The translations under genes and the position numbers were made by a program. Below, one piece after another: positions 1 through 33,103 of a stretch of DNA of 33,103 bases. Source of the stretch: a virus; IMG/VR virus record IMGVR_UViG_3300028666_000316, positions 1-33,103 of that record. One strand, given 5' to 3'. Every line of letters begins with the position of its first letter. The first letter of the stretch is position 1. Below the pieces are notes generated by a model. The model had not been told where the DNA came from. It saw nothing but the letters and a program-made list of their open reading frames with translations, and did no database searches.

Positions 1-49
1 CGGTAGGCGCACCGCGGAACCCGGTCTGGAAACGAATCTCGTCGGTCAT
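1..49 (-). CDS. 5' end of a gene running off the left edge, probably head-tail or tail protein
   Basis: An ATG at 49-47 on the minus strand opens a frame of 16 codons (MTDEIRFQTGFRGAPT) to the window edge. A purine-rich GGGGCGG lies 4 nt upstream of the ATG and is a plausible ribosome binding site. It follows the HNH gene by 15 nt and is the next gene in the virion module after the tail-tube-like protein, so a tail or tail-assembly role is an inference from position only. Too little of the protein is present to recognise a family. Confidence 0.5.
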   Translation of the reverse strand, partial: MTDEIRFQTGFRGAPT

Positions 50-64
50 ACGACCGCCCCGCAG

Positions 65-460
65 CTACCTACCGAGAGCGACGTGATGCATGGCGTGATG
101 CCGCCGACAAAGCCAGCGCACGTCAAGCGGCTTCGAGTAATCGTCATGGTGGGCTTGGATCGCACCGCGACAATCAATGCCGACTTCGCAGGGGCCACGA
201 ACGAGAACGCCTTTTCGGATCGCGTACTTCGCCTGGTTCTGAGCGCGAGTCTTCTCGGGGTCATAGTTCGCTCGCTTCTTGGCGCTGATTCGATCCTTGT
301 GCCGATGGTACTTGGCACGGTCTGCCGCTCGCATCTCCTCCGGATTGGCATCACGGTAAGACTGAGAGCGAGCGGCGTTGACCGCGCGGCATTCGTCACA
401 TCGGCAGCCGTGGCGCTCGTATGTGTTGCGAGTGCCATGAACGATCTTCTTCTTCGCCAC
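65..460 (-). CDS. HNH endonuclease, free-standing
   Basis: A 131-residue protein starting at GTG (460-458). The N-terminal part carries HGTRNTYERHGCRCDEC, a Cys-rich start common in actinophage HNH proteins. The C-terminal part holds the nuclease fold: a Cys pair (C91, C97), then AHHDDY (H104, H105, D106), then WLCRRHH (C118, H121, H122), the pattern of a zinc-bound beta-beta-alpha-metal HNH site. Its place between a tail-tube-like gene (stop 11 nt upstream) and the gene at the left edge is typical of free-standing homing-type HNH genes dropped into virion modules. A lysis or packaging HNH role is less likely because TerS and TerL are 20 kb away. The ribosome binding site is weak. Confidence 0.8.
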   Translation of the reverse strand: MAKKKIVHGTRNTYERHGCRCDECRAVNAARSQSYRDANPEEMRAADRAKYHRHKDRISAKKRANYDPEKTRAQNQAKYAIRKGVLVRGPCEVGIDCRGAIQAHHDDYSKPLDVRWLCRRHHAMHHVALGR

Positions 461-471
461 GAACCCGCATA

Positions 472-1161
472 TTAACTGCCGGGCGTCACCGTGGAAAATC
501 CGCAGACTGCATCAGGCGGCGCGGTGCTCGTCAGGAACACGGCCGGGCCGCCTGTCGAAGACTCGAACGTCGGGCCACCAGCCGGCCCCTGCACAACGCC
601 CCCGTAGGGACCGTGCCCCCAGAGGGGGTTGCGCCGGGTGAACCCGGTCAGCTTCGGCGCGAGGATGTCCGTCTGCAGCACGTTCGCCTGATCGGTGGCC
701 CACTGCACCATCGGCCAGACGTAGTACCAGTACGGCACCTCCGGCACCTGCGCGTCGCAGTCCCACGACCACGACCACGCCTCGACCGCGACGAGCGGCG
801 GCGGGATGTCTGTGGGGCAGTCCTGCAGCGCGTACTCGAAGCCGACGGGGTTGCCGTCGGCGTCGTCGAGCACCGGCGCACCGAGCATGATCGACTGCAC
901 TGCCGGCTCGAGCGAGTACAGGTCGACCTGCAGGTCGAAGCGGCGGAGCAGGTCGGGGCTCTTGTAGTTCGCGAGCGGCAGGTCGCAGCCGTTGCGGTAG
1001 AAGAGATCCTTGCCCTTGTCGGTGACGCCCGTGTACTGCAGCTGCGACTCACGGTTCGTACTGACGTAATTGTTCGGCCCAGTCGCCGTGTTTCCGAGAT
1101 CGTCGAGAAGCGTGACGCGGAGGGCGCAGATCTTGATGCTGTCGACGCAGTGAATGCTCAT
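472..1161 (-). CDS. Putative major tail (tube) protein
   Basis: A 229-residue protein with ATG at 1161-1159 and a clear GGAGGG Shine-Dalgarno about 6 nt upstream. Its opening, with many short beta-type stretches and Asn/Asp turns (NNYVSTNRESQLQYTGVT and onward), resembles phage tail-tube and major tail proteins. Position supports this: it is two genes after the major capsid protein, where such proteins sit in siphophages. There are no enzymatic motifs, signal peptide or membrane segments. It could also be another abundant structural protein such as a head-tail connector; the family assignment is from general resemblance and order, not from a diagnostic motif. Confidence 0.5.
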   Translation of the reverse strand: MSIHCVDSIKICALRVTLLDDLGNTATGPNNYVSTNRESQLQYTGVTDKGKDLFYRNGCDLPLANYKSPDLLRRFDLQVDLYSLEPAVQSIMLGAPVLDDADGNPVGFEYALQDCPTDIPPPLVAVEAWSWSWDCDAQVPEVPYWYYVWPMVQWATDQANVLQTDILAPKLTGFTRRNPLWGHGPYGGVVQGPAGGPTFESSTGGPAVFLTSTAPPDAVCGFSTVTPGS

Positions 1162-1174
1162 TGCTTACCCTCCT

Positions 1175-2182
1175 TCAGGGCTTGGATGCACGATCGATCA
1201 GGACGCCCGCCTGGAGGACGGTGTCCCAGGTGATGACATAGGTGCGCTCGGCGCGGTAGGTGAGGTTGTTGTTGTGCCGGTCGAGCGCTTCCCGGTAGCT
1301 GCCGGGGTAGAGGAGGATGCCGGGTTCCCGCCAGATCTTGATCGGTCCGGTCGCGAACGCCCAGTCCTCGGTGTCGGACGGAGACGATCCGCCGTCGGGG
1401 AAGGCTCCGATGTAGCCGTAGCCGCAGACGACCGGGGTGCCTGAGAGGGTGTAGAGTTCGCCTTGTTTGGTCGGCTCCTGGATGAGGCGGTACCACGACC
1501 AGTAGGCGATCGTGGCCGGGGCGGCGTGGATGATGCCACCCTTCTTCGTGCCGCCGATCGTCTCTTCGAGCAGCGCCAGCCCTTCGACGGGGTTTGTTGC
1601 GCCGCCGCCGTTCAACTCGTTGAGGTTCCCGTCGGTCAGGTGCGGGTTGGCCGGGACGGCGCCGCCGGTGGCGAGTACGTTCTCGACCTGCGCCTCTTCG
1701 CTGCCGCCCAACTGGATGACGGCGCGGCGGGTGAACCAGAAGTCCTCGTTTGCCGCCGTGAGTTCGCGTTGCGCGTCAGGGTCGTTCTGGCCTCGCGCGA
1801 GCAGGTCGGCGACACGCGAGTAGGCGGAAAACAGCGACTTGTCGGGGAACGGGTACGGGTCGGGCGGCAGCAACTCGGGCGGCGCGCCGACGACGGAGGC
1901 GGTGCACGTTTCGGGGAAGTAGATCTCGACCGGCCCGAACTCGGGGAGCGGCGGCGGCGATCCTTCGGTTTTGATCGCGTCGCTGCCGGTTCCGCACGGG
2001 TCGAAGCCGCCGGCCTGGTCTGCGGTGTAGCCCTGCAGCCAGATGCCGTTCTCCCAGTGGCCGTCGTCCTCGGTGATGAGCAGCCCCATCTGTGCGACGA
2101 CCTGGAGCAGCGTGTTATTGCGGCCCTGCGGGGGAGGGCCGTCACGGCGAAGCAGTGGCCCGTAGCCGACTGTCTGCGTCAC
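1175..2182 (-). CDS. Phage structural protein of unknown role, downstream of capsid
   Basis: A 335-residue protein starting at GTG (2182-2180) with a strong GGGGAGGG ribosome binding site. I do not recognise a named family. It is rich in Gly, Pro, Asn and aromatic residues, with no catalytic motif, no signal peptide and no membrane segment. The run AYWSWYRLIQEP near residue 230 and the C-terminal YVITWDTVLQAGVLID suggest a beta-rich structural fold. It lies between the major capsid protein (41 nt upstream) and the tail-tube-like gene (13 nt downstream), each with its own strong Shine-Dalgarno, suggesting high expression. A minor capsid, head-tail connector or coat accessory role is inferred from order. 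Confidence 0.5.
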   Translation of the reverse strand: MTQTVGYGPLLRRDGPPPQGRNNTLLQVVAQMGLLITEDDGHWENGIWLQGYTADQAGGFDPCGTGSDAIKTEGSPPPLPEFGPVEIYFPETCTASVVGAPPELLPPDPYPFPDKSLFSAYSRVADLLARGQNDPDAQRELTAANEDFWFTRRAVIQLGGSEEAQVENVLATGGAVPANPHLTDGNLNELNGGGATNPVEGLALLEETIGGTKKGGIIHAAPATIAYWSWYRLIQEPTKQGELYTLSGTPVVCGYGYIGAFPDGGSSPSDTEDWAFATGPIKIWREPGILLYPGSYREALDRHNNNLTYRAERTYVITWDTVLQAGVLIDRASKP

Positions 2183-2223
2183 CGTTCAGCCCTCCCCTCT
2201 GTCTTCGATTCGATCTCGACGCC

Positions 2224-3987
2224 TTAGCTCTGGCAGCCAGCCGGGGCAACTGGGGCCGAAACGATGCCGCTGGCGCAGACCGTCGATGTGATCCAGAGAG
2301 ACTCGACGCCGATGCCGGCGGCGTTCTCCCAGGACTCGCCGAAGATCTGGTAGCTGTTAGTCGCGTTGAGTACCGAGTCTCGGACGATGCCGAGCTCGAG
2401 CACTCCGGAGTCGACGAAGAGCCACGATCCCGGTGCGAACAGCGCCCACTGGATCGCCGTCGGATACGGGTCGACCGCTCCGGGGCTCTGCGCACCGAAT
2501 ACCTGGGCGATCCCGTCGGACGGCCCGTCGAGCGTCCAGGAGACCGAGACGCCGAACGAGTTGAGCAGATCGGTGACGCCCTGCTGGTTGTACTGGAAGC
2601 GCTGGAACTGCGATGCGACGAGGTCACCGACGAGCAAGTCGGCTGTCCAGGCCGGCAGGATGGCCTGCAGCCGTGCGCCCTGCGTCATGCGGTTCCGCGA
2701 CCGGTAGCCGGCGGCGGCGACGAGGATGTCGTTCAGCAGAGTCGCCGTCGCTCCATCGTTGGCGGCACCCTGGCCGTTCGCGGTGACGGCGGTCGATCCG
2801 GCCTTGATCGCGTTCAGCAGGTTCGTCTCTGCGACCCGTGCGTGCTGTGCGAGGACGAGCGCGTTGAACTGAGCGATCTGCTCCGGGAACGCCCGGGCGC
2901 CGAGGTTCCCGGCGGTGACGCAGTGGAAGATCGAGTCGACGGTGACGATCTCGAAGTCGGGGCAGATCACCGTCTGGCAGGTCTTCGTGCCGGCCGACCC
3001 TCCGGCCGCGTCCTGGTCGGCGGTGATGATCCCGACCGCGTCGGTGATGTCGGAGATGACCGGGGGCGGTGCGAAGTTGATGCCGCCGCGGTCGGCGATG
3101 AAGCCGACGAGGGCGTCACGGACGGGCCGCTCGACGGTCGAGACGTTCGCCAGCTGGTAGTACGGTGTGACGGGGGCGCAGATTCCGCCGGACGCCACCA
3201 GGGCGAACGCTTCCTCTTCGCCTCCGCCGATGCCGCCCTGCTTGGCTGCGGCGACGAGCGCGTCGATCTTCTTCGTGTTTCCGAGCACGTCGTCTCCGAG
3301 GAGGCGCCGGTAGCCGGGGATCGCGTCGTTGTCGCGGAGGTCGAGCCGGGCGACGACGACCTGATCCTGGAATCCCTTCGGGACGGCGGTCTTGCGGTTC
3401 GCCGCCGCCCGGATCGCGAGGGCGAGGCTTTCGTCGTCGAGGGTCTCGCCGGCCCGGAAGCCGTCGAGGTCGGCGGACGCGGTGAGCGCGATGCCGCGGT
3501 TCGGCGGTGCCGCCTGAACGGCGGTGTGCCGTCCCTGCGCGGGGCGGCGGCGGAGCGGCGGCGCCGACGCGACGACCGTCTCGGGCACCTCTTCGACAAC
3601 CGGGGTCTCGACGACCTCGTCGACCGTCTCGGTCTCGGCGGCGAGCTCTTCGTCGGGCTTGTCCTCGTCGTCGGTGTCGTCGTCGCCCGTGTCGTCGGCA
3701 GCGGCGAGGGAGACATCGGAGATCTGAGAGAACTGGTTGACGAGTTCCTCGTCGACCGTCTTGGTCTGCATCTCGCGTGCGGCGAGTTCGTCGCGCACCT
3801 TGAGAAGGTCGTTGACTCCGGCCTTCATGATCTCCATGAGGTCGGGCTCGGTCAGACCCTCGAGAAGTTCCGGGTCGCGATCCTTGAGACGGGCGGCGAG
3901 CTTCTTGCCGTTCTCGAAGAACTCCTTGAGCTCCTCGTCGCTTGCGGCGTCGAAGTTCTCGGGCAGTGCGGGGAAGAGCGGTTCCAT
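2224..3987 (-). CDS. Major capsid protein with acidic N-terminal scaffold-like domain
   Basis: The start is the ATG at 3987-3985, chosen over an ATG 42 nt upstream because AAGGAG lies 7 nt before it. The 587-residue product has a charged helical N-terminal region (about 1-130, very rich in Asp and Glu) that looks like a scaffold/delta domain. A long C-terminal part then has the look of an HK97-fold coat protein, with an E-loop-like Gly-rich segment, a long helix and a beta-rich P-domain and A-domain. The likely processing enzyme is the protease part of the MuF fusion encoded 2.7 kb upstream. The gene has its own promoter because a plus-strand cassette separates it from the portal operon. The start has an unusually clear ribosome binding site for this window, as expected for an abundant protein. 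Confidence 0.82.
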   Translation of the reverse strand: MEPLFPALPENFDAASDEELKEFFENGKKLAARLKDRDPELLEGLTEPDLMEIMKAGVNDLLKVRDELAAREMQTKTVDEELVNQFSQISDVSLAAADDTGDDDTDDEDKPDEELAAETETVDEVVETPVVEEVPETVVASAPPLRRRPAQGRHTAVQAAPPNRGIALTASADLDGFRAGETLDDESLALAIRAAANRKTAVPKGFQDQVVVARLDLRDNDAIPGYRRLLGDDVLGNTKKIDALVAAAKQGGIGGGEEEAFALVASGGICAPVTPYYQLANVSTVERPVRDALVGFIADRGGINFAPPPVISDITDAVGIITADQDAAGGSAGTKTCQTVICPDFEIVTVDSIFHCVTAGNLGARAFPEQIAQFNALVLAQHARVAETNLLNAIKAGSTAVTANGQGAANDGATATLLNDILVAAAGYRSRNRMTQGARLQAILPAWTADLLVGDLVASQFQRFQYNQQGVTDLLNSFGVSVSWTLDGPSDGIAQVFGAQSPGAVDPYPTAIQWALFAPGSWLFVDSGVLELGIVRDSVLNATNSYQIFGESWENAAGIGVESLWITSTVCASGIVSAPVAPAGCQS

Positions 3988-4094
3988 AGCGGTGCTCCTT
4001 CTGCGAAGTGGAAGAGACGGAAAATTCACTTCGCCGGAGCAGCTATGCGGCTCGGCTCGTTCGTGGTAGCTAGGCGACCAGCGAACTGCCGAGG

Positions 4095-4123
4095 ATTAAA
4101 GCAGGGTTTGAGAAACCGCGCAA
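4095..4123 (-). promoter_or_regulatory. Promoter for the major capsid operon
   Basis: On the minus strand, TTGCGC (4123-4118) is followed after 17 nt by TTTAAT (4100-4095), one base from TATAAT. Transcription would begin near 4088, leaving a leader of about 100 nt before the capsid ATG. The TTGCGC -35 is shared with the promoter at 21930-21959. A separate promoter is needed here because the upstream minus-strand unit appears to end at the hairpin at 5481-5525. Confidence 0.55.
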
Positions 4124-4151
4124 GGGGAACGCGCGCATGGCCTGTTGAGGG

Positions 4152-4212
4152 AGTGCCGGGTTCGGCTGAGGGCGAAGCGTGTCTGGCGCGTCGCAGGCAC
4201 GAACCCGGCACT
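4152..4212. repeat. 13-bp perfect inverted repeat in divergent intergenic region
   Basis: AGTGCCGGGTTCG (4152-4164) is repeated as its exact reverse complement at 4200-4212, with 35 nt between. It lies in the 301-nt gap (3988-4288) between the leftward capsid gene and the rightward DUF2303 pair, just upstream of the capsid promoter. As RNA it could form a long stem; as DNA it could bind a dimeric regulator. It does not resemble a tRNA, and no T-tract follows either arm. Confidence 0.75.
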
Positions 4213-4214
4213 TC

Positions 4215-4248
4215 ACTCTATGCACCGCCGGACGCGGCGCTATAGAGT
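4215..4248. repeat. Second inverted repeat upstream of the DUF2303 pair
   Basis: ACTCTAT (4215-4221) and ATAGAGT (4242-4248) are exact inverted copies. Inside them CCGC and GCGG can pair, giving a two-part stem with an internal loop. It starts 2 nt after the preceding 13-bp repeat and lies about 40 nt before the ATG of the plus-strand unit, so it is a candidate operator or leader structure for that unit. I found no convincing -35/-10 pair for the plus strand in this gap. Confidence 0.6.
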
Positions 4249-4288
4249 CTATTCGTCTGGTGCCGTCAAACGAGAGGGAAGGAGCAAC

Positions 4289-4630
4289 ATGCCAGATTCA
4301 GACGATGCCGCACGGAAACCATTCGCGGCGTTCCTGCAGGAGCAGCGCGGCGGAGGTTTGCACGGCGAGCTTTCCGACGCGATCAGCGAGATCGTCGCGG
4401 CCTGCATCGAGCACGGCAAGAAGGGCCAACTCGTCCTGACGATCGACATCAAGGCGAACGACGACGGAGCAACCGTGGTAATCACCGACAAGATCAAAGC
4501 GACCGTGCCGCAGGCGAACCGTGGCGCGGCGATCTGGTTCGTCGACGGTGCCGGCAACCTGTCGCGGCGCAACCCGGCGCAGCCCGAGCTTCCGTTCGAG
4601 ATCGCGGGCGGAAAGCGCGAGACGGCGTAA
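4289..4630 (+). CDS. Hypothetical protein paired with DUF2303 gene
   Basis: The start is ATG 4289 because GGAAGGAG lies a few bases upstream; the frame is open further upstream but without a better site. The 113-residue protein has an N-terminal helical region (DAARKPFAAFLQEQRGGG) and then beta strands around residues 50-75 (LVLTIDIKANDDGATVVIT). No enzyme motif, signal peptide or membrane segment is visible. The gene ends in TAATG shared with the next gene, so the two are translationally coupled. Small genes of this type commonly precede DUF2303 genes in phages. It is one of few plus-strand genes and sits between capsid and glycosyltransferase genes on the other strand. Function unknown. Confidence 0.75.
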   Translation: MPDSDDAARKPFAAFLQEQRGGGLHGELSDAISEIVAACIEHGKKGQLVLTIDIKANDDGATVVITDKIKATVPQANRGAAIWFVDGAGNLSRRNPAQPELPFEIAGGKRETA

Positions 4631-5478
4631 TGGCTGACGAAGAGATCCTCAGCCCCGTTCTGGCGTCCGGTGCGACCGACGAGCAGGCCGTGATCGACGT
4701 GGCAACGCGAGCGGCCGAGCCGAACGTGCTCGACCCGGAGAAACCACTCGGGATCGTCGTGCCGGCCGGGTCTGAACTCGTTCTTCCCGACCTGTCGGAC
4801 TGGCGGGAAGCACCGACGCGCAAGACCGGTGTCTACCGTCCCGCGACCGTCGATGCGTTCTCGCAGTACGTCGAAGAGCACCTGGACGCGGACGCGTCGA
4901 CGGTATGGGTTCATCCGACCAGCGGCAAGGTGGTTGCGATCCTCGATGATCACGCCGCGAAGAAGGCTGGCTGGCGTGAGTGGTGCGTCGACCTCCATCT
5001 TGCCCATACGGCCGAGTGGAACTACTGGATCGCGCAGGATCGCAAGATGCTCTCCCAGGTCGAATTCGCCGAACACATCGAAGGTGGCCTGGAAGAGATC
5101 GCGGTGCCGGACGGTGCTGACCTGTTGGAGATCGCTCAGACGTTCCAGATGACGAGCGGCGCGAACTTCCGCTCGAGCATCCGGCTGTCGACGGGGATCC
5201 AGCAGTTCCAGTACGACGAAGAGGGAACCGCGACGGCCGGGCTGACCGGTCAGTTGACGGTGCCGACGCAGATCCTGCTGGTCGTCGCGCCGTTCTTCGG
5301 CGAGCAAGCATTGAGAATCAACGCGCGTCTGCGCTTCCGCCTGAACGGCGGCAAGTTGACGCTCGGCTACATGCTCGACCGCCCCGACGTGATCGTCCGG
5401 AACGCGCTGGAGAAGGTTGCGGAGACTCTCGCTGAGAAGTTCCCACACACCTACGTCGGCGACGCACCTACCCGCTGA
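4630..5478 (+). CDS. DUF2303 (YfdQ-like) family protein
   Basis: The ATG at 4630 shares a base with the stop of the upstream gene (TAATG). The 282-residue product matches the DUF2303/YfdQ pattern: an N-terminal acidic region, a central segment around WNYWIAQDRKMLSQVEFAEH, then LEEIAVPDGADLLEIAQTF, and a beta-rich C-terminal half ending in a LRFRLNGGKLTLGY stretch. The family is common in phages and prophages and its biochemical role is not established. The gene ends right at a hairpin (5481-5525) shared with the converging minus-strand gene. Its reversed orientation in the middle of the head module suggests that the two-gene unit moved in as a block and is controlled separately from the virion genes. 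Confidence 0.82.
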   Translation: MADEEILSPVLASGATDEQAVIDVATRAAEPNVLDPEKPLGIVVPAGSELVLPDLSDWREAPTRKTGVYRPATVDAFSQYVEEHLDADASTVWVHPTSGKVVAILDDHAAKKAGWREWCVDLHLAHTAEWNYWIAQDRKMLSQVEFAEHIEGGLEEIAVPDGADLLEIAQTFQMTSGANFRSSIRLSTGIQQFQYDEEGTATAGLTGQLTVPTQILLVVAPFFGEQALRINARLRFRLNGGKLTLGYMLDRPDVIVRNALEKVAETLAEKFPHTYVGDAPTR

Positions 5479-5480
5479 GA

Positions 5481-5525
5481 GGGAGTTCTAGGTCGCCCAG
5501 TCGACTTGGCTGGGCGACCACTCCC
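5481..5525. terminator. Bidirectional hairpin between converging genes
   Basis: GGTCGCCCAG (5491-5500) pairs perfectly with CTGGGCGACC (5510-5519) around a 9-nt loop. The stem is extended by GGGAGT (5481-5486) and ACTCCC (5520-5525) across a 4-nt bulge. It lies 2 nt after the stop of the plus-strand DUF2303 gene and overlaps the last codons of the minus-strand glycosyltransferase. No T-tract is present, as is common for terminators in high-GC actinobacteria and their phages. Confidence 0.7.
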
Positions 5526-6141
5526 GACCAGCCCAACAGCAGGCGGTGCGTGCCGGGTTGCGGCCGCCCATCGCTGTCTGGCCGGCGAGCGACACGACAT
5601 CGTCGGGATGATCGACGAGCGACGGCACCGTCATCCAGACGGGCCGCTGCGCGATCTTCGACCACTCCTTCACGTTCGCGTCATCAGCTGTGCGGCCACG
5701 GGCGAACGGTCTCGCCTCCGAATAGGTAAGCAGCGCTTCCGCCTCGGCGCGCGGCCAGACGATCGCGACGCAGGGCACGAACGCCTGGTCAGGGATACGG
5801 GCCCAGTGCTCGCCGCGGCCACAGGCGTCGAGCATCGCGCGCGAGCCGCCATGCGGCGTACCGGGAACGAACAGGCAGGTGATCCGGTCAGGATGCGCGG
5901 CGATCACGTTCTCGACGGTCGGCAGAAAGTCGAGGCAGACAAGCGCGTCGTCCTGAATGATTAGAAGGTGTGAGTCGTCGGACTTAATCTCGCTTAGACA
6001 AGCCAGATAGCAGCGCCACGGCGACCGTTTCGGGTTTGTCGGATCAGGATCGGCGACGACCTGTGCGCCGGGAAGATCGGGTAGGAGTCGCGGCAGGATG
6101 TCGGCGCGGCGCGGGTCGTGCTGGACGACGATCCGGAGCAC
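5488..6141 (-). CDS. Glycosyltransferase-like protein (GT-A fold)
   Basis: A 217-residue protein starting at ATG (6141-6139), directly after the stop of the preceding gene. The segment LLIIQDDALVC (about residues 59-69) has the hydrophobic strand plus acidic pair expected of a GT-A nucleotide-sugar and metal site. Later residues (PCVAIVWP, then ADDANVKEWSKI and VPSLVDHPDD) fit the acceptor half of phage glycosyltransferases of the GT2/GT25 type. It has no signal peptide or membrane segment, so it would act in the cytoplasm. It is the last gene of the portal-protease unit and its 3' end forms one arm of a terminator hairpin. Sugar donor and target are unknown; virion proteins made by the same transcript are plausible acceptors. 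Confidence 0.65.
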   Translation of the reverse strand: MLRIVVQHDPRRADILPRLLPDLPGAQVVADPDPTNPKRSPWRCYLACLSEIKSDDSHLLIIQDDALVCLDFLPTVENVIAAHPDRITCLFVPGTPHGGSRAMLDACGRGEHWARIPDQAFVPCVAIVWPRAEAEALLTYSEARPFARGRTADDANVKEWSKIAQRPVWMTVPSLVDHPDDVVSLAGQTAMGGRNPARTACCWAGREWSPSQVDWAT

Positions 6142-6687
6142 TCAGAACGACGGGAAGGTGCCCATGCCAGCGATCAGGATCTCGCCCACATCGAACGTCG
6201 GTGCACCCGCAACATTCACGATCCCGTCGACCGATGACCAGAGCGCCGCGCCGAAAGCATCCCATGAGCCAAGACCGCCCGTCGACCACATGCCGGAAAC
6301 CTCGCCGGTGTTCGCTTTGTAGTTCTGATCGTTCGCTGCCGTGTTGTCCGGCAGCGTGATTGTCAGAACGCCCGCCTCGCCTCCACCGGTATATGCGCCG
6401 TAGACAATCCGCAGCCAGAGCGACGTTACTGACGGGAACTCGCCAGCCGGATCGATGACCTGCGTCAATGCGAATGCGTAGCTGTTCGAGATGTCGACGG
6501 TGCCGTTGTTGATCGTGACAACGTCGATCAGGTTCGTCCAGATCGGGAGAGCCCCGGCGCCTCCCGGCAGTTGCGTCTCTGAGCCGTCCGGGTTGACGAG
6601 CCAGACGGTGCCGTCATCCTTCTGGATGAGGCCTGGCGACGAATCGTCGACGCCGCGGAACGAAGTGGCGAAGCGCCGTTCGAGCAT
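6142..6687 (-). CDS. Putative virion accessory (head or tail) protein
   Basis: The start is ATG 6687-6685, overlapping the stop of the MuF-protease gene as TGATG; the frame is open upstream but inside that gene. The 181-residue product begins with an N-terminal SSPGLIQKDDGTVWLVNPDG segment and continues as Gly/Thr/Asn-rich beta strands (WLRIVYGAYTGGGEAGVLTITL). This looks like a capsid decoration protein or a short fibre-like protein. There are no catalytic motifs. Coupling to the MuF-protease gene and location next to the capsid gene point to a head role. Family not recognised. Confidence 0.6.
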   Translation of the reverse strand: MLERRFATSFRGVDDSSPGLIQKDDGTVWLVNPDGSETQLPGGAGALPIWTNLIDVVTINNGTVDISNSYAFALTQVIDPAGEFPSVTSLWLRIVYGAYTGGGEAGVLTITLPDNTAANDQNYKANTGEVSGMWSTGGLGSWDAFGAALWSSVDGIVNVAGAPTFDVGEILIAGMGTFPSF

Positions 6688-9600
6688 CAGGCGACGAGGG
6701 CGGCTAGGCCTTCGATGCCGTCGGCGGAGGCGGCCAGCACCGCGAGTTCGCGCTCGAGCGCCTCCTCGCACGGCTGGCACGCGGCCGACTCGACGAACTG
6801 CACCGCATCCTCGCCGTCGGGAAGCAGCCCTGAAGCAGTCAATGCGCGAGGGACGGGGAAGCCGGGAACGTTCACCTGGAGAACTCCGATGAGATCCTTG
6901 CCCTTGCCGCGGAAGACCTCGCGCCAGTCGCCCGATGGTTTGCTCGCCATGAGTGCCTGCGCGTCTGCGGCAGAGAGCCTCGCGCTGATGGTTCCGGCAA
7001 CCCAGATCCCGAAGGCGTCCTCGCCGGCCCGCACGAACGCCGCAGCCGTACCGGTGTTGTCGTAATGAGCGACTGCCTTGTCGGCGCTCAACCTGAGACC
7101 GGCGTGGCCCGTGTCCATCGTGAGAGTTCCGACGGCGACGGACTTCCCTTCTGCTGTTTTGATCTCTCCGAGATGGAACCCTTCGTAGCCTGACGGCGAC
7201 CGGGGCGGCGGCACGCATCGTCCGGGGAAACCGGTGTGGCAGCCATCCCAGGGCGCCATGTGGCCGTAGACGCGGCCTTCCTCCGTCACCGTGAGCGCGG
7301 TGAGTTGCCCGAGTTCAGGGTTCTCGAACCACTCCGCCGGCGGCCGTTCGGGTGCGAGGCCTGCCGCCGAAGCGGTGAGAACAGGGCCCTCGATGTCGGT
7401 CTCGGTGTTCCATTTCCCTTGCCGCTTGGCTGCCGATGCGATCAGCGAGATCGTGCTCTGCGGTGCGAGCGCCTGAACCGGGCAGATGGTGGCGCCGGCG
7501 ATCGTCCATTCCTTCGCGACCATGATGATCTCGATGTCGTCGAAGTCCGGCTCCGCCTCGACATCCTGCTCGGCCTCGATCGGCATGTCGTTCGGCAGAC
7601 CGGCCTCGGTCGGGCTGATCTCCTCGTCGGCCTGGGTCGGGTCGTTGACCTCGTCGAGCATGTCGTCGAGGCCGGTGACGGAGGATGCGTCGTATGCCAT
7701 CGGCTCCCATTCGCAGTCGACCATGTCGATCGAGATGCCGAGCCTTCGCATCTCCCCGACGAGCGCTGCGGCCTTCGATCCGATCGCGCGCAGGTCTGGG
7801 TCGTCCGAGTCGTCGAAGAGAACACCGTTCGCCTGGTACTGGTTGCCGGCGACGGAGATCGAGTCGATGCGGCCGCAGATCGGGGCACCGGTAACGACAT
7901 CCGCGTGCGGCCCGTCTTCCATCAGCATCAGCGGGAGCGGGAGCGGCAGCCAGGAGCCGCCGTCGGGTGAGAGCAGCCGCTTGACACCCGAGTCGACGGT
8001 CGGGACGCCAGCGACGCAGAGCGTGGCCGTCCACGGTGTTCCGCCGGCCGCGGCGGCGAGCAGGGCGGAATCCGTCAGCGGGGCGCGCGACGCGGGGGTG
8101 GGGGAGAGGCCGAGCGCCTCGCTGACGAGGATGAGCGCCGCCAGCTGCTCGTCGTCGAACGCGTCGCCGAACCCGCCTGCGGCGAGCGCGGAGCGAACCT
8201 CGGCGAACCGTGTCGCTTCCGGCGAGAGCGGTTCTGCGAGTTTCGCGGCGAGCTCTTCGCGCTCTTCGTGGGTCAGTGTGGCGACATCGATGGCCGGCAT
8301 GTTCCCTCCCGAGGTTAGAGCATCGGCGTGCGGTTTGGCAATCAGGTCGTAGTCGAACGAGCCCTCCCAGAGATGGTCGCGGAAACGCGCCAGCGCAGCG
8401 CTCGCCGTCAACGGCTGCCCATAAACCACTGTGCATCGGCAGTTGTGTGCGATCACGCTTCCGGCAAGGTATGATTGACGCCCACCGACCTGGAGGTTGT
8501 AGACAAACCCGTGGAACGGAAGAACATCCCGCTTGACGATCTTCGCCAGCGCTACCTCGCAGGGGAATCCGAGAAGGCGCTCGCCGAGTTCTACAATGTC
8601 AGCCGTCCCGTAATCCGCCGCCGTCTGCTCGAGCTCGGCATTCAACCTCGCAATCGCGCCGAGGGCATGGTCGCTCGGATGGCGCGGACGACTCCGGAGG
8701 AGCGTTCCCGTATGAGCGCCGCCGCCCACGACGCCGTCCGTGGCATGAAGCGCAGCCCCGAAGACCTCGCTCGACGCGCCCGAGGCAAGGAGGCCAGCCA
8801 GGTTCACATCGGCGGAGGTGAGGTGATGCTCGGAGAATGGCTCCGTGCTCGCGGGATCTCGTTCGTTCCGCAGAAGGCCGTTGGCCCCTACAACATCGAC
8901 CTCGCGATCAGGAATCTCGCCGTGGAAGTTCACGTTCGATCCGGGAATCCGTCGCGCGTCGCCCACTACGTCAAGCGCAGCGAATACCTCCTCAATCTTG
9001 GTCGGGACGTGATCTACGTCTGGATCAACGCCGGCTTCTTCCTGAACGAGCGCGCCGCAGACGAGATAGTCGCCATGCTCAAGATCACCAAGGGCCTTCC
9101 ATCCGGCGCTCGTCAGTACCGGGTGATTCGGGGTACCGGAGAGACGGTGCTCAGCATCGGTTTCGACAAGGATCAGGTCGCCGTCATACCAACGGCGAAA
9201 GCCACCCGCAAACGAAGCGGCAGCCACTAGCGTCTCGCCTGGGAAGCAGTTGGCGGATTCCTCCCATGAGAGATCCGGATCCCCTGGGTACTGGGCTGAT
9301 TCGCCGCCGACTGTGAATGTGTCGTTGATCGCGACGGTCTGCCCGTCGGCGTCCGCGTGCGTTTCGCGGGTGCGCTCGTCCTCGGTCGCCAGCCATGTTT
9401 TCGTCGAGGCCGCGTCAGCGGTGGTGGCTCCGAGCAGCGAGCCGGCGTTCGAGAGCGCGTTCAGGTCGGTGCGGGCGAGCATGTCGGCGCGCACCTTCGA
9501 GATCTTGTCGGTCGCGGTGACGATGTTGCGGGCGACACGGTCGACGGAGTAGCCGTTCGCGAAACCTTCCTGGATCGCCTCCGTGATCTGCTCCTCGATC

Positions 9601-9995
9601 GCCGACGTGATCGTTCCCTGGATGCGGGCGGCGATGGCATCCAGGATCGCCTGCGAAGTCGGCGCGTGGATGTCGAACGAGATGTCGAACGGCTGCATCG
9701 CGCTCGACGCCGAAGCGGTCAGCATCTGCCGGTGCAGCTTCGCGGTCTTCCGTTGCGTGTCGGCCTCGAGTTCCTGCTGGTCGATCAACTGCCCGGCGGG
9801 CGGCGGCGTCCAGTTCGGAGGCTGCTGGTCGGCCGCAGCGGTGATCGGGTGGATCTGCCGCATCCGGCCTGCGGCGCGACGTCCGGCGGCGCGCAACGTG
9901 CGCCCGTAGGCGCGAGTCAGAGCCGGAAGATGCTCGGCTGCCTTATCGGCGCCGGTCTTCGAGCCGTCGTTGATCTTCGTGTGCTTAGACGCCAT
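6687..9995 (-). CDS. MuF-like minor head protein / capsid maturation protease fusion, interrupted by an intein
   Basis: The start is ATG 9995-9993, 11 nt inside the end of the upstream gene, with GGGG upstream; a longer frame exists but lies inside that gene. The 1102-residue precursor has an N-terminal helical part (1-150), the MuF domain ending in the ESAN-CRC motif, an intein (residues 250-518), and then a long C-terminal part. The C-terminal part holds the segments SPDGGSWLPLPLPLML and GFHLGEIKTAEGKSVAVGT of actinophage capsid-maturation proteases. Removal of the intein would give an 833-residue fusion. MuF proteins sit at the portal inside the procapsid; the protease part would trim capsid and portal during head maturation. 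Codons for residues 256-506 are read on the other strand as a homing endonuclease. The catalytic residues of this protease type are not certain to me. Confidence 0.85.
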   Translation of the reverse strand: MASKHTKINDGSKTGADKAAEHLPALTRAYGRTLRAAGRRAAGRMRQIHPITAAADQQPPNWTPPPAGQLIDQQELEADTQRKTAKLHRQMLTASASSAMQPFDISFDIHAPTSQAILDAIAARIQGTITSAIEEQITEAIQEGFANGYSVDRVARNIVTATDKISKVRADMLARTDLNALSNAGSLLGATTADAASTKTWLATEDERTRETHADADGQTVAINDTFTVGGESAQYPGDPDLSWEESANCFPGETLVAAASFAGGFRRWYDGDLILVETDAEHRLSGTPNHPVLTSAGWKALGDLEHGDYLVCGALVQEEAGVDPDVDHVPTKIEEVFAALDVVGDARRIPGSNVNFHGEIPDREVDVVGANGLLRNERDPASTEPFSEHHLTSADVNLAGLLASGASSEVFGAALHATDGVVGGGAHTGTLLRSRPRHPSDHALGAIARLNAELEQTAADYGTADIVELGERLLGFPCEVALAKIVKRDVLPFHGFVYNLQVGGRQSYLAGSVIAHNCRCTVVYGQPLTASAALARFRDHLWEGSFDYDLIAKPHADALTSGGNMPAIDVATLTHEEREELAAKLAEPLSPEATRFAEVRSALAAGGFGDAFDDEQLAALILVSEALGLSPTPASRAPLTDSALLAAAAGGTPWTATLCVAGVPTVDSGVKRLLSPDGGSWLPLPLPLMLMEDGPHADVVTGAPICGRIDSISVAGNQYQANGVLFDDSDDPDLRAIGSKAAALVGEMRRLGISIDMVDCEWEPMAYDASSVTGLDDMLDEVNDPTQADEEISPTEAGLPNDMPIEAEQDVEAEPDFDDIEIIMVAKEWTIAGATICPVQALAPQSTISLIASAAKRQGKWNTETDIEGPVLTASAAGLAPERPPAEWFENPELGQLTALTVTEEGRVYGHMAPWDGCHTGFPGRCVPPPRSPSGYEGFHLGEIKTAEGKSVAVGTLTMDTGHAGLRLSADKAVAHYDNTGTAAAFVRAGEDAFGIWVAGTISARLSAADAQALMASKPSGDWREVFRGKGKDLIGVLQVNVPGFPVPRALTASGLLPDGEDAVQFVESAACQPCEEALERELAVLAASADGIEGLAALVA
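8442..9248 (-). other. Intein (Hint domain) inserted at the N|CRC motif of the MuF domain
   Basis: A 269-residue in-frame insertion. Block A is CFPGETLV with Cys1 (codon 9248-9246). Block B is GTPNHPVLT with the TxxH-type His. Block F is FHGFVYNLQVGG. Block G is SVIAHN with penultimate His and terminal Asn (codon 8444-8442), and the +1 residue is Cys (8441-8439). All residues needed for class 1 protein splicing are present. The extein junction is ESAN|CRCTVVYG, so insertion is exactly in the conserved MuF cysteine motif. The roughly 150 residues between blocks B and F show no LAGLIDADG, HNH or other nuclease motif on this strand; they are the antisense of the plus-strand nuclease gene. The intein is therefore best read as a mini-intein whose linker is dictated by the opposite strand. 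Confidence 0.93.
8475..9230 (+). CDS. Homing endonuclease (HTH plus Vsr/EDxHD-like PD-(D/E)xK nuclease) encoded antisense within the intein
   Basis: This 251-residue frame starts at TTG 8475, or more conservatively at GTG 8511, which has GGAGG 14 nt upstream. Residues 21-55 form a helix-turn-helix (YLAGESEKALAEFYNVSRP). Residues 72-107 are a basic linker with TPEERSRMSAAAHDAVRG, as in homing enzymes. Residues 115-185 form a Vsr-like fold: GEVMLGEWLRARG, then QKAVGPYNIDLAIRN with D142, then AVEVHV with E151 and H153, then a long basic helix and DVIYVWIN. The end (ADEIVAMLK, then QYRVIRG) is also typical of the family. It lies entirely within the intein, 33 nt from its C-terminal edge and 18 nt from its N-terminal edge, on the other strand. 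A TATGAT at 8470-8475 could be its -10. The nuclease likely cleaves intein-free MuF alleles (inference). Confidence 0.88.
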   Translation: MTPTDLEVVDKPVERKNIPLDDLRQRYLAGESEKALAEFYNVSRPVIRRRLLELGIQPRNRAEGMVARMARTTPEERSRMSAAAHDAVRGMKRSPEDLARRARGKEASQVHIGGGEVMLGEWLRARGISFVPQKAVGPYNIDLAIRNLAVEVHVRSGNPSRVAHYVKRSEYLLNLGRDVIYVWINAGFFLNERAADEIVAMLKITKGLPSGARQYRVIRGTGETVLSIGFDKDQVAVIPTAKATRKRSGSH

Positions 9996-10341
9996 GTGTG
10001 TCGCCCCAGCCGAACTTGTTCTCGCACCAGTGGAGCGCATGTACGAGTTCGTGATGCTCGCGCGTGTGGTGATGGGTGCACACCTTTCGGACGGTGCCGG
10101 CGACGGGATGCTCGCCACGCCGGATGCAAAGGTTGACACCGCAACGGTTATGCCAGCGCGCCCAAGCCGCCATCGACAGGCCGGCGATCAAGCCGACGCC
10201 GGAGACCCACTGGATCTCGTTCGCACCGACGTTGTAGAACGTGCTGCTACTCAGCGACGAGCCTGCGAGATGCGCGACCAGGAACATCCCGCAGGCGAGA
10301 GCGAAGCCGAAGATCGCCGCTCCGATCTCTTCCCTCCTCAT
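9985..10341 (-). CDS. Small membrane protein with His/Cys-rich tail
   Basis: A 118-residue protein with ATG 10341-10339, 3 nt after the portal stop, and its own end overlapping the MuF start by 11 nt. Two hydrophobic segments (about residues 5-28 and 44-62) are likely membrane helices. After them comes a hydrophilic tail with NRCGVNLCIRRGEHPVAG and CTHHHTREHHELVHALHWCENKFGW, which carries enough His and Cys for a metal site. Two short membrane spans could suggest a holin, but it lies in the head module far from the lysin, so I do not call it one. Function unknown. Confidence 0.65.
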   Translation of the reverse strand: MRREEIGAAIFGFALACGMFLVAHLAGSSLSSSTFYNVGANEIQWVSGVGLIAGLSMAAWARWHNRCGVNLCIRRGEHPVAGTVRKVCTHHHTREHHELVHALHWCENKFGWGDTHGV

Positions 10342-10344
10342 CGC

Positions 10345-12483
10345 TCACGACCGCTCGAGAGGCCGGTCGATCCGCTGCAGCAGCACCGAGAAGCCGGCCG
10401 GCAACGGATCAGGGGTCTCCTGGAACAGTGTCTTCGCCGCGTGCTGCTCAACCAGACGACCGAGCTCAGAAGCCCAAGCAGGGGCGACGCCCATCCCTGC
10501 GACGACGGCGGCGAACGCGTCAGCCACACCGGCGACGAGGTTGCCGTTCCCGGTCGTGCCCGGCCCGGACGTGTTCAGATACGGCTTCGCGCGCTCCTTG
10601 CCGAGCGTGGCGGCGACGAGCCAGTTCGGAACGTCGACGATCGCCTCCTGGCATTCGTCGCATTTGCCGGCGCGCGGCCCGGTCAGCGAGCGGAGGCGGG
10701 CGCCGGCCATCTCGCGGCCGCGCAGGATCGCGTAGTCGGCGGCGCCGAGGATCCGCTGCTCGCGCCCGAGCGCCGCCGACGCTTGGAGCGCTGGGCCGCC
10801 GTCGGATCCGTTCTGGTCGGCCGGTGTGTCCTGCGGCGGCCCTGGGTTCGCCTCGACCGGGTTGACGTTCGTGCCTGCGACCTCGCCGGTCGCCGACTCG
10901 ATGTCTCCCGGTGCCGGCTCGATGTTCGCGCGCACCGACGGGATGCCGTAGGCGAAGTAGGAAGGGTCTTTGAGCGCGATCCCGGCCCAGTGCTGGTATT
11001 CGATGTCGCTCATCGCGTCGTTCTCGTTGAAGCCGAGCAGTTCGCGGTAGACCTCGTCGTTGATCAGGCCGGCGGCTCGGAGATCTTTCGCGTCCTTCGC
11101 CCGGTCGGGATGGTTGATCACGTCGGACGGGTCGACACCGATCAGGTACTGATCCCAGTCGGCGACGCCTTCGCCGCGCAGCGCGGGCTGCAGATAGGCG
11201 GCGGTGAAGTCGGCGGCCATCTCCAATGCGCCGGGTTTGCCGTAGCTGTCGTAGGTCTGCTTGTCGATCAGCCAGGCGCCCCAGTGGTTGACGTCGGCGG
11301 TGCCGGTGATGACCTCTTTCGGAAGCTCGATGCAGGTCGCGAAGCGGCCGATCATCTCCGCGCGCTGGCTGATCTCCGCGAGCTCGCCCTGGTTGTCGTT
11401 GAAGCGGATGTACTTCATCTTGTCGATGAAGTCGCCGGCCATCCGCAGCCCGATCGGCGAGACGGCGGCGGCGGTGCCGGGGTCGCGCAGCGACGCCATG
11501 ATCGCGACGTTCAGCCGTGCCATCAGGTCGTCGGAGGCGGGATCCTCTTCGGGGTCGTTGCCGAGCGACGGCAAAGTCGCCTCTTCCGGGTAGGCGAAAA
11601 TGCCGGCCTGGTAGAGCCGCGACTTCAACTGGGCGCGCACCGAGTAGGTCGAGAGGACGAGTTCGTCGAGGATGTCGAGCGCGGCCTGCATGTTGCAGTC
11701 GGCAAGCCAGCTGTAGGCGGGCGACGGCCGCCAGAGCCGGTAGACGTTGATGATGTCGGGCCCGTTCTCGACGAACTGCGGGCCGAGCACGTCGCCGTTC
11801 GCTTCGATCTGGGCGGGGTCGTTGCCGACGATGTACTCGTTGACGCCGATCGTGTACTGGTCGGCGGAAAGCATCGGGGCACGGAACCGGCTGGCGAGGC
11901 CGCCCGGCTGCGGCCGGAGTTCGTTCGGTGACAGGCACTCCCAGACCTCGCCGCGATCCTCGTCCGGCGACACGGTCAGGTAGGACTCGCCGATCAGGAA
12001 GCGCAGCTTCGCGTACTGGTCTTGGAGCAGGGTGCGGCCGCCGCCGGGGTCGACGATCTGGTTGAAGATCTCGAACGCGGACCCGTCGTGAACCTCCGCG
12101 GGCTCGTGCGTTTTCGGGTCGATCTTGGCGGGGAAGAGGCGCACGTTGCGGAGCATCTGCGCGAAGAAGTTCGTGCCGAACTTGACCTCCGGGACGAGGC
12201 TGTAGTAGCTCATCGACTGCGCCTGCCACGGCTGGATCAGCCGGCGGATGTCCTGCGAGTTCTTCTTCGCGAGGGCGAGCGCGCTGCCGCGGATCGCTTT
12301 GCCGTCGTCGCCGATGTAGAGCGGCTGCGTGTGCAGTTGGATGTCGTAGATCGCGGCGGCGGTCAGTGTTTCGAGCGACAGGTTGTCGTCGCGTGGCCGG
12401 TCGCGTGTGCGGCGGCGGGTGCTGACCGGGGTGCGTGGCTTGCGCTGTTTCGCGCTGCCCGCTCTGATCCTGCTGATCGTCAC
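10345..12483 (-). CDS. Portal protein
   Basis: A 712-residue protein starting at GTG (12483-12481), 4 nt after the stop of the small upstream gene. After a basic N-terminal arm (1-35), the body matches large actinophage portals: an N-terminal alpha/beta wing with IQPWQAQSMSYYSLVPE, a clip/stem region in the middle, and a helical crown. The crown includes the segments ELPKEVITGTADVNHWGAW and LINDEVYRELLGFNEND, which are typical of portal proteins. The C-terminal 180 residues carry a CDEC pair and a helical tail ending in LLQRIDRPLERS. The dodecameric portal ring forms the DNA entry vertex; the MuF-protease encoded two genes downstream is its usual partner. Confidence 0.88.
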   Translation of the reverse strand: MTISRIRAGSAKQRKPRTPVSTRRRTRDRPRDDNLSLETLTAAAIYDIQLHTQPLYIGDDGKAIRGSALALAKKNSQDIRRLIQPWQAQSMSYYSLVPEVKFGTNFFAQMLRNVRLFPAKIDPKTHEPAEVHDGSAFEIFNQIVDPGGGRTLLQDQYAKLRFLIGESYLTVSPDEDRGEVWECLSPNELRPQPGGLASRFRAPMLSADQYTIGVNEYIVGNDPAQIEANGDVLGPQFVENGPDIINVYRLWRPSPAYSWLADCNMQAALDILDELVLSTYSVRAQLKSRLYQAGIFAYPEEATLPSLGNDPEEDPASDDLMARLNVAIMASLRDPGTAAAVSPIGLRMAGDFIDKMKYIRFNDNQGELAEISQRAEMIGRFATCIELPKEVITGTADVNHWGAWLIDKQTYDSYGKPGALEMAADFTAAYLQPALRGEGVADWDQYLIGVDPSDVINHPDRAKDAKDLRAAGLINDEVYRELLGFNENDAMSDIEYQHWAGIALKDPSYFAYGIPSVRANIEPAPGDIESATGEVAGTNVNPVEANPGPPQDTPADQNGSDGGPALQASAALGREQRILGAADYAILRGREMAGARLRSLTGPRAGKCDECQEAIVDVPNWLVAATLGKERAKPYLNTSGPGTTGNGNLVAGVADAFAAVVAGMGVAPAWASELGRLVEQHAAKTLFQETPDPLPAGFSVLLQRIDRPLERS

Positions 12484-12487
12484 CCGG

Positions 12488-12622
12488 TTACTTGGCGACC
12501 GTGGTCTTCGGGCCGTTCCAGACGGCCGGCAGCCCGCGCACGCGTTCCGGCTTGTCGGCTGCGGCTGTCCGTGTTGACGGTGCCTTGTAGACCTTCGATG
12601 ACCCTCCGCACCCGCATCCCAC
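12488..12622 (-). CDS. Small Cys/Gly-rich protein upstream of portal
   Basis: The GTG at 12622-12620 has GGAGGG 7 nt upstream, one of the best ribosome binding sites in the window. The 44-residue product begins MGCGCGGSSKVYKAP and ends in VWNGPKTTVAK. Tiny proteins starting with CGCGG are recurrent just before portal genes in phages; role unknown, though the Cys cluster may bind metal. It is the first gene of the portal operon, directly after the extended -10 promoter at 12663-12691. The longer open frame in this region is a shadow of the membrane protein gene. Confidence 0.75.
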   Translation of the reverse strand: MGCGCGGSSKVYKAPSTRTAAADKPERVRGLPAVWNGPKTTVAK

Positions 12623-12650
12623 GTATCGGCCCTCCGCTCGCGTCGCTTGT

Positions 12651-12691
12651 GCTTGCAAGCGGCTTATATCACGCGCAACGGAAATGCAAGC
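12651..12691 (-). promoter_or_regulatory. Extended -10 promoter and palindrome for the portal operon
   Basis: On the minus strand, TGATATAAG (12671-12663) is an extended -10 element (TG-N-TATAAG). The -35 region is poor, about CTTGCA at 12690-12685, as is usual for extended -10 promoters. Transcription would start near 12656, inside the perfect palindrome GCTTGCAAGC (12651-12660). Half of that palindrome, GCAAGC, recurs at 12686-12691 in the -35 region, 31 nt away (three helical turns), which suggests a regulator binding site. The promoter overlaps the last codons of the upstream membrane protein gene. Confidence 0.6.
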
Positions 12692-13032
12692 TAGTCGAGG
12701 CGGGTGCGCACGAGCCCGACCGCGGCCGAGATGGCAAGCGGTGTGGCGACGTAGAGCATGCCGGGCGTCCACAGCCAGAGCAGATAGGCGGCGACCGAGA
12801 ACCAGGCGCCGGAGCACCAAGGGCATTCGAGCCATTCGGCGAGCAGTGGCCGGGAGTAGAACTTCTCGTCGTCGGTGTTCGTCCATTCGTAGCCGAGCAG
12901 CCAGTCGCGGAAGCGGACGAGGATCGGCAGCGTGTCGGCCGCGGCGATCCGCCAGAGCCGAAACGTGCCGAGCGTCAGAACGATTGCGACCCACGGCGAC
13001 GGGATCACGAGCCACACCGCCGACACAGCCAT
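12691..13032 (-). CDS. DUF1360-like membrane protein
   Basis: The chosen start is ATG 13032-13030, overlapping the previous gene by 28 nt; GTG starts nearby or at 13077 are also possible because no strong ribosome binding site is seen. The 113-residue protein has three hydrophobic segments. The pattern TFRLWRIAAADTLP, then LAEWLECPWCSGAW, matches DUF1360 proteins, in which a CPxC motif follows an acidic helix and precedes a membrane span. Function is not established for the family. In this window it precedes the portal operon promoter. Confidence 0.7.
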   Translation of the reverse strand: MAVSAVWLVIPSPWVAIVLTLGTFRLWRIAAADTLPILVRFRDWLLGYEWTNTDDEKFYSRPLLAEWLECPWCSGAWFSVAAYLLWLWTPGMLYVATPLAISAAVGLVRTRLD

Positions 13033-13223
13033 CCGTGCGCGTACCAGTATTCGCCGTCCTCGCCACAGACAACGCACTTCTCTCGGGTACGAAGAGCCGA
13101 GTTCATCATCCGCCAGAAGTTGTCACGGTCAAGAGGCAGAAGATCGCCCTGGGGGATCGCCGCCGCGCGTCCACCGCTATGTCGAAGATCGGCATTGGGA
13201 GCAGCCCATTCGTAAGCGCTCAT
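13005..13223 (-). CDS. Small zinc-ribbon-like protein
   Basis: The start is ATG 13223-13221, forming an ATGA overlap with the glycosyltransferase stop. The 72-residue product ends with CVVCGEDGEYWYAHGWLCRRCGS, two CxxC knuckles about 16 residues apart that look like a zinc ribbon. The N-terminal part has no recognisable motif. Such tiny zinc proteins are frequent in phages and may bind nucleic acid or protein; no specific role can be assigned. Confidence 0.7.
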   Translation of the reverse strand: MSAYEWAAPNADLRHSGGRAAAIPQGDLLPLDRDNFWRMMNSALRTREKCVVCGEDGEYWYAHGWLCRRCGS

Positions 13224-13957
13224 CGGTTCGCCCGCCTCGTCAACTCGGCACGCCACGGCTCCAACGCCGGCGGCCACTCGACCGGCTGCAACTGGATCCG
13301 CGACTCGGGCCACATAATCGAGTCGATGTGCGTTTTCGCGTGAAAACGGCCGGCATCGCCGACCGCGTACCGGGCGAAACGCTCGTCACGCTCACCCACG
13401 TTCGCCCAGCCAAGGTGCAGCAGCGCCGAGCAGGTATGCCCCGTCGGCAGCAGCCCGACCGCGTCCGGCGTGCGCCCCGTCGCATGCCCCTTGTCGGTGA
13501 TCTTCAACTGGTTCGGACGCAAACGGTCAGGACGCCAGACGAGTGCCACGTCATGCTCGACCCAACCGCCGTCCTGGCGGATCTCGAGCTCGTCGGCGTT
13601 CACCTTCCAGACCTCCTGCAGACAGACCTTAAGCGCGCCGGCATCCGATTCCTCGCAGACCGTTCGCACCGCCGCGCCGTCGGTGATGAACTCGTCCGCG
13701 TCGATCGCCAAGATGTGCGTCGGTGCGCCCTCGAGCGTGAAGTCGAGCAGCCGTTGGCGCATCGCCGCATGGTTCACGAACGCATCGCCGGATCGCTCAG
13801 GAGCACGCAGGGTCACACAGCGCCTATCAGCCCAGCCGTCAGTCGATCCCTCGTCCAGGACACGGATCTCGTCGCAGAACTCGAGCAGATGGTCGATGCA
13901 CGGGCCGAGGTAACGGCCGAGTTCGTTCCTGACGATCAGACTGGCAATCAAGCGCAC
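13220..13957 (-). CDS. Glycosyltransferase family 2 protein
   Basis: The start is GTG 13957-13955, with GAGGTGG about 6 nt upstream; the longer frame overlaps the preceding gene and lacks such a site. The 245-residue protein starts with LIASLIVRNE, the typical GT2 opening strand followed by RNE. It then has VLDEGSTDGW (nucleotide-binding Asp with a STDG turn) and ILAIDADEFI (residues 82-91), the DxD metal site. His and Trp residues near the C-terminus fit the acceptor side. It should act in the cytoplasm as an inverting transferase. It is one of four glycosyltransferases in the window and is coupled to small Cys-rich proteins on either side. Confidence 0.85.
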   Translation of the reverse strand: MRLIASLIVRNELGRYLGPCIDHLLEFCDEIRVLDEGSTDGWADRRCVTLRAPERSGDAFVNHAAMRQRLLDFTLEGAPTHILAIDADEFITDGAAVRTVCEESDAGALKVCLQEVWKVNADELEIRQDGGWVEHDVALVWRPDRLRPNQLKITDKGHATGRTPDAVGLLPTGHTCSALLHLGWANVGERDERFARYAVGDAGRFHAKTHIDSIMWPESRIQLQPVEWPPALEPWRAELTRRANR

Positions 13958-14199
13958 GCGGCCACCTCGGCGTTCAGTGCTGCGTCGTACGTTTCGAGCG
14001 CGTGCCAAAGGTCTTCCATCGGCGTGCTGTCCGTGTGCCACTCCGCGACCGACTTGCGAACCTGCGCGACGAGGGCCTCAGTCGCAACGTCTTCGCAACA
14101 ATGGCCGTCGTACTTCTCTCCTGAACAGCCACACCGGGGGCACGGCTCAATGTCCTGCGGCCACATCGCGGCCTCTTCCAGATCCTCGGGGTTCCTCAC
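13948..14199 (-). CDS. Small Cys-rich protein
   Basis: The GTG at 14199-14197 forms a GTGA overlap with the C5 methyltransferase stop. The 83-residue product has a metal-binding-like cluster CPRCGCSGEKYDGHCC at about residues 20-35. A helical C-terminal half with acidic and Ala-rich stretches follows. It overlaps the next gene by 10 nt. No family is recognised. Confidence 0.7.
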   Translation of the reverse strand: MRNPEDLEEAAMWPQDIEPCPRCGCSGEKYDGHCCEDVATEALVAQVRKSVAEWHTDSTPMEDLWHALETYDAALNAEVAACA

Positions 14200-14840
14200 G
14201 CAGCCACCTGGGCGTCGATGTGCTCGAGGAGTGCGGCGCCAAGGAACTCTGTGTACATGGGGGGGATCGCCTCGGACAGTTCCGCCCGGGTCATCCATCC
14301 GATCCCCATAGCGGCACCGGCCTGAGCAATCGATCTCGGCTTCCGATGCCGGCCACCAGGGCCACCGGTTCCCGTCACGTCTAGCGGCAGCGGGTGCTCC
14401 GCGTGTGAGCATGGCGGAAGCATCCCGATCGGCCAGTTCGTCTCGAAAAGCCTGTGCCGCCACACGCCGAGCCCGAACGACGACCCGCACAGCTTCAACG
14501 GGTGCTCGAGCGGGGCGCCGACGACGTTCTCGATGATGTACGGCAAGCCTGTCGCCCGTAGGAGCTCGCGCACAGGCGCGACGAGGTCAGGGTGGTCGTC
14601 TGGGTTGCCGAGCCCCTGTGTCAGGAGCGAGTAGCGCTGACACGGCGGTGAAGCATGGATCGCGTCAAACCGGTACCGAGTGAGCAGGGTGTCGATAGAC
14701 AGAGCGTTCTGTTGGTGGAACTCGAACGGGTAATTCGGCTGCGGATCGATGTCGATCCCGACAACCTCAAAGCCGGCGCGGTGGTAGCCCATCGCCGCCC
14801 CGCCGGCACCGCAGAACAGGTCGAGAACCCGGAGTGTCAC
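14196..14840 (-). CDS. C5-cytosine DNA methyltransferase, short phage type
   Basis: The chosen start is GTG 14840-14838, 14 nt after the previous stop. The 214-residue protein has motif I DLFCGAGGAAMGYHRAG with the following GIDIDP, motif IV ASPPCQRYS with the catalytic Cys, and motif VI as ENVVGAP. It lacks the long target recognition domain of bacterial enzymes, as in many short phage C5 methyltransferases, so specificity may be loose. Likely roles are methylation of phage DNA against host restriction, or modification linked to the neighbouring glycan cassette. It sits between two glycosyltransferase genes. Confidence 0.9.
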   Translation of the reverse strand: MTLRVLDLFCGAGGAAMGYHRAGFEVVGIDIDPQPNYPFEFHQQNALSIDTLLTRYRFDAIHASPPCQRYSLLTQGLGNPDDHPDLVAPVRELLRATGLPYIIENVVGAPLEHPLKLCGSSFGLGVWRHRLFETNWPIGMLPPCSHAEHPLPLDVTGTGGPGGRHRKPRSIAQAGAAMGIGWMTRAELSEAIPPMYTEFLGAALLEHIDAQVAA

Positions 14841-14853
14841 GTCGCTTGCCAGT

Positions 14854-15579
14854 CTACTCGACCGGTGCCCACCACTGGTAGTAGGAGCGGCCACCGTCGG
14901 CGTACTTCGACCACGGCCGCGCCCATCCCTTCGCGATGTGCTGCACCGCCAGCGACGCGTATGGTTCGAGGTCGATCAGGTCGAGGCAGAAGCACGGCAG
15001 ATCCGGTGTGATCCAGCCCTTGCGGCTCTCCGGGTGGCGGCCCTGGAACTCGGTGAAGCCGTAGCGGCCGTTCGGTGTCGGCCGGCAAACCTCGAACACC
15101 CGGTAGCGCATCAGGCCGACGCCGCCGATGTGGCGCGCTTCTTCGACGCGGCGTTCGTCGCAGTGTCCCATCACGGGCGGGCCGAAGCGTGGCTGGATGC
15201 CGAGGAAGTCGATGCCGGGGTTGAGCGTCGCGACGCGGGTGAGCTCGTTCAGCCAACCGGGCGACACGACGACGTCGTTGTCGAGTTTCACGAACGCGCC
15301 GACGTCGTCCTGTTCTGCCGTGGCGGAGAGCAGGTCGAGGTGCCGGTTCGTGGCGGCGACGGGGCCGCCGAGGCGCAGCGACTCGAACTTCACGTCGAAG
15401 TCGCTTGAGCGTGCACCGGCCATGTCGCGCAGGTACTGGGCGGTGCCGTCCTTCGACCCGTCGTCGTGGATGTGCAGGGTGCGGACGAGCGACCAGTCGG
15501 TGTTGTCGATCAGCGACTGGAACGACGGCTTTGTGAAGGCGAGCCGGTTGAACGCGACGTAGAGCAAATCAACGGTCAT
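14854..15579 (-). CDS. Glycosyltransferase family 2 protein
   Basis: The start is ATG 15579-15577, in ATGA overlap with the upstream methyltransferase. The 241-residue protein has VDLLYVAFNR at the start, HIHDDGSKDGT (residues 36-46), FVKLDNDVVVSPGWL (residues 97-111, the DxD-type metal site), and a C-terminal acceptor region with several Trp and Tyr residues. These are the core GT2 elements of a GT-A fold. No membrane anchor is visible, so the substrate is probably soluble or a protein. It is flanked by class I methyltransferases and a C5 DNA methyltransferase in a single coupled unit. Confidence 0.87.
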   Translation of the reverse strand: MTVDLLYVAFNRLAFTKPSFQSLIDNTDWSLVRTLHIHDDGSKDGTAQYLRDMAGARSSDFDVKFESLRLGGPVAATNRHLDLLSATAEQDDVGAFVKLDNDVVVSPGWLNELTRVATLNPGIDFLGIQPRFGPPVMGHCDERRVEEARHIGGVGLMRYRVFEVCRPTPNGRYGFTEFQGRHPESRKGWITPDLPCFCLDLIDLEPYASLAVQHIAKGWARPWSKYADGGRSYYQWWAPVE

Positions 15580-16028
15580 GCAACCGGCTTGCGCCCTTCG
15601 ATCCAGAAGCACTTCGGCGCCAACCCATGCCACGCCTGCAGCAGCGACCGGTCGTGGAAGAACGTCGTGTCCGCGTCGACCTTCTGCACGATCAGCTTTG
15701 CCTTCCTGAGCGCCGCCGCCATCATCTTCGGCCCTGTCAACGTGACGGCGTCATCCCAGCCGCCGGCGCGTTCCGACGCTTCGTTCTCGGTGTCGTCTTC
15801 GGTGATCCGAATGATGCCTCCCGGCTCGAGCACGCGCGCAAACTCCTTGAAGACGTATTCCCAGTTCAACTTCGGCACGTACATCAGCGAGTGGCTGATC
15901 GTGATCCCTTCGACGCTGCCGTCTGGATATTCGCCGAGGCCGAGCTCGAAGCGCCAGCCGGTGTTCGCGTCGAGGTTGTCGAAGCCGGCGATCTGGTGCG
16001 GGCCTGCGCCGAGGTTGAGTCTGGTCAA
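15576..16028 (-). CDS. Class I SAM-dependent methyltransferase
   Basis: The start is TTG 16028-16026, chosen because GGAGG lies 4 nt upstream and TTG forms a TTGA overlap with the preceding stop. The 150-residue protein has LNLGAGPHQIAGFDNLD (motif I with the acidic residue of strand 2), ITISHSLMYVP (motif after strand 4), and FARVLEPGGIIRITEDD (strand 5 region). This is the Methyltransf_11-like pattern of small-molecule or glycan O-methyltransferases, not DNA enzymes. Location among glycosyltransferases suggests methylation of sugars. Confidence 0.82.
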   Translation of the reverse strand: MTRLNLGAGPHQIAGFDNLDANTGWRFELGLGEYPDGSVEGITISHSLMYVPKLNWEYVFKEFARVLEPGGIIRITEDDTENEASERAGGWDDAVTLTGPKMMAAALRKAKLIVQKVDADTTFFHDRSLLQAWHGLAPKCFWIEGRKPVA

Positions 16029-16567
16029 GTTGCCTCCGTTGCTTTGCGGGAGCGTCCGAGCCACATGCCGTTCGCGGTCGGAATGTAGACGCCGACACCA
16101 GCGGCGATCTCCGGGTAGTTGCGCTCGGCATCATGGACGAGCACCGGGCCGGTGTAGCCGTTCGTCAGCCAGGTCGTGATGTCGTTCGCGCGGTACTTCT
16201 GGCCGGAGTCGATGTAGACGAGATCTGGCTTGTGGCCCCACTCGGCGAACGGCGCGACATCGTTGACGATCTTCGCTGGCATGCCATCCAGTAGATCGTG
16301 CGCCTGCTTTGCCAACTCCCAGACCGGTTCGACCGTTACAACCGCGCCCATTTCGTCGTTCTCAGCAAGAGCGTGGGCGATGAAGAACGCTGTGAGTCCG
16401 AGACCTGCACCGATCTCAAGAACGCGAAGAGGCCTGGTCGCGCGGACGAGCGCGTAGAGGAAATCGGCCTCCTCTCGGGTTACCGACATCTGACGATACG
16501 GCGCCGGGAACCTGTGGTATCCGTTCTCAGCCAGTGTCGCCGTTGCACGTAGTTCGTCGAGATTCAA
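16025..16567 (-). CDS. Class I SAM-dependent methyltransferase
   Basis: The start is TTG 16567-16565 (TTGA overlap with the HNH stop), though GTG 16585 in the same frame is also possible. The 180-residue protein has PLRVLEIGAGLGLTAFFIAH (SAM-binding motif I), VVTVEPVWELAKQA (acidic residue after strand 2), DLVYIDSGQKY (strand 4) and GPVLVHDAERN. This fits Methyltransf_24-type enzymes, which often act on sugars in glycan gene clusters. Two successive TTGA start overlaps at 16565 and 16026 are unusual. Confidence 0.8.
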   Translation of the reverse strand: MNLDELRATATLAENGYHRFPAPYRQMSVTREEADFLYALVRATRPLRVLEIGAGLGLTAFFIAHALAENDEMGAVVTVEPVWELAKQAHDLLDGMPAKIVNDVAPFAEWGHKPDLVYIDSGQKYRANDITTWLTNGYTGPVLVHDAERNYPEIAAGVGVYIPTANGMWLGRSRKATEAT

Positions 16568-17034
16568 TCCGCCACCCACGCCCACCGCTTGCCGTGAACG
16601 ATGTCCGAAATCAGCGAATGGTTAACTCCGTACCAGAGCGCCATGCGCGTGATCTTCGTTCCCAACCCATGCTCTCGTCGTATCTCGCGCACATCGTCCT
16701 CGGTCAACTTCGCATCCGCCCGAGCCTTCGTCTTGACGTGCGTATAGCGAGTCGCAATCAGGCTCTCGAGCCGACCATCGACGATGATGTGGTGTCTGCG
16801 GCAAAGCGGGTCGCAGAGGGCCAGTTCGACCAGAAGTTTCTCTACCGAACTCGCGCGAACGAGATTGCCGATCTTGTCGTTCTTCGTCTCCGGGTCTCGG
16901 TGGTGCCACTCGATGTTCGTCCGCATGCATCCCTCGAAGACGCAATGGCCGCCTCGTCGTTCTAGTTCCTCGGCGACAACCTGCCGATTGCGCTCTCTGC
17001 GCGCGTCGATCGACTCTTGGCTCGGCCTACCCAT
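16564..17034 (-). CDS. HNH endonuclease with C-terminal helix-turn-helix
   Basis: ATG 17034-17032 lies 8 nt inside the end of the deacetylase gene. The 156-residue protein has a C31-C36 knuckle, WHHRDP (H44, H45), CDPLCRRHH (C74, C78, H81, H82), and an HTH-like tail (residues 109-150, with GLGTKITRMALWYGVNHSLI). This is the layout of free-standing homing endonucleases: HNH nuclease then DNA-binding tail. It is inserted in an otherwise tightly coupled carbohydrate cassette, and yet stop and start codons are still overlapped on both sides. Confidence 0.85.
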   Translation of the reverse strand: MGRPSQESIDARRERNRQVVAEELERRGGHCVFEGCMRTNIEWHHRDPETKNDKIGNLVRASSVEKLLVELALCDPLCRRHHIIVDGRLESLIATRYTHVKTKARADAKLTEDDVREIRREHGLGTKITRMALWYGVNHSLISDIVHGKRWAWVAD

Positions 17035-17578
17035 TCAGCGCCTCCAGGATCATCCGGACAGCGTCAACGGTCGGCTGCCTGCTCTTCGTACACGCCGACG
17101 AGCCGCCGTCGGGCGGGATCCCGTCATGCAGCGACACGATCCCTTCGCCGCCGGCCATCGAGCGCCGGTAGATCAGGCCGGCGTCGTCGGTGAAGCAGTC
17201 CTCCGGCACGATGTTCGCCTTGACGTGCCGGGTCAATCCGAGGTCGGTGGCGATGGCGAGCACGCGTTCGTCGGCGGCGTAGTAGGGCGCTCGCCACGCG
17301 GCCGGCCAGGTTCCTGTCACTTCGGCGATCTTCGCGGACGTGTCCTTGAGCTCACGCCAGATCTTCGCGCCGGTGCAGTCCGTGAGCCGCGGGTGCGACC
17401 AGGTGTGGTTGCCGATCGCGTGCCCTTCGTAGTCAGCGCGGAGCAGGATGCCTTCGCGGCCCTCGATCGAGGCGCCGACGACGAAGAACGTCGCTTTCAC
17501 GTCGAAGTCGCGTAGCAGCTCGAGGATCGCGGGCGTCCACTCGGACGGGCCGTCGTCGAACGTCAGCTGCAGGCTCAC
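17027..17578 (-). CDS. Polysaccharide deacetylase (CE4, NodB homology domain)
   Basis: GTG 17578-17576 forms a GTGA overlap with the upstream gene. The 183-residue protein has the CE4 motifs in order: TFDDGP (D8, D9), HTWSHP with metal-binding H58 and H62, RAPYY (96-100), and SLHDG with H151. All key residues for a zinc-dependent N-deacetylase appear present. No signal peptide is visible, so it would act in the cytoplasm or be released on lysis or in the virion. Possible substrates are N-acetylated sugars of the phage's own glycan or of the host wall; the glycosyltransferase neighbours favour glycan tailoring. Confidence 0.9.
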   Translation of the reverse strand: MSLQLTFDDGPSEWTPAILELLRDFDVKATFFVVGASIEGREGILLRADYEGHAIGNHTWSHPRLTDCTGAKIWRELKDTSAKIAEVTGTWPAAWRAPYYAADERVLAIATDLGLTRHVKANIVPEDCFTDDAGLIYRRSMAGGEGIVSLHDGIPPDGGSSACTKSRQPTVDAVRMILEALNG

Positions 17579-17778
17579 GCTTCGTTCCAGACGTACACCC
17601 GCAGCTGCGTCCGAGGATCACGCACACACCTGAGCGAACCCTCGATCTCGAGCGCCTGCAGCACCGGCCGCACACCGTTCGCGTTCGACCCGACCGCCGA
17701 CATCACCTCAGCGACCGTCCGCGACTCGCCGTCACGCATCAGCGCGCACACCCGTTCATGCACCGTCGCGGCCGTCAC
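17575..17778 (-). CDS. Small winged-helix-like protein
   Basis: GTG 17778-17776 (GTGA overlap). The 67-residue protein has a helix-turn-helix-like core (TVAEVMSAVGSNANGVRPVL), then a strand pair (EGSLRCVRDP, then LRVYVWNEA) that would make a wing. This is the size and pattern of a minimal winged-helix DNA-binding protein. A regulatory role is inferred. Confidence 0.6.
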   Translation of the reverse strand: MTAATVHERVCALMRDGESRTVAEVMSAVGSNANGVRPVLQALEIEGSLRCVRDPRTQLRVYVWNEA

Positions 17779-17990
17779 GCGACGAGCTCGTAGACGCCGT
17801 AGCCGACCGCCGCCCAGAAACCGACCAACAACGCGAAACCGATCAGGAACCAGAGCAGGTCGCGCAGCAGTTCCATCGCGGCCACCCTAAACGGCGGCAC
17901 CCGGACTTGGCGGAGGAAGAGCTCGCAGCGGATGTTCGGTTCCGTCCAATTTGCGTAGATCATCGTGCGGGTGAAAGATTCGTCGGTCAT
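17775..17990 (-). CDS. Small single-span membrane protein
   Basis: ATG 17990-17988 forms an ATGA overlap. The 71-residue frame has a polar first half and a strongly hydrophobic C-terminal half (LLWFLIGFALLVGFWAAVG), one likely membrane span. An internal ATG at 17876, with GGTGG upstream, could give a 33-residue membrane peptide. Function unknown. Confidence 0.55.
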   Translation of the reverse strand: MTDESFTRTMIYANWTEPNIRCELFLRQVRVPPFRVAAMELLRDLLWFLIGFALLVGFWAAVGYGVYELVA

Positions 17991-18235
17991 TTCGGCAGGA
18001 CGAGGCCGGTGCCGAGCAGCATCTGGATCAGGGCGCGCCGGCCGTCGTCGTCGAAGATGTAGACGTGCATTTCCTGGTCGGGGTCGACGAACGCGAGCGC
18101 CATCGGGACAGGTGCTTCCTTGCCGTTCGATCCGTCGGTCGGCGGCAGCGTGAAGGTGATGTCGGCGGCGACTTCGGCGAGCGGTTTCCAGATCGGCTTC
18201 GACTGCGGGTGGACGTAACGCTTGAGGGATGCCAT
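17987..18235 (-). CDS. Hypothetical protein
   Basis: ATG 18235-18233 in a TGATG overlap with the preceding stop. The 82-residue protein has a basic start and a C-terminal half (MALAFVDPDQEMHVYIFDDD) with alternating strands, then a short helix ending in LLGTGLVLPK. No family is recognised; it is tightly packed in the small-gene run between 17575 and 19124. Confidence 0.65.
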   Translation of the reverse strand: MASLKRYVHPQSKPIWKPLAEVAADITFTLPPTDGSNGKEAPVPMALAFVDPDQEMHVYIFDDDGRRALIQMLLGTGLVLPK

Positions 18236-18483
18236 CAGAGTTCTCCTATCGCAGCTTTCATTCGGGCGAGAACTTCTTCGGCAGTTTCAGATCTCCAGCC
18301 CTTATTCGCCGGATCGCACGCCACGTTGTAGACGTAGGGGATTGCTTCGCGGATCGCGTCCGTCATCGCATCAACCGCCAAGAGTTGAAGGTCTGCGACT
18401 GCATGCATGTGCTCGCCCTCGTTGCGGATGCCGTCCGCGAATCCGCGCAAGGTTGAACGAGGACTGGCGATCTCGTCGCTCAC
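18235..18483 (-). CDS. Hypothetical helical protein
   Basis: GTG 18483-18481 in a GTGA overlap. The 82-residue protein is mostly helical by pattern (ADLQLLAVDAMTDAIREAI, then ETAEEVLARMKAAIGEL). No motif or membrane segment. Function unknown. Confidence 0.65.
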   Translation of the reverse strand: MSDEIASPRSTLRGFADGIRNEGEHMHAVADLQLLAVDAMTDAIREAIPYVYNVACDPANKGWRSETAEEVLARMKAAIGEL

Positions 18484-18617
18484 GGTTCGATCCTTTCGAT
18501 CCAGTCGGCCATGATGTCCCAGCCGATCGTCACACCGGAAACGAGCAGGCAGGCGAGCGCGCCAACGGTCATCGGGATCGCCCAGACGGCAAGGATCAGG
18601 AAACGCAGCAGCGGCAT
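18480..18617 (-). CDS. Small membrane protein
   Basis: ATG 18617-18615 overlaps the preceding stop as TGATG. The 45-residue product is dominated by two hydrophobic stretches (LLRFLILAVWAIPM and VGALACLLVSGVTIG) and an acidic tail. It is one of two adjacent tiny membrane peptides. Function unknown; holin-like or regulatory roles are possible but unsupported. Confidence 0.6.
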   Translation of the reverse strand: MPLLRFLILAVWAIPMTVGALACLLVSGVTIGWDIMADWIERIEP

Positions 18618-18703
18618 CAGAGCAGCAGCCACCATGCGAGCGCGACCACCGCGACCTCGCACGCGACCAGGGCGAACGTCCACCGCCACGCCTGGCCGCT
18701 CAC
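18617..18703 (-). CDS. 28-residue membrane peptide
   Basis: GTG 18703-18701 (GTGA overlap with the upstream stop) to TGA 18619-18617 (TGATG overlap with the next start). The product starts MSGQAWRWTFALVACE and continues as a hydrophobic span ending WWLLL. Overlaps at both ends with real-looking genes support it as translated. Function unknown. Confidence 0.5.
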   Translation of the reverse strand: MSGQAWRWTFALVACEVAVVALAWWLLL

Positions 18704-18876
18704 TTCGCCTCCCAGATGCCGTAGTGCGGACGCTCACGCAACCGGGAGATGGCCGCGGCCCGCTCACGGAACTGCTGCGCGTTCGCCGACAGCGGCCGTT
18801 CCTCCCGGATGTCGTTCAGCGAACGGCCGTCTGGGTGGGCAGGCTTGACCGGCCGTTCGCTCAACGTCGCGGTCAC
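18700..18876 (-). CDS. 58-residue hypothetical protein
   Basis: GTG 18876-18874 in a GTGA overlap with the HTH gene, stop TGA at 18702-18700. The product starts MTATLSERPVKPAHPDG and ends HYGIWEAK, with a charged helix in the middle (NAQQFRERAAAISRLRER). It fills what otherwise would be a gap in the coupled operon. No family recognised. Confidence 0.6.
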   Translation of the reverse strand: MTATLSERPVKPAHPDGRSLNDIREERPLSANAQQFRERAAAISRLRERPHYGIWEAK

Positions 18877-19124
18877 TTCGACTCCTCGGCTGCGATCGTC
18901 TGGATCGTCGTGTGCGACAGGCCGGCGGCCTGCGCGATCCGGCGCAAAGACAGGCCGGCAGCGACCGCCAGCCGCGTTCGACGTTCGAGCTCGGCCCGGC
19001 GGATCAGCGCTTCGGTCTGCGCTTCGGCCAGGAACGCCGCAGCGTCCTCGATCGACCCGAGATGCTCTTCCGGGCTGCTTGGCCGAAGGTCTTGCTCACG
19101 TTGGACTTTCGTGCGAGGACTCAT
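18873..19124 (-). CDS. Small helix-turn-helix protein
   Basis: ATG 19124-19122, apparently close to the transcription start (see promoter 19133-19162). The 83-residue protein has an N-terminal charged helix and an HTH at about residues 57-78 (GLSLRRIAQAAGLSHTTIQT). This resembles the DNA-binding part of resolvases or small phage regulators. As first gene of the leftward operon (19124 to at least 12691) it is a candidate regulator of it. Confidence 0.7.
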   Translation of the reverse strand: MSPRTKVQREQDLRPSSPEEHLGSIEDAAAFLAEAQTEALIRRAELERRTRLAVAAGLSLRRIAQAAGLSHTTIQTIAAEESK

Positions 19125-19132
19125 GGCACGCG

Positions 19133-19162
19133 ACGTTACACGATACGTTCGTCAACTGTCAA
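19133..19162 (-). promoter_or_regulatory. Promoter for leftward operon, near-leaderless
   Basis: On the minus strand, a perfect TTGACA (19162-19157) is followed after 18 nt by TAACGT (19138-19133), which fits the actinobacterial TANNNT -10. Transcription would begin within a few bases of the ATG at 19124, so the first mRNA may be leaderless, consistent with the lack of a ribosome binding site there. The -35 overlaps the Shine-Dalgarno of the divergent plus-strand gene. Confidence 0.6.
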
Positions 19163-19177
19163 GGAGAGTTACAACCG

Positions 19178-19663
19178 ATGCTCAAGTACGTGCTCGCCAT
19201 CACCGTCACCGCCTACATCGCGCTCGTCGCCGCCAGCATCGGCCGAGCCGCCACGCTCGAGGACTGCTCGCACAACCCCGCGTCCGCCCACAACGTCATC
19301 TTCACGAACGCCGAATACGGGTTCAAGCCGTACCTGCTCGGCCTCGGACAGACCTGGTGGCGCGGCAAAGAGCGCGCCGTCTACTACCAGGGCCAGCAGG
19401 CGACCGTCACGCTCTGCGGCGACCAGGCGCGGCAGCTGGCGGCCGGCCAGACACGCTTCTACGTCATGCTGCGCGCGTTCCCCGCGAAGCCGACCCGCGC
19501 GCAGTGGAAGGCCCGCTTCCGCTCGCTGATGCAGGCAGCTATCGCGCTCGACGCGGAGTTCCTGCCCCTGGCCGGCGGAGGTCAGGAACGGCTGAACGTC
19601 GCGGCCGACAAGGCGTGGCTGGTCGCTGCGCAGAACACGCCCTACGGCGGCACGTTGCCATGA
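19178..19663 (+). CDS. Secreted protein of unknown function
   Basis: ATG 19178 with AAGGAGA 10 nt upstream. The 161-residue protein has an N-terminal signal peptide (MLKYVLAITVTAYIALVAAS) likely cut after IGRAA. The mature part has two Cys (in LEDCSHN and VTLCGDQ) that could form a disulfide, and Trp/Tyr-rich stretches. No family is recognised. It is on the opposite strand to its neighbours, followed by a 32-residue gene and a hairpin terminator, which is a moron-like arrangement; a role in lysogenic conversion, superinfection exclusion or envelope binding is possible but only inferred. Confidence 0.75.
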   Translation: MLKYVLAITVTAYIALVAASIGRAATLEDCSHNPASAHNVIFTNAEYGFKPYLLGLGQTWWRGKERAVYYQGQQATVTLCGDQARQLAAGQTRFYVMLRAFPAKPTRAQWKARFRSLMQAAIALDAEFLPLAGGGQERLNVAADKAWLVAAQNTPYGGTLP

Positions 19664-19758
19664 GGCTCAGACGGATCCTGTTGACGGTCGCGATGCCGTG
19701 GCGGGCGCGGGCGATCCGGCGGCTCGTCGCCGAGTTCAGCCTGCTGCGCGAGAGATAG
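19660..19758 (+). CDS. 32-residue basic peptide
   Basis: ATG 19660 in an ATGA overlap with the secreted-protein stop; stop TAG at 19756-19758. The product (MRLRRILLTVAMPWRARAI and onward) is Arg-rich and amphipathic. The overlap and the hairpin two bases after the stop support it as a real coupled reading frame. Function unknown. Confidence 0.5.
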   Translation: MRLRRILLTVAMPWRARAIRRLVAEFSLLRER

Positions 19759-19759
19759 G

Positions 19760-19802
19760 GCGGGGCGGCGCCTCGACTGTCAGGAATCTGGTGCCGCCCC
19801 GC
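19760..19802. terminator. Hairpin between converging genes
   Basis: GCGGGGCGGC (19760-19769) and GCCGCCCCGC (19793-19802) are exact inverted copies, giving a 10-bp GC stem with a 23-nt loop. It starts 2 nt after the stop of the plus-strand peptide gene and lies 28 nt before the end of the minus-strand glycosyltransferase, so it could stop both. No T-tract follows. Confidence 0.65.
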
Positions 19803-19830
19803 TACCCGACCTTCTACCTAGGACACGCGA

Positions 19831-20532
19831 CTATACGCGAATCTCCTGCTCCCACAAGTGCTTCCTCGAGCGGAACAGCGCAGCGTCTTCGCGCTCGCGC
19901 GCGTTGCCCTTCTGGTACGTCGCGTCCCGCTTGATCGTCCGGTCGAACAGCGGATGGTGGTGCGTCACCATCGCATCGTGCGCGTGGGCGTAGCAGCCCC
20001 GGGCTTTCGCGGTCTCGACGAGCTCACAGTCGACCCAGTTGTGGTCGTAGCCCTCATGGTAAACCTGGCCCGGCTCGCCGACGGAGCCGCCGTACCGGTC
20101 GATGTAACAGCGCCTTACGACCGGATGGGTCGAGTGCCGGCCCGCCTTCACGGACGGGTTCGCGTTGTCGTTCGTGCCGATCACACCAACGTCGTATTCG
20201 TCGGCGATCTTCTCGACGGCTTCGAGCCAGCCGGGTTGGAAGCGGAGATCGTCAGCTGCTAGCAGGACGAGCGGGGTCGTGAACGACCAGTCGTAGCCGC
20301 ACTGGATCTTCTTGGCGTAGTCGCCGCTGCGGTTTGCCGGAACGCCGAGCGTAGTGAGCCGCTCGGGGTAGATGTTGCCGAGCCGGTAGCACTCATCTTG
20401 CTGCGCCCAGTCTCCTTCCGAAACAACGAAGATGAGCTCCGCGCGGTCGGTCGATGCGGCCAAGGACTCGACGAGCGGCGCGGCGTTCTGCGGCCGGCCG
20501 AGCACCGGCACGATCACGGCGACCCGGCTCAC
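19831..20532 (-). CDS. Glycosyltransferase family 2-like protein
   Basis: GTG 20532-20530 in a GTGA overlap with the XRE gene. The 233-residue protein starts RVAVIVPVLGRPQNAAPLV, a GT2 opening. It then has LIFVVSEGDW and LVLLAADDLRFQPGW (about residues 88-102), the acidic metal site. A C-terminal His-rich part (HDAMVTHHHPLFDR) suits the acceptor or catalytic side. Cytoplasmic, soluble. It lies downstream of an XRE regulator and ends at a terminator hairpin. Confidence 0.8.
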   Translation of the reverse strand: MSRVAVIVPVLGRPQNAAPLVESLAASTDRAELIFVVSEGDWAQQDECYRLGNIYPERLTTLGVPANRSGDYAKKIQCGYDWSFTTPLVLLAADDLRFQPGWLEAVEKIADEYDVGVIGTNDNANPSVKAGRHSTHPVVRRCYIDRYGGSVGEPGQVYHEGYDHNWVDCELVETAKARGCYAHAHDAMVTHHHPLFDRTIKRDATYQKGNAREREDAALFRSRKHLWEQEIRV

Positions 20533-20756
20533 TTCGGCATGAGCGCGCGGTCGATCGAGAAGCCGAGACGGTGCGCGAGCCAGAAGAGATCTCCGAGGCT
20601 CGGTTCGCTCTTCCCCGTCTCGACGAGCGACACCCATTCCTGGGTTCGCCCGCGCTCGGCCGCGAGCGCTTCCTGACTCAAGCCTTCCTTGTTCCGGAAG
20701 ATCCGCACCGTGTAGCCGAGCCGCTCGGCGTGCTCCGTGACGAGGCGCTCGCTCAG
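20529..20756 (-). CDS. XRE-family (Cro/CI-type) regulator, apparently CTG start
   Basis: The frame gives 75 residues with a full HTH_3 domain: ERLGYTVRIFRNKEGLSQEA, then ERGRTQEWVSLVETGKSEPS, then LFWLAHRLG. Between the upstream in-frame stop (20798-20796) and the domain there is no ATG, GTG or TTG. A CTG at 20756-20754 forms a CTGA overlap with the previous gene's stop, matching the NTGA overlap pattern used by its neighbours. The first usual start, GTG 20708, would remove the beginning of helix 1. I favour CTG. The end overlaps the glycosyltransferase GTG as GTGA. It may regulate a phage promoter; the target is unknown. Confidence 0.75.
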   Translation of the reverse strand: MSERLVTEHAERLGYTVRIFRNKEGLSQEALAAERGRTQEWVSLVETGKSEPSLGDLFWLAHRLGFSIDRALMPK

Positions 20757-20947
20757 AACTGTCCCGGCATCGGTAGCCCGGCCTGGTTCGCCGCCTCAAC
20801 CCCGTCATACACCTCAAGCCCCGTCACCCGCGCCAACACCTGCGCCCGGTGGTTCGCAGGCTGCTTGAAACCGCGGGCGACCTGCGACGTGTCCTGGACG
20901 CGGGAGGGGATCTTCAGTGCAGGCGGCTTCTTGCGGCGAGGTCTCAT
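20753..20947 (-). CDS. Hypothetical basic protein
   Basis: ATG 20947-20945 in an ATGA overlap. The 64-residue product starts MRPRRKKPPALKIPSR and continues with a helical region (ANHRAQVLARVTGLEVYDG). It may bind nucleic acid through its basic start, but no family is recognised. A longer frame upstream is a shadow of the preceding gene. Confidence 0.6.
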   Translation of the reverse strand: MRPRRKKPPALKIPSRVQDTSQVARGFKQPANHRAQVLARVTGLEVYDGVEAANQAGLPMPGQF

Positions 20948-21132
20948 GCGTCTTCGCCAGGCTTCTTCTTTTTTTCGATTTCGGGAGCGAGGATCTCGCA
21001 TCTGCCAACATCAAGGTCGCAGGTGATCTTGATCGTGTTCCCTTTCGTCCGCTCGGCCGAGGCTTGGAGAGGAGGATCGTCGGGAGTCCGGAGCCGATAG
21101 AGCGGAGTTGACGTAACACTAGAGTTGGTCAT
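20944..21132 (-). CDS. Hypothetical small protein
   Basis: ATG 21132-21130 in a TAATG overlap with the DUF3102-like gene. The 62-residue protein has a strand-rich middle (NTIKITCDLDVGRCEILA) and ends EIEKKKKPGEDA. The Lys codons contain a run of seven A on the coding strand, a potential slippage site. No family recognised. Confidence 0.6.
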   Translation of the reverse strand: MTNSSVTSTPLYRLRTPDDPPLQASAERTKGNTIKITCDLDVGRCEILAPEIEKKKKPGEDA

Positions 21133-21899
21133 TAGGCCGAAATCCTAAGCGAAGCCTCGCCGCGTGGCTTCGATGTGCCGATCGCCTGGTTGATCTGATC
21201 CTCGGCCCCGTAGAGTCGATGGAGCGCTGAAGTTAGGGCAGACCTTGCCTCGGGATCCGTCTCTTCACGCGAAGCAGCGTCCAATGCCTCGGCAAGTTTG
21301 CGGGCAAGCGAGTAGGCCTCGGCAAGATTGCCACCGCGTCTCTTCGCGGCTTGTGATTGCTGCTCGCGACGCAAGGCTGCTACCGCGGATCGCTGTGTCT
21401 CGCGGTAGCGTTTTGCGTTCCGAGGATTCAGCCACCTGCCGACCATCGACTGACTTACGCCAAGTTCTAGACCAATCTGCCGTTGCGTTAGTCCTTTCTT
21501 GGCGAGGTCTTTTGCCCGATGACGAATAGCTTCGTCATAACGTGAAGTCGCGCCGACATCAAGGGTGTGTCCAAACTTCCGAAGAACACGAATCGCCTCT
21601 CTCAAGGAGGTCGCCCCGGATGCAAGAACGATGTCCTCGAAATAGGAGACACGCATGTAGACGTGAGCCATGTTGAGGCTAACGTCAAGATTGGCAGCGG
21701 CCCACTTGAGCCACTCTCCCGGTGGTACCAACTGGCGGGCGAGACGAAGTGCATGGCCCGCAGCAATCGTGTGTCGTATCAACTCAGACGCCGCGTCCGC
21801 AACGCATTGATGCTCGCGGTTCGCTACATCCGCCAACTCGTCAAGCGACAGACTCGTAAGGTCAGATTCCCTTGCCGGTTCAATCAGAGTCAAGGTCAT
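21132..21899 (-). CDS. DUF3102-like DNA-binding protein with HTH
   Basis: ATG 21899-21897, 24 nt after a predicted transcription start. The 255-residue protein has a DUF3102-like region (about residues 35-110) with HALRLARQLVPPGEWLKWA and a following helical segment. A helix-turn-helix follows at about 131-158 (KKGLTQRQIGLELGVSQSMV, then GRWLN), then a long charged helix and a short tail. Proteins of this type occur in phages and plasmids near partition or packaging genes. Being directly after TerL in transcription order it might be a regulator or a second packaging-site binder; I cannot decide. Confidence 0.7.
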   Translation of the reverse strand: MTLTLIEPARESDLTSLSLDELADVANREHQCVADAASELIRHTIAAGHALRLARQLVPPGEWLKWAAANLDVSLNMAHVYMRVSYFEDIVLASGATSLREAIRVLRKFGHTLDVGATSRYDEAIRHRAKDLAKKGLTQRQIGLELGVSQSMVGRWLNPRNAKRYRETQRSAVAALRREQQSQAAKRRGGNLAEAYSLARKLAEALDAASREETDPEARSALTSALHRLYGAEDQINQAIGTSKPRGEASLRISA

Positions 21900-21929
21900 G
21901 GTTTCGTCTTTCGTTCGGATGGGGCGAGG

Positions 21930-21959
21930 ATTATGGCCTACGCGCAGTTCCTAGCGCAA
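21930..21959 (-). promoter_or_regulatory. Promoter for the DUF3102-like gene
   Basis: On the minus strand, TTGCGC (21959-21954) is followed after 18 nt by CATAAT (21935-21930), one base from TATAAT. It uses the same -35 hexamer as the capsid promoter at 4095-4123. It lies in the 64-nt gap between TerL and the DUF3102-like gene. Expected start is near 21923. Confidence 0.55.
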
Positions 21960-21963
21960 GTGC

Positions 21964-23598
21964 TCACTGCCAGCGGCCGGGTTGGGGAATGTCTCCGATG
22001 CCGCCGATAGCCTCCATGTTCACCGTCACCCGTGCTCGCGACGCCCGGCCGCGCGCCCAGTTCATCGCCTGCGAGAACGCATCCACAGAGTCGTCGTTCG
22101 CACCCTTCGGGAAAACCGCCGCCTCCTCCACCAGCTGCGCCGACTCAGACGGCGTCCTCTGCGAGTCATAGCCCGCCGGGTCAGACGACTTCAAACCAGG
22201 AATCCACACGTTCCCCGACTCGAGCGCCGGCGACGCAGCAATCGCCCTCGTCGTCTTGTCAGTCGCCGCGACAATCGGCTCAATCCCCGGGAGCTCCCGC
22301 TTCAAATCGGCGATGATGTCAACCCCGTTCGCCGACTTCTCTATCAGGATCTTGTGCGCCGCACGCGGCCACCGCTCCGTCGCCCACGCGTTCGCCTCCC
22401 GCATCGCCGTCTTCGTCGCCGTCAAATTCATCCGGGCCCGGAACACCCGGAGCAGGAAACGGTCGGCGCCACGGACACCCCAGATCTGGCCGACGACGAA
22501 GTCGCTGTTCGTCCGATCCTTGAACGTCGTGTCCCACGACTGCGCGACATGCGTGAACGCCGGCAGATGCTTCCTCCCGTCGTCGTCGAGCCAGGCGGGC
22601 GGGAAGAACATCCAGTCGGCCCGCTTCAGAATCTCGCCCTCCACCGCGGTCGGCCGCTGCTGCAACTGGCCCGACGCCCGAAACGAGCCGAGCGCCTCCG
22701 CGCGCGCCTTGTGTTCGACCGGGCCGATCCTGTCAGGGCAAAGCAACTCGCCCTTCACCGTGCGCGGGTCGCCAGCGAGAACCCGGCCCGACGGCAACAC
22801 GATCCGCTCCCGCGTCACGTTCGGATGGTCGGGCTCATACTCCTCGGGAAGGCAAAGCACCGTCCACGAATGCCCGTCCTCCTTCGCGAGCAGATGCCCG
22901 CACAGATCAGCCTCGTGCAGCCGCTGCATGATGATCACCTCGGCGCCCGTCTTCGGGTCGGCGAACCGGGTCGACAGGGTGCCGTCCTGCCAGCCGATCG
23001 CGGCCTGCAACGCCGACGGGGTCGCACCCTCCGCCTCCTTCGCGTTGTGCGGATCGTCGACGATGATGATGTTCGCGTGCTGGCCGGTGCCGCCACCGCC
23101 AGGCGACGTCGCGTAACGCCGGCCGCGCCGGTCGTTCCGGTAACGCGTCTTCAGGTTCTCGTCACCCTTCATCTGGAACAGATGGCCCCAGCGGGACTGG
23201 AACCACCACGACTGGATCAGGTCGCGCGACTTGACGGCGAAGTCGGTCGAAAGGTCGATGTGGTAGCTGCCGGTGATGAACGAACGGTTCGGCTTATGGA
23301 TCCAGTCCCAGACCGGCCAGATCACGGAGACGGTCGTGCTCTTCGACGTCGCCGGCGGCACGTTGATCATCAACTTCCGGAGCTCGCCAGCCGACACCGC
23401 CTCCAGATGGTCGGTGATCGCCTCGATGTGCGGCCCGTCCACGAACGGTGTGTCCGGCTCGAGCACCGGCCACGCCTGCCGCATGAACGTGTGCAGGTCG
23501 CCGCTCCACGCTTCCGCCTGGTCGGCGAGCGTTTGGCCGCTGCGTTTCCGTTCGATCGCCGCGTCGAGCTCGGCGAGGTTCAGTTCGATGACGCTCAT
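21964..23598 (-). CDS. terL: Terminase large subunit
   Basis: ATG 23598-23596, 7 nt after the previous stop; the longer frame lies in that gene. The 544-residue protein has an N-terminal ATPase with a deviant Walker A (PPATSKSTT, residues 81-89), Walker B IIIVDDPHN (177-185), and motor motif region around residues 220-235 (EVIIMQRLHEADL). A C-terminal RNase H-like nuclease follows with SWDTTFKD (D356) and NDDSVDAF (D502/D503). This is the translocating packaging motor that cuts phage DNA and docks on the portal. Its small subunit is encoded 1.5 kb upstream, separated by three unusual genes. Confidence 0.93.
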   Translation of the reverse strand: MSVIELNLAELDAAIERKRSGQTLADQAEAWSGDLHTFMRQAWPVLEPDTPFVDGPHIEAITDHLEAVSAGELRKLMINVPPATSKSTTVSVIWPVWDWIHKPNRSFITGSYHIDLSTDFAVKSRDLIQSWWFQSRWGHLFQMKGDENLKTRYRNDRRGRRYATSPGGGGTGQHANIIIVDDPHNAKEAEGATPSALQAAIGWQDGTLSTRFADPKTGAEVIIMQRLHEADLCGHLLAKEDGHSWTVLCLPEEYEPDHPNVTRERIVLPSGRVLAGDPRTVKGELLCPDRIGPVEHKARAEALGSFRASGQLQQRPTAVEGEILKRADWMFFPPAWLDDDGRKHLPAFTHVAQSWDTTFKDRTNSDFVVGQIWGVRGADRFLLRVFRARMNLTATKTAMREANAWATERWPRAAHKILIEKSANGVDIIADLKRELPGIEPIVAATDKTTRAIAASPALESGNVWIPGLKSSDPAGYDSQRTPSESAQLVEEAAVFPKGANDDSVDAFSQAMNWARGRASRARVTVNMEAIGGIGDIPQPGRWQ

Positions 23599-23605
23599 CG
23601 CGCCG

Positions 23606-24538
23606 TCAGGCGACGAGGCGGAGTTGCCCGGCCGGGCAGTTGCGGCCCTGGCTCGCCTTCGTGATCGGAACACCGTTGTAGGTGCAAGTGGCGTGAACCG
23701 TCAGGGTGCCGAGGAACGTGCCCGTGTCGAAGTTCCAGAACGGGTTGCCGTCCGGCCCGGTCGCAGCGACGTTGTCGAGCTCGACGTCGTAGTTCAGCGT
23801 CGCCGCCTCGTCGGTCGAGCCGTAGAACACCGGCTGTCCGGGTTGCACGTCGACGATCCCGTCCTTGAACAGCACCGGCCCCTTGACGAGGTCGTCGGCG
23901 AAGATGCAGAGCGGCAGTTGGAAGCCGATCAGCTTGAACCTCTCGGCGCGGAAGCCTGCGTAGCGGACGGAGAAGCCGCCGTCGCCGCGGTTCGGCGAGA
24001 GCGCCGCCGTCGCGGACGCGTCGAGCGCGGTGACGTTCGCACCCTTGACGTAGAAGAAATGCTTGTTGTTGTGCGGCACCGAGTAGCCGCCGACGAGGTT
24101 GCCCTGAATCCGCTCGAACGTCGAGCCGGCACCGCCGCCTTGTCCGCCCTGCACCAGGAACGCCTGATCCTGACCGCCGTTGACGACCGTGTCGGTGATG
24201 TGCGCCGGTGCCTGGTAGACGTTCACGCCGGCGCCAACAGGGTTCGTGATCACGGTGCCGACCGGCGGTGGCGCCGGCGGGGCGACGACCCAGCCGACCG
24301 GCGGTGTGACAGCCGGCCATGTCAGGTCGCCCTCGTCGAGCTTGCCGAGCGCCACGACGGAGTAGATGTGCTCGCCGCTCGATGGCTTCCCGAACTTCAC
24401 GCTCGACCGGGTCGGGTCGAACGTGTTTGACACCCGGACGCTGTCGACGAGGAACTCGTAGCCGGTCGCGTTCCGCAGCGGCGTCCAGCCGACGGTCAGC
24501 GTCGTCTTCGTCTCGGCGAGGACGGTGAGCGGGATCAC
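23606..24538 (-). CDS. FN3-like plus beta-helix-like virion or adsorption protein
   Basis: GTG 24538-24536 in a GTGA overlap with the small membrane gene. The 310-residue protein begins with a fibronectin-III-like domain (TTLTVGWTPLRNATGYEFLV, then HIYSVVAL). A Pro-rich linker (VVAPPAPPPVG) follows, and then repeated short strands with Asn/Gly turns (VNVYQAPAHITDTVV, then AGFRAERFKLIGFQ) resembling a right-handed parallel beta-helix. Such proteins are typical surface-exposed or receptor-binding parts of virions. It is odd to find one between TerS and TerL. It has no signal peptide. Target unknown; a glycan-binding role would suit the nearby glycan genes, but this is inference. Confidence 0.6.
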   Translation of the reverse strand: MIPLTVLAETKTTLTVGWTPLRNATGYEFLVDSVRVSNTFDPTRSSVKFGKPSSGEHIYSVVALGKLDEGDLTWPAVTPPVGWVVAPPAPPPVGTVITNPVGAGVNVYQAPAHITDTVVNGGQDQAFLVQGGQGGGAGSTFERIQGNLVGGYSVPHNNKHFFYVKGANVTALDASATAALSPNRGDGGFSVRYAGFRAERFKLIGFQLPLCIFADDLVKGPVLFKDGIVDVQPGQPVFYGSTDEAATLNYDVELDNVAATGPDGNPFWNFDTGTFLGTLTVHATCTYNGVPITKASQGRNCPAGQLRLVA

Positions 24539-24645
24539 CAGACGCGGAGCTTCTTGAGCAGGATCAGGACGAGCACGACGATGACCAGGATCAGCGCGAC
24601 GACTTCGAGGTCGCCCTTCGTGACGGTGAACGCGAGAGTCTGCAT
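24535..24645 (-). CDS. 36-residue single-span membrane peptide
   Basis: ATG 24645-24643 to TGA overlapping the next GTG as GTGA. The product begins MQTLAFTVTKGDLEVV and then has a hydrophobic span (ALILVIVVLVLILL) and a basic end (KKLRVW). This is a clear one-span topology with positive-inside tail. Function unknown. Confidence 0.6.
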   Translation of the reverse strand: MQTLAFTVTKGDLEVVALILVIVVLVLILLKKLRVW

Positions 24646-24655
24646 GGCGCGGAGT

Positions 24656-25099
24656 CTACGCCTCGGCGTGCGCGTAGTCGGGATGCTTGTTCTCCATGTG
24701 CCGGGCCAACTGCTGGAACGTCCGGCCGCAGCACGGGCAGACGCCGGCGGCGACGCGCTTCTTGAGCTTCGTCACCTGGCCCTTCGTCGCGCGCAACGAC
24801 GCTTCCGCTGCGCGGCGTTCCTCAGCATGCCGGTCGGCGCGGCGTGTCTCGCGCTCGAGTTGCTGGCGCAGCTTCTCTTCCTCGGACGGCCCGTTGAAGA
24901 CGAACGAGTGGCCGTTCGGGCAAACCCAGCCGAGATGGTCGTCCCGGCGCGCCGCGATGTAACCCTCCTCGATGCCCCAGATGACGCCGCACTCGCCGCA
25001 ACGGTGGATCTCTAGCGTCACGTCGCCGCGCGGCACCCGCACGTCGCCGAGGTTCTGCGTTCCCTTGAACAACTTGTGGCCTTCGATCGTGCGAGCCAT
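24656..25099 (-). CDS. Zinc-finger protein with coiled coil
   Basis: ATG 25099-25097 with AGGAGG 6 nt upstream. The 147-residue protein has an N-terminal zinc site (CGEC at 34-37, then CPNGH at 60-64). A charged coiled-coil-like helix follows (about 72-118, EEEKLRQQLERETRRADR and onward), then a C2H2-type finger CPCCGRTFQQLARHMENKH with C121, C124, H134, H139. Proteins with this terminal finger are common in actinophages; they are assumed to bind DNA. Position next to TerS suggests a packaging or regulatory role. Confidence 0.8.
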   Translation of the reverse strand: MARTIEGHKLFKGTQNLGDVRVPRGDVTLEIHRCGECGVIWGIEEGYIAARRDDHLGWVCPNGHSFVFNGPSEEEKLRQQLERETRRADRHAEERRAAEASLRATKGQVTKLKKRVAAGVCPCCGRTFQQLARHMENKHPDYAHAEA

Positions 25100-25120
25100 T
25101 TCAAACCTCCTGGATGGGGA

Positions 25121-25723
25121 TCAAGCGACTTCCTCCTCGGACACTACTTCGCCCTCGATCGACGCGGCAAGGATCTCCGCCGCCGGCTTCCCGTCCGCCG
25201 GGAGCTCGGCCTGCTCCGGAGACGCCTTCGCGAGCAGCGACCTGAGTTGCAGCTGCTCCTCCAACGTCAACTTCGACAGGTCGACGAACGGGCGGCCGGT
25301 GACGGTCGCCTCGATCTGTTTCTTCTCACCCCACCGCTCCGGGAACCGACGCTCCAGCTTGAACCCGGCGGCACGCCAGTCCTTGTCGGCGCCGGCGTCG
25401 ATCCTTGCGATGTCGCGCATCTCGCCCTCGGCCATCGCCGCGTCGATCTTCTCGACAAGGGCGACGTAGGGCTCCCAGCCTTCGCGGCCGAGGCGCAGCC
25501 ATTCGTTGAACGTCGGTGTCGGCACGCCGGCGTAGGCGCGCGCGGTGTTCAGCGGCGCGCCGATCCTGACGGCCTGGACGATCTTCTCGGTGATCGCCTC
25601 GTTGATCTTGGTGCCTTCGCCGATCTGGCGGCGCTTCGGGGTGATCGGCCGGCGTTGCGGGAACGAGCCGTCGCGGTTCGGCGGCTTCGCCCGCTTCTTC
25701 TTCACCGGGGCGGGTTCGCTCAT
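25121..25723 (-). CDS. terS: Terminase small subunit
   Basis: ATG 25723-25721 in an ATGA overlap with the ParB-methyltransferase stop. The 200-residue protein has a basic N-terminal arm (1-35) and a helix-turn-helix (about 40-78, INEAITEKIVQAVRIGAPLN, then YAGVPTPTFNEWLRLG). Next is an oligomerisation-like helical region (LVEKIDAAMAEGEMRDIARI, then AGFKLERRFPERWGEKK), a classic TerS signature, and an acidic tail. It recognises the packaging site and loads TerL. It is separated from TerL by a zinc-finger gene, a tiny membrane gene and the FN3-like gene. Confidence 0.85.
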   Translation of the reverse strand: MSEPAPVKKKRAKPPNRDGSFPQRRPITPKRRQIGEGTKINEAITEKIVQAVRIGAPLNTARAYAGVPTPTFNEWLRLGREGWEPYVALVEKIDAAMAEGEMRDIARIDAGADKDWRAAGFKLERRFPERWGEKKQIEATVTGRPFVDLSKLTLEEQLQLRSLLAKASPEQAELPADGKPAAEILAASIEGEVVSEEEVA

Positions 25724-26973
25724 GGCGCCCACTTCTGGTCGTTGACGAAGTCGGCGTAGCGCTGCCGGATCACGTCGCAGTAGGCCGGGTCGATCTCGAG
25801 CGCGAAGCAGCGGCGGTTCGACTGCTCGGCGGCGATCAGGGTTGAGCCGCTCCCTGCGAACGGATCGAGCACAGCCTTCTCGGGATCGCTCGAGTTCCAA
25901 AGTGCGCGCTCGACGAGTTCGACCGGCTTCATCGTCGGATGCTCCGGCGAGCGCTTCGGCCTCGCGATCTCCCAGACCGTGTCCTGCTTCCGGCCGCCGT
26001 TCCAGAGATGCGCCGCGCCGGCGAGCCAGCCGTAGAGGATCGACTCGTGCCGCCAGTGGTAGTCCTGCCGCCCGAACGCGAACACGTCCTTCGCCCAGAC
26101 GATCGCCTGGCGCAACTCGAACGAGGCGTCCTGGAGCGCAAGCCGGAACGCGAGCTCCGACATGCCCGACGGCGAGCAGACGTAGAAGGTGGCACCGGGA
26201 GCCATCCCCGTGCGCGCCGTCGCGAGAGCGGCCGACACGAGCGCACGTGTGCCGTCGTCGCCGAGCGCGTCGCCGGCGACCGTCGCCTTGCCGTCCGTGC
26301 GTCTGTTCCGCCGCCGCAGCGACTCGGGATCCTCGTCGCCCTGGTAGTTCACACCATACGGCGGGTCGGTGAAGAGCAATGCGACGCTCGAGCCGCCCAT
26401 CAGCGCCGCCACATCCTCCGCGCTCGTCGCGTCCCCGCACATCAACCGGTGATTACCGAGCTCGTATATCTCGCCGCGTTTACTCTTCGGCTTTTTCGGA
26501 ACCGGTGGCACCGCATCCGGATCATTCTTCGGAGCAACCCGCCGCAGAAGCGCCGACAGATCCGACGGAGCAAACCCCGTCATGTCCAAAGCCCGGCCGC
26601 GCTCCGCCAGATCCGCAAGTAGAACCGCGGCCAGATCGTCGTCCGATTCGCCCGCCGGATTGTTGTCGCGGAACGCCCACTCGATCGCCGTCGCCTCATC
26701 CAGGTCGACGAAGACAGCAGGGATGGACTCCCAGCCGAGCGCCTGCGCAGCGGCGAGACGCTGGTTGCCGGCGATCACCGTTCCATCAGGAAGCGCGATC
26801 AGCGGCCGGGCGCGCAGCATCTCCGGCGACGCGGTCAGCATCGCCTTCAGCTGCTCGAGCCGCGCCGGCTTGATCCGGCGCGGGTTCCGATCCCAGCCGC
26901 GGAGCTCGGCCACAGGCGCGTCGACTACCGCCAGCGAGGACAGGTCGCGCGCCAAGGTTTCTACTTCGCTCAT
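25720..26973 (-). CDS. ParB-like domain fused to N4/N6 DNA methyltransferase
   Basis: ATG 26973-26971, about 100 nt after the predicted promoter start. The 417-residue protein has an N-terminal ParB/sulfiredoxin-type domain (residues 15-110) with NPRRI and IAGNQRLAAAQ. A beta-class DNA methyltransferase follows, with TDPPYGV (motif IV, DPPY 203-206) and DPFAGSGST (motif I, 370-378). This fusion is common in phages and mobile elements. It probably methylates adenine or N4-cytosine to protect phage DNA. It begins the operon that carries the packaging genes and follows the GTGACACTT repeat region. Confidence 0.92.
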   Translation of the reverse strand: MSEVETLARDLSSLAVVDAPVAELRGWDRNPRRIKPARLEQLKAMLTASPEMLRARPLIALPDGTVIAGNQRLAAAQALGWESIPAVFVDLDEATAIEWAFRDNNPAGESDDDLAAVLLADLAERGRALDMTGFAPSDLSALLRRVAPKNDPDAVPPVPKKPKSKRGEIYELGNHRLMCGDATSAEDVAALMGGSSVALLFTDPPYGVNYQGDEDPESLRRRNRRTDGKATVAGDALGDDGTRALVSAALATARTGMAPGATFYVCSPSGMSELAFRLALQDASFELRQAIVWAKDVFAFGRQDYHWRHESILYGWLAGAAHLWNGGRKQDTVWEIARPKRSPEHPTMKPVELVERALWNSSDPEKAVLDPFAGSGSTLIAAEQSNRRCFALEIDPAYCDVIRQRYADFVNDQKWAP

Positions 26974-27083
26974 CGGCTCGGAGTTTACGCGCTCAGGTCA
27001 AAGATGGGAATGATTCCCGTGTGACGGATGACAGGTGTGACACTTCCGTGGGGAGTTTCGTTCCGTGCGCGCGCATGCGGCCT

Positions 27084-27113
27084 ACACTAGAGAAAAGTGT
27101 CACGATCTGTCAC
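27084..27113 (-). promoter_or_regulatory. Promoter for ParB-methyltransferase/packaging operon
   Basis: On the minus strand, GTGACA (27113-27108), one base from TTGACA, is followed after 18 nt by TAGTGT (27089-27084), a TANNNT -10. Start is expected near 27077, giving a leader of about 100 nt. The spacer contains the inverted GTGACACTT copy, so binding there would block RNA polymerase. Confidence 0.5.
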
Positions 27114-27117
27114 CGAG

Positions 27118-27147
27118 AGCAGTTTTGGCTTGTTTAAGCCATTTGCT
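27118..27147. terminator. Hairpin downstream of D5 helicase gene, possible terminator
   Basis: GGCTT and AAGCC form a 5-bp stem with loop GTTT (within 27127-27140), enclosed by AGCA (27118-27121) and TGCT (27144-27147). T-rich and A-rich bases flank it. It lies 36 nt after the stop of the D5 gene, between two GTGACACTT copies. The stem is short, so terminator function is uncertain; it may be part of a larger operator structure. Confidence 0.35.
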
Positions 27148-27182
27148 GTGACACTTGTGGGCTATGTCTGGTTTGCTGTTTG

Positions 27183-28568
27183 TCATGTTTGTTCTACTGT
27201 TCGGAGTTCGAGGTCGAGCCAGATGCGTCCGACTCGCAGCCGGTTTTGCTGGTATCCGCGTTCGAGCATGCGTTGTGTGAACGCTTTTGGGCTCATCGGG
27301 TCGCCGGCGTTTGCTCTTGCCCAGCTGCTGTAGGCCTCGTAGATTTCGCCGTTTCTGACCCAGCCGCCGCTGGTTTCTTCGGTGTGGTCGGTGAGGAAGG
27401 CGCCGATGAGGTCGCTGTCGGCGCGGTAGTCGTCGGTGGCGGCGATGACGGCTTTCGGGGTGGTGAGGCGGTTGGCCGCCCAGTCCATGTAGCCGTGGAG
27501 CGCCCAGTTGAGGATGCCGGGGAGCTCGTTTTTGAGTTTGTCTTGCAGGTCGGGGTCGCGGTCGGTGGGCGGGATGGTGACGGTGAACGGGATGAGCCTG
27601 ACGCGCCGCCAGATCGCTTCGTCGGTGCCTCGTATTTCGGGTTTGTGATTCGTGGCGAGCCACGCTTTGAAGTCGGGCTTGAACTCGAAATAGTCGGCGT
27701 AGAGAAACCGTGCTGAAAGCGTGTCGCCGCCGGTCAGTCTTTTCACGAGTGCTTCGTTCAGTCGTTTCCCTTCGGCGATCTCTGACACCATCACGAAGCG
27801 GGTGCCGCGTAGCCTGGCGATGTCGTTGGGGATGCCGTCTTTCTGTTCCATGAAGATCGAGGCGGGCGCGACCTGGCCGTAGTCGCCGAGCATGTGCCGG
27901 ATCGTTTCGAGCATGGTGGTCTTCCCGTTGGCGCCGGAGCCGTACAGCACCGGCAGGATCTGCTCGCCGGTCTCGGCGGTGAGCGAGTAGCCGACCAACT
28001 GTTGGACGTAGCGGCGCACGTCGGGGTCGGGCAGGATCGTCTCGATGAACGCGTCCCAGAGCGGGCAGGTCGCTTCCGGGTCGTAGTCGACTGGGGCGAG
28101 TTTCGTCAGCAGGTCTTCGCGCTGGTGGGTTCTGGGTGCTTCGGTGGCGAGGTCGTAGGTGCAGTTGTTGAGGTTGAGCAGGAGCGGGTCGGAGTCGAGG
28201 TCGTCCGGCTGGATCGGCATGCCCGCTTCGCTGCGGGCCATCTCGAGTCCGCCTTTGACGCGGCCGGCGCCTTCGGATGCGAGCGCATGCTTGACGGTCT
28301 GTTTGCGGATCTTGTCGTCGGCGATCTCGGCTGCGTCGGCGGCGAGCGCTTTCATCGTTTCTTTGAACCAGGCGGTCGCCTGGCCGGCGTGGTCTTCGAC
28401 CCAGCGGTTGTTGTCCCAGTAGATCCAGCGTGACCAGCGGTGCAGGTAGCGGAGCGAGTGGCCGTGCCGTTCGACGAGGCGTTGGGCGTTGCCGACGTCG
28501 GTGAGGTTGGCGACGGTTTTACCGGACGGGAAGTCGATGACGTCGCCGCCTGTCTCGTGTTCCTGCAT
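27183..28568 (-). CDS. D5-type SF3 helicase (primase C-terminal/helicase)
   Basis: ATG 28568-28566 in a TGATG overlap with the GIY-YIG gene; the longer frame is shadow. The 461-residue protein has a D5_N-like region (about 35-200, with HRWSRWIYWDNNRWVEDH). An SF3 helicase follows with Walker A YGSGANGKTTML (209-220), Walker B FVMVSEIAE (258-266), sensor 1 ATNHKP (305-310) and the basic WRRVRLIPF (320-328). A winged-helix-like end follows. There is no AEP or TOPRIM primase domain at its N-terminus, so priming would come from another protein or a host enzyme. It is the replicative helicase candidate and the last gene before the repeat-rich region. Confidence 0.9.
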   Translation of the reverse strand: MQEHETGGDVIDFPSGKTVANLTDVGNAQRLVERHGHSLRYLHRWSRWIYWDNNRWVEDHAGQATAWFKETMKALAADAAEIADDKIRKQTVKHALASEGAGRVKGGLEMARSEAGMPIQPDDLDSDPLLLNLNNCTYDLATEAPRTHQREDLLTKLAPVDYDPEATCPLWDAFIETILPDPDVRRYVQQLVGYSLTAETGEQILPVLYGSGANGKTTMLETIRHMLGDYGQVAPASIFMEQKDGIPNDIARLRGTRFVMVSEIAEGKRLNEALVKRLTGGDTLSARFLYADYFEFKPDFKAWLATNHKPEIRGTDEAIWRRVRLIPFTVTIPPTDRDPDLQDKLKNELPGILNWALHGYMDWAANRLTTPKAVIAATDDYRADSDLIGAFLTDHTEETSGGWVRNGEIYEAYSSWARANAGDPMSPKAFTQRMLERGYQQNRLRVGRIWLDLELRTVEQT

Positions 28569-28885
28569 CAGTCGTCGAGGCTGTCGCGGCGGTGCGGGAA
28601 CTTGTAGAGGCGGTCGTCCTCGCTGAACGATCGTGCGTCGCCGCGTTCGACGGTGTTGAAGTGGCTGTTGTAGTACGGCTGGTCGCGCTCGATCGCTCGC
28701 CGTTCGGCCTCTTTGACGAGGGCCGGCGTTGTGTAGTGCTCGAGGGTGATTTTGTCGACGGCACGCCACCAGGCATGGGTGACGGAATGCTTCGCGAAGC
28801 GTTTGCCGGGATCCGCCGTCTGGCCGACGTAGAGCAGCCGGCCGTCCGCGGCGTAGAAGCGGTAGAGGGTGTTGTTGATGCTCAC
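28568..28885 (-). CDS. GIY-YIG-like nuclease domain protein
   Basis: GTG 28885-28883 (GTGA overlap). The 105-residue protein has LYRFYAADGRLLYVGQT (residues 7-23), the diverged GIY-YIG strands with Y8 and Y19, R29 in the following helix, and EAERRAIERDQPYYN with E61 and N73. This matches free-standing one-domain GIY-YIG proteins found in actinobacteria and their phages. It has no DNA-binding extension, so a homing role is possible but unproven. It is coupled to the D5 helicase start. Confidence 0.8.
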   Translation of the reverse strand: MSINNTLYRFYAADGRLLYVGQTADPGKRFAKHSVTHAWWRAVDKITLEHYTTPALVKEAERRAIERDQPYYNSHFNTVERGDARSFSEDDRLYKFPHRRDSLDD

Positions 28886-29139
28886 AGGAGCGGCCCGTAC
28901 CGCTCCGCGATCTCGGCGGCGACGTTCAGGACGGCGATGCAGCCTTCGAGCGTGTCAGGCGTTCTGCCGTCCTCGGCGGCCTGTTCGATACGGAGCCGCC
29001 TGTCCAGCGTGACGAGCGCATGTGCGGCCTGTCGTGCGGCCACATCGGCGCTGTGCGGGGTTTGGCCCCAGTGGGCGTCGATTGCGTCGAGGATGGCGAG
29101 GTCGCGTCGGGCGGTTCGTGCGGTGTTGAGCGCCGTCAC
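28882..29139 (-). CDS. Hypothetical helical protein
   Basis: GTG 29139-29137 in a GTGA overlap. The 85-residue protein is Ala- and Arg-rich and looks all helical, with ARQAAHALVTLDRRLRIEQA and LEGCIAVLNVAAEIAERYG. No motif. Overlaps at both ends support it as a real gene. Function unknown. Confidence 0.65.
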   Translation of the reverse strand: MTALNTARTARRDLAILDAIDAHWGQTPHSADVAARQAAHALVTLDRRLRIEQAAEDGRTPDTLEGCIAVLNVAAEIAERYGPLL

Positions 29140-29447
29140 GCGAGCGCTTCGTGGATCGTCTGTACGTCCATGCCGAGCTCGAACGCGATGTGGTGCTCGA
29201 GCCGGGCGCCTTTCGACTTGTGCCAGCCGTCGAGCAGAACGATGCCGTCGCAGGTGACGAGTTCCGGCAGATCGGCGCGCAGGTAGTCAGCCCATGAGGC
29301 GCCTGTGCCCTCCAGGTGTTCGCTGCATTCGACAGGAGAAATGACCTCGTAGCCGCGAGCGATCAGGTCTAGCGTCGCCGTGCGAAACGCCGGGTAGTTG
29401 AACTCCTCGATGCCGGTCATCGGCCCGGAGAGATAGACGCGCGCCAT
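29136..29447 (-). CDS. DUF4406 / nucleoside 2-deoxyribosyltransferase-like protein
   Basis: ATG 29447-29445 with GGCAGG upstream. The 103-residue protein has VYLSGPMTG (4-12), NYPAF, SWADYLRADLPELVTCDGI and LLDGWHKSKGARLEH, the DUF4406 pattern of the deoxyribosyltransferase superfamily. These proteins are common in phages near DNA metabolism genes and may act on nucleotides; substrate not known. Confidence 0.85.
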   Translation of the reverse strand: MARVYLSGPMTGIEEFNYPAFRTATLDLIARGYEVISPVECSEHLEGTGASWADYLRADLPELVTCDGIVLLDGWHKSKGARLEHHIAFELGMDVQTIHEALA

Positions 29448-29480
29448 GAAGCCTGCCTTTCGCTCGGATGGGGGAAGAGC

Positions 29481-29510
29481 ACCCTACGCCTCAACCGGCC
29501 CGGGTGGCAA
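29481..29510 (-). promoter_or_regulatory. Promoter upstream of DUF4406 gene
   Basis: On the minus strand, TTGCCA (29510-29505) is followed after 18 nt by TAGGGT (29486-29481), fitting TANNNT. It lies in a 76-nt gap that is otherwise empty, the only break in the coupled run on this side. Start near 29474 would leave a short leader with GGCAGG before the ATG at 29447. Confidence 0.5.
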
Positions 29511-29523
29511 CTCTCAGCCGACG

Positions 29524-29913
29524 CTAGAGAGTTACGAGCTCGTGCGTCTCGAACAGCATCGTCGTCGCCGGCGCTGTGCCGCGTGCACGGAGCACCGTAG
29601 CGAGATCCTCGAGGTGTCTGGGGCGCGCAACGTAGACCTCTACTTGAGCGTTGATCAGCGCCCGGATCCACTCGATCTGCTCGACAGTCGGCTTGCTTTT
29701 CTCCCGTTTGAGCTCAACAGCGAGCAGCCGGTCGCGTACGAGGAACAGGTCTGGGAACCCTGCGCCGTCGGCGGCGACGGGGGTGCGCCAGCCTTTCGTG
29801 GTGAGCGCCGGCCGGAAGTGCGCGATCCGCCAGCCCATCAGTTTCGCCAGGTCGAGCACCATCTTCTGCCAGTCCGCCTCAAGGATCTCGTCGAGCGGCA
29901 GCTGCTTCGCCAT
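29524..29913 (-). CDS. VRR-NUC domain nuclease
   Basis: ATG 29913-29911 in a TGATG overlap. The 129-residue protein has a helical start with EADWQKMVLDLAKLMGW, then HFRPALTTKGWRTPV, AGFPDLFLVRDRLLAVELKR with D55, E67 and K69, and a following helix. This is the PD-(D/E)xK core of VRR-NUC proteins of the kind found as stand-alone phage nucleases, thought to act on branched DNA. Placement beside a methyltransferase and zinc protein fits DNA metabolism. Confidence 0.87.
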   Translation of the reverse strand: MAKQLPLDEILEADWQKMVLDLAKLMGWRIAHFRPALTTKGWRTPVAADGAGFPDLFLVRDRLLAVELKREKSKPTVEQIEWIRALINAQVEVYVARPRHLEDLATVLRARGTAPATTMLFETHELVTL

Positions 29914-30095
29914 CAGTACGGGATCACGTCGTAGGGCACCGGCTCACCGATCTTCCAGCCGCGCTCCGCCTCGAGCCGGTCGGTCGCCGCGATCAGGCAG
30001 TCGCCGCAGACATAGTGGTCGGGGTTGAGGTATTCGACGGGCAGCTCGTGCACCTCGACGCGCACGGCACACGCGGTGCAGAAGATCAGCCTCAC
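29913..30095 (-). CDS. Small zinc-ribbon-like protein
   Basis: GTG 30095-30093 in a GTGA overlap with the methyltransferase stop. The 60-residue product has CTAC near the start (MRLIFCTACAVRVEV) and CGDC at about 30-33, two CxxC knuckles. It ends EPVPYDVIPY. The longer open frame is a shadow of the methyltransferase gene. Confidence 0.65.
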   Translation of the reverse strand: MRLIFCTACAVRVEVHELPVEYLNPDHYVCGDCLIAATDRLEAERGWKIGEPVPYDVIPY

Positions 30096-32224
30096 GCGAA
30101 CAGGCTCTGCTGCTGCAGCCGCTTCGCACAGAGCGCCGCGTACTCGGGTGAGAGCTCGACCCCGACCGCACGCCGCCCGAGTTTGCGCGCGACGAGCGCC
30201 GTCGTGCCGGAGCCCATGAACGGGTCGAGGACGACGCCGGGGACATACTTGCCCGCCTCGGGGCCGCACGCGCATTCCGACCAGCCGACGGTCTCGGACG
30301 TCGGGCCTCCTTCGCGCCATCCCGCTCGCACGACCGGAAGCGGCGTCTTGGTCATCTCACGCGTGCCACCGTGCTCCCTGACCGTCTCGCGCTCCACGAT
30401 CCTCTCGCGCGCCTTCCCACAGATGCGGCAGACCCACTCCGGGCAGCCGGCGGCGATGCAGCGGCGCGGCAGCTCCTCCGGGAACGTCGCGAAGTGCGCC
30501 TCCGGGTACGGCTGCGTCGCGATCTCCCAGACCGATCGGATGTTGCGGCCGGCGCCAGGCCAGCGGTCATGGCCCTCCCGATTCGCGTGGTTCTCATGGC
30601 CGGTGATTCCAGGGTTCGTGCCGCTGATGGTCGTCTTGCGGCGTCCGTCCGGCGCGTGCGGCTCGCGCACCGCCTCCTGGTCGAAGTAGTAGCGCGGCGA
30701 CTTCGACAGCAGGAAGACATACTCGTGTGCCTTCGTCGGCCGGTCGGCGACCGACTCGGGCATCGGGTTCGATTTACTCCAAATCACATCGCTCCGCAGA
30801 TACCAACCTTGCTCATAGAGGGTCGCGGGCGCGGGGAAGTCGATGGTCGCGGCAGCACCGCTGTGAAGCGCGATGAGCGAAGAGTGCGCGAGTGCGGCGT
30901 TGTCGCCAGAAGCGGGACAACCGATAGCGATGCGCGCCTGATGTTGCTTGGCGACGAGGTGTGGATAGACCTCGCGGAGCACATCACGACACTCGTTCGT
31001 GCGGAGGTTCCAGCGGTAAAGAGGCTGGTTTCGTCCGCGCGTTGACTCCGAGATGCTGCCCTTGCCGACGATCGCCAGCGCGCGCTCGACCACTGCGCGG
31101 CTTGTGTTGCTGATCTCCAGCCCCGAGCCGTAGGTGTCCTGCGTCCGGGCGTAGCTGCGCTCGGTGCCGTCGGCCTTCGTGAACTTCGCGCCGGAGTCCG
31201 TGCCGGCCTTGCGCTTGTGGACGAAGATGCACCCCTCGGCGTCGATCATCGCGGCGAGCCACACGCGCTCGCGCTCGTCTTTGATCGTGCCCGTGTAGTA
31301 AGGCTCCTGTAGCGCGCGAGCCACTTTCCAGGGGATGCCGACGAGATCCTTCGGCTTCAAGTCGCCGTATGAGGGCAGGCTCCCAGGACGCCCTTCGCGC
31401 AGTTGCAGTTCCAGCAAAGGATCTGATAGCGGCTCGGCGGGCAGCCCTCGTCGAGAATGATCTTGTAGACGAGATGCCGCCTCTTCCCCCGGACCTGCGC
31501 TCCATCGTTCTGAACGTGGTCGATCGTCAGGAAAACTGGTTCCGTCTCCCCGCAGCACCGGCAGCGCGCCCCCAACGTCTCGATGATCGTCGTTCGCATG
31601 TTGCGCCGTCTCTGAGTTATCTGGCCGTTGAGGCGAGCCTTGTTCGCTTGGTGGTACGCGCGAGCCTTCGCCTTCTCCTGCTCTGAGTGCTCCGCGCTCC
31701 ACCGGCGCCTCGCCATCCGGTGATAGCAGCGAGGGCACATCCCCTTGGCCCGACCTCGCCGATCGGCTATCTGTCCGCATTCGCTGCACTGATATGGGCT
31801 GAGAGGCATAGGAATCTCCGAGATTCAGGAAAAGTGTTCCGTCATCAGATAATACTCTTCGCACCTCGCGGAACACGTCGACGATCGCGGCGACGTAGGC
31901 GTCCGGGGTCGGCTCGAGACCGATCTGCTGGTCGACGCGGACGGCACCGCATGAGCAGACATCGGCAGCCAGCCTGTCAGGGAACGCACCCTCGGTCTGC
32001 TTGCCGGGCGCACCGGAGCCGCCTCGCCCGCCGCGAGCGCCGATGGTGTCATGGTCGCAGTCCGGGTCGCCGCCGTCCCATTCACCGGTGCCGTAGTCGC
32101 GCAGGCCCCAGTAGGGCGGCGACGTGACGCAGCAGTTCACCGACGCGGCTGGCAGCTCGGCCAGGACCTCCCGCACGTCGCCGACGTAAAGCGTGAAGTC
32201 GGCGTCGTCGACGAACGGCGTCAC
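30092..32224 (-). CDS. DNA methyltransferase (N4/N6 type) carrying two nested homing endonuclease regions
   Basis: GTG 32224-32222 (GTGA overlap). The 710-residue frame has motif IV TSPPYWGLRDYGTG (34-47), a Cys cluster (CSCG), LFLNLGDSYA (131-140), GDLKPKDLVGIPWKVARALQ (287-306), GWYLRSDVIWSKSNPMPES (473-491), KAHEYVFLLSKSPRYYFD, a zinc-like CRICG/CACG region, and motif I DPFMGSGTT (667-675). Two stretches are foreign to the family. Residues 141-286 are the out-of-frame translation of an HNH gene, and residues 307-470 are an in-frame LAGLIDADG domain. Without them the enzyme is the usual length of about 400 residues. Both insertions lie between conserved blocks, so the enzyme may still fold. 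It likely protects phage DNA. Confidence 0.9.
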   Translation of the reverse strand: MTPFVDDADFTLYVGDVREVLAELPAASVNCCVTSPPYWGLRDYGTGEWDGGDPDCDHDTIGARGGRGGSGAPGKQTEGAFPDRLAADVCSCGAVRVDQQIGLEPTPDAYVAAIVDVFREVRRVLSDDGTLFLNLGDSYASQPISVQRMRTDSRSARSGQGDVPSLLSPDGEAPVERGALRAGEGEGSRVPPSEQGSPQRPDNSETAQHANDDHRDVGGALPVLRGDGTSFPDDRPRSERWSAGPGEEAASRLQDHSRRGLPAEPLSDPLLELQLREGRPGSLPSYGDLKPKDLVGIPWKVARALQEPYYTGTIKDERERVWLAAMIDAEGCIFVHKRKAGTDSGAKFTKADGTERSYARTQDTYGSGLEISNTSRAVVERALAIVGKGSISESTRGRNQPLYRWNLRTNECRDVLREVYPHLVAKQHQARIAIGCPASGDNAALAHSSLIALHSGAAATIDFPAPATLYEQGWYLRSDVIWSKSNPMPESVADRPTKAHEYVFLLSKSPRYYFDQEAVREPHAPDGRRKTTISGTNPGITGHENHANREGHDRWPGAGRNIRSVWEIATQPYPEAHFATFPEELPRRCIAAGCPEWVCRICGKARERIVERETVREHGGTREMTKTPLPVVRAGWREGGPTSETVGWSECACGPEAGKYVPGVVLDPFMGSGTTALVARKLGRRAVGVELSPEYAALCAKRLQQQSLFA
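30815..31306 (-). other. In-frame LAGLIDADG homing endonuclease domain within the methyltransferase
   Basis: Residues 307-470 of the methyltransferase frame, beginning EPYYTGTIKDERERVW. WLAAMIDAEGCIFVHKR is a LAGLIDADG motif, followed by GSGLEISNTSRAVVERALAI and YRWNLRTNECRDVLREVYPHL, typical of the beta-alpha repeat of these nucleases. Only one motif is visible. The ends lack intein residues (no Cys or Ser at the start, no His-Asn at the end), so this is not an intein. It interrupts the methyltransferase between VARALQ and the GWYLRSDVIW block. From memory, related methyltransferases carry a similar insert here; not verified. Confidence 0.8.
31357..31809 (-). CDS. HNH endonuclease nested out of frame in the methyltransferase gene
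   Basis: ATG 31809-31807 with GGAG 7 nt upstream; TGA at 31359-31357. The 150-residue protein has an N-terminal zinc ribbon (CSECG, then CPRCYHRM), a basic helix, and the nuclease core CRCCGETEPVFLTIDHVQND (C83, C86, D97, H98, N101) with YQILCWNCNCAKG (C132, C135, N134). The C-terminus is GACPHTAT. This is a well-known phage HNH type. Its ATG uses bases of the conserved Tyr-Ala of the methyltransferase LGDSYA motif, and its TGA lies in the codons for GDLK. The methyltransferase frame stays open through all 150 codons. Confidence 0.85.
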   Translation of the reverse strand: MPLSPYQCSECGQIADRRGRAKGMCPRCYHRMARRRWSAEHSEQEKAKARAYHQANKARLNGQITQRRRNMRTTIIETLGARCRCCGETEPVFLTIDHVQNDGAQVRGKRRHLVYKIILDEGCPPSRYQILCWNCNCAKGVLGACPHTAT

Positions 32225-32445
32225 GCCGCGACCGCCCGCTTGCGCCGGTAGTAGGCGTACTGGCGGTGTGTCGGCTTGCAGTAGATCGCCCTGAACTTCC
32301 CCCGGCCGACGCGTTCCGGCGGGATCGGGGCGCCGCAGTGGGCGCAGGTGCGTTCTTCTGCTTCGACGCGTTCTTCGCGGGCGACGCGTTCGAGCCGTGC
32401 TTGTTGGATCAGCGCCCGGATGTGGGCGCGCTCGTCAGCGGTCAT
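32221..32445 (-). CDS. Small zinc-ribbon protein
   Basis: ATG 32445-32443 in an ATGA overlap. The 74-residue protein has a charged helix (ERAHIRALIQQARLERVA), CAHCGAPIPPERVG and then YCKPTHRQYAYYRRKRAVA, giving CxxC plus Cys and His for zinc, with a basic tail for nucleic acid. Such proteins are common next to phage methyltransferases. Confidence 0.7.
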   Translation of the reverse strand: MTADERAHIRALIQQARLERVAREERVEAEERTCAHCGAPIPPERVGRGKFRAIYCKPTHRQYAYYRRKRAVAA

Positions 32446-32792
32446 GCGAGATGGCAGATGCCTGCGGTGCCCCATTCACGCCATGAGCCGATCCCGTCGT
32501 GCGGCTTGCCGGCGTCGCGATCCCAGACGAGGTAGGCGCGGTACAGCTGCTCGCGTGGCGTGGCCGCGCTTGGCCTGCCGACGCCGCCGACGGATGCCCA
32601 GGTCGACGGGAGGAACTGCATCCCCCCGCTATAACCGTTGCCGGTCTCGTCGTTCCAGGCGCCTTCGTGCTGATGGATGCAGAGCGCACCGACGAGCCAT
32701 GCTCGAGGCGCGTGCCAGCGTCGTGGAACCTGTGAGGCTCGGGCGACGCTGACGAACATGAAGATGACGATCGTGAGGGTTGCAAGTTTCAG
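32442..32792 (-). CDS. Resuscitation-promoting-factor/transglycosylase-like lysin, secreted
   Basis: The reading frame gives LKLATLTIVIFMFVSVARAS as a signal peptide, but no ATG, GTG or TTG precedes it closely; CTG 32792-32790, 5 nt after the previous stop and with AAGGG about 9 nt upstream, is the best candidate. ATG 32759 would cut off half of the signal. The mature part holds CIHQHEGAWNDETGNGYSGG with catalytic Glu (E43), MQFLPSTWASVGG, the ATPREQLYRAYLVW helix and a terminal GTAGIC, the c-type-lysozyme-like fold of Rpf and related muralytic enzymes. Rpf enzymes are actinobacterial, which supports such a host. It probably cleaves peptidoglycan for lysis or entry. Confidence 0.78.
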   Translation of the reverse strand: MKLATLTIVIFMFVSVARASQVPRRWHAPRAWLVGALCIHQHEGAWNDETGNGYSGGMQFLPSTWASVGGVGRPSAATPREQLYRAYLVWDRDAGKPHDGIGSWREWGTAGICHLA

Positions 32793-32797
32793 TCCAC

Positions 32798-33103
32798 CTA
32801 TCCCTTCTGTTGCTGGCGCGTCCTCGCGAGTTGGTTTCTCGCGGCTTGCGTGTTGTCGGCGTGCTGTCGTCCTTCCGCGTGCGAGCTCGCGGGCCCGCCT
32901 GCGGCCTCGCGTGCTTTCGGGTAGGAGCCGTAGATCCGCATCGCCGCGGTGATTGTCGACGGTAGACCGGCGGCTTTCAACTGGTCGCAACAGGACACGT
33001 ACTCATCCCAGGAAGGCCAGTGTCCGACGATCTCGCGTGCGAGGCGTATGCCGGCGAGGACATCCTCTGCGCTGGTTCGGCGAAACACGTTGCGGATCGG
33101 CGC
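32798..33103 (-). CDS. Homing-endonuclease-associated repeat protein, probably 5' truncated by the window
   Basis: The first start in the window is GTG 33088-33086, but the frame stays open to the edge (APIRN precedes), so the gene may begin outside. Visible sequence includes IRLAREIVGHWPSWDEYVS, AGLPSTITAAMRIYGSYPKA, the pattern of the HNH-associated repeat (PF18780-like), a small DNA-binding unit found in homing endonucleases. The C-terminal part is polar and ends in RTRQQQKG. It may be the tail of a larger homing nuclease. Confidence 0.6.
   Translation of the reverse strand, partial: APIRNVFRRTSAEDVLAGIRLAREIVGHWPSWDEYVSCCDQLKAAGLPSTITAAMRIYGSYPKAREAAGGPASSHAEGRQHADNTQAARNQLARTRQQQKG

Follow-up and report, generated by a model that had tools for sequence, protein, structure and literature searches.

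An intein in a phage head protein and the homing endonuclease-like gene on its opposite strand

The question raised by this locus is whether one short stretch of phage DNA can encode an intein on one strand and a homing endonuclease on the other, or whether the second reading frame is an accident. The window considered here is the whole 33,103-nt stretch of viral DNA that was analyzed (IMG/VR record IMGVR_UViG_3300028666_000316, positions 1 to 33,103). The initial annotation, made without database searches, proposed a splicing-competent intein of 269 residues on the minus strand and, antisense to almost its entire length, a 251-codon plus-strand protein with a helix-turn-helix (HTH) and a Vsr/EDxHD-like nuclease core. 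We conclude that the locus is very likely (probability about 0.88) a mobile intein with a homing endonuclease gene on the opposite strand of the intein; transcription, translation, cleavage, and splicing are inferred.

The intein and the reading frame opposite it

Positions 8442..9248 (minus strand) encode an intein with a Hint fold within a MuF-type head protein, as shown by motifs, a Pfam match, modeling, and Foldseek; splicing itself is inferred. The 269-residue translation is free of stops and satisfies the sequence criteria for an intein: an N-terminal Cys (Cys1, in CFPGETL), a block B TxxH (TPNHP), and a C-terminal Asn after His (VIAHN), followed by a +1 Cys. It is matched by Pfam Intein_splicing (PF14890; E 4.6e-9, 36.7 bits vs. 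a gathering cut-off of 35.8). The predicted model shows a Hint fold with pLDDT >90 at residues 1-67 and 231-269, and its best Foldseek matches are the RecA and RadA inteins. Alignment, model, and codon tests delimit an N-terminal Hint segment (residues 1-112; 8913..9248, minus strand) that contains block A (9210-9248), block B (9111-9134), and, near its end, a DFHGDG-type motif (residues about 107-112; 8913-8930). The C-terminal Hint segment, delimited by alignment and model, carries blocks F and G, FVYNLQV...VIAHN (8442..8534, minus strand). The intein linker (8559..8912, minus strand), recognized by substitution tests and by its low model confidence (pLDDT mostly <50, residues 124 to 215), is antisense to the HTH, linker, and core of the nuclease. 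Profile matches identify the N-extein (9249..10139, minus strand) as MuF/SPP1 gp7-like; the C-extein (6690..8441, minus strand) begins CRCTV in translation, and its later part resembles portal/head maturation proteins by profile matches.

On the plus strand, the frame at 8475-9230 is open for 251 codons from a TTG (756 bp with the stop), and the two strands share codon boundaries, with nuclease residue i opposite intein residue 259-i. Relatives of this gene start at an ATG or GTG whose reverse complement encodes the block F His (in GHVYDLQ); the commonest position of this start is exactly 60 nt inward from the C edge of the intein. About 8 nt before it, a Shine-Dalgarno sequence, GGAGGT, arises in the same way from the block F Leu codon CTC and its neighbors. 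The start at TTG 8475 is disfavored, given that relatives begin at the complement of the block F His. Homology, start-site comparison, and the model instead point to a likely start at GTG 8511, giving a gene of 239 amino acids that ends in TAG (8511..9230, plus strand), with a Shine-Dalgarno-like GGAGG upstream (8492..8496, plus strand; sequence and family comparison), which block F codons (CTC CAG) form in reverse complement. This start is less certain than those of the family because its 14-nt spacing from GGAGG exceeds the usual ~8. The proposed 251-codon protein thus held only in part: The frame is open for that length, and the product is probably 239 amino acids. At its other end, the gene stops 3-93 nt short of the N edge of the intein in nearly all loci, in which it is shown to be confined within the intein.

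Some relatives depart from this scheme. Four (L012, L017, L018, and L020) have no ATG or GTG at the usual block F place, and the L017 group has also lost the Shine-Dalgarno sequence; the frame is still open in all four, and it is possible either that another start is in use or that the nuclease is newly inactive. No sigma-70 promoter was found on the nuclease strand of the single relative examined for one, from a Salmonella phage. In Salmonella phage PK2 (2459-3268 of locus L053, plus strand), mechanical annotation has placed a hypothetical protein, the antisense ORF, within the head gene.

The plus-strand protein belongs to an HTH plus Vsr/EDxHD-like nuclease family, as shown by homology and model; cleavage is inferred. 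Searched alone, the window nuclease gives weak matches only: phrog_664 (1.5e-5) over the HTH, and MTES_1575 (0.0015), for which the Pfam score of 19 bits is below the 38.2-bit gathering threshold. Of its 47 relatives, 42 match MTES_1575 at E values up to 0.1, the strongest being 2.3e-9, and two match Vsr. A PDB search with the single sequence returned nothing useful, and only the family profile succeeded, matching I-Bth0305I (3r3p) at 2.8e-6 and Vsr (1cw0) at 0.0037. The predicted AlphaFold2 model (pLDDT 88) has an N-terminal HTH (residues 20-53 from profile matches and model; 8532..8633, plus strand) and a Vsr-like core (residues 110-184 from alignment, profile, and model; 8802..9026, plus strand), and its best Foldseek match is again I-Bth0305I (E 2.7e-3, probability 1.00). 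In the family alignment (n=47), Y139, N140, D142, E151, and R168 are invariant and E116 is kept in >90%; in the window, E116, D142, and E151 are encoded on the plus strand at 8820-8822, 8898-8900, and 8925-8927. Of the EDxHD motif, E116 and D142 were found and the last D was not identified, and the H of the WH motif, present in about two thirds of relatives, is absent from the window nuclease. A C-terminal QYRVIxGxGE considered as a nuclease motif was rejected, per-codon tests showing it to be mostly the print of constraint on Hint block B.

Association of the two genes and selection on both frames

If the overlap were fortuitous, homologous inteins might lack the antisense frame. This check favored the original reading. 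All 46 nuclease relatives recovered in a first scan of viral contigs, using peptide patterns drawn from the nuclease alone, have an intein antisense to them in the same codon register. Alignment of 75 loci in the intein frame finds Cys1 in 69 and an Asn-Cys junction also in 69, and TxxH, the terminal His/Ser-Asn, and the +1 Cys are kept in most. The nuclease-intein association is therefore near-universal, as shown computationally. It had also been suggested that similar inteins occur in other phage head proteins, and their distribution proved broad: Named relatives come from phages of Gordonia, Mycobacterium, Salmonella, Escherichia, Klebsiella, Pseudomonas, Vibrio, Edwardsiella, Pantoea, and Aggregatibacter, and one further relative is in a Chloroflexota plasmid-prophage. 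Most copies are in MuF at HPN|CRC; others are at different MuF positions (L058, L030), in a head maturation protease (L007 group), or in a DNA polymerase (L033). Among 84,980 genomes of bacteria and archaea, one prophage-like locus (L059) was recovered; bacterial prophages remain barely sampled because this search used a single peptide pattern.

Several individual loci deserve mention. In L036 and L044 the element sits away from the head MuF context, in genes of no recognized family (phrog_19005 in L044). The copy in the polymerase gene (3427-8079 of L033, minus strand) has an HNH endonuclease-like stretch on the N-extein side, possibly a second mobile insertion. One phage contig has a second antisense nuclease/intein copy (about 1874-2302 of L006; G004:C1:15926-16852). 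In the minor head protein of Rhodococcus phage REQ3 (L087), the intein apparently begins with Ala and the antisense nuclease is without an HTH, which may reflect a different splicing class together with a decaying nuclease.

In the shared register, antisense stops can come only from TTA, CTA, and TCA codons. For the window alone about 2.2 would be expected (P about 0.1), and many chance ORFs are present in its GC-rich DNA; because so few antisense stops are expected there, ORF length alone is not evidence. What supports the nuclease instead is its homology, its conservation in hosts with GC contents as low as 37%, and the fact that both frames are selected. Across 51 representatives (below 70% identity), the amino acids of each intein and the codon usage of its extein predict about 310 stops in the nuclease frame, and none is observed; in L026 (37% GC) alone 24.8 are expected and the frame is open. 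The start signals leave a synonymous trace that matters only to the opposite strand, where it builds the Shine-Dalgarno sequence and the ATG. At the block F Leu, CTC is used in 35/46 cases, as against 12.6 predicted by extein codon usage (p 8e-14); the block F His is present in 39/51, with CAT as its codon in 33 (15.3 expected; p 1.4e-10). P values in these and the later tests are uncorrected for shared ancestry and are approximate.

Substitution rates, obtained from 27 close pairs that are not all independent, lead to the same view. At intein codon positions 1/2/3 the rates are.088/.031/.199 and.064/.031/.171 in the two Hint parts, as compared with.089/.063/.228 in the extein, whereas the intein linker shows the reverse of the extein pattern (.236/.071/.136). 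Substitutions in the linker thus concentrate at nuclease third positions and those in the Hint ends do the opposite, the switch tracking position along the element as a gradient. Per-codon tests find Y139, N140, D142, and others fixed for the nuclease, with the opposite intein residue following codon usage; for Hint codons the converse holds, and they are intein-constrained. The initial suggestion that the middle of the intein is the antisense print of the nuclease held, with a refinement: The DFHGDG of the intein, opposite the catalytic AVEI strand of the nuclease, is constrained in both frames and is not only a print. Computationally, each frame is shown to be under purifying selection of its own.

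Mobility and a nuclease without an intein

The element is mobile, as shown computationally by its precise presence or absence at one site and by its transfer independently of the host gene. When the flanks of the intein in E. coli phage Snoke are joined, they match contiguously in about 404 of the 486 phages with a match, and K1ind2 is an empty site, matching the joined flanks over all 500 nt at 90% identity. The announcement of Snoke described its intein as near-identical to that of a Salmonella phage and absent from K1ind2, and reported no nuclease. Likewise, joined flanks of the intein in Gordonia phage Vivi2 are contiguous in 102/160 Gordonia phages; K1ind2 and Brandonk123 are examples of phages whose MuF carries no intein. 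L012 and L013 differ at four nucleotides in the intein vs. 109/384 in the extein, and the inteins of L052 and L054, from Salmonella and E. coli phages, differ far less than their exteins do.

Acinetobacter phages of the Obolenskvirus group encode a free-standing nuclease of 297 amino acids, convergent with an uninterrupted MuF gene (2330-3223, plus strand, with MuF at 3217-3993, minus strand, in L086; 4001-4891 in L095). In the tree it nests, with support of 100/99, among the intein-associated nucleases of Aaphi23 and of Vibrio and Klebsiella phages, and we consider it a likely escape from an intein; that it might be the ancestor was rejected, as escape better fits its place inside the intein-associated clade. 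The Acinetobacter gene contains 12 antisense-stop codons and low-GC intein-borne relatives have none. The nuclease frame is therefore kept without an intein, and the antisense frame decays after intein loss.

Interpretation, alternatives, and precedents

Taken together, the two protein families, their near-universal association, dual selection, translation signals, and mobility have been shown computationally. In the proposed mechanism, the intein expressed from the head-gene strand would excise and restore the MuF head protein, and the other strand would yield the HTH plus Vsr/EDxHD-like nuclease from the start and ribosome-binding site embedded in block F. In a co-infection the nuclease would cut head genes that have no intein, and the complete element would be copied into them when the break is repaired with the intein-bearing gene as template. 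The nuclease core is mainly opposite the disordered intein linker and the intein ends are opposite the disordered tail of the nuclease or outside it, leaving intein residues about 37-112 that must satisfy both proteins. The weak points of the window nuclease are its 14-nt start spacing and the missing WH motif, and it may be decaying. A bolder reading, toward which we lean slightly, is that the locus represents a class of mobile element, widespread but undescribed, whose splicing domain and homing nuclease occupy opposite strands; in this class the start and ribosome-binding site come from conserved intein codons, and >70 codons serve two structured proteins.

The simplest alternative is a chance antisense ORF in GC-rich DNA whose conservation merely echoes the intein. 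The low stop expectation for the window alone and the abundance of antisense ORFs are in its favor. However, the protein matches nuclease families, the frame is open at 37% GC despite the many stops expected, it drives the substitution pattern of the linker, and the nuclease exists without an intein in Acinetobacter phages; the selection tests and the free-standing homolog refute this alternative, which can be all but excluded.

Alternatively, the nuclease could be real and the splicing domain a dead relic, the insertion being a nuclease element tolerated in the head protein, as in the ShiLan case below. The initial Ala of L087, the few loci without a clear Cys1, and the fact that splicing is only inferred could be cited in support, but the splicing residues are kept in most of the 75 loci, Hint codons are intein-constrained, and the Hint model exceeds a pLDDT of 90; we regard this as very unlikely. 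Finally, a nuclease that formerly homed may now be inactive in many lineages, including the window, and have another role, such as antisense regulation of the head gene. The suboptimal start and absent WH motif in the window, and the loss of the start codon or Shine-Dalgarno sequence in some relatives, are consistent with this. Yet catalytic residues, for which regulation would have no need, are kept (E116, D142, and E151), and recent transfers between diverged hosts are evident, making this reading unlikely as well. The mobile intein with an antisense homing endonuclease remains the preferred explanation.

The best profile and fold match of the nuclease core, I-Bth0305I (PDB 3r3p), is a phage homing enzyme with an extra DNA-binding region, like the window nuclease, and is classed with the homing endonucleases of group I introns (PMC3943268). 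In contrast to it, the gene described here is antisense within an intein, and the motif H and last D are not universal. Canonical large inteins with LAGLIDADG or HNH nucleases, such as PI-PfuI and the TerL inteins of mycobacteriophages, likewise combine Hint and a homing nuclease in one mobile unit, but there the nuclease is encoded in frame with the intein, on one strand, as a domain that is spliced out with it (PMC5050341). Group I introns with antisense homing endonuclease genes resemble the window element in having the nuclease opposite the host-gene strand; their partner is an RNA and the nuclease lies mostly in a peripheral extension, whereas here two proteins share codons. The nearest precedent found is the ShiLan domain/Pacc40 insertion (PMC11855218, 2025), a mobile phage-gene insertion, open in the host frame, with an endonuclease hidden in another frame of the same gene. 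It differs in that its nuclease is of the HNH type and uses the 'third frame' of the host gene, with no antisense arrangement mentioned, no detectable intein splicing domain, and no ribosome-binding site found; the window element, with its Hint and a Vsr-like rather than HNH nuclease, is not of this type. No description of a homing endonuclease antisense within an intein was found in the literature searched. We hold the novelty of the arrangement with moderate confidence, as a 2025 preprint on actinobacteriophage inteins of 'non-canonical architecture' (doi 10.1101/2025.01.02.630785) may overlap and could report some cases.

Long antisense gene pairs seldom gain acceptance because independent function is difficult to demonstrate, and few are considered fully established (PMC9927249). 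In the pair described here both proteins are in recognized families and recur in dozens of diverged phages of many hosts, with empty sites and an escaped nuclease as natural controls. The arrangement indicates how a selfish element can fit both splicing and mobility within about 0.8 kb, may account for some phage inteins that seemingly lack a nuclease, and offers a tractable system for the co-evolution of two proteins on complementary codons.
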